Shown here one piece after another: positions 1-63,137 of a DNA stretch of 63,137 bases. The DNA comes from Opitutia bacterium (GTDB taxonomy: Bacteria > Verrucomicrobiota > Verrucomicrobiia > Opitutales > Opitutaceae): positions 1-63,137 of the forward strand of contig JACPPI010000023.1 of NCBI GenBank assembly GCA_016190985.1, read 5' to 3'. How positions within the stretch are numbered: position 1 is the first letter of the stretch; each line of letters starts with the position of its first letter. A model generated the notes under the pieces. That model was given only the letters and a program-made list of their open reading frames with translations, was not told the origin of the DNA and did no database searches. The position numbers were made by a program, and so were the translations under genes.

Positions 1-324
1 CTGGAGGCCGAAGCTGAGTTCGCCGGCCTTGAGGAAGGCGGGCACGGACCACTTGCCGTTGGGGCGGCGGACGAGGGCGACGGCGTAACCGTCCTTGATG
101 CCGAAGATGAAGCCGGCCTGGAACTGGTTGACGATGACGAGGCCCTTGGCGCGGCGGAGCACGTCGGCGGGGATGGCGGTCTTGGCGTTGCCCTGGATTT
201 CCTGGAGGATGGCCTCGCAGGTGTCGAGGTGGGCGACGACGGCCTGGCGGGTCAGGCCGGTGGCGGCGGGCAGCAGGGCCGCGAGGGCGGACAGGCAGAA
301 AAGGGCGGTGAGGAACTTCTTCAT
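1..324 (-). CDS. SYLF-domain (Ysc84-like) exported protein, 3' end off the window
   Basis: The reading frame opens at 324 with MKKFLTALFCLSALAALLPA, a clear Sec signal peptide, and stays open to base 1, so the C-terminus is missing (108 residues visible). After the leader it continues with a helical stretch (EAILQEIQGN), then AKGLVIVNQFQAGFIFG and YAVALVRRPNGKWSVPAFLK. That is the typical start of the SYLF/DUF500 lipid-binding domain (A-x-G-hydrophobic strand, then RR..G.WS.PAFL). In bacteria these are exported proteins of unclear role, probably lipid- or envelope-associated. The family call rests on motif recognition and is fairly secure; the start is fixed by the signal peptide. Confidence 0.75.
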   Translation of the reverse strand, partial: MKKFLTALFCLSALAALLPAATGLTRQAVVAHLDTCEAILQEIQGNAKTAIPADVLRRAKGLVIVNQFQAGFIFGIKDGYAVALVRRPNGKWSVPAFLKAGELSFGLQ

Positions 325-441
325 GGTGGGTGGAGGCGGAGAATGGGGCGGCGCGGGCGGAGCGCAAAGCTGTTTTCCAAGACGGGTATATGCAGATTCA
401 GGAGGGGAATGAAAGCCCTAGTTCCGGGGAAGGGCGGGCAG

Positions 442-536
442 GGGCCCCGTTGCGCGCCACTGCGCGCCCGGGGTTTGTCCTGATTTCTGGCCCGGCCATG
501 CCGCGGCCAAAATCAGGCAAAGGCGGGTGTTGCAGC
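442..536. repeat. Dispersed repeat also found inside the dsbD gene
   Basis: This intergenic stretch shares ordered blocks with 50735-50896: CCCCGTTGC at 445-453, the 17-mer GCCCGGGGTTTGTCCTG at 466-482, and TCAGGCAAAGG at 513-523. All are in the same order and on the same strand as in the copy within dsbD. The spacers differ in length and contain small hairpins. No coding potential is apparent. It lies between the SYLF gene and the zincin gene. Confidence 0.6.
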
Positions 537-582
537 GGCCAGCCCGTCCGGAGGCCGGGCTCCACCTGATGTCGGCCAATGG

Positions 583-954
583 TCAATCCAGGCCTCGTCG
601 GGCGATCTCATCCTCGTCCCACCCGAGATAATGGCCCAGTTCATGGAGGTAGGTCAGCCGGACTTCGTCGCGATAGGCGGTCTCGTCGCCTTCGGCGTAA
701 TCCCAGATGTTGTCGAGGAAAAGCAGGATCTGGGGCGGCAGGGGCGCGTCCTCGGCGAGTTCGCCCCGGTGCTCGTGGCCGACAAACATCCCGAGGAGGT
801 CCGGTTCGCAGCCCTCGGCCCGCAGAGCGGCGTTGGGGTGCGGCTCGTGGCAGACCGGAACACGTTCCGCCACCGCGCGCACGGCGGCGGGCAGCCGGCG
901 TTGGGCGGCGGCCACCACCTGGTGGGCCGTGGCGGAGAGTTGGGCGAAGTCCAT
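583..954 (-). CDS. Small zincin-like metallopeptidase
   Basis: This is a 123-residue protein starting MDFAQLSATA at 954; an upstream in-frame ATG would add 37 basic, non-conserved residues and is rejected. Near the C-terminus sits YLHELGHYLGWDEDE, a zinc-binding HExxH motif (H104, E105, H108) followed by GWDEDE. This is the signature of the minimal zincin family (PF06262, DUF1025). The preceding PPQILLFLDNIWDYA segment also fits the family. Members are cytosolic, have one helical domain and no established substrate. No signal peptide is visible. Confidence 0.8.
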   Translation of the reverse strand: MDFAQLSATAHQVVAAAQRRLPAAVRAVAERVPVCHEPHPNAALRAEGCEPDLLGMFVGHEHRGELAEDAPLPPQILLFLDNIWDYAEGDETAYRDEVRLTYLHELGHYLGWDEDEIARRGLD

Positions 955-1114
955 GGGCGGACCCGCACCTTGGCGGATGCGGTTCCGGGAGTAAAGCGAT
1001 GCCGGACGGCGCGAACGCGGCGAGGTTACGCGGTGGGAGAGAATTTTCTCAGGAAATTCATGCAACGGCGGCGTGGCGGCCGGCGTCTATCCCTCGAAAC
1101 CCAAATATTGCCTT

Positions 1115-1558
1115 ATGAAAAACCTGCTCAAGTCAGCCTCCCTCCTCCTGGCCCTGGCGATGGCCGCCGTGCCCGCCCTCCGCGCCGAAAACGCTCCCGC
1201 CGGCAAACCCGAACACAAGCGCGAACACGGCCCCGGCGGCGGCAGGCGCGGTCCGGAACAGAGGTGGAAGCACATGGCCCAGGAACTCGGCCTGTCGGCC
1301 GACCAGCAAGCCAAGTGGAAGGCCATCGGTGAGCAGGAGAAGGCCGCCCTGGGCGCCCTGCGCGACGACACTTCGGTGGACAAGAAGGACAGGCGCGCCA
1401 AGGCGCAGGAAATCAACAAGCCGTTTGCCGACCAGCGCCGCGCCGTCCTGACCGCCGACCAGGCGAAAAAATTCGACGAGATGCGCGAAAAGATGCGCGA
1501 CCGGATGGAGGAACGCCGGGAACACGGTCCGAAAGCCGAGAAAAGGGCCGACAAGTAA
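1115..1558 (+). CDS. Spy/CpxP-like periplasmic protein (LTxxQ type)
   Basis: This 147-residue protein starts MKNLLKSASLLLALAMAAVP with a signal peptide ending near ALRAENA. The mature part is very charged and helical. It carries two LTxxQ-like motifs, LSADQQAKWKAI and LTADQAKKFDEM, as in the Spy/CpxP periplasmic chaperone family, and ends in a basic/acidic tail (RMEERREHGPKAEKR). The ATG at 1115 is chosen because the upstream extension is not signal-like. A rho-independent terminator follows 28 bp after the stop. It is followed by a longer protein of the same kind, so the pair is probably a duplication acting on envelope stress or metal binding (inferred). Confidence 0.75.
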   Translation: MKNLLKSASLLLALAMAAVPALRAENAPAGKPEHKREHGPGGGRRGPEQRWKHMAQELGLSADQQAKWKAIGEQEKAALGALRDDTSVDKKDRRAKAQEINKPFADQRRAVLTADQAKKFDEMREKMRDRMEERREHGPKAEKRADK

Positions 1559-1585
1559 CTTTGCTGTCTGGGGGCAGTGTTGTGC

Positions 1586-1626
1586 AAAGAAAGCGCCGTG
1601 GCGTGGGGCTGCGGCGCTTTTCTTTG
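1586..1626 (+). terminator. Rho-independent terminator, copy 1
   Basis: A GCGCCG...CGGCGC stem (1593-1598 with 1612-1617) is followed by TTTTCTTT and preceded by a matching A-rich flank. The loop GTGGGGCTG is shared with the terminator at 2496-2531, so the hairpin appears to have been duplicated with the gene. Confidence 0.75.
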
Positions 1627-1681
1627 GCCGAAACCGGGTAACCCGGACCCCGCGACGGGCGTCACTCCAGCACTCCCTCCA

Positions 1682-2434
1682 ATGATGAAGAAGACCCTGT
1701 CGCTTGCTCTGTTGCTGTGCGGTGTCGCCGGCCTCGTGTCGGTCGCGGTTTACGCCGCCAATCCCCCGGCGCCCGCCGCCACCACTCCCGCTCCCGCCCC
1801 GGCCGCCAAACCGCAGCCCGGTGACCAGTTTGCCGCGATGGTCGCCGATAAACTCGGCCTCACCGCCGAGCAGAAAAGCAAGATCGACGCCCTGCGCCAA
1901 GCCCAGCGCACCGCCCTTGATGCTGTCGCGTCCGACAAATCCCTGTCCGATGACGACCGGCGCGCCAAGGTGCGCGGGGTCATCAAGACCCATGGGGAAC
2001 AGATGAAGGCCGTGCTCACGCCCGAGCAGCAGAAAAAGATGGCCATGGCCCGGCAACATTTCATGCGCGGGCCCGGTCCGGACCGGATGCAACCCCACCG
2101 GCCCGATCCGGAGCAGATGAAATTCATGGCCTTCCGGGCGCACAAGATGATGGAGCACATGCGCGAGCGCCGGGCCGAAATGCTCGGCCTGACCGACGAG
2201 CAGCGCGCCAAGATGCGGCTGATCGCCTTCCAGCATCATGAAAAGGAGATCGCCCTGCGAAAGGCCCTGCGGGCGGAGATGGAGGCGGTGCTGACGCCCG
2301 AGCAGAAAGCCAAGGCCAAGGAAATGAAGGAGCGTCACGGCAAGATGCGGCACGGGCCGCACGGTCCAGGCCAGCGCCCAGGCGGCGGCGATAACGACGA
2401 CGACGATGATGACGAAGACGATGATGACAACTGA
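1682..2434 (+). CDS. Spy/CpxP-like exported protein with polyacidic tail
   Basis: This 250-residue protein begins MMKKTLSLALLLCGVAGLVS with a signal peptide, then a Pro/Ala linker (about residues 25-45). Three LTxEQ-type repeats follow: LTAEQKSKIDALR, LTPEQQKKMA and LTDEQRAKMR, plus a fourth LTPEQKAKAKEM, all in long charged helices. It is rich in Met and His (RMQPHRPDPEQMKF, MRHGPHGPG) and ends in a run of about 13 Asp/Glu/Asn residues. The motif set places it with Spy-like chaperones; the His/Met content and acid tail suggest cation binding (inference). The ATG at 1682 is preferred over the upstream ATG at 1577, which would translate the terminator. Confidence 0.7.
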   Translation: MMKKTLSLALLLCGVAGLVSVAVYAANPPAPAATTPAPAPAAKPQPGDQFAAMVADKLGLTAEQKSKIDALRQAQRTALDAVASDKSLSDDDRRAKVRGVIKTHGEQMKAVLTPEQQKKMAMARQHFMRGPGPDRMQPHRPDPEQMKFMAFRAHKMMEHMRERRAEMLGLTDEQRAKMRLIAFQHHEKEIALRKALRAEMEAVLTPEQKAKAKEMKERHGKMRHGPHGPGQRPGGGDNDDDDDDEDDDDN

Positions 2435-2495
2435 CCGGGCCCGCCCGCCGGGCCGCTGAAGAATTCCTGCCACCAAGCAAGGTGTGGCTTTGGGA

Positions 2496-2531
2496 GAGCG
2501 CCGCGGCGTGGGGCTGCGGCGCTTTTCTTTT
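2496..2531 (+). terminator. Rho-independent terminator, copy 2
   Basis: The stem GCGCCG/CGGCGC (2498-2503 with 2517-2522) with loop CGGCGTGGGGCTG is followed by TTTTCTTTTT. It is nearly identical to the hairpin at 1586-1626 that ends the preceding paralogue. Confidence 0.75.
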
Positions 2532-2568
2532 TGGACAAGCCGCCGGGTCCGCCGCACGCTGGCGGGCC

Positions 2569-3849
2569 ATGGGCCAACGGCAGATAGTCATCGCAGGGGG
2601 CGGGGCGGCGGGTTATTTCGCGGCCATCACCTGCGCCGAGGCCGACCCCGGCTGTGCCGTCACCCTCTACGAGGCCACGGCGCACCCGCTGGCCAAGGTG
2701 AAGGTCTCGGGGGGCGGCCGCTGCAACGTCACCCATGCCTGCTTCGAGCCGCGCGAGCTGGCGGCGCGCTATCCGCGCGGGGGCCGCGAGCTGCCCGGGG
2801 CGTTCTCCCGCTGGCAGCCGCGCGACACGGTGGACTGGTTTGAAAAACGCGGCGTGCCGCTGAAGACCGAGGCCGACGGACGGATGTTTCCGGTGACCGA
2901 CGACTCGCAGACCATCGTGGACTGCCTGCAAGGCGCGGCGGCGAAGGCCGGCGTGCGCGTGGCGCTGCGGACGGGAATCAAACAGGTGGAGCGCGTTGCC
3001 CCCAACGCGCTTTCAAGGGAAACCAACGCGTCGGGGTCGGCGCGTTCCGCCTTCCGCGTCACGCTCACCACCGGCGAGACGGCCGCCTGCGACCGGCTGT
3101 TGCTCGCCACCGGCGGCAACTCCGCCAACGCCGGCTTTGCCATCGCGCGGGAACTCGGCCACACGATCGAGCCGCCGGTGCCGTCGCTGTTCACCTTTCA
3201 CGTGAAGGACCCGCGGCTCGCCGGCCTGTCGGGCGTGGCGGTGGAGGACACGGCGACGGCGGTGCGCGGCACGGCCTTGAAGGAGCGCGGGCCGCTGCTC
3301 ATCACGCACTGGGGGCTGAGCGGCCCGGCCATCCTGAAATTGTCGGCGTGGGGTGCGCGGACGCTGCACGAGTGCGGCTACAAGTTCACCCTGCTCGTCA
3401 ACTGGGCGCCGGCCTGCAGCGCCGACTCGCTTCGCGCCGCGCTGGAGGGCGCACGCACCGCCCATCCGAAAAAACAGGCCGGCACCTGGTGCCCGGTCGG
3501 GCTGCCGCTGCGGTTGTGGGAGAAACTGCTGGCGGCGGCGGGCATCGCGCCGGCCACCCAATGGGCGGTCGTGCCGGGCGCGGCGCTGCGGGCGCTGGCG
3601 GCGCAGATCCGCGCGGGCGAGTTCGCGGTCGACGGGAAAAGCATGTTCAAGGAGGAGTTCGTCACCTGCGGCGGCGTGCGGCTCGGCGAGGTGGACTTTA
3701 AGACGATGGAAAGCCGGCTCGTGCCAGGCCTGCACTTCGCGGGCGAGGTGCTCGACATCGACGGCATAACGGGCGGTTTCAATTTCCAGGCGGCGTGGAC
3801 CGGCGGGTGGCTGGCGGGCCGGGCGCTGGCGGGGAGGCCGGCACCATGA
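2569..3849 (+). CDS. NAD(P)/FAD-dependent oxidoreductase, HI0933/BaiN family
   Basis: This 426-residue flavoprotein starts MGQRQIVIAGGGAAGYFAAI, where the dinucleotide-binding GxGxxG appears as GGGAAG. It is followed by KVKVSGGGRCNVTH, the diagnostic motif of the HI0933/BaiN (YhiN) family. Near the C-terminus are TCGGVRLGEVDFKTMESR and LHFAGEVLDIDGITGGFNFQ, the conserved second FAD-contacting block. Family members are soluble flavoproteins; some reduce bile-acid enones, but most have unknown substrates. The start is placed after the terminator at 2496-2531. The stop overlaps the next gene's ATG (ATGA), so the two are co-translated. Confidence 0.9.
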   Translation: MGQRQIVIAGGGAAGYFAAITCAEADPGCAVTLYEATAHPLAKVKVSGGGRCNVTHACFEPRELAARYPRGGRELPGAFSRWQPRDTVDWFEKRGVPLKTEADGRMFPVTDDSQTIVDCLQGAAAKAGVRVALRTGIKQVERVAPNALSRETNASGSARSAFRVTLTTGETAACDRLLLATGGNSANAGFAIARELGHTIEPPVPSLFTFHVKDPRLAGLSGVAVEDTATAVRGTALKERGPLLITHWGLSGPAILKLSAWGARTLHECGYKFTLLVNWAPACSADSLRAALEGARTAHPKKQAGTWCPVGLPLRLWEKLLAAAGIAPATQWAVVPGAALRALAAQIRAGEFAVDGKSMFKEEFVTCGGVRLGEVDFKTMESRLVPGLHFAGEVLDIDGITGGFNFQAAWTGGWLAGRALAGRPAP

Positions 3850-4799
3850 TGTCCTACGGCCAGCTTTTCCTGGTGATCCTCCCGGTCTTCGCGATGGTCG
3901 CGCTCGGGGCGGTGTTGCGGCGGGTCCGGCTGCTCACCGAGGCGGCGGAGACGGGGCTTTTCAGCCTCGTGGTGAATGTCGCCACGCCGTGCCTCATCTA
4001 CGAATCGGTCGCCACCAACCCCGCGCTGCACGAGCCCGGCAATCTGCTGCTGCCGCCGCTGCTCGGGTTCGGGCTGGTCCTGCTCTCGATGGTGGTCGGC
4101 TGGCATGTGGCGCGGGCGCTCGGGCTGACCGTCGGCCACGGTCTGCGCACGTTCGCGCTGGCCGTGGGCCTCACGAATTACGGCTACCTGCCGCTGCCGT
4201 TGCTCGACGCGATGTTCGGCCCCGAGAGCCGCGCCGTGCTGCTGGTGCACAACATCGGCGTGGAGGCGGCGCTCTGGACCGGCGGCGTGCTGGTGGTGAC
4301 GGGCCTCTCGCCGCTCGCGGGCTGGCGGAAACTCATCAACGCGCCGGTGATCGCGCTGCTGCTGGCGGTCGCGGCCAACCTCACCGGCGCGGCCGCCCAC
4401 ACCCCGGCGCTGGTGATGAATTTCGTGCACGCGCTGGCCGTCTGCGCGATCCCGCTCGGGTTGATCATGACCGGTGCGAGCATCCAGCCGCATCTCGACG
4501 ATCCGAGGCAGCTGGTGGACACCCGCGTCACGCTCACGGCCTGGTTCCTGCGGCTGGGCGTGCTGCCGTGGCTGTTTCTGCTCGCGGCGCGCTGGCTGCC
4601 GTGCTCCGTGGAGCTGAAGCGCGTGCTGGTGATCCAGGCGGCGATGCCCTCGGCCGTCGTCTCCATCATCGTCGCCCGGGTCTACGGCGGCCGGCCGCTG
4701 GTCGCGGTGCAGATCATCCTCGGCACGACGGCGCTGGCGCTGTTCACCATCCCCTTCTGGATCCGCTTCGGCCTGTCGTTCACCGGCCTGGCGCCGTGA
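3846..4799 (+). CDS. AEC-family auxin-efflux-type transporter
   Basis: This protein of about 317 residues has ten predicted hydrophobic segments with no signal cleavage. The N-terminal half has VATPCLIYESVA and GLTNYGYLPLPLL, and the C-terminal half has IPLGLIMTGASI and LVIQAAMPSAVVSIIVARVYGG. These are the paired motifs of the AEC (PF03547) carriers, which export small organic acids or related anions. It overlaps the preceding flavoprotein stop by 4 bp. A second ATG at 3849 is an equally possible start. The substrate cannot be read from the sequence. Confidence 0.85.
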   Translation: MMSYGQLFLVILPVFAMVALGAVLRRVRLLTEAAETGLFSLVVNVATPCLIYESVATNPALHEPGNLLLPPLLGFGLVLLSMVVGWHVARALGLTVGHGLRTFALAVGLTNYGYLPLPLLDAMFGPESRAVLLVHNIGVEAALWTGGVLVVTGLSPLAGWRKLINAPVIALLLAVAANLTGAAAHTPALVMNFVHALAVCAIPLGLIMTGASIQPHLDDPRQLVDTRVTLTAWFLRLGVLPWLFLLAARWLPCSVELKRVLVIQAAMPSAVVSIIVARVYGGRPLVAVQIILGTTALALFTIPFWIRFGLSFTGLAP

Positions 4800-4880
4800 G
4801 CCGGCCGGGGTTGAAACGGCGGCGGGGTTTCCACCCGGCCCGGCGTTGACGTTCGCCCGGCCACGCGGCTTGCTGCCGGC

Positions 4881-5618
<738 letters not shown>

Positions 5619-5670
5619 CTTGACGCGGAATGCAGTGGAATAAACCGCTGCCTTGGGCATCCTGTCCCCC

Positions 5671-6171
5671 ATGAAAACACCGGCTTGGTTTCTCGCGCTG
5701 GCCGCCGCCGGCCTGCTCCGCGCGGCGGCCCCCGCCGTGGACCCGTTGGAAATGCAGGTGGCCGACCTTGTCGCGCGCCCGCAGGTGACCGTGGTGCATT
5801 TCTGGGCGCCGTGGTGTCCGAACTGCCGGGCGGAGATGGACCCCCCTGTCGGCTGGGCAAAATTTCTCGCGGACAATCCCGCCGTGCAGGTGGTGTTCCT
5901 CAACATCTGGCACAAGGGCCAGGATCCGGCCCCGCGCCTGGCGGCCGCGGGCCTCGGCGCGCAGCCCAACCTGCTGCTGCTCACGCACCCCAATCCCTCG
6001 CGCCTGGCGGCCGACCGGTTGAACACCTTCCTCGGGCTGCCAGTCACCTGGGTGCCGACGACGTGGGTGTTCCGCGAGGGCAAGCTGCGCGTCGCGTTCA
6101 ACTACGGCGAGATCCGCTTCGCGGTCCTGCAGCAGATGGTGGACGACGCCCGCAGCGAGTGGGAGCACTGA
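5671..6171 (+). CDS. Exported thioredoxin-fold protein (CPNC active site)
   Basis: This 166-residue protein starts MKTPAWFLALAAAGLLRAAA, a signal peptide. The thioredoxin strand and active site are VTVVHFWAPWCPNCRAEMD, with W48-C49-P50-N51-C52. The cis-Pro region is LPVTWVPTTWVFREGKLR. It should act in the periplasm as a TlpA/ResA-like disulfide reductase or carrier. CPNC is an uncommon variant of CxxC and may shift the redox potential. The upstream ATG at 5653 adds only MGILSP and would bury the signal peptide, so 5671 is preferred. Confidence 0.8.
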   Translation: MKTPAWFLALAAAGLLRAAAPAVDPLEMQVADLVARPQVTVVHFWAPWCPNCRAEMDPPVGWAKFLADNPAVQVVFLNIWHKGQDPAPRLAAAGLGAQPNLLLLTHPNPSRLAADRLNTFLGLPVTWVPTTWVFREGKLRVAFNYGEIRFAVLQQMVDDARSEWEH

Positions 6172-6224
6172 GCGCGCCGCAGGCTTGCGCCGGGAGGAAA
6201 TTCGCGGCAGACAACGGCTCCCCC

Positions 6225-8042
6225 ATGCAAAACCGCACCCGCCTCCTGCTCGCGTGCGCGGCGGGCGCGCTCGCCGCGTTGTCCGCCCGCGCCGCCGCCA
6301 CCGCCGAAATCGCCGCCGAGACCGCCAAGGCCAATGCGTTCTTCGAGCGCGTCTTTGACGAAAACCTCGCCCGCAGCCCGATGTTCATGACCCAGCTGGG
6401 CCTGAAGATCGACTACGACAAGTGGGACGACCTCTCCGAGGCGCGCGCCCTGGAGGACCTCGAGCTGGGCGTGAGGCAGTTCGCCGAGCTGAAACGCACG
6501 ATCAACTTCGACCTCCTCGACGACCAGGCGAAGGTCAGCTACCGGATGTTCGTGCGCGACGCCGAGCGCGCGATCGAGGGCTGGCGCTGGCGCCACCACA
6601 ACTACCCGCTCAACCAGATGTCGGGCCTGCACTCCGAGGCGCCGGCCTTCCTCATCAACTTCCACCGCGTGGACACGGTCGCCGACGCCCGCGCCTATGT
6701 CGCGCGCCTGCGCGGCCTCGGGCCGCTGTTCGACCAGCTCATCGACGGCGCGAAGATCCGCGCGGCCAGGAACATCATTCCGCCGCGCTTCGTGTTCCCG
6801 CTCGTCATCGACTCCTGCCGCGAGGTGATCCGGGGCGAGCCGTTCGACGCCTCCGGCAAGAAGAGCGCGTTGCTCGAGGATTTCGAGGGCAAGGTCGGCG
6901 CGCTGAAGGACGCGGACGCCGCCACGAAGCAACAACTCCTGGCCGACGCGCGGGCGGCGCTCACCGGCGCCGTGCAGCCGGCCTACGCGAAACTCCTCGC
7001 CTTCCTCGGGGCCCAGGAAAAGACCGCGACCGACGACGACGGCGCGTGGAAGTTCTCCGAGGGCCTCGATTACTACGCCTTCGCCCTGCGCGGCTCCACC
7101 ACGACCCGCCTGACGGCCGACGAGATCCACCAGCTCGGCCTGCGGGAGGTCGCGCGCATCCACCGCGACATGGAGGCCATCATGAAGACGGTCGGCTTCA
7201 CGGGCGACCTCCAGGCCTTCTTCAAACACATCCGCGAGGACGAGAAATTCTATTACCCGACGACACCCGAGGGCAAGGCGGCCTACCTGAAGCGCGCCCG
7301 GCAGATCATCGACGCCATGACGGCGCGGCTCGACGAATTCTTCATCACCAAGCCCAAGGCCCCGCTCATCGTGAAGCCGGTCGAGCCCTTCCGCGAGCAG
7401 GGCAGCGCCGGGGCGTTCTACGACCAGCCCGCGCCCGACGGCTCGCGGCCCGGCACCTACTACGTCAACACCCTCGACATGCGCGGCGTGCCGATCTTCG
7501 CGATGGAGACGCTGGCGCACCACGAGGCCATCCCCGGCCACCACATGCAGATCGCCATCGCGCAGGAGCTGGCCGGCATCCCGCGCTTCCGGAAGTTCGG
7601 CGGCAACACCGCCTACGTCGAGGGCTGGGCGCTCTACGCGGAGTATTTCCCCAAGGAGTTCGGCTTCTACACCGACCCCTACCAGGACTTCGGCCGGCTT
7701 TACGACGAGCTGCTCCGCGCCGTGCGCCTCGTGGTCGACACCGGCCTCCACGCGAAGAAATGGACGCGCGCGCAGGTCATGGACTATTTCCGCCAAAACA
7801 CGCCGAACCCCGAGCGCGACATCTTCACCGAGACCAACCGCTACATTGTCTGGCCCGGCCAGGCGACGGCCTACAAGGTCGGCATGCTCAGGATTCTCGA
7901 GCTGCGCGAGCAGGCGAAGCGGGAACTCGGCGCCGGCTTTGACCTCCGCGAATACCACGACCTCGTGCTCAAGGACGGCGCCGTGCCGCTGGACATCCTC
8001 GAGGAAAACGTCCGCGCCTGGATCGCCCGGAAGAAAGGCTGA
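6225..8042 (+). CDS. DUF885-family exported metallopeptidase-like protein
   Basis: This 605-residue protein has a signal peptide (MQNRTRLLLACAAGALAALS ending near ARA). The body matches DUF885 (PF05960): FMTQLGLKIDYDKWDDLS near the N-terminus, then the zinc-type motif ETLAHHEAIPGHHMQIAIAQE around residue 432, and EGWALYAEYFPKE shortly after, as in M32/M3-like gluzincins. Family members are bacterial exported proteins, presumed peptidases or carboxypeptidases, with few characterised. The ATG at 6225 is set by the leader. It is convergent with the SpoU gene, and a palindrome (8063-8097) lies between them. Confidence 0.85.
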   Translation: MQNRTRLLLACAAGALAALSARAAATAEIAAETAKANAFFERVFDENLARSPMFMTQLGLKIDYDKWDDLSEARALEDLELGVRQFAELKRTINFDLLDDQAKVSYRMFVRDAERAIEGWRWRHHNYPLNQMSGLHSEAPAFLINFHRVDTVADARAYVARLRGLGPLFDQLIDGAKIRAARNIIPPRFVFPLVIDSCREVIRGEPFDASGKKSALLEDFEGKVGALKDADAATKQQLLADARAALTGAVQPAYAKLLAFLGAQEKTATDDDGAWKFSEGLDYYAFALRGSTTTRLTADEIHQLGLREVARIHRDMEAIMKTVGFTGDLQAFFKHIREDEKFYYPTTPEGKAAYLKRARQIIDAMTARLDEFFITKPKAPLIVKPVEPFREQGSAGAFYDQPAPDGSRPGTYYVNTLDMRGVPIFAMETLAHHEAIPGHHMQIAIAQELAGIPRFRKFGGNTAYVEGWALYAEYFPKEFGFYTDPYQDFGRLYDELLRAVRLVVDTGLHAKKWTRAQVMDYFRQNTPNPERDIFTETNRYIVWPGQATAYKVGMLRILELREQAKRELGAGFDLREYHDLVLKDGAVPLDILEENVRAWIARKKG

Positions 8043-8062
8043 GGTTTCCCGGTCGCGGCCTC

Positions 8063-8097
8063 CCGGCTGATGTCAACTATTAGTTGACATCAGCCGG
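8063..8097. repeat. Solo palindrome of the HTH-cassette family
   Basis: This is a perfect 16-bp-arm palindrome, CCGGCTGATGTCAACT with its complement around a 3-nt centre ATT, between two convergent genes. The inner TGATGTCAAC arms and CTATTAG core match the palindromes bounding the HTH cassette at 33469-33906 and the mini-element at 59177-59254. No T-run follows on either strand, so it is not a typical terminator, although it may act as one. Confidence 0.85.
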
Positions 8098-8109
8098 AAG
8101 CAGGCCCGG

Positions 8110-8916
8110 TCATTGCCGGGGCAAAACGCGCCGGAGGTTGTCGCAGACGATGGCGGCGGCGGCGGCGGCGTTGAGGGACTCGGCGCCGCCGTAACGCGGG
8201 ATGGTCACACGCCGGGTGACGAGCCTTTGCACGGCGGGGGAGAGGCCGCGGCCCTCGCGGCCGATGACGAGCACGGCGTCCCGCAGGGGTTTCAAATCGT
8301 GCACGTCATCGCCGGCGAGGTCGCAGCCGAGCACGGGGGGGTTCAGCCCGGCCAGCGCCTCGGCCAGCGGCGCGGTGTGGACCGTCACGCGGGCGAAGGA
8401 GCCCATGCTGGCGTTGATGACCTTCTGGGAAAACAGGTCGGCGCTGTCGGGCGAGAGCAGCACGCGGTCGAGCGCAAACCAGTCGGCGATGCGGAGCAAG
8501 GTGCCGACGTTGCCGGGATCCTGGATGCCGTCGAGCGCGAGCGTCAGGCCGCAATCGAGCGCGCCGGCGGGCAGCGGGACGCGGCTGATTTTTCCCACCG
8601 CCAGCACGGCGGACGGCGTGGGGAAGTGGCTGACCCGGGCCATTTCCTCGGGGGTGATGCGGGTAATGGCGGAACCCGGCCTTCCGCCGTCGCCAAGGCT
8701 ATGGCGGACAGGCCGGACGGGTTCTAAGCGCGCCCGGAGGTCGCGCTCCACCTTCGCCCATTCCGCGGTCGCGTAGATTTCAACAAAAGGGAATTTTGCC
8801 GCGAGCAGCTCGCCAACAACCTTTTCACCCTCGATGACAAAGAGCCCCGCCGCCTCGCGGTGCTTCTTGTCGCGCAGGTCGCGCAGGCGCGCCAGCTCGG
8901 CTTTCGTCAGGGGCAT
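8110..8916 (-). CDS. SpoU/TrmH-family RNA 2'-O-methyltransferase
   Basis: The protein has 268 residues from MPLTKAELARLRDLRDKKHR; the frame is open further upstream, but that part is arginine/proline-poor noise without conservation. The N-terminal substrate-binding domain (GLFVIEGEKVVGELL) is followed by the SpoU knot motifs: IQDPGNVGTLLRIADWFAL (motif 1), AVLVIGREGRGLS (motif 2) and IPRYGGAESLNAAAAAAI (motif 3). It methylates a ribose in rRNA or tRNA with SAM, most like the RlmB/TsnR-type 23S rRNA methylases; the exact target is not readable. It is transcribed toward the DUF885 gene. Confidence 0.9.
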   Translation of the reverse strand: MPLTKAELARLRDLRDKKHREAAGLFVIEGEKVVGELLAAKFPFVEIYATAEWAKVERDLRARLEPVRPVRHSLGDGGRPGSAITRITPEEMARVSHFPTPSAVLAVGKISRVPLPAGALDCGLTLALDGIQDPGNVGTLLRIADWFALDRVLLSPDSADLFSQKVINASMGSFARVTVHTAPLAEALAGLNPPVLGCDLAGDDVHDLKPLRDAVLVIGREGRGLSPAVQRLVTRRVTIPRYGGAESLNAAAAAAIVCDNLRRVLPRQ

Positions 8917-9013
8917 GGGGCCACATGAGCAAGGCCGGCCCCGGTTGGCAAAGCTTTGTCTGGCGGCATTTGCGGGCTTTTCAAAGGGCGGCGGAGCGGT
9001 ATGGTGGGGGGCC

Positions 9014-10225
9014 ATGAAACGATCCATGCCGCTGGTTCTCGCCTTGTGCAGCCTCTTTTTCATGGCGGCGACCGCCGGAGCGGCCGAAGGCAAGAAACCC
9101 GCCAAGACTCCCGGCGTCGAGCTGGCCACGATGGCCTCGCAGGTGACGGGCATCGCCATCTCGCCGCTGCTCGGCGTGAGCGGCGTCGGCGCCTACCAGT
9201 GGGCGAAGGCCGGCACGCCCGAGGAAAAGGCGGCGCTGCCGTGGTTCGCGCAGATCTCCTTCTGGCTGCCGGGCCTGCTGCTGGTGAGCCTGTGCGCGTT
9301 CAAGGACACGATCGCCGCCGTGGCCCCGCCGGGGATGAAGAAGCCGCTCGATATCGCCGAGACGGTGGAGAACAAGGTCAGCGGGCTCGTGGCCGCCGGG
9401 GCGGTGGTGCCCTCGCTGGTGGCGCTGGGCTCCAAGCTCATCACGCAGACCGCCGCGCTGGACCACGCGCCGGTGCTCGTCGGCGGTTTCGGCGTGCTGC
9501 CGCTCGCGGCCGTCGACCTGTCGTGGCTGCTGACCATCCTGATGGTGCCGCTGTCCGTCGCGGTGTTCGCCGTGGTCTGGGTGGTGGGCCACGCGATCAA
9601 CGTGCTGATTTTGCTCAGTCCCTGGGGCGGGCTGGACACGGCGCTGAAAGGCATCCGCACCGGCGTGCTCTCGCTGGTGGCGGCCACGGCCTACATCGAT
9701 CCCGTCGTCGGCGCGACCCTGTCGGTGGCGGTCGTCATCCTGGCCTATTTCATGGCGGGCTGGGCCTTCCGGCTGATGGTCTTCGGTTCCGTCTTCAGCT
9801 GGGATTTCTTCACCTTCCGGCGTCATCGCTTCAAGCTGCTGGCCGACGGCAACAAGCTCTTCACCGCGCGGGACCTCGGCGGCGCGCCGCTGCGCACCTA
9901 CGGCCGGCTGCATCAGGACGCCGACGGTCGGCTGCTCTTCAGGTTCCGCCCCTGGCTCGTGCTGCCGGAGCGCGCGGTCGAGGTGCCGCGCGACGGCCTC
10001 GTGGTGGGGAAGGGCATCTTCTATTCCGAGGTGCTCGGTTTTGAAAAAGGCGCCGACAAGAACACGACGCTGCTCCTGCTCCCGCCCCGCTACGTGGGGC
10101 ACGAGGAATTGTTCGCCCGCACCTACCGCATCAACGGCACCTGCGACGTCGGCCTGCGCCGCGCCTGGAGCTGGCTGCGCGAGGCCTTCGGTTTCGGCGG
10201 CAGCAAGGCGCCGGCCACGGCGTGA
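9014..10225 (+). CDS. Uncharacterised polytopic membrane protein
   Basis: This 403-residue protein of unknown family starts MKRSMPLVLALCSLFFMAAT with a signal peptide. Hydrophobic segments include FAQISFWLPGLLLVSLCAF, VAAGAVVPSLVALGS, LLTILMVPLSVAVFAVVWVV and LSVAVVILAYFMAGWAFRLM. A soluble C-terminal part of about 130 residues follows (FTFRRHRFKLLADGNKLFTA, then LLFRFRPWLVLPERAVEV), which may fold as a small beta domain. It is divergent from the SpoU gene and 9 bp upstream of the HEAT-repeat gene, so the two are probably one operon. No function is claimed. Confidence 0.65.
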   Translation: MKRSMPLVLALCSLFFMAATAGAAEGKKPAKTPGVELATMASQVTGIAISPLLGVSGVGAYQWAKAGTPEEKAALPWFAQISFWLPGLLLVSLCAFKDTIAAVAPPGMKKPLDIAETVENKVSGLVAAGAVVPSLVALGSKLITQTAALDHAPVLVGGFGVLPLAAVDLSWLLTILMVPLSVAVFAVVWVVGHAINVLILLSPWGGLDTALKGIRTGVLSLVAATAYIDPVVGATLSVAVVILAYFMAGWAFRLMVFGSVFSWDFFTFRRHRFKLLADGNKLFTARDLGGAPLRTYGRLHQDADGRLLFRFRPWLVLPERAVEVPRDGLVVGKGIFYSEVLGFEKGADKNTTLLLLPPRYVGHEELFARTYRINGTCDVGLRRAWSWLREAFGFGGSKAPATA

Positions 10226-10234
10226 TCCCGCGTC

Positions 10235-12487
10235 ATGCCGCGCGCCGTCACACTGCTCCTGTTTTTCGGGCTGCTGGCGGCGGGACGCGGAGCGGACAAC
10301 GGCGCCTTCACGCCGGAGAAGGCGGCGCGGCTGCGCCAGGCCCGGACCGTGAGCGTCGAGATCAAGCAAGGCTGGGCGTGGGCGGCCGAGGAGCAGGCGG
10401 AGAAAACCGACCCGACCGACACCGCCGCCGGGGACAAGAAGCCGCGCGACCTGCTGCCGCTGGCGGAGCTGACCAAGGCGGCGGTGGAGTTTGCGGGCTG
10501 GAAGGTCGTGGCGCCGGGCGAGCCGGCGGATCTCCGGCTGGAGATCGAGACCTACGGGAGCGCGCTGGGCGCGGACTATGTCGGCACGGTGACCGGCCAC
10601 AATTACAGCGGCGCCGAGCTGAGCGGCCACGTGACCCTGTTCCAGCAGGACCAGGATGTGCTCTACGAGAAATTTGCCGGCACGATCCACCCGCCGACCA
10701 GCATCAACCGTTTCTACTCCCGGCCGCAGGACGCCCCGTATGACCGGCTGCTGCCGGACTGCCTCGAAGCCATCTACAAGACCGTGGAAGCCGTGTTCGG
10801 CCGCGCGCCGATCCTGGCCGCCCTGAAAAAGGGCGAGTATGAGCACCGCACCGCCGCCGCGCGGGTGCTGTTTGCCTTCGGCGAGACGGCGGACACGCCG
10901 GAGGTGGCCGCGCTCCTGCAAACCGGCGACGAAAACCTGCGCACGCTCGCGGCCACGGCCCTCGGTGTGTTCGGCACGGCGGACGCGCTTCCGGCGCTGC
11001 TCGCGGCCCTGCGCGACGATCCCGGCTATCCCGCCAAACCGGAGGAGCTGAACGAAGAGCAACTCACCAACCTGACGAAGTTTGATTGCGAGGTGGAGAA
11101 AAACTCCGACACCCGGCGCGACAAGGCCCGGGACATCGCTCCGCTCGAGCGGCACGAGGCCGTGCAGTGGGCCCTCCTGCAAAATCCCGCGCCCGACAAG
11201 GTCCGCCGCCTGGCCGCACTCCTGCGCGACCGGTCGGCCCCGCCGGTGGCGCGCCGCGCCGCCGCGCTCGTGCTCGGCCCGCTCAAGGATCCGGTGGCCG
11301 GCGAGGCGCTGCTCGCGGCCCTGCGCGACGAGTCGTTCATCGTCCGCGCCGCGGCCATTTCCGCGCTGAACAACGCGAATTACCACGGGCAACGCCGCGT
11401 GGCGGACGCCCTGCTGGAGTTGACGACGGACCCGCAGGCCTTCGTGCGCAGCCGCGCGCGCTCCGCGCTGGGTGACTTGGCCACGGAAATTCTGGCGCAG
11501 CACGTGCGCGCCACCTACGGCCCCAAAGCGTCCGTGCACGAACATCTGACCAGCGCGATGGAGCACACCGATCCACTGGTGCGCCTCGGCGCCGTGCGGC
11601 TGGGGCAGTATGACGGCGACAAACTGGCCGCCGCGCTCGGTCGCTTGCTCCAGGGCGACCCGGTCCCCGTCGTGCGCGAGGCGGCCCTGGAAATCCTCGT
11701 CGGGCAACACCGGCCCGGTTTGGAAACGCGGCTGGCGCGCGCGCTGGCCGACCCGGATCGCGGTGTCGCCGGGCGGGCGCTGGCCGCACTGGATGCGGCG
11801 CCGGATAATTACGGCGACGAGGAGCAAAAGCCGCGTCCGCCCCTGCCGGAATCCGCCACCAAGCCGCTGCTGGCGCTGATGGACGCGGACGCACCCCCCG
11901 AGGCCGCGTGGCACGTGCTGGAGCGGGTGCGGGGCGACGGCGTGAACAACGTCCTTCTGGCCGCCGCCCAGCGCGACGGCGCGAAGCCGGGCTTCCGCGA
12001 GATGATGGTGATCGAGCTGGCGCGCCGCGGCGACCGGCGGGCGACCCCGTTGGTCGCGGCCCAGCTCAATCACGCGGGGGAGTTGCGCTACGGTTATCTG
12101 TTGGTGGAAGCCGCCAGCAAACTCGACGACCCGGCGTTGCTCGACCCGCTGTTTGGGGTGCTGCGGCTGGGAACCCCGGCGGCCCGGCTGCTGACGGTCC
12201 GCATCCTCGGTGGGATGAGCCACACCCGGTCGGTCGGGCCGCTCATCGCGGCCCTGAGCCCGGCGGAAGACAGCGACCGCGAACTGGCCGGCGGCATCCG
12301 CGAGGCGCTGCACAACCTCACCGGCCAGGACCACGGCGGCAGCAACGGCTGGCTGCGCTGGTGGAAGGAAAATTCAGGCAAGCCCATCGTCCGCCCGGCG
12401 CCAAAAAAACCGGCGGAGGAAGCTCCGGTTGAAAAACCGGCCGAAGAGACTTCCCAAGAAGAAAACGAGAAGCCCAAGTCCGGTTAA
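10235..12487 (+). CDS. Exported HEAT-repeat protein
   Basis: This 750-residue protein has an N-terminal signal peptide (PRAVTLLLFFGLLAAGRGAD). Residues 25-190 form a domain I do not recognise. From about 200 to 700 runs a series of HEAT/PBS-lyase-type helical repeats such as LRTLAATALGVFGTADALPA, VARRAAALVLGPLKDPVAGE and FIVRAAAISALNNANYHGQR. The C-terminus is a Pro/Lys/Glu tail after LRWWKENSGK. HEAT arrays in exported proteins usually mediate protein contacts. The stop overlaps by 4 bp the stop of the convergent permease gene. Confidence 0.75.
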   Translation: MPRAVTLLLFFGLLAAGRGADNGAFTPEKAARLRQARTVSVEIKQGWAWAAEEQAEKTDPTDTAAGDKKPRDLLPLAELTKAAVEFAGWKVVAPGEPADLRLEIETYGSALGADYVGTVTGHNYSGAELSGHVTLFQQDQDVLYEKFAGTIHPPTSINRFYSRPQDAPYDRLLPDCLEAIYKTVEAVFGRAPILAALKKGEYEHRTAAARVLFAFGETADTPEVAALLQTGDENLRTLAATALGVFGTADALPALLAALRDDPGYPAKPEELNEEQLTNLTKFDCEVEKNSDTRRDKARDIAPLERHEAVQWALLQNPAPDKVRRLAALLRDRSAPPVARRAAALVLGPLKDPVAGEALLAALRDESFIVRAAAISALNNANYHGQRRVADALLELTTDPQAFVRSRARSALGDLATEILAQHVRATYGPKASVHEHLTSAMEHTDPLVRLGAVRLGQYDGDKLAAALGRLLQGDPVPVVREAALEILVGQHRPGLETRLARALADPDRGVAGRALAALDAAPDNYGDEEQKPRPPLPESATKPLLALMDADAPPEAAWHVLERVRGDGVNNVLLAAAQRDGAKPGFREMMVIELARRGDRRATPLVAAQLNHAGELRYGYLLVEAASKLDDPALLDPLFGVLRLGTPAARLLTVRILGGMSHTRSVGPLIAALSPAEDSDRELAGGIREALHNLTGQDHGGSNGWLRWWKENSGKPIVRPAPKKPAEEAPVEKPAEETSQEENEKPKSG

Positions 12488-13767
12488 ACCCGGTTTCGCC
12501 GCACGGCGAGCCAGTTGGCCGTGCCGATGGCGGCGATGAGGCTGATGACGACCGCGTGGGTAGCGCTCATCTGCCCGACGAGCACCGCGCACAGCGCGAG
12601 ACCGGCGACCGCGACCAACGGTCCGGCCGGCAGCCGGAAGGCGTCGGCCTGCGGGCGCGACTTCCGCAGCCGGAGGAGGGCGACGCAGGCGATGCCGTAG
12701 GTGACAAGCCGCGCGCCGGCCGAGATGATGGCGTTCCAAATGAAGTTGCCGTAGACCGCCAGGGCCAGCACGAGCACGCCCCAGATCAGGATCGAGATCC
12801 ACGGCGTGCGGAAACGCTCATGCACGCGGCCGAAGCTTAGCGGGAAATCGCCACGCTCGGCCATGGCGTAGGTCTGGCGCGGCACGCCGAGCAGTTGCGC
12901 GCTCAGGTAGCCCGAGGTCGAGATCATCGCGCCGACGGCGATGAAGCCGGCGCCGACGGGGCCGGCCAGCGCGCGCGCGGCGTCGGCCAGCGGGCGGTCG
13001 CTGTGCGCGAGGTCGGGCACCGTGCGCATGGCGACGACCTGGGTCAGCAGCAGGCAGCCGGCGATGACGAGCAGGCCGGTGAAGAGCGCGAAGGGGATGT
13101 CGCGCCGCGGATCCTTGCCCTCGGCCAGCGGCATGAGCGCGGCCTCGAAGCCGCCAAAGGCGAAGAGCAGCGCGAGCACGGCGTTCATCCAGCCGGCGGG
13201 CGTGGCGGCGACCGCGGGCTGGGGGGCGGGCGTCCCGGTCCAGAACAGGCCGGCGAGGATGAGCAGCGCGATGGGGGTGAGCTTGGCGGCGGTGAGAAAG
13301 TTCGAGAGCCGGGCCCCGCCGGCGACGCCGCGGACATTGGTCAGCACCAGGCCGCCGAGCAGCAGCACCAGCAGCGCGATGCGCGGGACCGGCGCCACGG
13401 CTCCCGGCCAGAATTCGCCGAGGTAGGCGACGAAGAGGTTGGCGTTGGCGGCGGCGGCGGTCAGGCGCACCAGCCAGATGAACCAGCCCATCTGGATGCC
13501 CCAGAACCGGCCGCAGCCCTCGCGGGCGAAGAGGTAGGGGCCGCCCGCCTCGTGGAATTGCGAGCTGAGTTCCGCATAGATGCCCATGAACACCGCCATG
13601 CCCGCCGCGGCGAACAGGTAGGCCCACGGCGCGGCGCGGCCCACGAACCGCGCCAGGTCGTCGGGCAGACCGAAGATGCCGCTGCCGATGACGCTGTTGA
13701 TGACGAGACCGACCATGGTCCAGCGGCCGAGGACGCGGACGAGGGTGGGTGGGGCCGGAGCGGTCAT
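12484..13767 (-). CDS. APC-superfamily amino acid permease
   Basis: This 427-residue protein with about 12 hydrophobic segments starts MTAPAPPTLVRVLGRWTMVG. The first membrane segment carries VINSVIGSGIFGLPDDLARF, the GSGIF glycine-rich substrate motif of APC carriers. Also present are YAELSSQFHEAGGPYLFARE and LLFAFGGFEAALMPLAEGKD, both characteristic of the family. It is expected to import or exchange an amino acid or polyamine at the inner membrane. It ends in VRRNRV and lies 15 bp upstream (in transcription) of nothing obvious; the next gene on this strand starts at 14469 and ends at 13783, so they may be co-transcribed. Confidence 0.9.
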   Translation of the reverse strand: MTAPAPPTLVRVLGRWTMVGLVINSVIGSGIFGLPDDLARFVGRAAPWAYLFAAAGMAVFMGIYAELSSQFHEAGGPYLFAREGCGRFWGIQMGWFIWLVRLTAAAANANLFVAYLGEFWPGAVAPVPRIALLVLLLGGLVLTNVRGVAGGARLSNFLTAAKLTPIALLILAGLFWTGTPAPQPAVAATPAGWMNAVLALLFAFGGFEAALMPLAEGKDPRRDIPFALFTGLLVIAGCLLLTQVVAMRTVPDLAHSDRPLADAARALAGPVGAGFIAVGAMISTSGYLSAQLLGVPRQTYAMAERGDFPLSFGRVHERFRTPWISILIWGVLVLALAVYGNFIWNAIISAGARLVTYGIACVALLRLRKSRPQADAFRLPAGPLVAVAGLALCAVLVGQMSATHAVVISLIAAIGTANWLAVRRNRV

Positions 13768-13782
13768 GCGCGGGGCGTCCGG

Positions 13783-14469
13783 TCAGGGCTTTTTCAACGC
13801 GCGCGGCGCGGAGGCGATGGGGCCCGGATATTCGACGCCGAAGAGGGCGGGGTGCTCCTGCGGCTTGGGATCGGCGCCGGGCGCGAGATATTTGAAGGCG
13901 TCGGCAAAACGGATCGAGCACTGGAGGCGGCGCTGGCCGTGGGTGTCGATCTTCGGGTTCATCTGGATGACGGCCGCAGTGAAGGGCGGGGAGTTTTTCA
14001 TCTTCAGCGCGCGCTTGCGGGTCTCCTCGACGGAGGGGCCGGTGTCCTTGATGAGGGCGTCGAGGCGCCGCAGGTCGTCGTAGGTGACCGGGCCCCACAG
14101 CTGGCGCCACAGCGCGGGGGAAATTTCCGCCGCGAGGATGTTCACCACGCGCTTCACATCGCCGTCCTGCTGCCAGAAACCGACGACGAGCAGGAAGGGT
14201 TCGTCGATCTCATATTGGCGCAGGGCGTCGCCGAGGTCGATGGCCGTGCCGTATTTGATGGCCTTGGGGTTCACCGGGATGCCGCCGTGCCGCTGGTTCG
14301 CCGCGGCGGGGATGTCCCACCGCTGGGTGTAGCTGGCGGGCTTGTAACCGTCGAAGAAGGTGTCGCGCACCCATCGCTCGAAGACCAGGCCGTGCCGCTG
14401 GACCTCCTGCGCCGCGACCGGGGCTCCCGCGGCCAGGAGCCAGGCCAGGGTGAATAATGCGCGTGTCAT
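13783..14469 (-). CDS. Exported protein with PD-(D/E)XK nuclease-like pattern
   Basis: This 228-residue protein has a signal peptide, MTRALFTLAWLLAAGAPVAA. The mature part begins RHGLVFERWVRDTFFDGYKP, followed by RWDIPAAANQRHGGIPVNPK, AIKYGTAIDLGDALRQYEID and FLLVVGFWQQDGDVKRVVN. A helix Glu (E31), a strand Asp (D52), Lys residues (K69/K72) and a hydrophobic strand are laid out as in restriction-endonuclease-fold proteins. The C-terminus (QRRLQCSIRFADAFKYL) is basic. If real, this would be an exported nuclease-fold protein. I infer the fold from residue pattern only; it may equally be an unassigned Verrucomicrobia protein. The frame is open far upstream through the opposite-strand gene, which is an artefact of GC-rich sequence. 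Confidence 0.55.
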   Translation of the reverse strand: MTRALFTLAWLLAAGAPVAAQEVQRHGLVFERWVRDTFFDGYKPASYTQRWDIPAAANQRHGGIPVNPKAIKYGTAIDLGDALRQYEIDEPFLLVVGFWQQDGDVKRVVNILAAEISPALWRQLWGPVTYDDLRRLDALIKDTGPSVEETRKRALKMKNSPPFTAAVIQMNPKIDTHGQRRLQCSIRFADAFKYLAPGADPKPQEHPALFGVEYPGPIASAPRALKKP

Positions 14470-14571
14470 CAACGCCGGGACGGTAAGGGCGCGCCCGGCC
14501 CGGCCACAAGTCTGTTGCGGGAGGCCAATCTTTTTGTTTCCGCGCCGGGGCGAAACTGCTAGGCAGGAGGC

Positions 14572-15756
14572 ATGAGCGAAGACAACGCACCCAGGCTCCG
14601 TCTGAAACCCAAGCTGGCTGCCGATCCCTCCGCTGCGGCCGAGCAGTCCGCCGCGCCCGCCGAAACCCCGCCACCCGCTCCGGCTGCTCCCGCCGCCCCG
14701 GCGGCGGAGGCCGCGCCCGCGGTGCGTTTGAAACCGCGTTTGTCTGTCGCGCCGGCGGAAGAAACTGCGGCGGCCGCCCAACCGGAACCCGTCGCCGCCA
14801 TGCCCGCGCCGGAACCCGTCCCGGAGCCGATGCCGGAACCGCCGCCGCCGCCCGAGCCCGTCGCGGTGGAAAAACCGAAATTCAGCCTGAAGCCCAAGAC
14901 CGTGGCGGCCGCACCCGAGCCCGCCGCCATGCCCGAGCCCGCCGCCGCGCCGCCGGCGATGGAGGCGCCGTCGCCGTTCCCGCCGCCGGTGGCGGCCCAG
15001 GCCGAGAGCGCCCCCGCGCCGTTTCCGCCGCCGCCCGCCGCCGCGCCCACGCCTTTTCCCCCTCCGCCGGGCGCTACCCCGTTTCCGCCCCCGCCGGGCG
15101 CGACGCCCTTTCCCCCGCCTCCGCCGGGCGGGGTTTTCCCACCGCCGGGCGCGGCCAAGAAAAAGAAAGCCGGCCTGGCCGCGAAACTCGGACCGAAGCA
15201 GCAGAAGCTGCTCTTTGGCGGCGGCGTGGCCCTGCTGTTTGTCGTCGTCATCGCCATCGGCCTGAGCCGGAAAAAACCGGAGCCGCCTCCGCCGTCGCCC
15301 GTCGCCAAACCGGCCGCCAAAGCCGAGCCGGCGCCCGCCGAGAAACCGGCGGAGGAACCGGCCGCGACCGAGACCACGCCCACCGAAACGACCGCGACGC
15401 CGGCTCCGACAGCAAGCAAACCGGCCGAGGCCCAACCCGGCGAGACCAAGCCGGCGGAGACTCCCGCTGCGGCGACCGCCACCCCGCCGGTCGTTTCCAC
15501 CCCGGTGGTCGAGGCGCCTCCGCCCCCCCCGCCGCCGCCGCCCGCGAGCATGCAGTTCAAGGCCTGGGTGGAGAACCTGAAGATCAGCGGCGCGCGCAGC
15601 GGGGCCAACCCCAAGGTCTTCATCGGCGGCACCGCCTTCCAGAAAGGCGACCTCGTGAACCCGCAGCTCGGCATCACCTTCGAGGGCTACAGCAGCGAGA
15701 CGCGGATGCTGACCTTCAAGGATGCAACCGGCGCCCGGGTCGAGCGCCGCCACTGA
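14572..15756 (+). CDS. Proline/alanine-rich single-pass membrane protein
   Basis: This 394-residue protein starts MSEDNAPRLRLKPKLAADPS with a good upstream AGGCAGGAGG. Residues 1-200 are low-complexity Pro/Ala/Glu with recurring RLKPKL, SLKPK and PFPPPPGATPFPPP units. A single membrane segment follows a Lys-rich stretch (LLFGGGVALLFVVVIAIGL, about residues 214-232). After a second Ala/Pro/Thr/Glu linker, a small conserved-looking C-terminal domain (residues 325-394: MQFKAWVENLKISGARSGAN and later FIGGTAFQKGDLVNPQLGIT) resembles the tip domains of pilus/secretion accessory proteins. Topology suggests a cytoplasmic Pro-rich N-terminus and a periplasmic C-terminal domain. Function unknown. Confidence 0.7.
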   Translation: MSEDNAPRLRLKPKLAADPSAAAEQSAAPAETPPPAPAAPAAPAAEAAPAVRLKPRLSVAPAEETAAAAQPEPVAAMPAPEPVPEPMPEPPPPPEPVAVEKPKFSLKPKTVAAAPEPAAMPEPAAAPPAMEAPSPFPPPVAAQAESAPAPFPPPPAAAPTPFPPPPGATPFPPPPGATPFPPPPPGGVFPPPGAAKKKKAGLAAKLGPKQQKLLFGGGVALLFVVVIAIGLSRKKPEPPPPSPVAKPAAKAEPAPAEKPAEEPAATETTPTETTATPAPTASKPAEAQPGETKPAETPAAATATPPVVSTPVVEAPPPPPPPPPASMQFKAWVENLKISGARSGANPKVFIGGTAFQKGDLVNPQLGITFEGYSSETRMLTFKDATGARVERRH

Positions 15757-15774
15757 GCGGGAAACTGTAGTTCG

Positions 15775-15852
15775 AGGTGGAGCGAGCTGACCCCAGCGCG
15801 CTGGGTTGCGGGCGGACATCCTGAAGCGCGTTGAGGTCAACGCGCTCCACCT
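15775..15852. repeat. Short TIR element (MITE/REP-like)
   Basis: The ends AGGTGGAGCGAGCTGACC (15775-15792) and GGTCAACGCGCTCCACCT (15835-15852) are inverted repeats with 2 mismatches in 18. The inside contains a further hairpin (CCCAGCGCGCTGGG). The 129-bp gap between the Pro-rich gene and marC is otherwise empty. No transposase is present. Confidence 0.7.
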
Positions 15853-15885
15853 GAGTGCCGTCCCCTTCGAGTGAAGGGGTTCGGT

Positions 15886-16566
15886 TCAGCGCGCGGCGAA
15901 CGCCTCGCGGAGGCCGCGCAGCAGCTCGGGGTCGGTGGCGATGCCGAGCACGCCGTTGACCACGAACTGCACGCCGATGCACATGATGAGGAAGCCCATG
16001 ATCTTGGTCATGGCGTTCACCCCGACGGGTCCGATGAGGTTCACGATCCGGCCCGAGAGCCGCAGCACGAGGTAGGTGAGCGCGGCGACGGAGACAATGC
16101 CCGCGATGATGGCGAGGTAGTCGGTCCAGGTCGTGGCGAGCGAGGTGAAGCCCAGCGTCACCGCGATGGAGCCGGGGCCGCTCAACATCGGCATGGCGAG
16201 CGGGGAGAAGGAGATGTCGACCTTCTTGCGCGCCGCCTCGCGCTCCTCGTCGTCGGGCCGCGCCGCGCCTTTCTGGGTGGCGAGCATCCCCATGCCGATG
16301 CCGCTCATCAGGATCCCCCCGGCGATGCGCAGGCCCGGGATGGAGATGCCGAAGAAATTCATGATGAACGTGCCGCCGATCAGGAAGCTCACCAGGATGC
16401 CCACCATGTAGAAGCAGCCCTTGCGCGCCTGCTCGCGGCGGCGCTCGGCGCTGTCGCCCTCGGTGATGGCGAGAAAGGTCGGCGCGGCGGCCAGGGGGTT
16501 GATGATCGGCAGCAGGCCGATGAAGGTGCCGAGGAAAATTGCCCAGAGATGCGTGACGTTGGACAT
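15886..16566 (-). CDS. MarC-family integral membrane protein
   Basis: This 226-residue polytopic protein starts MSNVTHLWAIFLGTFIGLLP. The first segment contains IINPLAAAPTFLAITEGDS, the NPxxxxPxF motif of MarC/YhgN proteins (PF01914). The second repeat has FSPLAMPMLSGPGSIAVTLG, the matching PLAxPxLxGPGxI motif. The family forms multi-pass inner-membrane proteins of unsettled function. An upstream ATG at 16611 would translate the REP element at 16577-16624, so 16566 is chosen. Confidence 0.9.
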   Translation of the reverse strand: MSNVTHLWAIFLGTFIGLLPIINPLAAAPTFLAITEGDSAERRREQARKGCFYMVGILVSFLIGGTFIMNFFGISIPGLRIAGGILMSGIGMGMLATQKGAARPDDEEREAARKKVDISFSPLAMPMLSGPGSIAVTLGFTSLATTWTDYLAIIAGIVSVAALTYLVLRLSGRIVNLIGPVGVNAMTKIMGFLIMCIGVQFVVNGVLGIATDPELLRGLREAFAAR

Positions 16567-16576
16567 GTTTTGCGGG

Positions 16577-16624
16577 GTAGGTTGCGCACTTGTGCGCAAC
16601 GTTGCGAGCAAGCTCGCAACCTAC
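16577..16624. repeat. REP-like double hairpin
   Basis: The ends GTAGGTTGCG and CGCAACCTAC enclose two internal hairpins (TTGCGCACTTGTGCGCAA and TTGCGAGCAAGCTCGCAA). The layout equals the GTGGGAGC REP elements elsewhere in the window, but with a GTAGGTTGC outer arm. It sits between dusB and marC on the same strand. Confidence 0.75.
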
Positions 16625-16636
16625 AGGATAAAATAA

Positions 16637-17770
16637 TCACCACACGTCCACCGGGCCCTTGGGCACGGGGATGGAATCGCGGCGCTTGGCGGCCGGGTCA
16701 TGGGGGTCGAGCATGAACGAGGCGACCATCGGGTCGGGCCGGAACTTTGGCAGCAGCTCGCCGTGCCCGTCGAGAAACGGCGTGCGCCATTTCTCGTAGC
16801 CGGCCAGCAGGGCCTCGAATTCGGCGCGCGTGCGGAACTGGGTGACGCCCTTCTTGAACTCCTTCGCGGGGCCGAAGCGTTTCGCATACCACGCGGCCGG
16901 CTTGCGGAAGAGCCGGCAGCCGAAGTCCTCGCCGTAGAATCCGATCATCAGGTCGAGGTGCCGGCGCATCACCGTGGCGCGCTCGGCGTAGCCGGCCTCG
17001 GGGCGGAGCTCGCCGGTCTTCAGAAAATGCTGCGTGTCGCGGAAAATCCACGGATTGTAGAACGCGCCGCGGCCGATGCTCACGCCGGCGCAGCCGGTCT
17101 CTTCGAACATGTGCTTGGCCGCTTCGGGCGTGGTGACATCGCCGTTGCCGATCACGGGGATTGTTTTCACGGCCGCCACGACGGCGCGGATGCCGGCGAG
17201 GTTGACCGTGCCGCCGAAGCCCTGCGCGCGGGTGCGGCCATGCACGAAGATGGCGGCGACGCCGGCGTCCTCCAGCACGCGCGCGAGGTCGGGGGCCGTG
17301 AGGTTGTTTTCATCCCAGCCGAGGCGCATCTTGGCGGTGATGGGGATTTTCACGGCCGCGACCATGCCGCGCACCAGCTTCGCCGTCTTGTCGAGCTCGG
17401 TCATCATGGCCGAGCCGCCGCCGATGCCGGTGACCTTCTTCACCGGGCAGCCCATGTTGATGTCGACCGCGGCGATGCCGGCCGCCTCGACCGCCTGGGC
17501 GGCGTCGCGCATCTCCTCCGGCACGGCGCCGAAAAGCTGCACGGCGAGCAGCTTCTCGGCCGGGCAGGTGCGGATCATCTGGAGGGCGCGGGGATTCTGC
17601 TCGATCAACGAGCGCGCGTTGACGAGGTCCGTCGTGGTCCAGTCGAGCCCGCCGATTTCGCGCACCACGAGCCGGAAGGGCAGGTTGGTGTAGCCCGCCA
17701 GCGGCGACAGGAAGAGGTGGGATCCGAATTCGTAGGGCCCGATGCGCACGATCAGCAAAGTGCCCGGCAC
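16637..17770 (-). CDS. dusB: tRNA-dihydrouridine synthase (DusB-like)
   Basis: This 377-residue protein opens MPGTLLIVRIGPYEFGSHLF, with the FMN-barrel motif LSPLAGYTNLPFRLVVREIG. The catalytic Cys is C108 in DINMGCPVKKVTGIGGGSAM; other Dus motifs are KMRLGWDE, FVHGRTRAQGF and VIGNGDVTTPEAAKHM, then GVSIGRGAFYNPWIF. It reduces uridine in tRNA using NADPH and FMN. The protein is about 50 residues longer than typical DusB, with an extra C-terminal stretch ending PVPKGPVDVW. The exact Dus subtype is inferred. The HTH cassette A lies 23 bp upstream of its start. Confidence 0.9.
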   Translation of the reverse strand: MPGTLLIVRIGPYEFGSHLFLSPLAGYTNLPFRLVVREIGGLDWTTTDLVNARSLIEQNPRALQMIRTCPAEKLLAVQLFGAVPEEMRDAAQAVEAAGIAAVDINMGCPVKKVTGIGGGSAMMTELDKTAKLVRGMVAAVKIPITAKMRLGWDENNLTAPDLARVLEDAGVAAIFVHGRTRAQGFGGTVNLAGIRAVVAAVKTIPVIGNGDVTTPEAAKHMFEETGCAGVSIGRGAFYNPWIFRDTQHFLKTGELRPEAGYAERATVMRRHLDLMIGFYGEDFGCRLFRKPAAWYAKRFGPAKEFKKGVTQFRTRAEFEALLAGYEKWRTPFLDGHGELLPKFRPDPMVASFMLDPHDPAAKRRDSIPVPKGPVDVW

Positions 17771-17792
17771 CGCCGCAGTTGCAAGAACTCGG

Positions 17793-17816
17793 ACTTGTAA
17801 CCTGACAGGTTACAAG
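17793..17816. repeat. HTH cassette A, end palindrome (stop-codon side)
   Basis: The palindrome CTTGTAACCT-GAC-AGGTTACAAG has perfect 10-bp arms (17794-17803 with 17807-17816). The TAA stop codon of the HTH gene (17810-17812 on the minus strand) lies inside the inner arm. Its outer sequence ACTTGTAACCT is repeated inverted at the other cassette end (18167-18191). Confidence 0.9.
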
Positions 17817-18166
17817 GACAGGTCGCGGCCGGCGCGTTTCTCGGACATCCAATGCAGCATGCGCAGCAGCAGCTCGGCGTCCGGCTGCCGGGACCGCCCG
17901 CGCAGGAAATCATGGAGGCGCTGCCGCGGAATGCCGAGATACCGGGCCAGCCGAACCTTGGTGCCACGGACCTTGAGTTCAGCCCTCAGGAGGGTGGCGC
18001 AGACATTCCACATGGGCGTATCATAGCCGGGGCGGCGCGTCTTGTAGGAGCCCTTGCGCTTGGGGCGCAGGGCGAGGCGCAGACGGCGCGCGCCGGTGTC
18101 AGCCGCAACGACCAGCGCCTCACCAAGATCAATCCAGAGTCGGAGTCGCGGATGAGTGGGAATCAT
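17810..18166 (-). CDS. Small HTH protein of palindrome-bounded cassette A
   Basis: This 118-residue basic protein starts MIPTHPRLRLWIDLGEALVV. The C-terminal half holds a Cro/XRE-like helix-turn-helix: VRLARYLGIPRQRLHDFLRG (LAxxLGIxRQxLxxFLxGR), then PDAELLLRMLHW. It is clearly homologous over its whole length to the protein at 33503-33856, sharing LKVRG, LARxLG, RQ and PDAE in order and a GxDTPxWN motif before the HTH. No nuclease, recombinase or effector domain is visible. The ATG directly abuts a palindrome (18167-18191) and the stop lies inside another, so expression is likely autoregulated through these sites (inference). Codon usage and GC resemble the neighbours. Confidence 0.8.
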   Translation of the reverse strand: MIPTHPRLRLWIDLGEALVVAADTGARRLRLALRPKRKGSYKTRRPGYDTPMWNVCATLLRAELKVRGTKVRLARYLGIPRQRLHDFLRGRSRQPDAELLLRMLHWMSEKRAGRDLSL

Positions 18167-18191
18167 ACTTGTAACCTATTAGGTTACAAGT
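18167..18191. repeat. HTH cassette A, end palindrome (start-codon side)
   Basis: Perfect 11-bp arms ACTTGTAACCT / AGGTTACAAGT surround the centre ATT. The ATG of the HTH gene follows without a gap on the minus strand. Read in that direction the core is CCTAATAGG, whose TAATAG could serve as a -10 element (weak -35 TTGCGC 18 bp upstream); a promoter/operator role is inference. Confidence 0.9.
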
Positions 18192-18233
18192 TGGCTTGGG
18201 CGCAAACTGATATTCGCGGTCGGGCCGGTCGGG

Positions 18234-19382
18234 TCAGCGCGCGGCCACGGCGCGCTTCATCCGCGCGAGGGCCTCGGCGAGCGTGGCGCGGCGGCAGCCG
18301 AAATTGAGGCGGACGAAGTGCCCGCGCGGCGCGCCGTAAATGGCGCCCTCGAGCAGGCCGACACCGTGCTGCTCGAAGAATTTCTGCGGGGCCTCCAGCT
18401 GGAGCGCGCTGACATCGAGCCAGGCGAGGTAGGTGGCCTCGACGGGGGTCATCGAGACGCCGGGCAGCTCATGCGCGACGAAGTCCTGCAAAAGGTCGCG
18501 GTTGCCGCGCAGGTAGGCGAGCAGGGCCTGCCGCCAAGGCTCGCCGTGCCGCCACGCGGCTTCGCCGGCGACGAGGCCGAGGAGGTTGACGTCGGGCACG
18601 ATGCCGGCGGCGGCGCGGTCGTAGCGTTTGCGCAGCTCAGGGTCGGGAATGATGGCGACCGAGCAGCCGAGGCCGGGAATGTTGTAGGTCTTGCTCGGCG
18701 CCATGAGCGTGACCGTGCGCGCGGCGATCTCGGGCGCGAGCGTGGCGAACGGCACGTGCGGCGTGTCGTCGAGCACGAGGTCGCAGTGGATGTCGTCCGA
18801 GGTGAGAATGAGGTTGTGGCGCAGGCAGAGGGCGGCGACGCGCTCAAGCTCCGCGCGCGAGAAGGCGCGGCCGAGCGGATTGTGCGGGCTGCAAAACGTG
18901 AGCTGGCGCGTGCGCGAGGTGACGGTGCGCTCCAAGGCGTCGAAGTCGATTTCCCAGCGCGCGCCGTGGCGGACAAAGGGCACGGGCTTGTGCGTCTGGC
19001 CCTGGTTGACGGCGGCCTCGCGGAAGTGCTGGTAGATGGGCGTGCAACTGATGATCTCCTCGCCCGGCGTGCCGTAGGCGCGCGCGGTGACGTTGAGCCC
19101 GCAGACCAGGCCGGGGAGCCAGAAGAGCCATTCCGGTTTCACCTCCCAACGGTAGCGCCGCCGACAGTAGTCGCGGAAGGACTCGACGAGCTTCTCGGTG
19201 AGGTCGCCGTAGCCGAAGATGCCGCAGTCGACGCGCGCGCGCAGGGCGGCGGTGACGGCCGGCGGCGCGGCGAAATCCATGTCGGCGATCCACAGCGGGA
19301 GGACGTCGCGGCCGGCATATTTGCGCCACTTGCGGCTGTCGCTGGCGGCGCGATCAATAACGGTGTCGAAATCAAAGGGCAT
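18234..19382 (-). CDS. MalY/PatB-type PLP-dependent cystathionine beta-lyase / aminotransferase
   Basis: This 382-residue fold-type I PLP enzyme starts MPFDFDTVIDRAASDSRKWR. It has LPLWIADMDFAAPPAVTAAL (the MalY/PatB signature), FCSPHNPLGRAFSRAEL, ILTSDDIHCDLVLDD and the PLP lysine K231 in LMAPSKTYNIPGLGCSVA. It ends RMKRAVAAR. The family cleaves cystathionine or other C-S beta-bonds, and some members also act as aminotransferases or regulators. Upstream in-frame ATGs encode Arg-rich sequence with no similarity and are rejected. Cassette A lies just downstream. Confidence 0.9.
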   Translation of the reverse strand: MPFDFDTVIDRAASDSRKWRKYAGRDVLPLWIADMDFAAPPAVTAALRARVDCGIFGYGDLTEKLVESFRDYCRRRYRWEVKPEWLFWLPGLVCGLNVTARAYGTPGEEIISCTPIYQHFREAAVNQGQTHKPVPFVRHGARWEIDFDALERTVTSRTRQLTFCSPHNPLGRAFSRAELERVAALCLRHNLILTSDDIHCDLVLDDTPHVPFATLAPEIAARTVTLMAPSKTYNIPGLGCSVAIIPDPELRKRYDRAAAGIVPDVNLLGLVAGEAAWRHGEPWRQALLAYLRGNRDLLQDFVAHELPGVSMTPVEATYLAWLDVSALQLEAPQKFFEQHGVGLLEGAIYGAPRGHFVRLNFGCRRATLAEALARMKRAVAAR

Positions 19383-19612
19383 GGACAGGGCAGATAGAAA
19401 CCGCGGCGCACCTCTACGCCACGGAAAAAAGCCGGCATGACAGAGTTTCCCGGGTGCGCCGTCCCACTCCGGGGCAAACCTGCACGGCGGCCGGTTCCGC
19501 GCGCGCACTAAGTGGCGGCGTTGCGACGGTTTGCGCGCCGCCCAGAGACGGCACGCGCGCTGCACCGGGACGGCACGCAGTTCCAACTTCAACCATCAAC
19601 CACCATATCATC

Positions 19613-20026
19613 ATGTATCACGTCATCCGTTACAACCAACCTCTCGCCGCCAGCGCCCATCGGGCGCCCTGGACGGGCTTTGACCGCGCCATCGATTCGC
19701 TCTTCGCCGCCGCGCTCGCCGATTCCGCCACGGAACTCACGCGCGTCGTCCCCGTGAGCGTGCATGAGGACCAGGACAACCTGCACGTCAGCGCCGAGCT
19801 GCCGGGCGTCGACCGCGCCGACATCAAGGTCGAGCTGCTCGACGACACGCTCAGCCTGAGCGCCACGCGCAAGCAGGGCGAGCGGACGCTCGCGTTCGAG
19901 CGCAGCTTCAGCCTGCCCGTCACGGTGCAGGCGGACAAGGTGACCGCCACCTACGAGAACGGCGTCCTCCGTCTGGCGCTGCCCAAGGCCCAGGCCGCGA
20001 AGCCGCGGCAGATCGCCATCAGCTGA
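19613..20026 (+). CDS. Small heat-shock protein, Hsp20/alpha-crystallin
   Basis: This 137-residue protein begins MYHVIRYNQPLAASAHRAPW. The alpha-crystallin domain spans about residues 45-130: VPVSVHEDQDNLHVSAELPG, ADIKVELLDDTLSLSATRK, then YENGVLRLALPKAQAAKPRQ with the conserved GVLxLxLPK. It is an ATP-independent chaperone. The ATG at 19613 follows a long A/C-rich leader and is preferred to upstream in-frame codons. No CIRCE element was seen in the 230-bp divergent region (19383-19612). A strong terminator follows. Confidence 0.9.
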   Translation: MYHVIRYNQPLAASAHRAPWTGFDRAIDSLFAAALADSATELTRVVPVSVHEDQDNLHVSAELPGVDRADIKVELLDDTLSLSATRKQGERTLAFERSFSLPVTVQADKVTATYENGVLRLALPKAQAAKPRQIAIS

Positions 20027-20067
20027 CGCGCGACCAAACCTCCCCGCCGCGCGGGGGGCAATCTGCC

Positions 20068-20107
20068 GGCCGCCGGGGCTGCGATCAGCCCGGCGGCCTT
20101 CTGTTTT
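20068..20107 (+). terminator. Rho-independent terminator after hsp20
   Basis: A 13-14 bp GC stem (GGCCGCCGGGGCTG with CAGCCCGGCGGCC, loop CGAT) is followed by TTCTGTTTT. Confidence 0.85.
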
Positions 20108-20166
20108 CCGCCACCGGTTGCCGTTGACCTGCTTCGCCGGGCGGGAAAACTCCGGGCACCCGAAAA

Positions 20167-20886
20167 ATGCCCGCCTCGCTTGCCGCCGCCACCTCGACCG
20201 TCAACCTGCACACGCCGCTCGACTGGGGCCTGGCCATCCTGAGCATCGTGCTCATCGATGTCGTGCTGGCCGGCGACAACGCCGTGGTCATCGCGCTCGC
20301 CGTGCGGCGGCTGGAGAAAAAGGAGCGGCTGTGGGGCATCATCATCGGCTCCGGCCTGGCGGTGGCCTTGCGGGTCGGGCTGACCTTCGTGGCGTCGCAG
20401 TTGCTCGCGATCAGCTATGTGAAACTCTTCGGCGGCCTGCTCATCCTGTGGATCGCGGTGAAGCTGCTGGTCGACAACACCGGCGCGGACGGGGAGGGCA
20501 AGGGCGAGGCGCAGAGCCTCTGGCAGGCGGTGTGGTTCATCACCGTCGCCGACATCACGATGTCCCTCGACAACGTCATGGCCGTGGCCGGCGCTTCGAA
20601 GGGCAGCTTCGGCCTGCTCCTCTTCGGGCTGGGCCTCAGCATTCCGTTGGTCGTGTTCACCAGCAACCTGCTGGCCAAGCTGATGGACCGTTACCCCGCC
20701 GTGATCTATGTCGGGTCGGCCATCCTCGGCAAAGTCGGCGGCGACATGATCATGACCGACCGGCTCGTGACCGAAGCCTTTCATCCCGAGCCGTGGCTCA
20801 TCCAGGCGGTCGAGGGCCTGCTGGCGCTCGGGGTGATCCTCGCCGCGCTGGCCTGGCGGCGGGTCCGGCGCCCAGCAAACCGTTGA
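20167..20886 (+). CDS. TerC-family membrane protein (YjbE type)
   Basis: This 239-residue polytopic protein has TerC Asp motifs in VLIDVVLAGDNAVVIALAVR and in ITVADITMSLDNVMAVAGAS. The LAGDNA variant and length match the YjbE/YkoY branch of TerC, distinct from the 4881-5618 protein (GIDN). A role in metal-ion export or supplying exported metalloproteins is known for some relatives. It is followed after 40 bp by a mechanosensitive channel gene on the same strand. The 60 bp upstream show no recognisable Mn riboswitch. Confidence 0.88.
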   Translation: MPASLAAATSTVNLHTPLDWGLAILSIVLIDVVLAGDNAVVIALAVRRLEKKERLWGIIIGSGLAVALRVGLTFVASQLLAISYVKLFGGLLILWIAVKLLVDNTGADGEGKGEAQSLWQAVWFITVADITMSLDNVMAVAGASKGSFGLLLFGLGLSIPLVVFTSNLLAKLMDRYPAVIYVGSAILGKVGGDMIMTDRLVTEAFHPEPWLIQAVEGLLALGVILAALAWRRVRRPANR

Positions 20887-20926
20887 CAAGCGCGCCGGGA
20901 AATCATTCCAAGGGCGCCTCCTCGTC

Positions 20927-22111
20927 ATGAATTTCCGCGTCCTGATCTCCGCTCTCCTGCTCCTTGGCGGCGCGCTCACCGCGCCGGCCACAGCGCTGGC
21001 GGCCACGCCGGACTTTCTCGAGCACGTCGTGGATGCCGCGCTCACGCGCTTCGGCATGCAGAGCACCGAGAACTCCCTGGCGCATTACGGCGTCGCGGCC
21101 CTGTTCCTCCTCTCGGCCGTGCTGCTCCGGCGCGTAATGGTGAACTTCATCTTCAACCGCCTGAAGAAACTCGCGGCGAAGACCGAAACGACCCTCGACG
21201 ACAAGCTCTTCCCCGCGCTGGAGGCTCCGGTGGCCACCTTCATCATGCTCCTCGGCATCTTCGGCGCGCTGAAGGTGCTCAAGCTCTCCGGCAGCCTCGA
21301 CCACCAGGTCGGCAACGGCGCGACGGTGGCGTTTTCGCTGAACATCTTCTGGGCGCTCCTGTGCGGGCTTGACGCGCTGCTCGACCACGCGCACGAGGTG
21401 GCGCGGCAGCGGCAGATGGGCGTCGCGGCCTTCATGCCGTGGATCAAGAAGACGCTCGTCGCGGTGTTCGTGATCGTCGGCCTGCTGCTCACGGTGCAGA
21501 GCCTGGGCTACAACGTCTCGGCCATCCTTTCCGGCCTCGGCCTCGGCGGCCTGGCCTTCGCCCTCGCGGCGCAGGACACCATCGCCAACCTCTTCGGCTC
21601 GATCGTCGTCGCCATCGACCAGCCGTTCAAGCTGGGCGAGGCGGTGAAGATCGGCGCCCACACCGGCACGGTGGAGGACATCGGCCTGCGCTCGACCAAG
21701 ATCCGCCTGGTGGACCGCTCGCTCGTCGTCATCCCCAACAAGCTGGTCTCCTCCGAGGCGATCGTGAACCTCTCGCGCTTCACCTCGCGCCGCGTGGAGC
21801 AGGTCATCGGGCTGACCTACGGCGCCACCGCGCCCCAGTTGGAGGGGATCGTCGCCGACCTGCGGGCGCTCATCAACGCCGAGTCCGAGGTCAATGCGAC
21901 AGACACGCATGTCTGGTTCCAAAATTTCGGCGCCTCGGCGCTCGATATCTGGATCGTCTACGTGGCCAAGGATCCGGATTTCGCGAAGCACATGGCGCTG
22001 CGCCAGCGGGTCAACCTCGGCATCATGCGGGCGGTCGCCGCCCGCGGGCTCACCTTCGCCTATCCCACGCAGACGGTGCACGTCGCCTCGCTGCCGGAGA
22101 AGAAGGGGTGA
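20927..22111 (+). CDS. MscS-family mechanosensitive ion channel
   Basis: This 394-residue protein has a signal-like N-terminus (LISALLLLGGALTAPATALA) and a short periplasmic part. Membrane helices include YGVAALFLLSAVLLRRVMVN, APVATFIMLLGIFGALKVLK and TLVAVFVIVGLLLTVQSLGY. The pore helix and beta domain read ILSGLGLGGLAFALAAQDTI, ANLFGSIVVAIDQPFKLGEA and TVEDIGLRSTKIRLVDRSLV, the core MscS signature. The cytosolic vestibule domain runs to the C-terminus. It should release osmolytes under hypo-osmotic shock. It follows TerC closely, and a REP element begins 5 bp after its stop. Confidence 0.92.
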   Translation: MNFRVLISALLLLGGALTAPATALAATPDFLEHVVDAALTRFGMQSTENSLAHYGVAALFLLSAVLLRRVMVNFIFNRLKKLAAKTETTLDDKLFPALEAPVATFIMLLGIFGALKVLKLSGSLDHQVGNGATVAFSLNIFWALLCGLDALLDHAHEVARQRQMGVAAFMPWIKKTLVAVFVIVGLLLTVQSLGYNVSAILSGLGLGGLAFALAAQDTIANLFGSIVVAIDQPFKLGEAVKIGAHTGTVEDIGLRSTKIRLVDRSLVVIPNKLVSSEAIVNLSRFTSRRVEQVIGLTYGATAPQLEGIVADLRALINAESEVNATDTHVWFQNFGASALDIWIVYVAKDPDFAKHMALRQRVNLGIMRAVAARGLTFAYPTQTVHVASLPEKKG

Positions 22112-22115
22112 TTTT

Positions 22116-22164
22116 TGTGGGAGCGCGCTTGCGCGCGACAGTCGCGACCAGGGTTGCTCCCACA
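22116..22164. repeat. REP-like element, GTGGGAGC type
   Basis: The ends TGTGGGAGC and GCTCCCACA enclose GCGCGCTTGCGCGC and GTCGCGAC. It belongs to the same family as 23322-23401, 29873-29928 and 48841-48896. Confidence 0.8.
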
Positions 22165-22174
22165 GGCAACCGGC

Positions 22175-23308
22175 CTAATCCAGCGTCTGCCGGTAGCGTT
22201 TCACACCGACCGTCATCGCGACCACGAGGAAGGCCACCAGCGGCCAGACCTCGGGCAGGATCTCGGCCGGACCGCTGCCCTTCAGCAGCACGCCGCGCGC
22301 GATGCGCAGGAAATGCGTGTTGGGCAGCACCGAGCCGATCCACTGCGCCCACTCCGGCATGCCGCGGAACGGAAACATGAAGCCGGTGAGCAGGATGGAC
22401 GGGAGAAAGAAGAAGAACGCCATTTGCACCGCCTGCAGCTGGTTCTTCGCCAGCGAGGAAAAGGTGATGCCCATCGCGAGGTTGCAGGCGATGAAGAGCA
22501 GCGCGACCGCGTAGATCAGCGCCAGGCTGCCGACCATCGGCACGCCGAAGAGAAAGCGCGCCGCGAGCAGGATCAGCGTGACCTGGATGTAGCCGACGAT
22601 GATGTAGGGGATGATCTTGCCGACCATGACCTCAAACGGACGCACGGGCGTCGCGAGCAGGTTCTCCATTGTGCCGCGCTCGCGCTCGCGCGTGATGGCG
22701 AGCGCGGTGATGACCACCATCGTCATGGTGAGCACGACGCCCATCAGGCCGGGGACGACGTTGTATTGGGTGATGTTCTCCGGGTTGTAGTGGGCGTGGA
22801 TGGAGAAATCCACCGGGCCGTCCTTGGCGCGCAGGCGCGCGAGCGGGCCGGAGAGGTCGCGGTTGAACACACCGGCGGCCACGGCGCGCACCGCCGCCAG
22901 CGCGGGGCCGGTGGCGGCCGGGTCGGTGGCGTCGGCCTCCACCAGCACGGTGGGGCGCTCGCCCCGGAGCAGCCGCCGCGAGAAATCCTCGGGAATGTTG
23001 ATGACAAACTGCACCTCGCCGAGCTGGAGCAGGTCGTGGGCCTCGGCCTCGGTCCGCGCCTCGCGCACCAGGCGGAAGTAGCCGCTGGTCTTCAGCGCCG
23101 CGACGAGGGTGCGGGCGAACGGTCCCTGGTCCGCCGAGCGGATGGCCGTCGGCAGGTGCTTCGGGTCGGAGTTGATGGCGTAGCCGAACAGCAGGAGCTG
23201 CATCAGCGGGATGCCGACCATCATCGCGAATGTCACGCGGTCGCGTTTCATCTGGATGAACTCCTTCAGCACGATGGCCCAGAGGCGGTGGAAGGTGAAG
23301 CGTCTCAT
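22175..23308 (-). CDS. ABC-2 type transporter permease
   Basis: This 377-residue protein starts MRRFTFHRLWAIVLKEFIQM, continuing KRDRVTFAMMVGIPLMQLLL, the N-terminal membrane anchor of YhhJ/YbhS-type permeases. A large periplasmic domain (residues 45-180) precedes five C-terminal helices, with ITRERERGTMENLLATPVRP as the ABC-2 coupling motif. With the ATPase (23418-24344) and HlyD lipoprotein (24351-25325) it forms a YhiI/YhhJ/YbhFGRS-like exporter. Upstream ATGs lie within a REP element and are rejected. Confidence 0.9.
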   Translation of the reverse strand: MRRFTFHRLWAIVLKEFIQMKRDRVTFAMMVGIPLMQLLLFGYAINSDPKHLPTAIRSADQGPFARTLVAALKTSGYFRLVREARTEAEAHDLLQLGEVQFVINIPEDFSRRLLRGERPTVLVEADATDPAATGPALAAVRAVAAGVFNRDLSGPLARLRAKDGPVDFSIHAHYNPENITQYNVVPGLMGVVLTMTMVVITALAITRERERGTMENLLATPVRPFEVMVGKIIPYIIVGYIQVTLILLAARFLFGVPMVGSLALIYAVALLFIACNLAMGITFSSLAKNQLQAVQMAFFFFLPSILLTGFMFPFRGMPEWAQWIGSVLPNTHFLRIARGVLLKGSGPAEILPEVWPLVAFLVVAMTVGVKRYRQTLD

Positions 23309-23321
23309 GGGTGATCTTCCC

Positions 23322-23401
23322 CCTGTGGGAGCGAGCTTGCTCGCGACATGGCGAATGAGGCCGATCGGAGGGAAAGTCGCGAGCAAGCTCGCTCCCACAG
23401 G
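23322..23401. repeat. REP-like element, GTGGGAGC type
   Basis: The arms CCTGTGGGAGCGAGCTTGCT and its complement at the end (GTCGCGAGCAAGCTCGCTCC then CACAGG) are perfect inverted repeats of about 26 bp around a 28-bp centre. It sits between the permease and ATPase genes of one operon. Confidence 0.85.
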
Positions 23402-23417
23402 AATGTGATACCAACCC

Positions 23418-24344
23418 TCATGAGAAATTGTCCCTGGCCGTGTCCATCAGGCTGATGAACACATCCTCCAGGCCGGAGCGGGCCTTGGTCCATTCGTGCC
23501 GGGCGTCGCGCACGGCGGCGACCGCTGCGTCGAGGGTGGCGGCGTCGCGGCCGCTCACGTGCAGCGTGGTGCCGAAGGCCACCACCTGTTCGACCCCGGC
23601 GAGCCCGCGCAACGCCTCGGCGACCGGGCGCAGGTTTTCGCCGGTCACGACCCAGGTCGTGAGTTTCGCGCTGGCGACGACATCGGCGACCGTGCCGCGG
23701 GTGAGCAGGTTGCCGTAGGCGAGATAGGCGAGGCGGTGGCAACGCTCGGCCTCGTCCATGTAATGCGTGGTGATGAGCACGGTCAGGCCGTCGGCGGCGA
23801 GCTGGTGGATCTCGTCCCAGAAATCCCGGCGCGCCTTCGGGTCGACGCCGGCGGTGGGCTCGTCGAGCAGCAGCAGTTGCGGCGAGTGGATGAGGCAGGC
23901 GGCGAGGGCGAGGCGCTGCTTCCAGCCGCCCGAGAGCTGGCCGGCAAGCTGGTGGCTGCGGTTGGCGAGGCCGAGGCGCTCCAGGCTGTGCTGCACGGCG
24001 GCGGCGCGGTCGGGCACGTCGTAGATGCGGGCGATGAAATCGAGGTTTTCGCGGATGCTCAGGTCCTCGTAATAGCTGAACTTCTGCGTCATGTAGCCGA
24101 CGTGGCGCTTGATCGCGGCCTGCTCGGCGCGGACATCGTAGCCGAGGCAGGTGCCGGTGCCGCCGTCGGGCGTGAGCAGCCCGCAGAGCATGCGGATGAA
24201 GGTGGTCTTGCCGGAGCCGTTGGGGCCAAGGAAACCGTAGATCTCGCCGCGCCGCACCTGGAGATCGATGGCGTTGACCACGGTCTTGCCGCCGAATCGC
24301 TTGGTGACGCCCGTGACGTCGATGGCGAACTCCGGTGCGCTCAT
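23418..24344 (-). CDS. ABC transporter ATP-binding protein
   Basis: This 308-residue ATPase starts MSAPEFAIDVTGVTKRFGGK. Walker A is GPNGSGKTT, the Q-loop region is GYMTQKFSYYEDLSIRENLD, the signature is LSGGWKQRLALAACLIH, and Walker B is LLLLDEPTAGVDPKARRDFW with a following switch His in ITTHYMDEAERC. The LSGGWKQR signature is typical of the DrrA/YbhF exporters with ABC-2 permeases. A C-terminal extension (residues 220-308) is of the kind found in these proteins. It is one operon with the genes on either side; the HlyD stop is 6 bp upstream. Confidence 0.92.
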   Translation of the reverse strand: MSAPEFAIDVTGVTKRFGGKTVVNAIDLQVRRGEIYGFLGPNGSGKTTFIRMLCGLLTPDGGTGTCLGYDVRAEQAAIKRHVGYMTQKFSYYEDLSIRENLDFIARIYDVPDRAAAVQHSLERLGLANRSHQLAGQLSGGWKQRLALAACLIHSPQLLLLDEPTAGVDPKARRDFWDEIHQLAADGLTVLITTHYMDEAERCHRLAYLAYGNLLTRGTVADVVASAKLTTWVVTGENLRPVAEALRGLAGVEQVVAFGTTLHVSGRDAATLDAAVAAVRDARHEWTKARSGLEDVFISLMDTARDNFS

Positions 24345-24350
24345 GCGGGG

Positions 24351-25325
24351 TTATTTCGCCAGGGTCACATCGGCGGGCTGGCCGGGATGCAGGTCGCGCG
24401 CGGCGGCGGCATCGGTGAAGACCGCCTCAACCATGAACACCAACTTCGACCGGTTCTCGCGGTTGTAGAGGACGGGCGGCGTGTATTCGGGCTTGGGCGA
24501 AAGGTAGCTGATGCGGGCGTTGAGGGGCGCGGCCAAGCCGGTGACCGTCACCTGCACGGCGGCCCCGGCCTTGAGCGCGGCCAGCCCGGCCTCGGGCACG
24601 AAGAAGCGCACCTTGATGTTCTCCGGCGGCAGCAGCGACACGACCGGCTGCCCGGCGGCGACAAACTCGCCTTCGCGGAACAGCGTGTCGTAGACCAGCG
24701 CGGCGGCCGGGGCGGAGCGGCTCTTCTGCGCCACGCCCCAGCCGGCGCGGTCGAGCGCGGCCTGCGCGGCGGCGGCATCGGCCTCGGCGGCGGCGATGAC
24801 ATCGGCCCGGCCGCCGAGCTGGGCGGTGGCCAGTTGCGCCGAAACCTCGGCCACGAGCTTGGTATTGGCCTCGTGGTTCAGCCGGACCCGGTCAAAGCCG
24901 TCGTCGGAGAGCACCGTGGTGCGGTGCAGCTGCGTGGCGCGCTCCAGCTCGCGGGCCGACAGCTCGGTGGCGGCGCGGGCCTGCGCGAGGCGCGCCTCAA
25001 GGGCGGCGAGTTCGGTCGGTCGCAGGCCTTTCCGCAGGTCGGCCAGCCGGGCCTGGGACTGGCGCAACCGCTCGGCGGTTTCACGCAGGGCGGACAGCTC
25101 GGAGCTTTGTTCCAGGGTGAAGAGCGGGGCGCCCGCCTCGACGCGCGCGCCGCGCGTAACAGCGAGTTTCTCGAGCTGCCCGCCCAGCGGCGCGGCGACG
25201 TAGACAAACTCGCCCTCAAGATAGCCCTGGTAGCCGCCGGCCTCGCGTTTGGCACAGCCACTCGCCAGCAGCAGGGACACGGCGAGGGCTGGGATGGCGG
25301 CGTGGCGCCTGATGCGGTCGTTCAT
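24351..25325 (-). CDS. HlyD-family membrane-fusion lipoprotein
   Basis: The protein has 324 residues from MNDRIRRHAAIPALAVSLLL, with the lipobox LLASGC, so it is probably a lipoprotein. The beta-barrel/lipoyl half-motif GEFVYVAAPLGGQLEKLAVT, GARVEAGAPLFTLEQ and a long coiled coil (residues 90-200) are followed by the second lipoyl half (LRVYDTLFREGEFVAAGQPV type) and IKVRFFVPEAGLAALKAGAA. It links the ABC exporter to an outer-membrane channel; no TolC gene is in the window. It is the first gene of the three-gene export operon, divergent from mgtE. Confidence 0.88.
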   Translation of the reverse strand: MNDRIRRHAAIPALAVSLLLASGCAKREAGGYQGYLEGEFVYVAAPLGGQLEKLAVTRGARVEAGAPLFTLEQSSELSALRETAERLRQSQARLADLRKGLRPTELAALEARLAQARAATELSARELERATQLHRTTVLSDDGFDRVRLNHEANTKLVAEVSAQLATAQLGGRADVIAAAEADAAAAQAALDRAGWGVAQKSRSAPAAALVYDTLFREGEFVAAGQPVVSLLPPENIKVRFFVPEAGLAALKAGAAVQVTVTGLAAPLNARISYLSPKPEYTPPVLYNRENRSKLVFMVEAVFTDAAAARDLHPGQPADVTLAK

Positions 25326-25413
25326 GCGGGCAATATGGTCCGGTGCGGGCCGGGCTCCAAGCGCAAAGGGTTTCGCCGGTTGCCAAGGCCGCCGGCCCGC
25401 CCATACTGGGCTG

Positions 25414-26784
25414 ATGTCCGCCCAGGCCAGCATCAAGACCGAGGTCGCCACGCTTCTGGCGAACAAGGATTTCGCGGGCCTGAAGGCGAAGCTGGCGCCG
25501 TGGCTGCCGTCAGACATCGCCCCGATCCTGTCCGAGCTGCCGGTGGAGCAGCTGGCCGCGCTTTTTCGCGGCTGCCCGCCGGAGCTGGCGGCGGCGGTGT
25601 TCTCCTACCTGGAGCACGACGCGAAGCACAAGCTGCTGAAAACCCTCACGCAGGCCCAGTCCGCCGCGCTGCTCAACGAGCTGCCGCCCGACGACCGCAC
25701 GGCGTTTCTCAACGGCCTGCCGCTCGACCTCGCCATGCAGTTGATCTCGCTGCTGTCGCCCGAGGAGCGCAAGGTCACGCAGGACCTGCTGGCCTACCCC
25801 GAGCACAGCGTCGGCCGGATGATGACGCTCGACTATGTCGCGGTGCGGCCCGGCTGGACGGTGCGCGAGGCGCTCGATTACATTCGCACCCACGGCTACG
25901 ATCGCGAGACGCTCAACATGGTCTATGTGACCGACGAGGCCGGCCGCCTCCTCGACGACGTCCGCGTGCGCCGCTTCCTGCTGGCCGACCCTCAGACCAA
26001 GGTCGGCGCGCTGATGGACGGCAACTTCGCCACGCTCGCGCCCGCCGACGACCGCGAGAAGGCGCTGCAGATTTTCCGGCAATACGACCGCGTCGCCCTG
26101 CCCGTGACCGGCCAGGACGGCCGGCTCATCGGCATCGTGACGGCCGACGACATGCTCGACGTGGCCGCGGAGGAGGCGACGGAGGACATCCAGAAATTCG
26201 GCGGCAGCGAGGCGCTCGACGAGCCCTACACCACCATCGCGCTCCCCAAGATGGTGCAGAAGCGCGCGAGCTGGCTCGTGGCGCTGTTCCTCGGCGAGAT
26301 GCTGACGGCGACGGCGATGAGCTATTTCGAGGACGAGCTGGCCAAGGCGATCGTGCTGTCGCTCTTCATCCCGCTCGTCATCAGCTCGGGGGGCAACGCC
26401 GGCTCGCAGGCGGCGACGCTCGTCATCCGCGCGCTGGCGCTGGGGGAGTTCAAGCTGCGCGACTGGTGGCGGATCATGCGCCGCGAGCTGGCGGCCGGTT
26501 TCCTGCTCGGACTGATCCTCGGGGGCATCGGGTTTCTGCGCATCATCATCTGGTCCCGTTTCTCCCACATCTACGACCCGAGTCCGCTGCTCGTGGCCGC
26601 GACCGTCGGCACCGCGCTGGTCGGCATCGTGCTCTGGGGTTCGCTGATGGGCTCGATGCTGCCGCTGATATTGAAGCGGCTCGGCTTCGACCCGGCGACT
26701 TCCAGCGCGCCGTTTGTCGCGACGCTGGTCGACGTGACCGGCCTGATCATCTACTTCACGGTCGCGCTCTTCATCATGCTGTGA
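25414..26784 (+). CDS. mgtE: MgtE magnesium transporter
   Basis: The protein has 456 residues from MSAQASIKTEVATLLANKDF. The N domain has superhelical repeats (ILSELPVEQLAALFRGCPPE, LLNELPPDDRTAFLNGLPLD), followed by LLAYPEHSVGRMMTLDYVAV, two CBS domains (residues 140-270) and the membrane domain with RASWLVALFLGEMLTATAMS, IPLVISSGGNAGSQAATLVI and the C-terminal pore helices. It is an Mg2+ channel gated by the N and CBS domains. The stop (TGA) overlaps a GTG start of the DCC gene. Confidence 0.95.
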   Translation: MSAQASIKTEVATLLANKDFAGLKAKLAPWLPSDIAPILSELPVEQLAALFRGCPPELAAAVFSYLEHDAKHKLLKTLTQAQSAALLNELPPDDRTAFLNGLPLDLAMQLISLLSPEERKVTQDLLAYPEHSVGRMMTLDYVAVRPGWTVREALDYIRTHGYDRETLNMVYVTDEAGRLLDDVRVRRFLLADPQTKVGALMDGNFATLAPADDREKALQIFRQYDRVALPVTGQDGRLIGIVTADDMLDVAAEEATEDIQKFGGSEALDEPYTTIALPKMVQKRASWLVALFLGEMLTATAMSYFEDELAKAIVLSLFIPLVISSGGNAGSQAATLVIRALALGEFKLRDWWRIMRRELAAGFLLGLILGGIGFLRIIIWSRFSHIYDPSPLLVAATVGTALVGIVLWGSLMGSMLPLILKRLGFDPATSSAPFVATLVDVTGLIIYFTVALFIML

Positions 26785-27236
26785 GCGCAGACACGTCACA
26801 ACGGCCGGTTTTGCTCTACGACGGCGACTGCGGTCTGTGCGACCGGGTTGTGCGCGCGCTGCTGCGGGCGGACAAAGCGGGACGATTGCATTACACCTCG
26901 CTCCAGAGCGCGCCGGCGCAGGAATATCTGCGGACACAGGGTCTGCCGACGACGGATTTTAAGAGCCTGGTATTCGTGTCCGACTGGAACCGGCCGCTGC
27001 GCGGGGCGTATCGTGTGCGCACAGACGGCGCCTTGAGCGCGTGCGCAGTCGTGGGCGGAGGATTGTGGCGGATGGTGGGTTGGACGCGGTTCATCCCAAG
27101 GATATTGCGCGACGGGGCCTACAAGCTGGTGGCGCGGTCGCGCTACGCGCTGTTTGGGAAATACCGACCGACGCCGCTGCCGGACCCGGCATGGGGACAG
27201 CGCTTTTTGGTGCGCCCAATAACAAGGCCGGACTAA
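26781..27236 (+). CDS. DCC-family (DUF393) thiol-disulfide protein
   Basis: This 151-residue protein starts at GTG (26781), giving V-S-A-D-T-S-Q and overlapping the mgtE stop as GTGA. The family motif VLLYDGDCGLCDRVVRALLR has the CxxC expected of DCC proteins, followed by LHYTSLQSAPAQEYLRTQ and SLVFVSDWNRPLRGAYRVRT. Members are predicted thioredoxin-like oxidoreductases with no settled role. Translational coupling to mgtE is clear; a functional link to magnesium is not. The stop codon lies in the loop of a hairpin. Confidence 0.85.
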   Translation: MSADTSQRPVLLYDGDCGLCDRVVRALLRADKAGRLHYTSLQSAPAQEYLRTQGLPTTDFKSLVFVSDWNRPLRGAYRVRTDGALSACAVVGGGLWRMVGWTRFIPRILRDGAYKLVARSRYALFGKYRPTPLPDPAWGQRFLVRPITRPD

Positions 27237-27247
27237 AGTCCGGCCTT
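27224..27247. terminator. Hairpin between convergent DCC and RRM genes
   Basis: The perfect stem AAGGCCGGAC/GTCCGGCCTT with loop TAAA (27234-27237) contains the DCC stop codon. It is followed by CGAAAAAAG on the plus strand. The T-run on the minus strand precedes rather than follows the stem, so terminator activity is plausible but not textbook. Confidence 0.55.
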
Positions 27248-27270
27248 CGAAAAAAGACTGAACGGGTAGA

Positions 27271-27696
27271 TTACTCGCGGCCGTAGCCACCACCGCCGCC
27301 GCGATCGCCGCCACCCCGGTAGCCGCCCCCGCGACCGCCGCGATAGCCACCACCGCCGCCGCGGCCCCCGCGACCGCCGCCGTAGCCGCCGCGATCACCC
27401 CGGTCGCCACCGCCAAAACCGCCGGTGCGCGGGGGGCGCTCCTCGCGCGGGCGGGCGATGTTCACCGCCAGGGCCCGGCCTTCCATCTCGTGGCCGTGGA
27501 ATTTCTCGACGGCCTTCTGGGCCTCGTCGGCGTTGCCCATCGTGACAAAGGCGAAGCCACGGGAGCGGCCCGTGAACTTGTCGAAGATGATCTCGACCAC
27601 ATTGACCGTGCCGACCGAGCCGAACAGGGCCTCGAGGTCCTGCGCGGTGCTGGCGAAGGGAAGGTTCCCCACGTAGAGCTTGTTGTTTTCTGACAT
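27271..27696 (-). CDS. Glycine-rich RRM RNA-binding protein
   Basis: This 141-residue protein has a single RRM at residues 6-85: RNP2 KLYVGNLPFASTAQDLEAL, RNP1 RSRGFAFVTMGNADEAQKA and LAVNIARPREERP. The C-terminal 55 residues are nearly all Gly/Arg/Tyr (RGGYGGGRGGRGGGGGYRGG), an RGG-type tail. Such proteins are common in cyanobacteria and Verrucomicrobia, and are often cold-regulated RNA chaperones. A 275-bp non-coding stretch upstream (27697-27971) may hold its leader and the promoter of the ABC exporter. Confidence 0.92.
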   Translation of the reverse strand: MSENNKLYVGNLPFASTAQDLEALFGSVGTVNVVEIIFDKFTGRSRGFAFVTMGNADEAQKAVEKFHGHEMEGRALAVNIARPREERPPRTGGFGGGDRGDRGGYGGGRGGRGGGGGYRGGRGGGYRGGGDRGGGGGYGRE

Positions 27697-27971
27697 GTGA
27701 TGATGGGAGCTGATGCTGTCGCCTTACCGCCCGTCCCCGAGACCCGGATTTCAAATCATCACTGAACACCGTCGCTCACCTGACAATTCTCCGTAGCGAT
27801 AGAATCTAACAAACAACCAACCCAACGCCGCACAGGCTGGCCGGAGCGCCGGCATTGGCAAGCGCGTATTGGGTTGGCCGCCGGGGTGCGGGACGCGGCG
27901 AATCCGCGGTTTGGCCGCGCGGCGAAAATACTTCGTGCGTCGAAAACGGTTCCACCTAGCGTGGGGGTTTC

Positions 27972-29843
27972 ATGCACGCCGCCTCCGGGACCGCCGCCGC
28001 CACCCCGCCCGACAACCGGGCGCTGGTCCGGCGCCTGTTTGGCCTGGCCTGGCGCTACCGGCTGCACTGCCTCCAGGTGCTGGGCATCCAGCTCGTGCTG
28101 CTCACGCTTGGCATCGGCGGGTTGAGCATCACCGGGCTCGGCATCGATTTCATCCGGCACAAGGTCGACGGCGCGCCCCTCGGCGCCAATCCGCTCCATC
28201 TCACGCTGCCCGACGCCTGGCCGCCGCTGGGCGTGCTCGGCCTGCTCGCCGGCCTGATTTTGCTCTTCGCGCTCATCCGCGCCGGGCTCAACTACACCTA
28301 CGCGGTCTCGGTCAACCGCCTCGTGCAGCAGAAGCTCGTGGTGGACCTGCGCGGCGAGGTCTACGACAAGCTCCAGCGGCTGAGCTTCCGCTTCTTTGAC
28401 GCCAACAGCACCGGCTCGATCATCACCCGCGTGACGGGCGACGTGCAGTCGGTGCGCATGTTCGTGGACCAGGTGCTGATCCAGAGCGTCATCATGGGCG
28501 TCTCGCTCACCGCCTATGTCCTCTACATGGCCAGCCTCAGCCCGTCGCTGACCGTCGCGTGCCTCGCGACGACGCCCGTGCTCTGGCTCATGTCGGCCGC
28601 CTTCTCGCGCCGCATCCAGCCCGCCTACGCGCACAACCGCACGCTGGTGGAGAAGATGGTGCAGGTGCTCGCGGAAAACCTCACCGGCGCGGCCGTGACC
28701 AAGGGCTTCGGCCGCGAGGCCGAGGCGCGGGCGAAATTCGATGCCGCCAACCAGGCCTGCTTCGACCAGCAGCGCGACATCTTCTGGAGCGTGAGCCTGT
28801 TTTCCCCCGCGGTCGGCTTCCTCACCCGCGTCAACATGATGGTGCTGCTCGGCTACGGCGGCTGGCTGGTGGCGCACGACCGGCTGCCGCTCGGCACCGG
28901 CCTCGTGGTCTTCGCCGGCCTGCTCGAGCAGTTCTCCGGGCAGGTCAACAACGTCGCCTCCATCGTGAACAGCGTGCAGCAGTCCCTGATCGGCGCGCGC
29001 CGCGTGTTCGAGATCCTCGACGCGCCGGTCGAGGTGAAGAACGCGCCCGGGGCCCTGCGCCGGCCGAAGCTCGGCGGCGCCGTGCGCTTTGAGCACGTGT
29101 CCTTCGCCTACGCCGGGGCCGAGGCGGTCGTGCGCGAGATCGACCTCGACGTGCGGCCCGGCCAGTGCGTGGCCATCCTCGGCGCCACCGGCGCGGGCAA
29201 GAGCGTGCTGATGAGCCTGATCCCGCGCTTCTTCGACCCGACGGCCGGCCGCGTGCTGCTCGACGGCCACGACGTGCGCACGCTCGACCTCGACGACGTG
29301 CGCCGGAACATCGGGCTGGTTTTCCAGGAGAGCTTCCTGTTCTCGCACACGGTCGCGGCCAACATCGCCTTCGGCCACCCGGAGGCGACGCGCGCGCAGG
29401 TCGAGAAGGCGGCCCGGATCGCCGCCGCGCACGACTTCATCACGGCCCTGCCGTCGGGCTACGACACGCTGCTCGGCGAAGGCGCGCAGACGCTGTCGGG
29501 CGGCCAGCGCCAGCGGCTGGCCATCGCCCGCGCCGTGCTGCTCGAGCCGGCCATCATGCTGCTCGACGACCCGACGGCCGCCATCGACAGCGAGACCGAG
29601 CACGGGATCTTCGAGGCGCTCGACCGGGCCATCGCCGGCCGCACCACCTTCATCGTGGCGCACCGGCTGAGCACGCTGCGCCGGGCGGACTTCATCATCG
29701 TGCTGGAAGACGGCCGCATCGCGCAGCGCGGCACGCACGCAGAGCTGATGCGGGTGCCCGGCCCCTACCTGCGGGTGGCCAACCTGCAGCTGGTGGATTC
29801 CCGCGAGCTGGCGCAGTTGAAACTGGCGGAGGGCGGGGCGTGA
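27972..29843 (+). CDS. ABC exporter half-transporter (degenerate-site subunit)
   Basis: This 623-residue protein has a six-helix type I membrane domain (residues 25-345: LQVLGIQLVLLTLGIGGLSI at the start, FFDANSTGSIITRVTGDVQS in the coupling region) fused to a nucleotide-binding domain. Walker A is GATGAGKS, the signature is LSGGQRQRLAIARAV, and Walker B is AIMLLDDPTAAID. The residue after the Walker B Asp is Asp (D533) instead of the catalytic Glu. The partner gene at 29983 has a proper Glu but an altered signature (LSLGQ). The two thus look like a heterodimeric exporter with one degenerate ATP site (TM287/288-like). Substrate unknown. The start ATG at 27972 follows the GTTTC leader. Confidence 0.92.
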   Translation: MHAASGTAAATPPDNRALVRRLFGLAWRYRLHCLQVLGIQLVLLTLGIGGLSITGLGIDFIRHKVDGAPLGANPLHLTLPDAWPPLGVLGLLAGLILLFALIRAGLNYTYAVSVNRLVQQKLVVDLRGEVYDKLQRLSFRFFDANSTGSIITRVTGDVQSVRMFVDQVLIQSVIMGVSLTAYVLYMASLSPSLTVACLATTPVLWLMSAAFSRRIQPAYAHNRTLVEKMVQVLAENLTGAAVTKGFGREAEARAKFDAANQACFDQQRDIFWSVSLFSPAVGFLTRVNMMVLLGYGGWLVAHDRLPLGTGLVVFAGLLEQFSGQVNNVASIVNSVQQSLIGARRVFEILDAPVEVKNAPGALRRPKLGGAVRFEHVSFAYAGAEAVVREIDLDVRPGQCVAILGATGAGKSVLMSLIPRFFDPTAGRVLLDGHDVRTLDLDDVRRNIGLVFQESFLFSHTVAANIAFGHPEATRAQVEKAARIAAAHDFITALPSGYDTLLGEGAQTLSGGQRQRLAIARAVLLEPAIMLLDDPTAAIDSETEHGIFEALDRAIAGRTTFIVAHRLSTLRRADFIIVLEDGRIAQRGTHAELMRVPGPYLRVANLQLVDSRELAQLKLAEGGA

Positions 29844-29872
29844 GCGCGGTGGCTATTTCTGGGCTGATTTCT

Positions 29873-29928
29873 TGTGGGAGCGAGCTTGCTCGCGACTTCA
29901 ACGTGTCGCGAGCAAGCTCGCTCCCACA
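29873..29928. repeat. REP-like element, GTGGGAGC type
   Basis: The arms TGTGGGAGCGAGCTTGCTCG and complement (perfect, about 23 bp) enclose a short centre CTTCAACGTG. It sits between the two exporter genes, 29 bp after the first stop and 54 bp before the second start. Confidence 0.85.
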
Positions 29929-29982
29929 GTTCAAGCCAACGCGGTTCGCGCTTGGTGTATGGCCCGGCCCGGAGGTCCGCGC

Positions 29983-31896
29983 ATGATCCCGGCCAAGATC
30001 CGCGACGACGTCGGTCTCGTGCGCCGGGTGCGCGACGACGAGAACGAGGAGCTGCAAAAGCCGCTCGAATGGGGCCTCATCCGCCGCCTCCTCACCTACA
30101 CGGCGCCGGTCAAGGGCAAGGTCACGGCGCTGGTCATCCTGACGCTGATCCGCTCGGCGCAGCTGCCGGCCTTGGGCTGGGTGATGGCGCTCGTGATCAA
30201 GGGGCCGATCACCGGCCGGGACCTCGCGGGCCTCGGGCTCGGGGTTCTGGGCTACGGCGTGCTCGCGCTGTCGACCGACGCGCTCTTTCACTTCCGCCAG
30301 CGCTACGCGTTGGAGATCGGCGAGACGGTGGTGAACGGGCTGCGGGCCGACATCTTCCGGGTCGCGATGGAGCAGCCGATGAGCTTCTTCCACCGCGTCA
30401 AGATCGGCCGTATCATCGGCCGCGTGACGAGCGACGTCGAGGCGGTGCGGGTCGGCATCCAGGACGTGCTCTTCGTCAGTGTCATCCAGTTCGGCACCAT
30501 GATCTTTTCGGCGGCCGTGATGTTGTGGGGCGACTGGGTGCTGTTCCTCGTCGTGCTGGCCATGGCGCCGGTGCTGTGGCTGCTCAACCGGCATTTCCGC
30601 GTGAAGCTCAGCCACTACACCCGCGCCTCGCAGGAGAGTTTCAGCCGCGTGACGGCGACGCTCGCCGAGTCGGTCAACGGCATCCGCGTGACGCAGGGCT
30701 TCGTGCGGCAGGAGACCAACGCCGGGCTGTTCCGCAGCCTGCTGGCCGACCACGCGCGCTACAACATCGCGCTGGCCCGCACCTCGGCGATCCTCACGCC
30801 GCTGCTCGAGCTGAACAGCCAGTTCTTCGTCGCCACGCTGCTGATGTTCGGCGGCTGGCGGGTGTTTCACGGCGACATGACGATGGGCGGGCTGATCACC
30901 TTCTTCCTGCTCGCCAACCAGTTCTTCGCGCCCATCTCGATCCTCGGCAACCAATACAACCAGGCGCTCGTCGCCATGGCCGGGGCCGAGCGGGTCTTCC
31001 GGCTGATCGACCTGAAACCGGACTGGGTGGATGACCCCGCCGCCACGGCGCTGGTGGCTCCGCGGGTAAAGGCGGGAGGCGGGGTGCCCTCAGCCCGCGA
31101 AGACGGATCGCTGCGGGGTGGGGGCACCTCGCCCACAAATAACAGCCTGGCCGGCCTGCGCGTCGAATTCCGGTCGGTCACCTTTGGCTACGATCCGGCG
31201 AAACCGGTGTTGCACGACGTCAGTCTCACCGCCGAGCCGGGGCAGACTGTCGCGCTCGTCGGCCACACCGGCAGCGGCAAAAGCTCCATCATCAACCTCG
31301 TGGCCAAGTTCTACCTGCCGACCCGCGGCGAGGTGCGGGTGGACGGCCGGGAAATCCGGACCATCACCAGCCATTCGCTCCACCGGCAGATGGGCATGGT
31401 GCAGCAGCAGAACCTGCTTTTCAGCGGCACGGTGCTGGAAAACATCCGGCTGGCGAGGCCGGAAGCGACCGAAGCCGAGGTGCGCGAGGCCGCGCGCCGG
31501 CTGGACTGCCTGGATTTGCTTGAGGCGTTGCCGCAAGGGTTTGCCACCGAAGTGGGCGAGCGCGGGGCCGGCCTTTCGCTCGGCCAGCGGCAGCTCGTCT
31601 GCTTCACCCGGGCGATGGCCGCCGATCCGCGGATCGTCCTCCTCGACGAGGCGACCAGCTCGATCGACGCCCTCACCGAGGCCCGCCTGCAAAAGGCCCT
31701 GGTCGAGCTGTTGCGCGGCCGCACCAGCTTCGTGGTGGCGCACCGCCTGAGCACGATCCGGCACGCCGACCTGGTCCTGGTGCTGGACCAGGGGCGCATC
31801 ATCGAGCGCGGCACCCATGCCGGGCTGCTGGCGCAGGCCGGCCACTACGCGGCGCTCTACCGGCAGTTCGTGCAGGTGGATTTGCCGGGACCCTAG
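29983..31896 (+). CDS. ABC exporter half-transporter (canonical Walker B), with in-frame repeat
   Basis: The protein has 637 residues from MIPAKIRDDVGLVRRVRDDE, with GGAGG 7 nt upstream. The membrane domain spans residues 35-350. The nucleotide-binding domain has Walker A GHTGSGKSS, Walker B IVLLDEATSSID with E556, and signature LSLGQ (531-535) where LSGGQ is usual. Together with the preceding gene it forms a heterodimer whose composite site using that altered signature is the degenerate one. Residues about 364-385 (VKAGGGVPSAREDGSLRGGG) come from a repeat element inserted in frame in the linker between the two domains; see 31071-31138. An upstream in-frame ATG (29872) lies in a REP and is rejected. 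Confidence 0.9.
   Translation: MIPAKIRDDVGLVRRVRDDENEELQKPLEWGLIRRLLTYTAPVKGKVTALVILTLIRSAQLPALGWVMALVIKGPITGRDLAGLGLGVLGYGVLALSTDALFHFRQRYALEIGETVVNGLRADIFRVAMEQPMSFFHRVKIGRIIGRVTSDVEAVRVGIQDVLFVSVIQFGTMIFSAAVMLWGDWVLFLVVLAMAPVLWLLNRHFRVKLSHYTRASQESFSRVTATLAESVNGIRVTQGFVRQETNAGLFRSLLADHARYNIALARTSAILTPLLELNSQFFVATLLMFGGWRVFHGDMTMGGLITFFLLANQFFAPISILGNQYNQALVAMAGAERVFRLIDLKPDWVDDPAATALVAPRVKAGGGVPSAREDGSLRGGGTSPTNNSLAGLRVEFRSVTFGYDPAKPVLHDVSLTAEPGQTVALVGHTGSGKSSIINLVAKFYLPTRGEVRVDGREIRTITSHSLHRQMGMVQQQNLLFSGTVLENIRLARPEATEAEVREAARRLDCLDLLEALPQGFATEVGERGAGLSLGQRQLVCFTRAMAADPRIVLLDEATSSIDALTEARLQKALVELLRGRTSFVVAHRLSTIRHADLVLVLDQGRIIERGTHAGLLAQAGHYAALYRQFVQVDLPGP
31071..31138. repeat. TIR repeat inserted in frame in an ABC exporter gene
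   Basis: GGCGGGGTGCCCTCA at the left and GGGGGCACCTCGCCCACAA at the right are inverted. They match the free copy at 38186-38253 (TTGTGGGCGGGGTGCCCTCA outer arm). The length is a multiple that keeps the exporter frame open, adding about 22 residues of linker. Confidence 0.7.
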
Positions 31897-32097
31897 GATG
31901 GCGCAGGTTCTCGGACCAGATTCCGCGACAGCATCCGGCCGGCGGAAATGACACCACGTGAGGCCGCGAAAAAGATTCGGCGCCGGAGCGCAAGACCATT
32001 TTCGCCGGCATCATCGCGTTTCTCCTCTGGAAAAATGTGATTCTCCCTCTAAAAAATCATTGCATCGGGTCCGTCCCGTTCTATGACGAATAGCACT

Positions 32098-32364
32098 ATG
32101 GCTAAATCAACTCGTAAACCCAACGCCGCTTTCATGAAGCCGGTCACTCCGGACGCCGCTCTCGCCCCCATCGTGGGCTCCAAGCCGCTTCCTCGCACAG
32201 AGCTCACCAAGAAGCTCTGGGCCTACATCAAGAAGAACGGTCTGCAAGACACCAAGAACCGCCGCAACATCAACGCCGACGCGGCGCTGAAGGTTGTGTT
32301 TGGTGGCAAGGCCACCGTCAGCATGTTCGACATGACCAAGCTGGTCAGCAAGCACGTCTCGTAA
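32098..32364 (+). CDS. Small SWIB/MDM2-domain protein
   Basis: The protein has 88 residues from MAKSTRKPNAAFMKPVTPDA. The remainder is a SWIB domain: IVGSKPLPRTELTKKLWAYI, then KNGLQDTKNRRNINADAALK and VVFGGKATVSMFDMTKLVS. Free-standing SWIB proteins of this size occur in Chlamydiae and Verrucomicrobiota and are chromatin- or topoisomerase-related by homology; their bacterial role is unknown. A possible promoter (TTGCAT at 32060, TATGAC at 32082) overlaps the alternative ATG at 32083, which favours 32098. A strong terminator follows. Confidence 0.88.
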   Translation: MAKSTRKPNAAFMKPVTPDAALAPIVGSKPLPRTELTKKLWAYIKKNGLQDTKNRRNINADAALKVVFGGKATVSMFDMTKLVSKHVS

Positions 32365-32391
32365 GGCATCCGCTCTTAACGAAACCTTTGA

Positions 32392-32426
32392 AACCGCCGC
32401 GGAGCAATCCGCGGCGGTTTTGTTTT
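32392..32426 (+). terminator. Rho-independent terminator after SWIB gene
   Basis: The perfect 12-bp stem AACCGCCGCGGA/TCCGCGGCGGTT with loop GCAA is followed by TTGTTTT. Confidence 0.92.
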
Positions 32427-32440
32427 CCGCGTCCGCCCCC

Positions 32441-33418
32441 ATGAATCCCGCCGCCCGCGCCGTCCACATCCGCGCCGTGCTGATGCTCGTGCTCGCCACG
32501 CTCTTCTGGGGGCTGAGTTTTCCCCTGGTGAAGGCCATCGCGCTGGCCCACGCGGCGGTGCTGCCGGCGAGCGGCACCTGGTTCATCACTGCCTGCACGG
32601 TCGCGCCCCGTTTCGTGATCGGGTCGGCCGTGCTCCTGCTGGTGCTGTGGCCCAGGCTCCGCACCTGCACCCGCCTGGAATTGAAGCAGGGCGCGCTGCT
32701 CGGCCTCGCCCTCGGCGCCGGCATGCTGTTCCAGAACGACGGCCTGCAGTTCACCAGCGCCTCGACCTCGGCGTTCCTCACCCAGGTCTATGCGATCATG
32801 ATCCCGGTGTGGATCGCGTGGCGGCAACGCCGCTGGCCGCCGGCCATTGTGCTGGGGTGCTGCCTGCTGGTGTTCGCCGGCGTGGCCGTGCTCGGGCGGT
32901 TTGATTTCCGCACCCTGCGCCTTGGCCGGGGCGAGGCCGAGACGCTGCTCAGCTCGGTTTTCTTCATGATGCAGATCTTCCTCCTGGAGCGGAAGGAATT
33001 TGCCGGGAACCGCGCGCTGCCGGTCACGCTCGCCATGTTTGTCACGGAGGCCGTGATCTTCTCGCTGATGGCGCTCGGCACGGCGCCGCATCCCGCCGAT
33101 GTGCTTGTGCCCTGGGCCTCGGCGCCGTGGCTCGGGTTCACGGTGCTGCTCACGCTGTTCTGCACGCTCGGCTCCTTCATCCTGATGAACACGTGGCAGC
33201 CGAAAATCACCGCCACCGAGGCGGGGCTCATCTACTGCGTGGAGCCGGTCTTCACCGCGCTGATGGCGCTGTGCGTGCCGGCGTGGCTGTCGGCGTGGGG
33301 CGCGCTCGACTATCCCAACGAGCGGCTCACCTGGCATCTGCTGGCCGGGGGCGGGCTCATCACCGCCGCCAACGTCCTCATCCAGCTCCGGCCGCCCGCC
33401 AAACCGGCCGCCCGGTAA
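32441..33418 (+). CDS. EamA/DMT-family transporter
   Basis: The protein has 325 residues with ten hydrophobic segments, from MNPAARAVHIRAVLMLVLAT. The first EamA repeat has LFWGLSFPLVKAIALAHAAV, with LLGLALGAGMLFQNDGLQFT and STSAFLTQVYAIMIPVWIAW; the second repeat ends in TEAGLIYCVEPVFTALMALC. It is a drug/metabolite-type exporter or permease of unknown substrate. The ATG at 32441 follows the terminator of the SWIB gene. HTH cassette B begins 51 bp after the stop. Confidence 0.9.
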   Translation: MNPAARAVHIRAVLMLVLATLFWGLSFPLVKAIALAHAAVLPASGTWFITACTVAPRFVIGSAVLLLVLWPRLRTCTRLELKQGALLGLALGAGMLFQNDGLQFTSASTSAFLTQVYAIMIPVWIAWRQRRWPPAIVLGCCLLVFAGVAVLGRFDFRTLRLGRGEAETLLSSVFFMMQIFLLERKEFAGNRALPVTLAMFVTEAVIFSLMALGTAPHPADVLVPWASAPWLGFTVLLTLFCTLGSFILMNTWQPKITATEAGLIYCVEPVFTALMALCVPAWLSAWGALDYPNERLTWHLLAGGGLITAANVLIQLRPPAKPAAR

Positions 33419-33468
33419 CCCGCCCACGCCTCCGCACCGCGCGCGCGGTTTCTCCGGTTCCGTCCGCG

Positions 33469-33497
33469 GCTGATGTCAACTATTGGTTGACATCAGC
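33469..33497. repeat. HTH cassette B, end palindrome (stop-codon side)
   Basis: Perfect 12-bp arms GCTGATGTCAAC/GTTGACATCAGC surround the centre TATTG. It is the inverted copy of the palindrome at 33882-33906, including the asymmetric centre (TATTG versus CAATA), so the pair are true terminal inverted repeats. Confidence 0.92.
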
Positions 33498-33502
33498 GGT
33501 CA

Positions 33503-33856
33503 TCACGACGGGCGCTTGCCCGCCTTGCGCACCCGCAGCCACTCCTGGAGCAGGAGCACCCGCTCGGCATCGGGCATGCGGCGGCGGCTGACGAAATATT
33601 CGTTCACGGCCTGGCGTTGCACGCCGAGCAGGCGCGCGAGCTGGGCCTTCTCGCCGCGCACCTTGAGCAATGGGCGCACCTCATCGGCGAGCTTGTTCCA
33701 GAGCGGGGTGTCGGCGCCGGGACGGATCGTGGCACCGCCCGCGATGGGGCGGCGGACGGACATGCGCCGGCGGGCCGAGGCCCGGGCGCTGTCGGAAATG
33801 GCGTCAAGCAGGGCCTCCAACGGCCAGGCGCTGTAGGGGACGGGAGTATGGGCCAT
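33503..33856 (-). CDS. Small HTH protein of palindrome-bounded cassette B
   Basis: The protein has 117 residues from MAHTPVPYSAWPLEALLDAI. It is a homologue of the 17810-18166 protein along its whole length. Shared features are an Arg-rich middle (ARRRMSVRRP), PGADTPLWNKL before the HTH, LKVRGEKAQLARLLGVQRQA (LAxxLG turn and RQ), and MPDAERVLLLQEWLRVRKAG at the end. The recognition-helix region differs (QRQAVNEYF versus PRQRLHDFL in A), as do the flanking palindromes. No catalytic domain is seen. The ATG is 25 bp from the palindrome. The gene lies between two DMT transporter genes that converge on it. Roles as regulator or element-encoded DNA-binding protein are inference. Confidence 0.8.
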   Translation of the reverse strand: MAHTPVPYSAWPLEALLDAISDSARASARRRMSVRRPIAGGATIRPGADTPLWNKLADEVRPLLKVRGEKAQLARLLGVQRQAVNEYFVSRRRMPDAERVLLLQEWLRVRKAGKRPS

Positions 33857-33881
33857 GCCGCGATTCCGGTCGCCCGCCGGC

Positions 33882-33906
33882 TGATGTCAACCAATAGTTG
33901 ACATCA
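33882..33906. repeat. HTH cassette B, end palindrome (start-codon side)
   Basis: Perfect 10-bp arms TGATGTCAAC/GTTGACATCA surround CAATA. It is the inverted partner of 33469-33497, and together they bound a 438-bp cassette. No target-site duplication is obvious outside. Confidence 0.92.
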
Positions 33907-33939
33907 ATCTGAAGCGCCGGGCCCCCGTCGTTCCGGGGC

Positions 33940-34803
33940 TTATCGGGCCGCGCGCCCGCGGAGCGCGGCGAGCGCGCGCCAGGTGACGGCGCCGAGAACG
34001 ATCGCGCCGCCGAGCAGCGAGAGCGGGCTGGGCTTTTCGCCGATGAGGAGCAGCACCCAGATCGGATTCAGGATGGGCTCGATGACGGGAATCAGCACCG
34101 CCTCCAGCGCGGTGACGTGCCGGATGGCGCGCGAGTAGAGCAGGTAGGGCATGCCCAACTGGAAAACCCCGAGCAGGAGCAGCGCGATGAGGCTCCGTTG
34201 GTCGGGCCAGGGCGCGGAGCACATCGCGGGCAGGCCGACCAGGAAACCCAGGATGTTGCCCAGGATCACCGCCTCGATGGTGGAGCCGGCACCCTGCTTG
34301 CGCAGCAGGACGATCATCGCGGCAAAGGATACGCCGCTGGCGATGGCGAGCAGGATGCCGGTGAGGTTGTTGAACTTCAGCCCGTCGTAGAAAAACACCC
34401 CCAGGCCGACGAAGGTGGCCGCAATGGTCCACCAGTCGGCGCGGCGGGCGCGTTCGCCCAGCAGCCACGCGCCGAGCAGCGCGACCCAGACGGGCGCGGT
34501 ATATTGGAGCAAAATGGCGTTGGCGGCGGTGGTGAGCTTGGTGGCGGCGGCGAAGAGAATGGTGCAGCCGGTGAACGCCACCGCCGTGCCGAGCTGGAGG
34601 GGCGTCCAGGTGAAGCGCAGCGTGCGGCCGCGCACCGCCAGCAGGAAGACCGCCGCGACCAGTCCGCGCCCGCCGCCGACGGCGAAGGGCGGCCAGTCCA
34701 CGGACTTCATCAGCACGCCGCCGAGGCTCCAGCCCAGCGCGGTGAGCAGCAGCAGGCCGACGGCTTTGCGATGCGCGGGGTCTGTCACGGACCGCTCGGC
34801 CAT
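33940..34803 (-). CDS. EamA/DMT-family transporter
   Basis: The protein has 287 residues with ten hydrophobic segments, from MAERSVTDPAHRKAVGLLLL. It has LTALGWSLGGVLMKSVDWPP and ILFAAATKLTTAANAILLQY in the first EamA repeat, and MPYLLYSRAIRHVTALEAVL and IPVIEPILNPIWVLLLIGEK in the second. It is only distantly related to the DMT gene at 32441. It is convergent with that gene across cassette B and starts 5 bp after the stop of the TIR-TPR gene (34809), so it is probably in the same transcript. Substrate unknown. Confidence 0.9.
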   Translation of the reverse strand: MAERSVTDPAHRKAVGLLLLTALGWSLGGVLMKSVDWPPFAVGGGRGLVAAVFLLAVRGRTLRFTWTPLQLGTAVAFTGCTILFAAATKLTTAANAILLQYTAPVWVALLGAWLLGERARRADWWTIAATFVGLGVFFYDGLKFNNLTGILLAIASGVSFAAMIVLLRKQGAGSTIEAVILGNILGFLVGLPAMCSAPWPDQRSLIALLLLGVFQLGMPYLLYSRAIRHVTALEAVLIPVIEPILNPIWVLLLIGEKPSPLSLLGGAIVLGAVTWRALAALRGRAAR

Positions 34804-34808
34804 CGCGG

Positions 34809-37133
34809 CTAATATTTGAAGGGCTGGCTGCTGGCGGGATCGGCCAGCGCCGCCTCCCAGCGCGGGAAGCCGCGCAGCGGGGAAAAATCGATGTCGTGGC
34901 GCAGCGCATGCACGCTGCTGGTCGCGGCCGTGGGGACCTTCAGCTGCGGCGCGAGCTGATCCACCGCCTTGTCTTTCTCCCCGATCCAGCTGTAAACGAT
35001 GCCCGCGTTGGCCCGGACATAATACTGCAGCCGCAAGGGCAGGCGGTCCACCTGGGCCAGCATATGATCCAGGGTCGCCAGGGTGGCGGCGCGGTCGCCG
35101 ACCAACGCCTGGGCATAAGCTAGGGAGCTGAGCAAACGCACATCGTCCGGATTGGCGACCAGCTTGGTATTCAACTGGTCGAGCACCGGTCGCACGAGGG
35201 CGGCCGCGCGGTCGCGCTGCCCCAGCACGCACAGGGCCTCGGCGTATTGCATGGTCGAATCCGCGTCGCTGAAATTGATATCGATGCCCTGCCGGTCGCT
35301 CAGCTCGACGTAGGCCCGCGCATCGCCAATCGCATGGTAATACCAGTTGAATTTGGCGGCGACGACCTTGGGGTCCAGGTGCTGTTCGGGAGTCAGCCGG
35401 GCGAGGAGTGCTTCCATCTCCTGGCGGGAGCCGCGCGCGAGAAAGGGCGCGCTCGCCAGCGCAAAGGCGGCGTCGAGGGAATCAGGCTGGAGTTCCACCA
35501 GCAGGCGGGCGTTTTGCGCCGCCTGGTCATGCTGCCGCAGATTCAACAGCGCGTTGTAGGCGCCCCACAGGACGATGGGATTGCGGGGATCGAGGGTTTG
35601 GGCCCGCCGGAGATAGCCCATCGACTCAGCCCACAGGCGCTCCTGGCCCGCCAGTTCGCCCAGCGAGCGGAGAATTTCGACATCGCCCGGAGTCAGTTGC
35701 AGGGCCCGTTCATAGAATTTGCGGGCTCCAGCCAGGTCTTCATGGGCCTCGGCGCCCAGGCCCTGCGCATGGATGACCGCCGGGTCTTCCGGGGCCAGCC
35801 GGATGGCTTGGGCGAGGGCGGCTTGACCGGCCAACAGCTGGTTGCGATCCCCGCCGGTGGTGGGGGAGCGGTAGCTCCGGAAATTCACGCGCGCCAGGTC
35901 CAGCCACGCAGGCACGAAATGGGGGTCCAACTGGACGGCGGCATGCAACAGGCGGTCGAGTTCGGGCAGGGTCGCCCGCGAAATGCCCGACCACAGGATG
36001 ATGTCGCGCGCCTTGAGGTGGCTGTTGTAGGCGTCGACGCTGGTCGTGGCGCGGCCGGCGATGATGGTTTTTTGCTGCGGCGTGATGGCGGTCTTGAGCG
36101 CGCCGGCGATCTCCGTGGCGAGCGCCTCCTGGATGGCGAAGATGTCGCTGAGTTCGCGGTCAAAGGACCTGGCCCAGACGTGCTCGTCGGTGGCGGCGCG
36201 GATGAGCTGGCCGGTCACGCGCACCTTGTTGCCGGCGCGGCGCACGCTGCCCTCCAGCACATAGGTGACGCCCAGCTCCTGCGCGATCTGCCGGATGGTC
36301 TTGGTCGTGTTGCGATACTGCATGACCGAGGTGCGCGACACGACGTGCAGTTCCGAGATGAGCGCGAGATTGGTGAGAATGTCCTCCTGGATGCCGTCGG
36401 TGAAGAAGGCGCTGTCCTTCTCCTCGCTCATGTTGTTGAACGGCAGGACGGCGAGGGACTTTTCCCTGATGGCCGGGGTGATTGGCTCCGCCGGTTTGAC
36501 TGCGACGGCCGGAGCCGATGTGACCGGAGCCGACGCGGGTTTGGCCGCGGGCCGGAACATCACGAAGGCTCCCAGGGCGAGGACGGCGACGCCGAGCACG
36601 GCCGCCGCCCAAAGGGGAAAGCCAGGCTTGGCGCTCACCACCGGCGCGGAACCGGAGACGGGCGCGGCCGGTTTGGCTCCGCCGGCGGGCTTGCGCGGCG
36701 CCGAGAGCAGGCGCTTCACCTGGTCCACGAATTGCGACGTGGGCTCGCCGCCTGGCAGGCGCGTCCACTGGGCCTTGAGGAACTGCTCGGGCACGCTGGC
36801 GGTGGTCTCGCTGGTGTCGTCCACCACCACGGGAAACAGGAACGGCATGCCGTCGGCCAGCAGATGCGTGCGCTCGGCCGCGAGCTTCCACTCGAGCCGG
36901 AAATAACCCTCGCCGCGCTGTTCGCTCTGGCTGGAGATCACCGGCATGAAGAGCGCGCACTCCTTGATCTGGCGGCGGATCTTCTGGTCCCAGGCGTCGC
37001 CGCCGCGCAGTTCGCTCATGTCGAACCAGACTTCGACCCCGAAGGCGCGCAGAGCGTCGGCGATGTGGCGCGCGGCGTCGGCATCCTCGCGGGCATAGCT
37101 GAGAAATACCGCCTTGGAGGTGAGTTCAGACAT
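34809..37133 (-). CDS. TIR domain - membrane helix - TolB-like/TPR fusion protein
   Basis: The protein has 774 residues. Residues 8-145 form a TIR_2 domain (AVFLSYAREDADAARHIADA, VWFDMSELRGGDAWDQKIRR, ALFMPVISSQSEQRGEGYFR). A Pro/Ala linker and one membrane helix (FPLWAAAVLGVAVLALGAFV, about residues 177-196) follow. Residues 225-345 match the FlgO/TolB-N-like domain often joined to cyclases (SLAVLPFNNMSEEKDSAFFT, DGIQEDILTNLALISELHVV, YVLEGSVRRAGNKVRVTGQL). The remainder is TPR repeats. No cyclase or kinase catalytic domain is present. It is probably a signalling or scaffold protein with a cytosolic TIR domain; NADase activity is possible but not shown. It is divergent from the helical gene at 37280. 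Confidence 0.85.
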   Translation of the reverse strand: MSELTSKAVFLSYAREDADAARHIADALRAFGVEVWFDMSELRGGDAWDQKIRRQIKECALFMPVISSQSEQRGEGYFRLEWKLAAERTHLLADGMPFLFPVVVDDTSETTASVPEQFLKAQWTRLPGGEPTSQFVDQVKRLLSAPRKPAGGAKPAAPVSGSAPVVSAKPGFPLWAAAVLGVAVLALGAFVMFRPAAKPASAPVTSAPAVAVKPAEPITPAIREKSLAVLPFNNMSEEKDSAFFTDGIQEDILTNLALISELHVVSRTSVMQYRNTTKTIRQIAQELGVTYVLEGSVRRAGNKVRVTGQLIRAATDEHVWARSFDRELSDIFAIQEALATEIAGALKTAITPQQKTIIAGRATTSVDAYNSHLKARDIILWSGISRATLPELDRLLHAAVQLDPHFVPAWLDLARVNFRSYRSPTTGGDRNQLLAGQAALAQAIRLAPEDPAVIHAQGLGAEAHEDLAGARKFYERALQLTPGDVEILRSLGELAGQERLWAESMGYLRRAQTLDPRNPIVLWGAYNALLNLRQHDQAAQNARLLVELQPDSLDAAFALASAPFLARGSRQEMEALLARLTPEQHLDPKVVAAKFNWYYHAIGDARAYVELSDRQGIDINFSDADSTMQYAEALCVLGQRDRAAALVRPVLDQLNTKLVANPDDVRLLSSLAYAQALVGDRAATLATLDHMLAQVDRLPLRLQYYVRANAGIVYSWIGEKDKAVDQLAPQLKVPTAATSSVHALRHDIDFSPLRGFPRWEAALADPASSQPFKY

Positions 37134-37279
37134 GGATCAGATGTGTGCCGGGCCAAAGGACACGGCGGCCTTCTTGTTAAAGACCGGTTTCTTATAGGCG
37201 AGTGGATTCTCCGGGCAGGAGTTGGCCCGCCATGAAGGGCAGGTTGACGACACGGTGGGTCCGGTGCTAGGGCTCGGTC

Positions 37280-38176
37280 ATGGCCACCGCCCCAGCCGCA
37301 GCGCCCGGGTTTCCCGAGGCGCTGGAAACGTGCCTGCGGGAGGACGCCTGCGTGCGCGCCGACGCCGCACAGCTCGCGCTCAAGCTGGAGGAGGTCCGCG
37401 CCGCGGCCGCGCAGGCCCGGGAAGGAACGGCGCTGCCCGGCCGTTTGCTGGCGGCCCTGGGCCGGAAAAAAGATCCGTCCACGTCGGAGGAAGCGGCGGC
37501 GATCTCCGCCCGCGAAAACGTCCTCCAGCGCCAGACCCGGGAAAGCGAGCGCCTCCTGCAGCACTACACCGGGATGCTGGATGCGCACCTCACCGCCTAC
37601 CTGCAGACCGCCGTGCCTGTTTTCCTCCAGCAGAGCCGGGCCCGCGTGCGGCTGGCCGAATGGGAACGCATCATCGAGGACCTGCGGGCGGATCTGCGCG
37701 AATTGATCAAGATGCTCGGTCAGGCGCGGAACAACGCCGTGGCCGGTTACGACCGGATCACGCAGCTGATGTCCGCCACGGCGCGCGAGATGTTCGCCCA
37801 GTCCAACGGCCTGATCCGCAGCGTCGATGCGCGGGTCCGGCAGGCGAATGCCAAGGCCGCGGAACTGGGCAATCTGCCGGGGGTGACCATCATTCCGCTG
37901 GAGGTGACCATCAACAACCTGACCAAGCTTGAGATCGTCACGATGCTGCGCGAGTTCGACCGCGTGGTCCGGGAGCTGGAACACTTCGGGGACAGGCAGC
38001 TGGTGGACCTGCAGGTGCCCGCCGTCGCGGCGGCCGACGCGCTCGTGGCGCAGTCCCAGGCCTACCTCGCGCATTATCGCGAGCAACTGCGGGCGCACTA
38101 CGGCGCGCAGGTCACGCCGGCACAGGTGGCGGAGGCGATCCCGCTCATCCTCGAACGTTTCCGGACGGACTCATGA
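37280..38176 (+). CDS. Uncharacterised helical (coiled-coil) protein
   Basis: This 298-residue protein without signal peptide or membrane helix starts MATAPAAAPGFPEALETCLR. It is mostly long helices (LALKLEEVRAAAAQAREGTA, RIIEDLRADLRELIKMLGQA, REFDRVVRELEHFGDRQLVD), with a predicted beta-hairpin around LPGVTIIPLEVTINNLTKLE. It ends EAIPLILERFRTDS. I do not recognise the family. It is divergent from the TIR-TPR gene with 146 bp between them. A copy of its last 14 codons persists as debris at 48778-48824. A TIR repeat element follows within 10 bp. Confidence 0.65.
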   Translation: MATAPAAAPGFPEALETCLREDACVRADAAQLALKLEEVRAAAAQAREGTALPGRLLAALGRKKDPSTSEEAAAISARENVLQRQTRESERLLQHYTGMLDAHLTAYLQTAVPVFLQQSRARVRLAEWERIIEDLRADLRELIKMLGQARNNAVAGYDRITQLMSATAREMFAQSNGLIRSVDARVRQANAKAAELGNLPGVTIIPLEVTINNLTKLEIVTMLREFDRVVRELEHFGDRQLVDLQVPAVAAADALVAQSQAYLAHYREQLRAHYGAQVTPAQVAEAIPLILERFRTDS

Positions 38177-38185
38177 CAAGCCTTG

Positions 38186-38253
38186 TTGTGGGCGGGGTGC
38201 CCTCACCCCGCGTTCAGCCCGGATGCCGCCGTGTGAGGGCACCCGGCCCACAA
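38186..38253. repeat. TIR element of about 68 bp (GTGGGC type)
   Basis: TTGTGGGCGGGGTGCCCTCA at the left and TGAGGGCACCCGGCCCACAA at the right are inverted repeats with one mismatch over 20-21 bp. A related copy is inserted in frame in the ABC exporter at 31071-31138. There is no transposase. Confidence 0.85.
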
Positions 38254-38391
38254 TTTCCTCCCAAGTTGGCGGAAATCCCGATGGGGTGGGGGAGGCCCTT
38301 CGTTTGTCATAGGCGGTGATGGATTGTCCTCCGCACAACCCGTATTCGTCGTTTCAAAGCCGGTGCCTTTCGGCTAGGGAGACTGCGCCCC

Positions 38392-38952
38392 ATGCCTGAC
38401 TCACCCCGCAGGCCGGCTGATTTCACGTCGCTCTATCGGGCGACGCTGGCGCCGTTGCGCCGTTATCTCGGCCGTCTGCTGGGCAACCGCGCCGACGCGC
38501 AGGACATCGCGCACGACGCCTATTCGGAGGTTTACCAGACGATGGCGGAGAAACCCGTCGACCAGCCGCAGGGCCTGCTCTTCACCACCGCGCGCAACCT
38601 CGCCATCAACCAGCTCCGCCGCCGCGACCACTCCCCCGTGCGGGCCGGATCGGAAAACATCATCGAGCTGTCGCCCGCGCAGGCGCCCGGGGTCGAGAGT
38701 CTCGTCATGGCCCGCCAGGAATGGGCCGCCACCGAGGCGGCCATCGCCCGCCTGCCGCTCGGCTGCCGCGCCGTGTTTTTGCTCTGCCGCTTCGAGGGGC
38801 TCACCCATCCGCAGGCCGCCGTCCGGCTCGGCATCTCCCGCAAGACCGTCGAGAAGCAGCACGCCCGCGCCCTCCGCCTGCTCCGCACCTTGCTGCAAAG
38901 CGACGAAACCCCCGCCGACATGTCCGCGCGGCGCCCCGCCGCCAATCACTGA
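38392..38952 (+). CDS. ECF-type RNA polymerase sigma factor (FecI-like)
   Basis: The protein has 186 residues. Region 2 spans residues 12-80 (DFTSLYRATLAPLRRYLGRL, DAQDIAHDAYSEVYQTMAEK, LLFTTARNLAINQLRRRDHS) and region 4 spans 120-170 (LPLGCRAVFLLCRFEGLTHP, AVRLGISRKTVEKQHARALR). It fits the FecI group of ECF factors, partnered with an anti-sigma FecR and a TonB receptor, exactly the two genes that follow. It is expected to activate transcription of the receptor cluster. The linker is not matched to any other function. Confidence 0.9.
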   Translation: MPDSPRRPADFTSLYRATLAPLRRYLGRLLGNRADAQDIAHDAYSEVYQTMAEKPVDQPQGLLFTTARNLAINQLRRRDHSPVRAGSENIIELSPAQAPGVESLVMARQEWAATEAAIARLPLGCRAVFLLCRFEGLTHPQAAVRLGISRKTVEKQHARALRLLRTLLQSDETPADMSARRPAANH

Positions 38953-38963
38953 TCTTCACTCCC

Positions 38964-39953
38964 ATGCCCGCCACCACTACTTCCCTTTCCCGCGAAGACA
39001 TCGAGCAACAGGCCGCCCTCTGGACCGCCCGGCTCGAAAGCGACCAACTGGCCGCCGCCCAGCACAAGGAGCTGGCGGACTGGCTCGCCGCCGACCCTGC
39101 GCACCGCGAGGTGCTGACCCGTTACCGCGAGCTGACCGCGCGTCTGACCGCCCAGGTGCCCGTGCTCATGGACGCCGCCGAGGTGGCCGCCATTGTCGCC
39201 CAGGCCAACCGTGGGCGGCGGATCCGCCGCACGGTGGCGCCCCTGCTCGCGGCGGCCGCCGCCGTGACCGTCGGCCTGTTTGTCTGGCGCGCGCAGCCGG
39301 AGGAATTCGAGACCCACGGCGCCGAGCGCCGGGCCTTCACTCTCGCCGACGGCTCGCGCATCGAGCTGAACGCCCGCACCGGCCTGCAGGTCAAGCTGCG
39401 CGGGTCCGAGCGCCGTGTGAAGTTTGGCCGGGGCGAGGCCTACTTCCAGGTGGCGCATGATCCGGCCCGGCCCTTCTTTGTGGAAACTCCGCAGGGTCTG
39501 GTGCGCGTCACCGGCACGGTCTTCAATGTCCGCGAAACCGCCGGGGCCGCGGTCGAGGTCACCGTGCTGGAAGGCAGCGTGCAGGTGACCCCGCGCGCGG
39601 ATGCCGCCACGCCCGCCGCTCTGGCCGGCGGCCAGCAGGCCGCGCTCGACCCGGAGCGGGCGAGCGTCCGCGTTCTTTCCGAGGACGAGACCCAAAACAT
39701 CGTCGCCTGGCGCGTCGGGCAGGCGGCCTTCCAAGATGCGCCCCTGGACGATGCCCTGGCCCGCTTCGCCCCGTATCACCCCGGCGCCATCACGGTCGAC
39801 CCCGGCGCGGCCACGTTGCGTGTCGGCGGACGCTACAGTCTCGACGACCTCGACGGATTCCTTGCCGCCATCGAACAGGCCCTGCCCGTCGTGGTCCTGC
39901 GGGGCGACGGGGGCACGGTGCGGGTGATTGCGCACCAGCACCCGCGAAAATGA
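38964..39953 (+). CDS. FecR-family anti-sigma/transmembrane sensor
   Basis: The protein has 329 residues from MPATTTSLSREDIEQQAALW. The cytoplasmic anti-sigma part has ADWLAADPAHREVLTRYREL, the DUF4880 motif. One membrane helix follows (APLLAAAAAVTVGLFVWRA, about residues 92-110), then the periplasmic FecR domain (FTLADGSRIELNARTGLQVK, GEAYFQVAHDPARPFFVETP, LVRVTGTVFNVRE). A C-terminal domain of about 75 residues resembles an STN/secretin-type fold. It should bind both the sigma factor (38392) and the receptor (40052). It lies 11 bp after the sigma stop. Confidence 0.9.
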   Translation: MPATTTSLSREDIEQQAALWTARLESDQLAAAQHKELADWLAADPAHREVLTRYRELTARLTAQVPVLMDAAEVAAIVAQANRGRRIRRTVAPLLAAAAAVTVGLFVWRAQPEEFETHGAERRAFTLADGSRIELNARTGLQVKLRGSERRVKFGRGEAYFQVAHDPARPFFVETPQGLVRVTGTVFNVRETAGAAVEVTVLEGSVQVTPRADAATPAALAGGQQAALDPERASVRVLSEDETQNIVAWRVGQAAFQDAPLDDALARFAPYHPGAITVDPGAATLRVGGRYSLDDLDGFLAAIEQALPVVVLRGDGGTVRVIAHQHPRK

Positions 39954-40051
39954 TTTTGGGAAAATGCGGCACCTGACGGGGGGAGCGATGCGCCGTGTTT
40001 TGTCGTAGCGGATGAGGGCCGAACCGGCCCGACCCCAACACCCCAAGCCCC

Positions 40052-43000
40052 ATGAAGACCACATGCCCACCCCGTTCGTTTCATCAGAGCAATTCTGCCA
40101 CGGATTACACTGATTACCCGGATAAAAACCGATCAATCCCCCCAGCATTGTCCGTGATCATCGGTGTTATCCGCCTGCCGGCCGTAGCCTTGGCGAAGGC
40201 TGGTGGTCTAGGCCTGCGGTCTTTTTCCCTGTGTCTTTTGAGCCTTTTTGCGGCCCATCAGTCGTTCGCAGCGGCGGTGAAGTTTGAAATCCCGGCGCAA
40301 CCGGCCCCGGCCGCGCTGATGGCCTTCGCCAAACAGGCCCGCACGGAGGTGGTGTTCTCAGCGGACGACCTGCGGAACATCCGGGCCAACGAGGTCATGG
40401 GCTCATTCGAGCCCGAGGAAGCCATGGGCCGGCTGCTTAAAAACACCGGGTTCACCCACCATCGCAACGGCGGCGGCAAGTTTGTCGTGGCCGCCGTGGT
40501 CGCCGCCACCGGCTCGGTCCGGGGTGCGCTGGTGGGCGAGGGCGGCGCGCTGGCCGGCGTGCTGGTGGCCGTGCGGGAGACCGGACAAAGCACGGAGACC
40601 GACAAATTCGGGGCCTACGTTTTCCCCAAGGTGGCGGCGGGCACCTACGTGCTCGTCGCGACCGCCCCGGGCTACCAGCCCCTGCACATCGTCGACGTCA
40701 AGGTCAGCCCCGGCGGGGATCTGTCGCTCGGCCAGGAGGCGATGCGCAAGCCGCTCGACGAGGTGACCAAGCTGGACCCCGTGGTCGTGCACGCCGAAAA
40801 CGTGGAGGAACTCGACCCCTATCAGGTCTACGGCAAAAAAGTGAAGCCCTTCGCCACCCGCAACGTCGACGTGCCCCGCACGATCAACGACGTGCAGCCC
40901 TACTTTATCTATGGCGCGAAGGAGATCGAGCGCTCGGGGGTGACCACCCTGGAAAACTTCCTCCACAAGAAACTGACCATGAACGCCACCCCGGCCAGCG
41001 CGGATCAGGGCATCTTCATCGGCGGAGTCGCCTTCGGCAACGTCAACCTCCGGGGTCTCGGCTCCAGCCAGACCCTGATTTTGCTCAACGGCCGCCGGAT
41101 GGGCACGGGCGACACCGTCCCGGCCATCGGCACCCTGGGTAATGTCATCAGCGCCATCCCGCTGGGCGCCGTCGAGCGGATCGAGGTGCTGCCGACCAGC
41201 GCCGGCGCCATCTACGGCAGCAACGCCGTGGGCGGCGTGATCAACATCATCCTCAAGCGCAACTACACCGGCGGCGAGCTGCGGCTGAGCTACCAGAACA
41301 CCTTCGACCGCGACGCGTCCATCCGCTCGGCCGACCTCAGCTACGGGTTTTCCCTCGAGGGCGGCCGGACCCAGGTGATGCTCACGGCCGGTTATTCCGA
41401 CCGGGGGGACATTCTCTACCAGGACCGCCCCATCCTCCGGGACTATGGCCTTCGGGTCCTGCGGAACAGCGCCGACCCGGCGAACCCGTTTCGGCCCGCC
41501 GGGTTTGGGATCGCGCAGTTCACCTTCGGGGTTCCGTTCATCACCAGCAGCGCGAACCTGGTGCTGAAGCCCGCCTATGGCGGCGGCGCGTTGAACTCGT
41601 TCTACACCTATGTCCCGCTGGGGATCACCCCCACCACCGCGCCGCTGGAGCTGGGCGCGGCCCTGGCGGCCAATGCCGGGAAATTTCCGACCGATCCCTT
41701 CATCCCGGCGGCCAACAGCCGGGCGTCCAACGGCGGCATGCTGCAGACCCTGGGCCATGCCCCGACCCTGGAGTCCTTTGGCGCGACCCTGCGGCGCCAG
41801 ATGACATCGAACCTCGACTTCAATGCGGAATTCTCGGTCACCCGCCAGCGCACGTTTCGTTTCGGCGTCAGCACCGGCACCCGGTCCGTGGCGGCCACCT
41901 CGCCCTTCAATCCTTTCACCACGTCGGTGTCCCTAAACATTCCGCGCAGCGGGGACAAACCGAGCATCTCCGAAAACTACGCGCGCCGGTTCAGCGCGGG
42001 GCTGGTGCTCACCCTCCCCCGCGACTGGAAACTCCAGGCCGACTACACGTGGAATTTCGGCACCAGCACCTACGAGACATATTTCGCTGGCGCCGGCATC
42101 GGCAGCGCCTTAGGCATCACGTATAACCCGTTCGTGGACACGACGGCCTTTCCCCTGGACTTGAGCCAGTATGGCTTCGGCAAGCAGACCAGCGTCGGCA
42201 ACGGCGGCGGCACCAACGACGCCGCCCTGCGCGGCTCGGGCCCCGTCTGGACGCTGCCGGGCGGCGCCGTGTTGCTGACCTTCGGGCTGGAGAGCCGGCG
42301 GGAGGGCTTCGGCGATGTGTTCAACTCGAACATCTCTACCGATGGCGCCGGGGTCGTGCTGCCCTTCTCCTTCGCCAGCACGTCGCTCGGCAAGTCGCAG
42401 GGCACGCGCAGCGCCTACCTCGAGCTGCAGGTGCCGGTCGTGTCGGAGAAGAACCCGTGGCCGTTCGTCCGTGAACTCAACCTCCAGGTGGCGGGCCGGC
42501 GGGAGGATTTCAAGGTGCAGACCGGCACCTCCTCGGTCACCACCCTGCCGGTGCCGGCCACGCCGCCGGTGATCCTCAGCAGCACGGCGAAATACTCCTC
42601 CACCCAGCCGACCTTCGGCTTCGGCTACCGGCCGGTGCAGGACGTGATGCTGCGCGTGAGTTACTCCGGCGGGTTCCTGGCGCCCAGCTACAGCCAGCTC
42701 GCGCTCGACCCCACGCCGTCCCCGTTTCCCTCCACCATCGTCGATCCCAAGCGCGGCAACGCCAGCTACGGCGTCCTGACGATCGGCGGCGGCAACCCCG
42801 GCCTCACCCCGGAGCTCTCCAAGAGCTGGAACGCGGGGCTCGTCTTCGAGCCCCGGTCCGGCCCGCTCCGGGGCCTGCGGGCGAGCGCCGATTATTTCCT
42901 GATCCGCAAACAGAACAACATCGGCTCGCTTTCGGCCGCCCAGTTCGTGGCGATGGAGGACCAGTATCCCGGCCGGGTGACGCGCGCGGCGCCGGTGGCG

Positions 43001-43614
43001 GGCGATCCCTTCGGCGTGGGCGTGGTCACCACTGTCAGCACCGCCCCGCTGAACCTGCTGCGGAGCCTGAACGAGGGCGTGGACCTGACCCTCGGCTACC
43101 GCAAAACTACGGCCGAACACGGCTCGTTCGATTTCTCCGCGACCGGCACCTACAACATCCTGGCTTCTAGGAAAACCTCCCTGACCACCGCCAACGCCGA
43201 GATCACGGGCTTCAGCGGCTCTTCTGGCGGCGTCCCCACCTGGCTGGCCAACGGTTCGCTGACCTGGGACCGCCGCAACTGGACGGCCGGTTGGACGACC
43301 CGTTTTTATCCGCGCAACCACATCGCCGGGCCGCCCCTCACTAGCTCGACAACTCCTCGGCGCGACCAGGGCGGCGAGTGGGCCTCGAGCCAGATCTACT
43401 CGGATGCCTTCGTGGCCTACCGGTTCGACGACCGCAAACAGGGCGCAGCCGGCCGCTGGGCCGGCCGCCTGACCCGCGGGTTGGAGCTGGAGGTCGGCAT
43501 CAACAATGTCTTCAACAAAATCCCGGCCTTTGACACCTCGTCCGGCTCCTACAACTACAGCACGTGGGGCGACATCCGGCTGCGGGAATACCGCCTCTCG
43601 GTGAAGAAGGCGCT

Positions 43615-43618
<4 letters not shown>
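40052..43618 (+). CDS. TonB-dependent receptor with STN and regulatory domains
   Basis: The reading frame gives 1188 residues. The real start is uncertain: the first 65 residues (SATDYTDYPDKNRS region) come from a repeat. The signal peptide (GLRSFSLCLLSLFAAHQSFA) is followed by an STN domain (residues 72-150), a carboxypeptidase-regulatory-like beta domain (150-225), the plug domain (about 275-400, FLHKKLTMNATPASADQGIF and VEVLPTSAGAIYGSNAVGGV) and a 22-strand barrel ending REYRLSVKKAL. Its neighbours FecI and FecR make it a transducing receptor, with ligand unknown. The stop overlaps the GTG of the first TlpA gene. Confidence 0.9.
40085..40208. repeat. Dispersed TDYTD-type repeat fused to the receptor 5' end
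   Basis: The stretch reads CCACGGATTACACTGATTAC then CCGGATAAAAACC, followed by GTCCGTGATCATCGGTGTTA. It translates as SATDYTDYPDKNRS and VIIGVIRL, then a CCGTAGCCTTGGCGAAGGCT hairpin-like unit. The tandem CGGATTACAC pattern is a repeat type I have seen read through in other genomes as TDYTD. Here it sits between the receptor's upstream region and its signal peptide and extends the reading frame. Confidence 0.65.
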
Positions 43619-44826
<1,208 letters not shown>

Positions 44827-44854
44827 CAGGTGTTTCTACCCGGTATCATCCACC

Positions 44855-46066
44855 ATGAAAAAACTGCACCTGTCCTCGTTGTTCATTCTGACCGTGGCGA
44901 CCGTCGTGCGCGCCCAGTCGCCCATGCCGCCGCCGCCACTGTCTCAGGCCGACGCCGACTGGGCCGTAGTGGAAAAGAGTTTCACCCCAGCCACCGCCAA
45001 TGCCGGCGCGCCGCGCCCGCCGCAAGACCAGAAGGCCGAGCTGATTCAGTGGGGCCTGCGCTACTATCGCGGCATACTCACTGCCGGCGCGGAGTTTTAT
45101 GAAAAGTATCCCGAGGACCCGCGCCGCTGGACCGCCGTGATGCAGATGCTCGACAAATCCGGCTGGATGACCGACGGCATCGAGACCGACGCTGCCAAGC
45201 AGGCCGCCGACACGGTCATCAGCGCCAGTGACCGCGTGCGGTGGAAAGAGAAGCTCGAAAAGCTGCGGCTCGCCGGTCTTGACGCGAAGGACACGCCGGC
45301 GCGCGCGCGGGTGTATTTCGACTCAAGGACATTCTCCCAGGTGCGCAACGCCGCCGGCAAGGCATTGCGCGAAAAGCGACCGGCAGATATCGCAGCCGTG
45401 AAAGCGGAATTCGACCGGCTCGCCGCCAAATATCCCGACCAACCGTCGATCGGCTCTTACGCGAACGGCTATGTCCAACTGAAAGAAGAGGCCGGCGCGA
45501 CTCCCGACGAGATCAAGCAGGAATGGCAAATGCTGGCACGCAGCGCGAGCGAAGCCGTCCGCAAAGTGGCGGAAGACCGGCTGCGCTTCCTCGATCTCAC
45601 GAGCCGGCCGCTCGACATGGTCTTCACGGCGGCCGATGGCCGCGCGGTGGATCTGGGCAGGTTGCGCGGCAAGGTCGTGCTGGTGGACTTCTGGGCGACG
45701 TGGTGCGGGCCGTGCAAGGAGGAGATTCCGAATGTGAAGAAGGTCTACGCGGCCTATCACGACCGGGGCTTCGAGGTTGTCGGCATCTCCCTCGAAAATG
45801 GCAAACTGACGCCCCAAGACACACCGGAGCAGACGGCGGCGAAACTGGCGGCCGCGAAGAAAATCCTGACCGACTTCACGGTCAAGGAGGAGATGCCCTG
45901 GCCGCAATACTTCGACGGCAAGTATTGGAAGAACGACATCTCGACGAAATATTCCATCAACGGCATCCCCGCGATGTTCCTCCTCGACCAGGACGGCAAG
46001 GTAGTGAGCACGAACGCGCGTGGCGAACTGTTGGAGCGCGAGGTGAAACGGCTGCTGAAGTTGTGA
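44855..46066 (+). CDS. TlpA-like thioredoxin-domain protein, copy 2
   Basis: The protein has 403 residues from MKKLHLSSLFILTVATVVRA (signal peptide). It shares the layout of copy 1: a helical domain to about residue 240, then AVDLGRLRGKVVLVDFWATW, W283-C284-G-P-C287 and VVGISLENGKLTPQDTPEQT. The C-terminus, MFLLDQDGKVVSTNARGELL and EREVKRLLKL, is nearly the same as copy 1. It lies 28 bp after copy 1. The N-terminal domain is much more diverged than the thioredoxin domain, suggesting duplication with divergence in the partner-binding part. Confidence 0.88.
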   Translation: MKKLHLSSLFILTVATVVRAQSPMPPPPLSQADADWAVVEKSFTPATANAGAPRPPQDQKAELIQWGLRYYRGILTAGAEFYEKYPEDPRRWTAVMQMLDKSGWMTDGIETDAAKQAADTVISASDRVRWKEKLEKLRLAGLDAKDTPARARVYFDSRTFSQVRNAAGKALREKRPADIAAVKAEFDRLAAKYPDQPSIGSYANGYVQLKEEAGATPDEIKQEWQMLARSASEAVRKVAEDRLRFLDLTSRPLDMVFTAADGRAVDLGRLRGKVVLVDFWATWCGPCKEEIPNVKKVYAAYHDRGFEVVGISLENGKLTPQDTPEQTAAKLAAAKKILTDFTVKEEMPWPQYFDGKYWKNDISTKYSINGIPAMFLLDQDGKVVSTNARGELLEREVKRLLKL

Positions 46067-46106
46067 TGCCGCCCGAACTCTCTCCCCGTCCCCTCTCCAA
46101 TATCCC

Positions 46107-47363
46107 ATGAAATCCCACTGGTTGGCCTTCGCCCTCATCTTTCTTCGCGCCGCCTCCGTCCCCGCCGTGGCGGCGGAAGCGCCGTCCGCGCCGTCGGCCG
46201 ACATGGCCTGGGCGGAGATCCGCGCGCTGGGTCTGCTGGAATATCAACCTGCCGGCGCGGCCGGGGAGACCTCAGTGCGCCGCCGCCTGGAGCTGCAGGA
46301 GCGGCACCAGCAACTCCTGCGGGAAAAAGGCCTGGCCTTCTACGCGGCGTTTCCGGACGACCCCCGCCGGTGGAGCCTCGTGTGGCGCATGAGCCAGAAC
46401 GTCCCCCGCTTCATCGTTGCCTACGGCCCGGACATCGACCGGAACATCCAGGCGGCGGAGGCCGGAGGCGACACGGACGCCGTGCTGCGAGCGAAGCTGG
46501 CGGCATCTGGCGACGTGAAGGTGGATGCCGCCGCGGCCGCGGCGTGGAAGTCCCGGCTCGCGGAGCTGGAGGCGGCGCTGCGGGCCGCGCCGGATCAGCC
46601 CGCCGACGTGCGCGAGGCGCTGGCCACCCGCGCCTTTTTTCAGGAAGCGCGGCCGCTGTTCGCCGGCGCGGGTCCGGGCCGGCCGCCGGACTGGGCGGCC
46701 CTGCGGGCCAAGATGCTGGACTTCACCGCCCGGTTTCCGGAGAGCGCCGCCCCGGCCGATCTGATGAGTGCGAACATGTATGCGTTCGAGGCCGCCCACA
46801 CCCCGGCCGAGGCCGCCGCCGCCTGGCGCAGGTTTGCCGATTTTCCGTATGAGCCGCTGGCCGAGAAGGCGCGCGGGAAAGCCCGGGCCTTCGAGGCGAT
46901 CAGCCGTCCGGTGGAGCTGGCCTTCACCGCCCTGGACGGCCGCGCGGTGGATGTGGCGAAACTGCGCGGCAAGGTGGTGCTGTTGGACTTCTGGGCGACG
47001 TGGTGCGGCCCGTGCATGATGGAGATGCCCAACGTGAAAAAGGTCTATGCGGCATATCACGATAAGGGTTTCGAGATCGTCGGCATCTCGTGCGACGTCG
47101 CGCCGGAGGGCGCGATGGGCAGTTGGGTGAAGGCCGCGCGGACCGGCCCGCAGGTGCTGGAGTTTTGCCAGAAGAACGACATGCCGTGGCCCGAGCACTA
47201 CGACGGCAAGAAGCACAACGAAGGCGGCAACTCGCTGGCGGCGCGCTTCGCCGTCACGGGCATCCCCGCCGCCTTCCTGCTGGACCAGACCGGCCAGGTC
47301 GTGGGACTGAACCTGCGCGGCGAAGCACTGGAGCTGGAAGTGAAGCGCTTATTGAAACTATGA
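46107..47363 (+). CDS. TlpA-like thioredoxin-domain protein, copy 3
   Basis: The protein has 418 residues from MKSHWLAFALIFLRAASVPA with a signal peptide. Residues 30-60 (APSAPSADMAWAEIRALGLL) resemble copy 1 (AATSADMAWAELSAGWVDQT). The thioredoxin domain carries W299-C300-G-P-C303 (VVLLDFWATWCGPCMMEMPN). Unlike the other copies, the middle insert has IVGISCDVAPEGAMGSWVKA with an additional Cys. It ends LEVKRLLKL. A fourth copy may have been lost: its last eight codons remain at 47400-47423. Confidence 0.88.
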   Translation: MKSHWLAFALIFLRAASVPAVAAEAPSAPSADMAWAEIRALGLLEYQPAGAAGETSVRRRLELQERHQQLLREKGLAFYAAFPDDPRRWSLVWRMSQNVPRFIVAYGPDIDRNIQAAEAGGDTDAVLRAKLAASGDVKVDAAAAAAWKSRLAELEAALRAAPDQPADVREALATRAFFQEARPLFAGAGPGRPPDWAALRAKMLDFTARFPESAAPADLMSANMYAFEAAHTPAEAAAAWRRFADFPYEPLAEKARGKARAFEAISRPVELAFTALDGRAVDVAKLRGKVVLLDFWATWCGPCMMEMPNVKKVYAAYHDKGFEIVGISCDVAPEGAMGSWVKAARTGPQVLEFCQKNDMPWPEHYDGKKHNEGGNSLAARFAVTGIPAAFLLDQTGQVVGLNLRGEALELEVKRLLKL

Positions 47364-47399
47364 GCCGACCCGCCTTCGCCGGGCTACGGCGCGGCAAGG

Positions 47400-47423
47400 G
47401 TGAAGCGGCTGCTGAAGCTGTAG
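47400..47423 (+). pseudogene. Remnant of a fourth TlpA-like gene (last 8 codons)
   Basis: The bases encode VKRLLKL-stop and match the ends of copies 1-3, especially copy 1 (CGGCTGCTGAAGCTGTAG identical). The remainder of that copy is missing. The intervening 36 bp is a CGCCTTCGCCGGGCTACGGC repeat unit. Confidence 0.6.
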
Positions 47424-47480
47424 GCGGCGCCCGGCGCCGCGGAGTTGAGCCTCCTTCGCCAAGGCTTCGGAGCCCAGGAA

Positions 47481-47501
47481 GCTGAGGGTTGAAAGTTGAG
47501 A
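47481..47501. repeat. TTGAGAG-type tandem repeat
   Basis: CTGAGGGTTGAAAGTTGAGA belongs to the same (TTGAGAG)n family as 50177-50204 inside dsbD, where it codes for LSTLNSQ. Here it lies between genes. Confidence 0.6.
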
Positions 47502-47556
47502 GATCCAAACACTGATCGCTTAAAGCTTAAAGCTTATCACTTACGGCTCAAATCCC

Positions 47557-47790
47557 ATGGTCGCTGAACGTTACTGTCTGTTGCCCCGCCCGGTGGCGTC
47601 GCTTCCGACGCGTGAGCCGATCACGCCCGCCGAGCAAGCCGTGCTCGCCTACCTCTGCGCCGGCTACAGCAATAAGGAGATCGCCAAGTTCCTCGGCAAA
47701 GCCGAGCCGACCGTGAAACATCAAGTGAGTGCATGTTTGAGGAAATTCGGCCTATCGTCGCGGACGAGATTGATGGCCGCACTGAGATAA
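47557..47790 (+). CDS. LuxR-type HTH DNA-binding protein (HTH only)
   Basis: This 77-residue protein is almost entirely a LuxR/GerE HTH: REPITPAEQAVLAYLCAGYS, NKEIAKFLGKAEPTVKHQVS, ACLRKFGLSSRTRLMAALR. The first 18 residues (MVAERYCLLPRPVASLPT) are not a receiver domain, so no phosphorylation input is present. It could be an orphan regulator for the TlpA/TonB cluster just upstream, or the end of a larger degraded regulator. Partial copies of its 3' end follow at 47831, 48633 and 51405, which argues for local duplication and decay. Confidence 0.8.
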   Translation: MVAERYCLLPRPVASLPTREPITPAEQAVLAYLCAGYSNKEIAKFLGKAEPTVKHQVSACLRKFGLSSRTRLMAALR

Positions 47791-47830
47791 GGTGAAACAC
47801 CCGCCTTCGCGATGCTTCGCCGAGGCAAGC

Positions 47831-47899
47831 CAGGTCAGCGCCTGTTTGAGGAAGTTTGGTCTGTCGGCGTGGACGAGATTGATGGCGGCGCTGCGGTAG
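47831..47899 (+). pseudogene. LuxR HTH remnant 1 (23 codons)
   Basis: The frame QVSACLRKFGLSAWTRLMAA then LR-stop repeats the end of the gene at 47557 almost exactly. No start or upstream part remains; the preceding 40 bp are a CGCCTTCGC...GAGGC repeat. Confidence 0.8.
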
Positions 47900-47917
47900 G
47901 GGTGCTTGCCTCGGAGG

Positions 47918-48328
47918 CTACGGTTCGTGGATCACCAGTTTGGGAAACCAGCGCCGGAAGTCGGCGGGGTTGCGGGTGATCAGGCCCTGGCGGTTCGAAG
48001 CAAACCCGCCGATCAGCAAATCGGCAACCGGCCGCTTGGGAATCTGCTGGCTGCGCCGGGCGGCCACATAGACGTGCCAGGCCGCGTGCGCCGCCTCGGT
48101 GTCGGCCGCCGTCCAAGCCTCGTGATGGGTGATGCCCGCCTGGTCGAGGAAGTTCTTTTGGTCCGCCAGATCACCCCCGAAGGCCGCCGCCAGCTCGACC
48201 ATCGTAACCGGACTGATGGCCAGGCCGTCTCGCAGCAGCTTCTCCAGAAGTTTGGCCGACGCCCGGCCGAACTGCGGATCATTCTCCAGCACGTCGAGCA
48301 CGACGCAGGTGTCGACCACCCAGGTCAT
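47918..48328 (-). CDS. vapC: VapC-type PIN-domain toxin
   Basis: The protein has 136 residues from MTWVVDTCVVLDVLENDPQF. PIN-domain acidic residues are D6, E45 (VTMVELAAAF), D103 (PVADLLIGGFA) and N120/D123 (ITRNPADFRRWF). It is expected to be an RNase cleaving tRNA or rRNA when free of its antitoxin. The start overlaps the antitoxin stop by 4 bp, the usual vapBC order. It ends IHEP. Confident as a PIN toxin; the RNA target is unknown. Confidence 0.88.
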   Translation of the reverse strand: MTWVVDTCVVLDVLENDPQFGRASAKLLEKLLRDGLAISPVTMVELAAAFGGDLADQKNFLDQAGITHHEAWTAADTEAAHAAWHVYVAARRSQQIPKRPVADLLIGGFASNRQGLITRNPADFRRWFPKLVIHEP

Positions 48329-48576
48329 GGATTTTTCTCACCCGCCCGCAACTCCCGCATCCACGCGGCGGTCCGGCGCGGCGCGGGCCGCCGCTTCCGC
48401 GCGTAACCGAGGACCGAGAGCGGCCCCGGGGGCTGCCCGGCCTCCACGACCACCCGGAACTCCCGGTCGGAAATCCGCACCCACTTGAAGCTCTGGCCGG
48501 AGCGCAGTTTCATGGCCTTGCGCAGGCTGGCCGGGACCGAAATCTGGCCGCGTTCCGTCAGGGTGGATTTGCTCAT
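48325..48576 (-). CDS. vapB: AbrB/MazE-fold antitoxin (VapB type)
   Basis: The protein has 83 residues from MSKSTLTERGQISVPASLRK. The AbrB swapped-hairpin motif is STLTERGQISVPASLRKAMK, then LRSGQSFKWVRISDREFRVV. The C-terminal part (GPLSVLGYARKRRPAPRRTA) should occupy the toxin. It is upstream of vapC by an ATGA overlap and presumably represses its own promoter, where TTGACA (48605-48610) and ATCATGT repeats lie. Confidence 0.85.
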   Translation of the reverse strand: MSKSTLTERGQISVPASLRKAMKLRSGQSFKWVRISDREFRVVVEAGQPPGPLSVLGYARKRRPAPRRTAAWMRELRAGEKNP

Positions 48577-48587
48577 GCCCCGTCAGT

Positions 48588-48610
48588 ATCATGTAGAAAC
48601 ATCATGTCAA
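48588..48610 (-). promoter_or_regulatory. vapBC promoter/operator
   Basis: On the minus strand TTGACA (48605-48610) is a consensus -35. Between it and the start lie two ATCATGT direct repeats (48588-48594, 48601-48607), forming an imperfect CATGATGTTTCTACATG palindrome. It is a plausible VapBC binding site; no clear -10 is assigned. Confidence 0.45.
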
Positions 48611-48632
48611 GGAGGGCCTCTCCTCCCGCCCG

Positions 48633-48656
48633 CGCCTCCTGGCGGCGTTGCGATAA
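48633..48656 (+). pseudogene. LuxR HTH remnant 2 (8 codons)
   Basis: The frame RLLAALR-stop (CGCCTCCTGGCGGCGTTGCG, then ATAA) corresponds to the end of the gene at 47557. It is short, so chance cannot be excluded alone. Confidence 0.45.
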
Positions 48657-48777
48657 GGACTTTTCGCATCGTTCTCTTTCACTTTATCACTCTCATTTTC
48701 TCCGTTTTCAAATCCGGTCGAGAGAAAGAGCAAGAGAACGAGAAGGAGAACGACCAGCAAAGGCGGCGTTGAGGTAG

Positions 48778-48824
48778 TGACGGAGGAGATCCCGCTCATC
48801 CTCGAGCGCTTCCGGACGGGATAG
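48778..48824 (+). pseudogene. Remnant of the helical-protein gene 3' end
   Basis: The frame VTEEIPLILERFRTG-stop matches the last codons of the 37280-38176 protein (VAEAIPLILERFRTDS). It is more than 10 kb from the source. The reading frame begins right after a TAG that ends the AALR trace. Confidence 0.7.
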
Positions 48825-48840
48825 ATGCTTGGATTGAAGT

Positions 48841-48896
48841 TGTGGGAGCGTGCTTGCACGCGACTGGTTCGTGTCGCGTGCAAGCACGCTCCCACA
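48841..48896. repeat. REP-like element, GTGGGAGC type
   Basis: The arms TGTGGGAGCGTGCTTGCACG and complement (perfect, 24 bp) surround TGGTTCGT. It lies 36 bp downstream of the dsbD stop. Confidence 0.85.
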
Positions 48897-48931
48897 CAAG
48901 TCAGGGTCATTCCAAAGTCAGCCCAAGCGCC

Positions 48932-51268
48932 CTATTTCGCCTTGGCGGCGGCGAGGGCCGCGAGCATCCGGTCCGGGGTGATGAGTTCGGGCAGGATCAC
49001 CGGGTCGGGCTTGCCGGGGGAATAGATCAGGTTGAAGGGCACGGCGGAGCGGTTCCAGCGCGCCAGCTCGGCGGTGATCTTCGGGTCGCGGTTGGTCCAG
49101 TCGGCGCGAAGCAGCACGACCTTGTCCTGCGCGAGCGCGGCGAGCACGGCGTCGTTGTGGAAGACCGTCGCCTTGTTCGTCTGGCAGGTGGCGCACCAGC
49201 GCGCAGTGAAATCCACGTAGACATAGCGGCCGGCGGCCTGCGCGGCGGCGATGGCCTCGGGGCTCCATTTCTCCCAGGTCACCTGGTAGCTGCCGGCGGG
49301 CGCGGCCTCGGCGGTCTTGGGCCAGCCGGTGAAGAGTCCGGCCGCGAGCAGCGCGGCGGCGGCGACGCGCCCGAACATCTGCTTGCCCGGCTGGCCGTGC
49401 GCCTGGCCGAAACGGCCGTAGGCCCACGCGGCCATCGCCACGAGCACGAAGCCAAACGCGATGGAGAGCAGCGCGGAGTCGTCGTCCTTGGTCTGCCCCG
49501 CGAGCACCCAGAGGAGCCAGCCGACGGTGGCGTAGAGCGGGAAGGCCATGAGCTGCTTGAAAGTCTCCATCCACGCGCCCGGCCGCGGCAGCAGCCTGAT
49601 GGCCGAAGGGAAAATCGAGAGCAGCAGGTAGGGCAGGGCCAGACCGATCGCGATGGCGGTGAAGACCAGAATAGACTCGAAGGCCGACAGCGAAAGCGCG
49701 GCGCCGAGGGCCGGCGCCAGGAACGGCGCGCTGCACGGCGTGGCGACGAGCGTGGCGAGCGCGCCGGTGAAGAACGAGCCGGCGAAGCCCTCCTTCATCT
49801 GGAGATCGCCGCCGACACCGGTCGCGGCCAGGCCGATCTCAAACAGCCCGCTCAGGTTGAGCGCGAAGATCAGCAGGAACACCGCCATGCCGAACACGAA
49901 GGCCGGCGACTGGAGCTGGAAGCCCCAGCCGAGCTGCGCGCCGCCCGCGCGCAGCACGAGCAACACGCCCGCCAGGACCCAGAACGAGACCAGCACGCCG
50001 GCCGTGAACACGAGGCCGTGCTGCACGATCTTCGTCTTGTCGTTGCCGGACTGGTTGACGAAGCCGAGGATCTTGATGCCGAGCACGGGGAAGACGCAGG
50101 GCATGAGGTTGAGGATGATGCCGCCGGCGAAGGCGAGGAAGAGGGTGGCGAGGAGGCCGCCGGGGGCGGCTTGCGGTTGAGAGTTGAGGGTTGAGAGTTG
50201 AGAGCCTGAACCGGGCTTGCCGGGAACCGCAGACGCTTGAGGCCTTTTGTCCGCGCCGAATTTCACGTCCACCAGGATGCCGCCGTAGCCGCTGGCGGGC
50301 TTGAACCCGTTGCTGGCGACGAGCACGCCCTTCAGGCCGGGCGCGGCGGCATCGGCGGCGGCGTCCGCCGCGAGTTCGAGCACCCACGCGCCGTTTTCCT
50401 CACGCACGGCCTGGGCGGCGGCGTAGTCGACGAGGGCGTTCTCGTCGAAATAATGCAGGCCGGCCGGCTTGTGGGTGTTGCCGGCGGCGGGCGCGGCGCG
50501 GAGCGTGATCTTGGCGCCGGCGCGCTGCGCGGTGAAAATCCAATCCTTGGAGGCGGTCGGCAGATCGGAGAGGGCGTTGTTGAAGAGGCGGGCGATCGCG
50601 GTGTTCTCGGGGGTTTTCTGCGCGGAGACCGGGAGCGTGAGCGAGACCTTGGCGTCGCCGGGCATGCAGACGTCCTTGCACATGAGCCACTCGGTGGCGG
50701 CCTGGAGGTTAATGCTGGTGCCGGGTGCTGCGGACCCCGTTGCGGCCGCCCCGTTGCCCGTTGCTACGGGCCCGGGGTTCGTCCCAGCCGTCGCTTGGCG
50801 TAGCTGGCCGCCCGGGGTTTGTCCTGCGTTCTGCTCCGGCCGGCTGCCCGCGCCTTTGGCGCTGCCGGCCCCTGAGGTCGCAAACTCAGGCAAAGGTGGC
50901 GTAATCTGCGTGAAGAGGAAAACCTCCCCCTCGTAGCCGTTGCCGGTGACCTTGCCGGCGGTGTCTTTGACGACGTGCGGCGCGGGCCACACGATCGGGC
51001 CGGCGGTGTAACCGGCGGGGAGCGTCCAGTTGACCGAGGTCGGGTAGCCGGTGCCGGCGTTGATCCAGTAGCTGTGCCAGTGCGCGTCGTGGTTCAGCTT
51101 CAGCGCGACCCAGAAGGGCTGGCCGGGCTGGATGGAGGTGGCGGCGGCGACCAGCTCGACCTGCACGGCGCCGTTGCGGACGGGCTTGGCGCCGGCGGGC
51201 GCGGGCAGGGCGAGCAGCCCGATCGACAGGCTCAGGGCCGGGAGGCGAAGCAGACGGGCAAATTTCAT
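48932..51268 (-). CDS. dsbD: DsbD-type thiol:disulfide interchange protein with repeat insertions
   Basis: The protein has 778 residues with signal peptide (MKFARLLRLPALSLSIGLLA). The N-terminal DsbD-alpha-like domain has EWLMCKDVCMPGDAKV. The membrane domain has the two Cys segments NLMPCVFPVLGIKILGF and ATPCSAPFLAPALGAALS. The C-terminal thioredoxin domain has FTARWCATCQTNKATVFHND. Electrons pass from cytosolic thioredoxin to periplasmic thiol proteins, and the three TlpA-like proteins upstream are natural clients. Residues about 125-178 (SGAGSAKGAGSRPEQNAG and on) and 355-364 (LSTLNSQ) derive from dispersed DNA repeats read in frame, in loops outside the core. Confidence 0.92.
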   Translation of the reverse strand: MKFARLLRLPALSLSIGLLALPAPAGAKPVRNGAVQVELVAAATSIQPGQPFWVALKLNHDAHWHSYWINAGTGYPTSVNWTLPAGYTAGPIVWPAPHVVKDTAGKVTGNGYEGEVFLFTQITPPLPEFATSGAGSAKGAGSRPEQNAGQTPGGQLRQATAGTNPGPVATGNGAAATGSAAPGTSINLQAATEWLMCKDVCMPGDAKVSLTLPVSAQKTPENTAIARLFNNALSDLPTASKDWIFTAQRAGAKITLRAAPAAGNTHKPAGLHYFDENALVDYAAAQAVREENGAWVLELAADAAADAAAPGLKGVLVASNGFKPASGYGGILVDVKFGADKRPQASAVPGKPGSGSQLSTLNSQPQAAPGGLLATLFLAFAGGIILNLMPCVFPVLGIKILGFVNQSGNDKTKIVQHGLVFTAGVLVSFWVLAGVLLVLRAGGAQLGWGFQLQSPAFVFGMAVFLLIFALNLSGLFEIGLAATGVGGDLQMKEGFAGSFFTGALATLVATPCSAPFLAPALGAALSLSAFESILVFTAIAIGLALPYLLLSIFPSAIRLLPRPGAWMETFKQLMAFPLYATVGWLLWVLAGQTKDDDSALLSIAFGFVLVAMAAWAYGRFGQAHGQPGKQMFGRVAAAALLAAGLFTGWPKTAEAAPAGSYQVTWEKWSPEAIAAAQAAGRYVYVDFTARWCATCQTNKATVFHNDAVLAALAQDKVVLLRADWTNRDPKITAELARWNRSAVPFNLIYSPGKPDPVILPELITPDRMLAALAAAKAK
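50177..50204. repeat. TTGAGAG-type repeat inside dsbD
   Basis: A tract of TTGAGAG/TTGAGGG units, TTGAGAGTTGAGGGTTGAGA then GTTGAGAG, codes for LSTLNSQ on the dsbD strand. It lies in the linker between the N-terminal domain and the first membrane helix. Confidence 0.7.
50735..50896. repeat. Dispersed repeat inserted in frame in dsbD
   Basis: It shares CCCCGTTGC, the 17-mer GCCCGGGGTTTGTCCTG and TCAGGCAAAGG, in order, with the intergenic copy at 442-536. On the dsbD strand it codes a Gly/Ala/Pro/Gln-rich loop. Confidence 0.75.
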
Positions 51269-51404
51269 CGGAAGGTGAGAGTAGGCGGGGCGGGGTTTAT
51301 TTCAAATGCGGCAAGCAGCCGCATGCTGCCCCGCCCGCTCCGAAACACAAGGCTCCGGCCGTGGTCCGATGGGACCACGAGCCGGGATTCAGAACAGCCA
51401 GGCT

Positions 51405-51437
51405 TCCCGGATGAGATTAATGGCGGCCTTGCGGTAG
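51405..51437 (+). pseudogene. LuxR HTH remnant 3
   Basis: The frame SRMRLMAALR-stop corresponds to the end of the 47557 gene. After the stop, GGGCGCTTGCCTCGGG resembles GGGGTGCTTGCCTCGG after remnant 1, showing that the copies share downstream sequence as well. Confidence 0.65.
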
Positions 51438-51520
51438 GGCGCTTGCCTCGGGCGCGCCATCGCTTAGGACACATGGCCCATAGGCGCGGCGCGGCCGGCC
51501 TGTTAAACTGAACTTCCCCT

Positions 51521-54334
51521 ATGAAATACCCATCGTTCCTGCTGGCGGCGTTGCTCCTCTTCACCCGGCTCATCGCCGCCCCCGGGTTCACCCACGAGAC
51601 CAGCGACCTCGCGGCCGATCCGGCGGCGCGCTTCGGCCAGCTGCCCAACGGTCTGCGCTATGTCGTCTATCCGAACAAGGAGCCGCAGGGCCGCGCCTCG
51701 CTGCGCCTGCTGGTGCTGGCCGGCTCGCTCCACGAGAACGACGACCAGCGCGGCGTCGCGCATTTCCTCGAGCACATGGCCTTCAACGGCAGCACGCACT
51801 ACGCGCCGGGCACGCTGGTCGAATTCTTCCAGCGCATGGGCATGAGCTTCGGCGGCGACACCAACGCCTCCACCAGCTTCGACCAGACCATCTACATGCT
51901 GGAGCTGGCGCACACCGACCCGGCCACGCTGGCCGAGGGCCTGCGGGTGTTCGGCGACTACGCCGGCGGCCTGCTGCTGCTCGACGACGAGATCAACAAG
52001 GAGCGTGGCATCATCATGAGCGAGAAGCGCACCCGCGACAACGTGCAGTTCCGCACCTTCGTGGAGAGCTTCAACTTCATGCTCGGTGACACGCGGCTGC
52101 CCAAGCGCATCCCGATCGGCCTGCCCGAGGTGATCGAGAAGGCCCCGCGCGCCCGCTTCACCGAGTTCTGGGACACCTGGTATCGCCCGGAGAAGATGGC
52201 GGTCGTCGCCGTCGGCGATTTCGACGCCGCGGCGGTCGAGCAGCAGATCGTCGCCGCCTTCACGCCGCTGGTGGCGCGGGCTCCCGCCCGGCCCGAGCCC
52301 GCGCTGGGCGAGCTGCCCAAGGTCGACGGCGTCCGCGCGCATTTCCATGCCGAGACGGAGTCGCCCGCGACCACCGTCAGCCTCACCAGCCAGACGCCGT
52401 TTGTGGACGAGCCCGACAACGCCGCCAACCGCCTCAAGCAGCTGCCGCGCGAGATCGCGGTCGCGATGCTCAACCGCCGTTTCAACGAGCTGGCCAAGAA
52501 GGAGGGCGCGCCCTTCAGCAGCGGCGGCGCCGGCGTGTTCGACGGCTTCCGTTTCTTCCGCCGGGCGGGCGTGAGCCTCACCTGCAAGCCGGAGCAATGG
52601 CCGGCGGCGCTCGCCGTCGCCGAGCAGGAATTGCGCCGCGCGCTGGAGCACGGCTTCCAGCCTGGCGAGCTCAAGGAGGTCGTCGCCACCTTCACCAACA
52701 GCCTGGACCAGGCCGTGAAGACCGCCGCCACCCGCCGCTCCGGCGAGCTCGCCGGCGAAATCGCCAGGAGCATCTCCGATCGCGAGGTGTTCACGCATCC
52801 CACGGCCGAGCGTGCGCTGCTCCAGCCCGCCCTCGACAAGGTCACCGCCGCCGACTGCCTCGCGGCGCTGCGGGCGGCCTTCGCCGCGCCCGGCCGCTAT
52901 GTCATGGTGACCGGCAACGCGACCATCCCCGGCGACGCCGATGCCGCCATCGCCGCGGCCTACGAAAAATCCCGCGCCGTCGCCGTCGCCGCGCCCGCCG
53001 CGCAGGCCGAGGCGGTCTGGGCCTACGCCCACTGGGGCGAGCCGGGCCAGATCGTGAAACGCGAGCACATCGCCGACCTCGACGTGGAACTCGTCAGCTT
53101 CGCCAACGGCGTGAAGCTCAACCTGAAGAAAACCGGCTTCGAGGCCGGCCGCATCCGCGTGGGCGTGCGGGTCGGCAACGGCGCCATCACCGAGCCCGCC
53201 GCGCAGCGCGGGCTCGCGTCCCTCGCCGGCGGCACCTTCGGCGCCGGCGGACTCGGAAAACACAGTGTCGATGAGCTGCGCCGCATCCTCGCCGGCAAAA
53301 ATGTCGGCGCGCAGTTCCAGCCGGCGAACGACGCCTTCAACCTGACCGGCGGCACGACGCCCGGCGACCTGCTCCTGCAACTCCAGCTCATGGCCGCCCA
53401 ACTGACCGACGCCGGCTGGCGCCCCGAGGCGCTGCGCCAGGCGCAGAAGGGCCTGGAGCAGATGTATCTCGGCTTCGAGCACACGGCCAACGGGCCGATG
53501 TCCACCGAGGTGGCCAACCTGCTCGCCGGCGGCGATCCGCGCTTCGGCCTCCCGGCGAAGGAAGTCATGCTGTCGCGCAATCTCACCGAGGCGAAAGCCT
53601 GGCTCGCGCCGCAGCTCGCGCGCGGCGCGCTCGAAGTCTCGGTGGTCGGCGATATCGACATCGAGGCGGCCATCGCCGCCGTGGCGCAGACCCTCGGCGC
53701 CCTGCCGCCCCGCGAGACCAAACCCGCTCTCGCCGAGCTGAAGAAAATCTCCTTCCCGGCCGCGCCGTTCAACAAGAGCTACACCATCGCGTCGGAAATC
53801 CCCAAGGGCAACGTCATGGTCTACTGGCCGACCACCGACGGCCTGGACGTGAAGCGCGCCCGCCGGCTGAACATGCTGGCCAGCGTGCTCAACGACCGCC
53901 TGCGCGTGAAGATCCGCGAGGAGATCGCGGGCACCTACAGCCCCAGCGCCGGCAGCAACGCCAGCGACACCTTCCCCGGCTACGGCTACATCCAGGCCGG
54001 CTGCGTGGTGGACCCGGCGATGGCGGGCAAGATCACCGACCTGATCGTCGCCATCGGCCACGATCTCGCCACCAACGGCGTGACGGACGAGGAACTCAAC
54101 CGCGCGCGCCAGCCCGCGCTGACCGCCGCCAAGGAGTCGCTCCGCACGAACAATTACTGGGGCGGCAACGTGCTGGCCCGCGCGCAGGAAAAGCCCGAGG
54201 TGCTCGGCTGGGCCCGCACCCGCCTCGCCGACCTCGAGGGCATGACGGCGGCGGAGCTCGGCGCGCTGGCGAAATCCTATCTTGGTCTTGAGCACGCCTC
54301 GCGTGTCACCATCCTGCCCGCCACGGGCAAATGA
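51521..54334 (+). CDS. M16-family (pitrilysin/insulinase) zinc peptidase
   Basis: The protein has 937 residues with signal peptide (MKYPSFLLAALLLFTRLIAA). The inverted zinc motif HFLEH is in GVAHFLEHMAFNGSTHY (H81, E84, H85), with downstream ligand E161 in INKERGIIMSEKR. Two M16 core/inactive modules follow, the second beginning near LVSFANGVKLNLKKTGFEAG and VGVRVGNGAITEPAAQRGLA. The C-terminus LGLEHASRVTILPATGK completes a clam-shell peptidase. It degrades peptides in the periplasm. The stop overlaps the next gene's start (ATGA). Confidence 0.92.
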   Translation: MKYPSFLLAALLLFTRLIAAPGFTHETSDLAADPAARFGQLPNGLRYVVYPNKEPQGRASLRLLVLAGSLHENDDQRGVAHFLEHMAFNGSTHYAPGTLVEFFQRMGMSFGGDTNASTSFDQTIYMLELAHTDPATLAEGLRVFGDYAGGLLLLDDEINKERGIIMSEKRTRDNVQFRTFVESFNFMLGDTRLPKRIPIGLPEVIEKAPRARFTEFWDTWYRPEKMAVVAVGDFDAAAVEQQIVAAFTPLVARAPARPEPALGELPKVDGVRAHFHAETESPATTVSLTSQTPFVDEPDNAANRLKQLPREIAVAMLNRRFNELAKKEGAPFSSGGAGVFDGFRFFRRAGVSLTCKPEQWPAALAVAEQELRRALEHGFQPGELKEVVATFTNSLDQAVKTAATRRSGELAGEIARSISDREVFTHPTAERALLQPALDKVTAADCLAALRAAFAAPGRYVMVTGNATIPGDADAAIAAAYEKSRAVAVAAPAAQAEAVWAYAHWGEPGQIVKREHIADLDVELVSFANGVKLNLKKTGFEAGRIRVGVRVGNGAITEPAAQRGLASLAGGTFGAGGLGKHSVDELRRILAGKNVGAQFQPANDAFNLTGGTTPGDLLLQLQLMAAQLTDAGWRPEALRQAQKGLEQMYLGFEHTANGPMSTEVANLLAGGDPRFGLPAKEVMLSRNLTEAKAWLAPQLARGALEVSVVGDIDIEAAIAAVAQTLGALPPRETKPALAELKKISFPAAPFNKSYTIASEIPKGNVMVYWPTTDGLDVKRARRLNMLASVLNDRLRVKIREEIAGTYSPSAGSNASDTFPGYGYIQAGCVVDPAMAGKITDLIVAIGHDLATNGVTDEELNRARQPALTAAKESLRTNNYWGGNVLARAQEKPEVLGWARTRLADLEGMTAAELGALAKSYLGLEHASRVTILPATGK

Positions 54335-55266
54335 ATCCAACTTTCCGTATCTGGCTCTTGGGGGGACTCGCCGCCGCCTGTTGCCTGCCGGGCGTGACGC
54401 CGCCGCTGGCGCTGGGCATCGGCTTGGCGCTGGCGCTCACGGTCGGCAATCCGCGGCCCACCCTGACGGTCAAGGTGCAGCAGTATCTGTTGCAGGCGTC
54501 GGTCGTCGGGCTGGGTTTCGGGCTCAAGCTCGACGCCGTGGGCCGCGCCGGATTGACGGGCACCTGGGCCACGGCGCTGTCGCTCGCGCTGACGGTGCTG
54601 CTGGGCTGGGGCCTCGCCCGGATGCTCAAGGTGGAGCGCATCACCGGCCAGTTGATCACGGCGGGCACGGCGATCTGCGGCGGGAGCGCCATCGCCGCGA
54701 TGGGGCCGGTGCTCGGCGCCAGTCCGCGCGAGATGTCGGTGTCGCTCGGCTGCGTCTTCATCCTCAACGCCGTCGCGCTCTTTGTGTTTCCGGGGATCGG
54801 GCACTGGGCCGGGCTCGCCCCGGTGGATTTCGGCTACTGGGCGGCGCTCGCGATCCATGACACCAGCTCGGTGGTGGGCGCGGCCGCGCGTTACGCCCCG
54901 GAGGCGCTGGCCACGGCGGTGCCGGTCAAGCTGGCGCGGGCGCTGTGGATCCTGCCGCTGGTGGCGCTGGCGGCCATGCTGGCGCGGCGCGACACCCGGC
55001 CGAAGGCGCCGTGGTTCGTGGGCCTGTTCCTGCTGGCCTCGGCGACGGCCACCTACCTGCCCGCCGGGGAGGCGGCGTGGGGCGTCCTCACCGGCGTCGC
55101 GCGGAAAGGCCTGACCGTGACGCTGTTTCTCATCGGCGCCGGGTTGTCGCGCGAGGCCCTGCGCGAAGTGGGCTGGAGGCCGTTCTTGCAGGCGGTCATC
55201 CTCTGGGTCATCGTGTCGGTGGCCTCGCTGGGTGTCGTGCGCTGGTGGGGCGGAACCCATTTATGA
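54331..55266 (+). CDS. YeiH-family putative sulfate/anion exporter
   Basis: The protein has 311 residues and about ten membrane helices, from MNPTFRIWLLGGLAAACCLP. Family motifs (PF03601) are LQASVVGLGFGLKLDAVGRA, GTAICGGSAIAAMGPVLGAS and ALAIHDTSSVVGAAARYAPE. YeiH proteins are suggested sulfate exporters. It overlaps the peptidase before it and the cysteine dioxygenase after it by 4 bp each, so all three are translationally coupled. That context supports removal of sulfur oxyanions formed from cysteine (inference). Confidence 0.88.
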   Translation: MNPTFRIWLLGGLAAACCLPGVTPPLALGIGLALALTVGNPRPTLTVKVQQYLLQASVVGLGFGLKLDAVGRAGLTGTWATALSLALTVLLGWGLARMLKVERITGQLITAGTAICGGSAIAAMGPVLGASPREMSVSLGCVFILNAVALFVFPGIGHWAGLAPVDFGYWAALAIHDTSSVVGAAARYAPEALATAVPVKLARALWILPLVALAAMLARRDTRPKAPWFVGLFLLASATATYLPAGEAAWGVLTGVARKGLTVTLFLIGAGLSREALREVGWRPFLQAVILWVIVSVASLGVVRWWGGTHL

Positions 55267-55817
55267 ACACCCTGACGCAAAATTCCGTGCCGCCCGCGCT
55301 CGGGCCGCTGGTGCGCTACCTCGACCAATTGACCGAACGCGCCTCGCTCGACGAGTTGCGCCGGCTCCTGCGGGAATCGGCGGTCACGCTGGAGGACCTG
55401 CGGGCCTTCGTGCGGTTCGACCCCATGCACTACCGCCGCAACCTCGTGGCCGAGGGCCGGTGGTATAACATGCTGGTGCTTTGCTGGCGCAGCGGGCAGC
55501 GCAGCCCGATCCATGACCACGCGCAGTCGGCCTGCGCCTTCAAGGTGCTGACGGGCGTGTGCAGCGAGACGCCCTATGGTTTCTCGCCCTGCGGCCAGGT
55601 GTATCCCCTGCAGACGACCGACCAGCCGGCCGGCGCGGTCGTGGCCACCCAGGACGCCGACACCCACCAGGTGTCGAACCTCCAACCGGCCGGACACGAC
55701 CTCGTGACGCTGCACATCTACAGCCCGCCGCTGAAGCTGATGCAGAAGTTCTCCATCACCGGGGAAAACTCCGGCCAGTGGTCGGAAGAGGAATACCTGG
55801 GCGGCGCCGGGGTGTAG
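55263..55817 (+). CDS. Cysteine dioxygenase-family protein
   Basis: The protein has 184 residues from MNTLTQNSVPPALGPLVRYL. The cupin metal motif is CWRSGQRSPIHDHAQSACAF (H-x-H), with the third ligand expected in DADTHQVSNLQPAGHDLVTL. A central tract YGFSPCGQVYPLQTTDQPAG and the C-terminal YSPPLKLMQKFSI fit the CDO type I family. It should oxidise cysteine (or a related thiol) to the sulfinate with Fe2+ and O2. It is co-translated with a YeiH exporter, giving a cysteine-to-sulfur-oxyanion pathway end. Confidence 0.85.
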   Translation: MNTLTQNSVPPALGPLVRYLDQLTERASLDELRRLLRESAVTLEDLRAFVRFDPMHYRRNLVAEGRWYNMLVLCWRSGQRSPIHDHAQSACAFKVLTGVCSETPYGFSPCGQVYPLQTTDQPAGAVVATQDADTHQVSNLQPAGHDLVTLHIYSPPLKLMQKFSITGENSGQWSEEEYLGGAGV

Positions 55818-55874
55818 GCGCGCGGGGTCGGCCGCCTCGGCGCGGCTCTTGCTCACCAAGAGGCAGCCAGCCCG

Positions 55875-55907
55875 GATAATTTGTAATCTATTATATTACA
55901 AATTATC
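55875..55907. repeat. Divergent palindrome of the HTH-cassette type
   Basis: Perfect 13-bp arms GATAATTTGTAAT/ATTACAAATTATC surround the centre CTATTAT. The arm is AT-rich, unlike the surroundings. The core CTATTA matches the other cassette palindromes. A weaker symmetrical sequence with TTAATAG lies about 55 bp to the right. The same layout as the 78-bp element at 59177 is suspected. Confidence 0.65.
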
Positions 55908-56109
55908 GGAGGCCCAGCGGGGCGGACCGCGCCCGGCGGCGGGTTTCGGCCGGTGGTAACTTAATAGACTACCAATTTCTGGCGGACCGGCCGGAGGAAA
56001 AAACGCTTTCCATGCGCGGGGCCGGGGCGTTTGCTGGCGCGGCATCCGGATGCGCGCACACCTCATACTCATTGCCAGTTGTTTTTGGACTATTGCCCGT
56101 GTGCCTTGG

Positions 56110-56163
56110 GGTAGGGCGGAGCGGCCCGCTCCGCCGCGGCGCACCGGGCCGGTGCACCCTACC
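56110..56163. repeat. REP-like element, GGTAGGG type
   Basis: GGTAGGG and CCCTACC ends enclose two inner palindromes (GGCGGAGCGG/CCGCTCCGCC type and GCACCGGGCCGGTGC). Confidence 0.75.
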
Positions 56164-56207
56164 GGCGCTATCGCGCCAAAGGCGCAAAGCGCAGGATAAT
56201 TGGCATC

Positions 56208-58091
56208 ATGGGCATCTTGCTGAAACTGATGCCGGCCTCGGCGGCGCGCACGGCGACGGGACTCGCGGTCCTCGGCGCCGTGGCGCTGCTCCCGGCCCTG
56301 GCGCTGAATTCCGCGCCGCCGGCGAACCGCCCGATCAAGGCGCCCACGGGCGGCTACGTTTCGTCGGATTCCTGCCGGTCCTGCCATCCCGGCAACTACG
56401 CGAGCTGGCACGGCTCGTTTCACCGCACCATGACGCAGGTCGCCGACGCCTGGAACATCCCGGCGGCCCTGGACGGTTTCGAGCGATCCTTCGACGGCTG
56501 GGACTACCGGGTTGAGCGGCGCGACGGGAAATATTTCTCGCGCCGGCGTCCGTCGGCCGGGGCGGCGCGCGACTGGCTGGAGCCGCAGCAGATCGTGCTG
56601 CTCACCGGCTCGCACCACCTGCAGATATTCTGGCTGGAGACGGGCGCGGGCCGCACGCTCGTGCAATTTCCCTTCGCCCATCTCGTGGCGGACAAGCTCT
56701 GGGCGCCGGTTGTGCAGACCTTCGTGCTGCCGCCCGACGCCAACAATTTCTACGCCGCCGGCGAGTGGAACGGCGCCTGCATGGACTGCCATGTCACCCA
56801 GGGCCGCTCGCGCTTTGTCGAGGGCGACCGGTTCGACTCGCGGGTCGGCGAGTTTGGCATCTCCTGCGAAGCCTGCCACAGCGAGGGCGCGGAGCACATT
56901 GCGCGGAACCGCAATCCGCTGCGGCGTTATGCGCTCCATCTGGGCGACAGGAAGGACGCGACCATCGCCAACCCCGAGCGCCTGAAAACCGCCGAGGCGA
57001 ACCTCGCCTGCGGCCAGTGCCACAGCGTCTGGGCGTTCAACAACATGGCGGACAAGATCGCGTGGAACCAGGAGGGCGGGAAATTCCGCCCCGGCCAGTC
57101 CGACCTGCAGCAGCGTTTCGTCGTCCGGCCCGACACGCCCGATCACGCGGAGCAGAAAAAGATGATCCATGACGCCAACCCGCATTTCATGGGCGACCGG
57201 TTTTGGGGCGACGGCATGATCCGCGTCACGGGGCGCGAGCTGAACGGCGTGCTCGCCTCACCCTGCGCCCAGGGCGGCGAGTTTTCCTGCCTTTCCTGCC
57301 ACGAGATGCATCCGAAGAATCTGGACGCCGCCGGGCGGAAAGCGTGGGCGAGCGACCAGCTCAAACCCGGCATGGCCGGCGACGCCGCCTGCCTGCAATG
57401 CCATGCGAAGATGCAGGCCGACCTCACGGCGCACTCGCACCACGCCGCGGGCTCGGAGGGCAGCCGCTGCCTGAACTGCCACATGCCGCACACGACCTAC
57501 GGGCTGCTGCGCGGCATCCGCAGCCACCAGGTCTCCTCGCCGACCGTGGCCGAGAGCCAGCAGCACGGCCGGCCCAACGCCTGCAACCTCTGTCATCTCG
57601 ACAAACCCCTCGCGTGGACGGCGGAGAAACTGGCCGCGTGGTATCGCCAGCCGCCGCCGGCGCTGTCGGCCGACGACCGCGAGATCGCCGCCGGCGTCCG
57701 CTGGCTGCTGTCGGGCGACGCCGGCCAGCGCGCGCTCGTCGCCTGGGGCATGGGCTGGGCCCCGGCGCAGCAGGCCGCCGGCCGCGACTGGCTTTACCCC
57801 TTCCTCGCCGCGACGCTCGCCGACCCGTATGCGGCCGTGCGCTTCGACGCCTGGAAATCGCTGCGCACGCTGCCGGGCTTCGGGAATTTCGAATTCGATT
57901 ACACGGCGGACGAGGCCGGGCAAAAGACGTCCGCCGCCGCCGCGCTCCGAAAATGGCAGGACACCGTCCGCCGCGTCGACGCGCTGTATCCGCCGGGAGT
58001 GATCCTCGACGCGCGCGGAAATTTCCGGCAGGATGTCTTTCAACGGCTGCTGAAACAGCGCGACCACAGCCGCATCTTCCTGGCCGAATGA
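56208..58091 (+). CDS. Octaheme c-type cytochrome
   Basis: The protein has 627 residues from MGILLKLMPASAARTATGLA (signal or anchor). Eight CxxCH heme sites occur in order: CRSCH, CMDCH, CEACH, CGQCH, CLSCH, CLQCH, CLNCH and CNLCH. The first is in SDSCRSCHPGNYASWHGSFH, as in cytochrome c554-like and tetratricopeptide multiheme proteins. A C-terminal region of about 130 residues without hemes (LLSGDAGQRALVAWGMGWAP and LYPFLAATLADPYAAVRFDA) resembles HEAT repeats. It transfers electrons in the periplasm; the redox partner and any nitrite, sulfite or other substrate are not readable. A small membrane gene follows 22 bp later. Confidence 0.9.
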   Translation: MGILLKLMPASAARTATGLAVLGAVALLPALALNSAPPANRPIKAPTGGYVSSDSCRSCHPGNYASWHGSFHRTMTQVADAWNIPAALDGFERSFDGWDYRVERRDGKYFSRRRPSAGAARDWLEPQQIVLLTGSHHLQIFWLETGAGRTLVQFPFAHLVADKLWAPVVQTFVLPPDANNFYAAGEWNGACMDCHVTQGRSRFVEGDRFDSRVGEFGISCEACHSEGAEHIARNRNPLRRYALHLGDRKDATIANPERLKTAEANLACGQCHSVWAFNNMADKIAWNQEGGKFRPGQSDLQQRFVVRPDTPDHAEQKKMIHDANPHFMGDRFWGDGMIRVTGRELNGVLASPCAQGGEFSCLSCHEMHPKNLDAAGRKAWASDQLKPGMAGDAACLQCHAKMQADLTAHSHHAAGSEGSRCLNCHMPHTTYGLLRGIRSHQVSSPTVAESQQHGRPNACNLCHLDKPLAWTAEKLAAWYRQPPPALSADDREIAAGVRWLLSGDAGQRALVAWGMGWAPAQQAAGRDWLYPFLAATLADPYAAVRFDAWKSLRTLPGFGNFEFDYTADEAGQKTSAAAALRKWQDTVRRVDALYPPGVILDARGNFRQDVFQRLLKQRDHSRIFLAE

Positions 58092-58113
58092 GTTCCAACC
58101 CCGCACCCCCGAC

Positions 58114-58530
58114 ATGAACAACTCCGACCGACAACTCCGCTTCGGCTGGTGGGCGCTGCTCGCCTGGCTCACGCTCGGCCTCGCGCTGGAGGCGCTGCAC
58201 GGCTTCAAGGCCGGCTGGTATCTCGACGCCGGCCACGAGACGCGGCGCCTGATGTTCACCCTGGCGCACGCGCACGGCACGCTGCTGGCCCTCGTCAGCA
58301 TCGCGGCCGGGCTCACCGGCCGCACAGTCAAGGGCTTCGAGCTGGCCACGCCGGCCGCGCGGTCGCTGCGCTGGGCGGCGCTGCTGCTGCCGGCGGGGTT
58401 TTTCCTCGGGGGCGTGGTGATCCACGACGGCGACCCCGGCCTCGGCATCCTGCTCGTGCCCGTGGGCGCGCTGCTGCTCCTGCACGGCGTGGGGCGCGTG
58501 GCCCGGGATCTGTCCCGGATGAAAGGCTGA
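58114..58530 (+). CDS. Uncharacterised small membrane protein
   Basis: The protein has 138 residues and four hydrophobic segments: FGWWALLAWLTLGLALEALH, LMFTLAHAHGTLLALVSIAA, LRWAALLLPAGFFLGGVVIH and GLGILLVPVGALLLLHGVGR. His residues in membrane positions (HGFKAG, AHAHGT, VVIHDG) could bind heme or metal, which is suggestive beside the octaheme cytochrome but unproven. It is probably in one operon with the genes on both sides. Confidence 0.6.
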   Translation: MNNSDRQLRFGWWALLAWLTLGLALEALHGFKAGWYLDAGHETRRLMFTLAHAHGTLLALVSIAAGLTGRTVKGFELATPAARSLRWAALLLPAGFFLGGVVIHDGDPGLGILLVPVGALLLLHGVGRVARDLSRMKG

Positions 58531-58532
58531 CC

Positions 58533-59183
58533 GTGGCGCCGCCGCTGGATTTTGCCGGACTGGAGCGCCGCTGCCGCGAGAAAATCGCCGTGGTCGGCGG
58601 CGACGCGGCGCATGATCTCGCCCATGTGGAGCGGGTCGTGGGCAACGCGCGGTCACTCGCGGCGGCCGAGGGCGCGCGGCTGGAGGTGGTGCTGCCGGCG
58701 GCGTGGCTGCACGATTGCGTGACGGTGCCGAAGGACTCGCCGCAGCGCGCGGCGGCCGCGCGGCTGGCGGCGGCGCAGGCGGGGGCCTGGCTGGGCGAGT
58801 GGGGCTGGCCCGAGGCGCTGCGGCCCGAGATCGCCCACGCCATCGAGGCGCACAGCTTCAGCGCGGGGATCGCGCCGCGCACGATCGAGGCGCGGGTGGT
58901 GCAGGACGCCGACCGGCTGGACGCGCTCGGGGCGGCGGGGCTGGCGCGCTGCCTGATGCTCGGCGGGGCCATGGGCCGGGCGCTGTATGCGGCGGACGAT
59001 CCGTGGTGCGAACGGCGCGCGCCCGATGACCGCGCGTCGTGCGTCGATCACTTTTATACGAAGCTGCTGAAGCTCGAGGGCACGATGCAGACGGCGGCGG
59101 GCCGGGCCGAGGCGCAGCGGCGCACGGCGTTCCTGCGGAGTTTTCTCGCCCAGTTGCAGCACGAGTCGAGTCGACCAGCCTAA
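58533..59183 (+). CDS. HD-domain phosphohydrolase (YedJ-like)
   Basis: The protein has 216 residues with a GTG start at 58533 (V-A-P-P-L-D-F-A-G-L), 2 bp after the previous stop. HD motifs are HDLAHVERVVGNARSLAAAE and LPAAWLHDCVTVPKDSPQRA (the HD), then AIEAHSFSAGI and VVQDADRLDALGAAGLARCL. It hydrolyses phosphate esters or nucleotides; the exact substrate is not known. The stop codon TAA (59181-59183) lies inside the left arm of the 59177-59254 mini-element, so the native C-terminus may have been altered by its arrival. Confidence 0.85.
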   Translation: MAPPLDFAGLERRCREKIAVVGGDAAHDLAHVERVVGNARSLAAAEGARLEVVLPAAWLHDCVTVPKDSPQRAAAARLAAAQAGAWLGEWGWPEALRPEIAHAIEAHSFSAGIAPRTIEARVVQDADRLDALGAAGLARCLMLGGAMGRALYAADDPWCERRAPDDRASCVDHFYTKLLKLEGTMQTAAGRAEAQRRTAFLRSFLAQLQHESSRPA

Positions 59184-59254
59184 GTCAACTATTAGTTGAC
59201 ATCAACCGTGGGCGCCGGCGCGGAAGGTATGTCAACCAATAGTTGACTTAGGCT
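59177..59254. mobile_element. 78-bp gene-less element with cassette-type palindromic ends
   Basis: The terminal inverted repeats are 26 bp with one mismatch: left AGCCTAAGTCAACTATTAGT then TGACAT; right the complement with CAATA for TAATA. The inner palindromic part GTCAACT-ATT-AGTTGAC is the same type as at cassette B and at 8063-8097. Between the ends lie only 26 bp. It looks like a deletion derivative that lost its HTH gene. Confidence 0.8.
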
Positions 59255-59270
59255 CCGTGATCCCGGCGCC

Positions 59271-59801
59271 TCACTTCCGCAGGGGGACCGTGAGCGTGGC
59301 GTCGTTCAGCGCGAGGGTGAGCTCGGTCGTCGTCAGGCCGGCGATGCGGAGGTAGACGGGCCGGTCCCTGGGGCCGACGGTGATGGCGTCGCCGACCTTG
59401 CTGGCGGTGTTGTTGATGGCGAGGTGGAGCACGCCGTTGCGGGTGATGACGCCGCCCAGTTTCAGGGTGGAGGCATATTTCCGCAGGGTGTCGCTGTCGC
59501 TGAGGTCCGCCGCTTCGGGAACCGGGGCCGTGTCCGGCGATTCGTGCCCCGCCGTCGGATCGCCCGCCACTTCCTTGGGGGCCTGATAAAACGGGTTGGG
59601 CGGATTGGCGGGGAGCGGCGTGGGATGCTGGCGCTGGTCGAGGAGGGCGCCGATGCGGGCCTTGGTCAGGGCGTAGCGGTCGGCGATGCGCCTGGCCTCG
59701 GCCGGGTTGGGGGCGTCGGCGGCAACCAAGGTCGGAGGAAAGAGAACAGAGGACAAAAGACCGAGGGCAAGCAGCGGAAGGCTGGGGCGGCGCGAGTTCA
59801 T
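59271..59801 (-). CDS. PilP-like pilus assembly protein
   Basis: The protein has 176 residues with signal peptide (PLLALGLLSSVLFPPTLVAA). A Pro-rich linker precedes a C-terminal beta domain: LKLGGVITRNGVLHLAINNT, SKVGDAITVGPRDRPVYLRI, AGLTTTELTLALNDATLTVP. The position after PilO with an ATGA overlap and the small beta domain match PilP/GspC-type proteins that link the inner-membrane PilMNO complex to the secretin. No secretin gene follows; the mini-element and a convergent HD gene do. Confidence 0.7.
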   Translation of the reverse strand: MNSRRPSLPLLALGLLSSVLFPPTLVAADAPNPAEARRIADRYALTKARIGALLDQRQHPTPLPANPPNPFYQAPKEVAGDPTAGHESPDTAPVPEAADLSDSDTLRKYASTLKLGGVITRNGVLHLAINNTASKVGDAITVGPRDRPVYLRIAGLTTTELTLALNDATLTVPLRK

Positions 59802-60412
59802 GGGTGGGCGAGGACTTCGATCGTGAGATCCAGCGTGATCAGGGCGGGGCCGGTGGTGACTTCAGATGCCGCGCGGCCGGGTGGTTGCGGTCCGGCCGAT
59901 TCACCGGCGGCGTTTCCGGCCTGGGTGAAGGCGTAGGTCTGGATCTTGAAGAGGCGCGGGCCGGTCTCGAGCTCGCGGAGGAAGCGCAGGACCTGGCGGT
60001 AGGTGCCCGTGGCGCGGAGGGTGAAGGGCACGGTCTTGTAGGGCTGGTCGGCCGGCGGCGGCTGGGAGCTGAGCTGGGTGAGCGCCCCGAGCCGGAGGCG
60101 GCTGGAGGATTCGAGCTGGTAGAAATAACCCAGGTTGGCGGGCAGGTCGCCTTCCTGAATCAGGCTTTGTTCGACAAAGGCCAGGGCTTGCTTCACGGAG
60201 TTCAGCTCCGCGGTGATGCGGCCGTGGTTGGTGAGGGCCTGGAGCATGTCCTCGCCGCTGCGCTGCAGGGTCTGGTGGCTGCCGGTGAGTTCGCTGTGGC
60301 GGGTCCAGATGAAATAGTTGCCGATCCACAGCAGCACGGCGAGCAGGCTGCAGGTGATGGAAAACGGATGGCGCCGGAAGAAGCCGATGAGGATTTGCAG
60401 GAAGGCGTTCAT
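59798..60412 (-). CDS. PilO-like pilus assembly protein
   Basis: The protein has 204 residues from MNAFLQILIGFFRRHPFSIT, continuing CSLLAVLLWIGNYFIWTRHS, a single N-terminal membrane helix. A coiled coil (ELTGSHQTLQRSGEDMLQAL) leads to a ferredoxin-like domain: YFYQLESSSRLRLGALTQLS, VPFTLRATGTYRQVLRFLRE. This is the PilO/GspM plan. It overlaps both neighbours by ATGA. It pairs with PilN to form the alignment complex of type IV pili or type II secretion. Confidence 0.8.
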   Translation of the reverse strand: MNAFLQILIGFFRRHPFSITCSLLAVLLWIGNYFIWTRHSELTGSHQTLQRSGEDMLQALTNHGRITAELNSVKQALAFVEQSLIQEGDLPANLGYFYQLESSSRLRLGALTQLSSQPPPADQPYKTVPFTLRATGTYRQVLRFLRELETGPRLFKIQTYAFTQAGNAAGESAGPQPPGRAASEVTTGPALITLDLTIEVLAHP

Positions 60413-62037
60413 GGTTTCGCCTCCTTGAGCTTGCAGGCCACCTCGAAGTGCATGCTGAGGTCGCCGTCGATGCGCTCCAGGGAGGTGAGGGCGATGGTGC
60501 TGAAGAGCGCGGCGAACTCGCGGTCGTGGCGCAGCGTCTCGACATAGGCGCGGAGTTGTTGCGTGGCCTTTTCGGAGGGGATGTGCAGGGTGCCGCGCAC
60601 GACCACGCCGCCGGCAAAGCCGTTGATGTTCTCGATGGTCATGCGGTCGAGGCGGGTGCGGCCGACAGCCATGACGAGGTCGGAGAGGACATAGGGCGCC
60701 GCCATGAGCCCGTAGGCCTGGTCGAGCCTGGTGGTCTGGTCGCCGAGGGTGCGGGTGAGGGCCTTCAGCTCGTCGGCCGAGCGTTGGTTCTCCTGGATGC
60801 GCTGGTTCCAGTAGGAGATTTCCGAAGCCAGGGTGTTGTTGAGGTAAAGCTGCCAGCCCATGATGATCAGGGCGCAGGCGGCGAGCGTGGCGGTGACGGC
60901 ATTGGCCATGAACCGGCTGCGGACGAGGTCGTTGCTGGGCAACTCGCCGGAGAGGCGGCGGTCGAGGTGCCAGGGGCCCTGGTAGGCGTCGGAGTCCTTG
61001 GGATTCTTGGCGGGCTTGGGGCCGGGCAGCTCGGCCACGAGGCTGAGCGCGCCGAGCCAGTGCTGGCCGAGGGTCGGGATGCCCTCGCCGAGCCGGAGGT
61101 TGACGGTCGGCAGCCAGGCCGGGCAGTCGAAGGTGAAAGGGACGCGGCCGATGACCTGGGCCAGCGGCTCGGCGATCCAGGCGAGCGAGGCCGGCAGGTA
61201 GGCGCAATAAATCTCACCGACGGGCTGGCCGGTGGTCATCTCGTAGGAGTCGACGAGCGGCTTGAGGTCGCGGCCGATGGCGCGGACAAACTTGCCGGCG
61301 CGGAGCAGCAGCTCGTCGTCGGCGTGATGGAGGCGGTCGCGGACCTCGGCGGCGTCCTTCAGGGCGAATTCCTTGCACGCGGCCTGGACGATGGAGGCGA
61401 AGCCGTGGCGCACCGGGCCGGGGGTATGCACGCCCTCCTTGCCCAGGATGTAGGCGGTGGTGTGCTCCTGCTCGATGACGACGACGACGGCGGCGCGCTT
61501 GTCGTTGTTGCGCGCCTTGTAATCGGTGATCGCGCCGAGCAGCGGCAGCAGGCTCAGCTCCAGGCGGTAGGGCAGGAGGCGGTGGTCGAGCAGCCGCTGC
61601 TGCACGCGGTGCACGTCGGTGCGGGAGACGCCGCAGAGGAGGGCGGGGCGGGCCGTGCCCTCGGGGGCCACCTGCGCGCCTTCCAGCGGACTGAGCGCGG
61701 TGAGCTTCCAGTTCTCGGGGTTCTCGATCTTATACTGCTCCTTGACCAGCCCGGGGAGGTAGTCGGACTCGCCCAGGCGGCGGGCCTGGATGCTCTCGCG
61801 CTGGAGGAGGGACTCGGGCGGCACAAAACCGCCGACGGCCGGCACCCAGGATTTCTGGCTGTCGAAATTGTTGTCGATCCACTGGCGCAACCCGGCGTCG
61901 TCGCCGGCGTCAAACTCCGCGGCGGATTCCAGGACGGCGGGGCCGTCGTCCGGCCGGTCCAGGGCGGCGGCGAGGATCTGATAGGGGTTGACCTCGATCA
62001 GCAGGCTCTGCCGGGTGTTGCGGTTGTTGAAAATCAC
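60409..62037 (-). CDS. PilM-PilN-type fusion protein
   Basis: The protein has 542 residues. The first about 370 form an actin-like PilM/GspL cytoplasmic domain (LLIEVNPYQILAAALDRPDD, AAVVVVIEQEHTTAYILGKE, VGEIYCAYLPASLAWIAEPL). A membrane helix (AVTATLAACALIIMGWQLYL) and a coiled coil follow (YWNQRIQENQRSADELKALT), then a PilN-like ferredoxin domain (RTRLDRMTIENINGFAGGVV, RGTLHIPSEKATQQLRAYVE). Normally PilM and PilN are separate; here one polypeptide links them, as in GspL. The start codon ATG at 62037 gives MIFNNRNTRQ. Confidence 0.82.
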   Translation of the reverse strand: MIFNNRNTRQSLLIEVNPYQILAAALDRPDDGPAVLESAAEFDAGDDAGLRQWIDNNFDSQKSWVPAVGGFVPPESLLQRESIQARRLGESDYLPGLVKEQYKIENPENWKLTALSPLEGAQVAPEGTARPALLCGVSRTDVHRVQQRLLDHRLLPYRLELSLLPLLGAITDYKARNNDKRAAVVVVIEQEHTTAYILGKEGVHTPGPVRHGFASIVQAACKEFALKDAAEVRDRLHHADDELLLRAGKFVRAIGRDLKPLVDSYEMTTGQPVGEIYCAYLPASLAWIAEPLAQVIGRVPFTFDCPAWLPTVNLRLGEGIPTLGQHWLGALSLVAELPGPKPAKNPKDSDAYQGPWHLDRRLSGELPSNDLVRSRFMANAVTATLAACALIIMGWQLYLNNTLASEISYWNQRIQENQRSADELKALTRTLGDQTTRLDQAYGLMAAPYVLSDLVMAVGRTRLDRMTIENINGFAGGVVVRGTLHIPSEKATQQLRAYVETLRHDREFAALFSTIALTSLERIDGDLSMHFEVACKLKEAKP

Positions 62038-62070
62038 GGGGACGTAATGCGCTACCTAGTCAGGACTTGG

Positions 62071-62091
62071 GGCTGGCGTCAAGGTGTCCGC
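62071..62091. repeat. 21-bp direct repeat flanking the RelE/Phd module, copy 1
   Basis: GGCTGGCGTCAAGGTGTCCG then C; identical to 62723-62743. It lies 34 bp upstream of the PilM/N start. The two copies are 652 bp apart and enclose the whole toxin-antitoxin pair. Confidence 0.85.
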
Positions 62092-62159
62092 TGGGCAGGC
62101 TGCAGAGGACAGAGGACGGAAGACAGAGCACGGAGGGCAATCAGGAGCTGATAGGCTGC

Positions 62160-62435
62160 TCAGCCGAGGAATTCGCGGAAATGGGCGGCGAGGTATTCGT
62201 AGACCAGAGCGCGGGGTGCGGCGTAGATCACTTCCAAGCGACCGGTCTGATAGCGATAAATAAACCGGTGCTGGCCAACGCGCAGCCGGTAAAATCCCGT
62301 GAACTCGTCGGTCAGTGGTTTCGTGTCTCCCCGGGGCAATGAGGAGAGCGCGGCTTTGGCCAGCTTGCGGGGTTCGGGGGCAAGGCGGCGCAAATAATCC
62401 CGCACAGTGGCGGCAATGATGACTTCAATCCTCAA
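62160..62435 (-). CDS. RelE/ParE-superfamily toxin
   Basis: The protein has 91 residues from MRIEVIIAATVRDYLRRLAP. The RelE core FYRLRVGQHRFIYRYQTGRL (basic strand and Arg) is followed by EVIYAAPRALVYEYLAAHFR. Length and motif order are normal for the family. It is expected to inhibit translation or gyrase when not bound by the antitoxin. The start overlaps the antitoxin gene by 11 bp. Confidence 0.82.
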   Translation of the reverse strand: MRIEVIIAATVRDYLRRLAPEPRKLAKAALSSLPRGDTKPLTDEFTGFYRLRVGQHRFIYRYQTGRLEVIYAAPRALVYEYLAAHFREFLG

Positions 62436-62673
62436 CGGAGGACAAGGGATAGAACTTGAGCTTGCCGGCGCGCAGCTTCTTCAGCTGCGCCATGAATTTC
62501 GGGTCGGCAAGCAGTTCCATGGTCTCGATCATGCCGCCGAGGCGCGCGGCGGAAATCACGTGGACCACCGGGCGTTCGTGGCGGGTGATGGTCACGAGGG
62601 CGCCGGACTCGGCGGCGCGGACCGCGCCGGCGGTGTCGCGCTGGAGCTCGCGGACGCTGTATGTATCTTTCAT
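62425..62673 (-). CDS. Phd/YefM-family antitoxin
   Basis: The protein has 82 residues from MKDTYSVRELQRDTAGAVRA. The YefM/Phd dimerisation core is ELQRDTAGAVRAAESGALVT, then ITRHERPVVHVISAARLGGM. The C-terminal acidic/Lys-rich part should neutralise the RelE protein encoded downstream. Upstream on the minus strand are TTGACT (62703-62708) and the palindrome TATCGATA (62691-62698), a possible autoregulated promoter. Confidence 0.82.
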   Translation of the reverse strand: MKDTYSVRELQRDTAGAVRAAESGALVTITRHERPVVHVISAARLGGMIETMELLADPKFMAQLKKLRAGKLKFYPLSSVED

Positions 62674-62722
62674 GCCGGGAAGCTGTATTCTATCGATACG
62701 AGAGTCAACCCCGCTGGGGCCA

Positions 62723-62743
62723 GGCTGGCGTCAAGGTGTCCGC
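62723..62743. repeat. 21-bp direct repeat flanking the RelE/Phd module, copy 2
   Basis: It is identical to 62071-62091 and lies 9 bp beyond the stop of the partial surface-protein gene (62752). If the module between the copies were removed, the surface gene and PilM/N would be direct neighbours. Confidence 0.85.
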
Positions 62744-62751
62744 CGGGGCTC

Positions 62752-63137
62752 TCAGGGCAGGGTGACTTTCTCGGTGGGATCGGTCAGCTCGCGCCATTCG
62801 GAGATCAGATACGGGGCGTCGACCCCGCTGATCACGGCGGTGCGAAGGGAGGTGTCGTAATGCAGATTGGCGGTGTGGTTGAAGTAGATGTTCTTGGCGG
62901 AAAGCGCGCCATAGATATGCTCGGTGTAACCGTTGTTCCACATGTGCAGGTAGGCGTTCGGCATGTAGATCACCCCGTAAAAGGCCTGGTTGCTCCAAAA
63001 ATAATGATAACCCGACGTGTTGGTGGTGCTCGTGCCAAGCAGGATGCAGCGCTTGGGATCCAGCGTATTGTTGATGATGCCACCGCCGCCATTGGTTCCA
63101 ATGTAGAGTTCACCGCCAAAATGGATTTCCAAAGAAG
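62752..63137 (-). CDS. C-terminal part of a pilus/surface-type protein, cut by window end
   Basis: The frame is open from the right edge to a TGA at 62752 and no start lies inside the window; the apparent TTG at 63132 is internal. The visible 128 residues are Gly/Asn/Tyr/Trp-rich (LYIGTNGGGGIINNTLDPKR, WSNQAFYGVIYMPNAYLHMW, AKNIYFNHTANLHYDTSLRT), like the beta-helix tail of PilX/polymer-forming (DUF7305-type) pilus-associated proteins. It is upstream of PilM/N on the same strand, consistent with a pilus operon. Family call by pattern only. Confidence 0.6.
   Translation of the reverse strand, partial: SLEIHFGGELYIGTNGGGGIINNTLDPKRCILLGTSTTNTSGYHYFWSNQAFYGVIYMPNAYLHMWNNGYTEHIYGALSAKNIYFNHTANLHYDTSLRTAVISGVDAPYLISEWRELTDPTEKVTLP

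Follow-up and report, generated by a model that had tools for sequence, protein, structure and literature searches.

A putative REPIN-like population of dyad sites accompanied by a non-catalytic helix-turn-helix protein in Opitutaceae

The closest described system is REPIN/RAYT, for which the literature reports extragenic palindromes as singlets or inverted doublets with preferred spacing, a gene that is often repeat-flanked and protein-repeat co-evolution (PMC3116915, PMC8266576, PMC6006769, PMC3733652). Some RAYT subclasses are reported to carry HTH-like ends (PMC6006769). GTAG-type REPs were explained by a dedicated transposase, CGTC-type REPs were described as being without a known one as far as that abstract goes, and O. 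terrae was reported to be rich in GTAG REPs (PMC3733652); the latter are a different repeat from the sites described below. The locus analysed here combines REPIN-like sites with an HTH protein in which no transposase domain was found, a combination not found in the literature searched (titles and abstract openings). The first-pass annotation of this DNA had claimed that no described class consists of an HTH-only gene with palindromic ends, and none was found in the same literature.

The window is the whole stretch of DNA that was analysed (63,137 nucleotides) and represents an entire contig (G000:C15) of a 2.95-Mb draft genome with 99.5% completeness. Its features are as follows.

8068-8092, no strand: solo B site between two genes; the same place is occupied in the relative G121
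17794-17816, no strand: end of cassette A with CTTGTAACCT arms, overlapping the 3' end of gene A
17810-18166, minus strand: gene A, paralogue encoding a 118-aa HTH protein
18167-18191, no strand: other end of cassette A
32420-33418, plus strand: EamA transporter gene (domain scan), convergent neighbour of cassette B
33469-33497, no strand: left end of cassette B, dyad GCTGATGTCAAC-TATTG-GTTGACATCAGC, past the 3' end of HTH gene B
33503-33856, minus strand: gene B, encoding a 117-aa XRE/lambda-repressor-like HTH protein (ORF, profile matches, model)
33882-33906, no strand: right end of cassette B, 25-bp site, exact inverted copy, 25 bp upstream of the gene B start codon
33940-34812 (scanned stretch; listed ORF 33940-35232), minus strand: EamA transporter gene, convergent neighbour on the other side
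59184-59200, no strand: B site, first half of a doublet (start-to-start 47 bp)
59231-59247, no strand: B site, second half of this doublet, with outer flanks CCTAAG/CTTAGG as at many GTATAC-type sites of relatives

The left palindrome of cassette B has 12-bp arms around the centre TATTG and the right one has 10-bp arms around CAATA, and their 25-bp cores are exact reverse complements. As had been annotated at first, gene B is flanked by exact inverted repeats including the asymmetric centre and lies between convergent carrier genes; both of these are EamA genes. The arm TGATGTCAAC was matched exactly 7 times in the window, against 0.05 expected. The B protein was 42% identical to the A protein over 99 aligned residues (18-114), so that the homology proposed earlier stood and its extension to the full length did not quite. 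The arms of A and B had been called unrelated; the family alignment makes them two classes of one site, since most family sites align as GT-[AC]-A-[AC]-x / YANTR / inverted, with GTAACC in A and GTCAAC in B.

Eight HTH paralogues were found in this genome, and site-like sequences flank each of them on both sides. Strict palindromes are present on both sides of L016, L018, L019 and L023 and on one side only of L021 and L022, and the remaining ends, including both of L017 and of L020, are imperfect dyads as judged by eye. The HTH gene was present in 55 of 120 family genomes. A scan of named genomes, which required the motif around PGxDTPLW, yielded 82 stretches encoding HTH relatives, of which 80 were kept; all are from Verrucomicrobiota and, by record title, mostly from genera that we take to belong to Opitutaceae. 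Matching inverted ends (at least 13/17 matches) were detected in 93 of 122 members, a number that includes loci fetched twice (e.g. L044/L118, L055/L143, L066/L132), against 0 of 122 with base-shuffled flanks (maximum 12). No ends were detected in the other 29, some of them at contig edges.

At four loci, two of them in this genome, an integron integrase gene (TIGR02249, score far over the cut-off) immediately precedes the HTH cassette, and 3 of these 4 cassettes terminate on the far side in an inverted doublet of sites at 37 bp. The integrase genes are the following.

L024, 9595-10875, minus strand: integron integrase gene
L025, 9689-11107, minus strand: integron integrase gene
L117, 4467-5810, plus strand: integron integrase gene
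L119, 4416-5726, plus strand: integron integrase gene

The HTH spans approximately residues 51-111 of the B protein. In the AlphaFold2 model (mean pLDDT 76), residues 51-110 reached about 87-93 and the first 50 about 57-66, and helix 3, the modelled recognition helix, was located at residues 81-88. HTH matches remained below Pfam gathering scores (HTH_3, 19.4 bits against a cut-off of 23), and the top Foldseek matches, the P22 c2 repressor and other XRE-type proteins, were weak (best E 0.18). PHROGs gave weak matches (best E 0.003), several of them to named transcription regulators; NCBIfam gave a single match, to a serine recombinase (E 0.06), PADLOC one match (E 0.016) and the PDB sequence search nothing below E 0.48. 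No transposase domain was found in the cassette protein by profile searches including NCBIfam and PHROGs, and the Y1_Tnp profile had no match to P0001 or P0002 at E<=1. A phage, plasmid or viral origin was rejected, with no match in those collections at the sensitivity used.

That the palindromes are private to cassette B was ruled out by their genome-wide count. Sites were located by exact patterns, with decayed copies uncounted, and the B core GTCAAC-N5-GTTGAC was found at 35 places in the 2.95-Mb genome, against 1 for the reversed control. The general family site pattern was found 87 times against 3 for the control, and the classes of other paralogues, including the asymmetric GTAACG-TATTA-ATTGAC, recur among the general-pattern matches listed. 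Within the genus, the B core occurred in 3 of 21 genomes (35 in this one, 32 in G121 and 1 in G071). In other species, GTATAC-TATTA-GTTGAC forms the ends of several B orthologues, and GTATAC-YANTR-GTTGAC, the pattern of these orthologue ends, was present in 8 of the 21 genus genomes with up to 43 copies and none in the control (G131 43, G128 19, G071 16, G126 10, G130 9; single copies in G000, G124 and G129). Across the 120 genomes, the median number of general-pattern matches was 41 with the gene and 4 without it, with control medians of 2 and 2, respectively (p 7e-18); the exceptions were 5 gene-bearing genomes with fewer than 10 matches and 8 gene-less genomes with at least 15. Perfect arms of 19-23 bp, reaching into non-conserved flanks, were found at 4 of the 35 B sites (L003, L005, L014, L032), which points to a hairpin as well; either hairpin selection or palindrome-correcting mutation may account for them. 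In G067, a tandem array of three intact and further degenerate sites was seen at L227 (1044-1450), where G091 has one site.

Recognition of the sites by the protein was approached through covariation of 86 proteins, which were kept after removal of members with an end score below 12, L050 and duplicate proteins, and of which L044/L118 and L139 rest on 12/17 end matches. Mutual information selected columns such as 72, 82, 83, 87 and 93. Co-change was then counted by the Fitch method on a midpoint-rooted tree of 86 tips built without residues 66-96. DNA position 6 co-changed with residue 93 at 11 of 13 residue changes, with 2.4 expected (rank 1 of 103 columns; p 8e-8, where p-values are guides because related sequences share history). 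Position 5 co-changed with residues 87, 83 and 86 and position 3 with residues 85, 80 and 72 (ranks 1-3 in both cases). The co-changing residues lie in or adjoin the modelled recognition helix or are at helix 2. As to identities, an R at residue 93 is paired with C at position 6 in 30 of the 31 cases shown, a Q with T or C/T in all 13 shown and an A predominantly with G (21 of the 35 shown). At residue 83, R is paired with C, T or both at position 5 in 69 of 70, and A, T, Q or S with A in 15 of 16 (two of them mixed A/T). This co-change is the strongest evidence for a protein that probably reads the sites. The earlier proposal that each protein goes with its own ends thereby gained support, as protein and site classes match and recognition-helix residues co-vary with the arms, and the check named for it beforehand, recognition-helix/arm covariation, was positive on the tree lacking residues 66-96.

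The 35 B sites comprised 21 between convergent genes, 10 in tandem, 2 divergent and 2 inside ORFs (33 intergenic), as assigned by a simple ORF caller with some errors (the site at 33886 was called divergent though both its neighbours are on the minus strand). Of the intergenic positions across 180 kb of this genome, 21% lie between convergent genes, against 21 of 33 intergenic B sites (p 2e-7). With this same baseline, 12 of 18 doublets of G131 were convergent (p 4e-5). Placement at 3' ends may fit several roles, a boundary being one of them. It sits badly with an ordinary XRE repressor that controls a regulon through operators. XRE regulators are often reported as autoregulatory with palindromic operators (PMC12565409). 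Such a repressor would suit the HTH_3/YdaS-like domain and the site just upstream of the start codon, but 21 of 35 sites are between convergent genes with 2 called divergent, and a second inverted copy lies past the 3' end of the gene, which makes this reading very improbable. Dispersed sites might instead join distant loci or mark chromosome regions by means of a chromosome-architecture protein, for which MatP/matS and Noc are the model. Dozens of sites on many contigs would agree with this, and the spaced pairs suggest dimer-dimer contact, but neither several orthogonal protein-site sets in one genome nor a 3'-end bias is expected of it, and we consider it improbable.

Both cassettes were found in the same gene context in other species. 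Among 109 relative loci, cassette B was located between the same two genes in 5 (L053, L072, L073, L074, L075), and for cassette A both neighbours were kept in 9 and one neighbour in 3 (L099, L124, L135); no cassette insertion or empty site was seen among the relative loci compared. The earlier reading, that the cassette moves with its own ends, gained no support, as the same loci are occupied across species and the supposed ends are members of a site population spread over the genome. In favour of a mobile cassette are the inverted sites at its termini and the eight paralogues of this genome, but the kept positions of A and B, the lack of a detected transposase domain and the lack of a relative in the phage, plasmid and viral collections at that sensitivity speak against it, and mobility of the cassette itself is hardly credible.

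Single sites were likewise compared between this genome and G121. Seventeen of the 35 B sites, at 14 places, have a counterpart site in G121, which for site 33886 is a one-base variant; the comparison covered regions around the sites of G121 itself, with 18 other sites of this genome outside its placement. At 13 shared places the 17-bp core was 95.5% identical, which is largely built in because the sites were found by an exact search pattern; outside the pattern, identity was 89% in the adjacent 6-bp arms and 50% in the 20 bp beyond them (ungapped and hence a minimum), with p 1e-4. A search for clean empty sites of plain palindromes between the two genomes gave none among eight loci. L032 has a decayed copy as its counterpart in G121. 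At L036 the half-site is GTATAC in G121 and GTTGAC in this genome, with a similar outer flank, a difference that would fit change in place. One of the two genomes has an additional gene at L041; at L037 the left flank alone was aligned and no exact site was seen, and L013, L038 and the window site 59184 were aligned by one flank only. For site 2022 of L154 against L192, gene content differs where the counterpart place lacks a site. The gene end that carries a B site here (L009) has two sites of other classes in G121 (L310, G121:C99), and different protein-site sets may therefore use one gene end. At L015 (1501-2298), two B sites about 780 bp apart correspond to one in G121 (L175); a copy of the 3' end of the neighbouring gene follows each site, and the insert is toxin-antitoxin-like by eye.

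B sites are mostly single in this genome, with 29 of 35 having no partner of at least 16/17 matches within 90 bp, and three doublets at 37 or 47 bp start to start; the outer CCTAAG/CTTAGG that accompanies GTATAC was fully present at one doublet, partly at the second and absent at the third, which would likewise fit change in place. G131 has 3 single sites and 19 doublets in both orientations, with spacings of 35-38, 43-47, 58 and 67-68, and 12 further spacings were taken from G071, G126, G128 and G130, pairs above 120 bp being left out. At a period of 10.5 bp the Rayleigh p was 3e-7 for the doublets with GTATAC outside (17) and 1e-3 for the other type (14). The former value is carried largely by 12 of 17 spacings at 37-38, and periods of 9.5 to 11 fit about equally; the best period of the latter is 10.5-11. 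It is possible that some doublet pairs share descent. Spacers of equal length in G131 were no more alike than shuffled ones (0.37 versus 0.32 +- 0.03 for six of 20 bp; 0.47 versus 0.42 +- 0.05 for three of 30 bp), and at one orthologous doublet of G131 and G071 the sites and spacing were kept and the 20-bp spacer had diverged. Because positions are kept, arms are conserved over diverging flanks and doublets are phased over unlike spacers, the cassette was not read as a self-mover. In REPINs, too, ends are reported to be conserved, spacers to be less so and lengths to be fixed (PMC3116915), so the likeness in spacers and ends does not by itself separate selection from mobility.

Movement of sites was seen in another form. 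In G067 and G091, which represent one other genus and whose shared regions are 90-98% identical (13 of 20 G067 regions matched one in G091), 12 of the 16 loci selected for alignment, distributed over 10 places, were copies of a MITE of about 117 bp with GTCACGTATTACGTGAC at its centre. The MITE (e.g. L220, L224, L244, L252) has TATTACTCTGTTA-like terminal repeats and is bordered by CTAG at either side, with the HTH site in the middle. A 4-bp CTAG duplication is an IS5-type target. At two empty sites the target read CTAG or TTAG, and the filled counterparts are flanked on either side by CTA/CTAG; a further length difference lies near the second. Since filled and empty MITE sites are found in G067/G091, sites can spread as MITE passengers.

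The clean insertion of this MITE is also what a selfish REPIN-like population might offer, in which sites or doublets would be copied by an enzyme acting in trans (of Y1/RAYT type or another transposase) with the HTH protein as an end-recognising accessory. Spaced doublets, the repeat-bracketed gene and its few copies match REPIN/RAYT anatomy, Y1_Tnp genes were present in 9 of 9 genomes tested, and the spacer trend noted above is shared with REPINs as reported. Nevertheless, the HTH-type site was absent from 9 of 9 Y1 loci examined (9 of 46 matches), the GTAG tag was not enriched near the sites, G131 spacers resembled each other no more than shuffled ones, arms are conserved while flanks diverge, and the GTATAC half-site of G121 at an orthologous GTTGAC place fits change in place; we hold this explanation to be unlikely. 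Within 20 bp, GTAG was present at 3 of the 35 B sites (background 4.7), CGTC at 11 (background 12.7) and GGAG at 16 (raw count). Identity with GTAG or CGTC REPs was rejected, as neither tag is enriched near B sites, and so was an HTH broken off from a RAYT C-terminus, the HTH profile being unmatched in the ORFs of 9 Y1 loci.

The reading that we regard as probable is that the binding sites form a REPIN-like population, located for the most part where genes converge, that would be served by a non-catalytic HTH protein and have a boundary role. Anatomy, site population, covariation, positional conservation and preferred spacing can be read directly in the sequences; dimer binding, autoregulation and a boundary function at gene ends are inferences that go beyond them. 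A small lambda-repressor/XRE-type protein would bind the dyad of about 25 bp with one monomer per half-site, and doublets would hold two dimers on one helix face. The cassette ends would be two inverted copies of one site around the gene, of which the upstream copy could permit autoregulation. Dozens of extragenic copies would be kept, mostly where genes converge, and there the bound protein most likely forms a transcription boundary or roadblock, perhaps together with the hairpin of the site. Each paralogue would serve its own site class, with protein and sites shifting specificity together, and the cassette would be inherited at fixed loci without self-movement while sites may hitch-hike on the MITE.

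When REP-like anatomy is accompanied by a protein that does no more than bind DNA, the spread of repeats can be told apart from their retention, and the function of extragenic palindromes, a long-standing question, becomes directly testable. Many natural orthogonal protein-site pairs with a simple recognition code would be available in the family, which also connects the evolution of repeats and of regulators with gene ends, in a phylum that has been little studied.

Compared with known systems, XRE/lambda-repressor regulators share a palindrome upstream of the gene and probably the HTH region, whose structural matches to P22 c2 and its relatives are weak, but the sites here are at gene ends rather than promoters, one stands on each side of the gene, and many private paralogue-site pairs exist. 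MatP/matS and Noc/NBS are nucleoid organisers with dispersed sites, and short dispersed palindromes apparently served by one small protein would resemble them, whereas several orthogonal sets per genome, a site-bracketed gene and the convergent-gene bias do not. MITEs and IS with a 4-bp CTAG duplication are matched by the MITE on which the site rides in G067/G091, but no such MITE was noticed incidentally in this genome, and, unlike an autonomous transposon or IS, the HTH cassette encodes no transposase. CGTC REPs are similar as extragenic palindromes without a known dedicated transposase, but their tag is not enriched here and a cognate protein gene exists. REP/RAYT is resembled in a gene flanked by repeats that are also dispersed in extragenic DNA (33 of 35 B sites intergenic) and in inverted doublets at preferred spacing (19 in G131, only 3 in this genome), and it differs in that the protein here is XRE-like without a Y1/HUH match and that B sites lack GTAG/CGTC enrichment. 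On balance we lean slightly towards a second, independent REPIN-like genome symbiosis, composed of a non-catalytic HTH protein and private dyad sites in several orthogonal pairs per genome with a readable amino-acid-to-base code. By analogy, the DNA side would work like a REPIN population and the protein side would be a repressor-like binder without the transposase that defines the known system.
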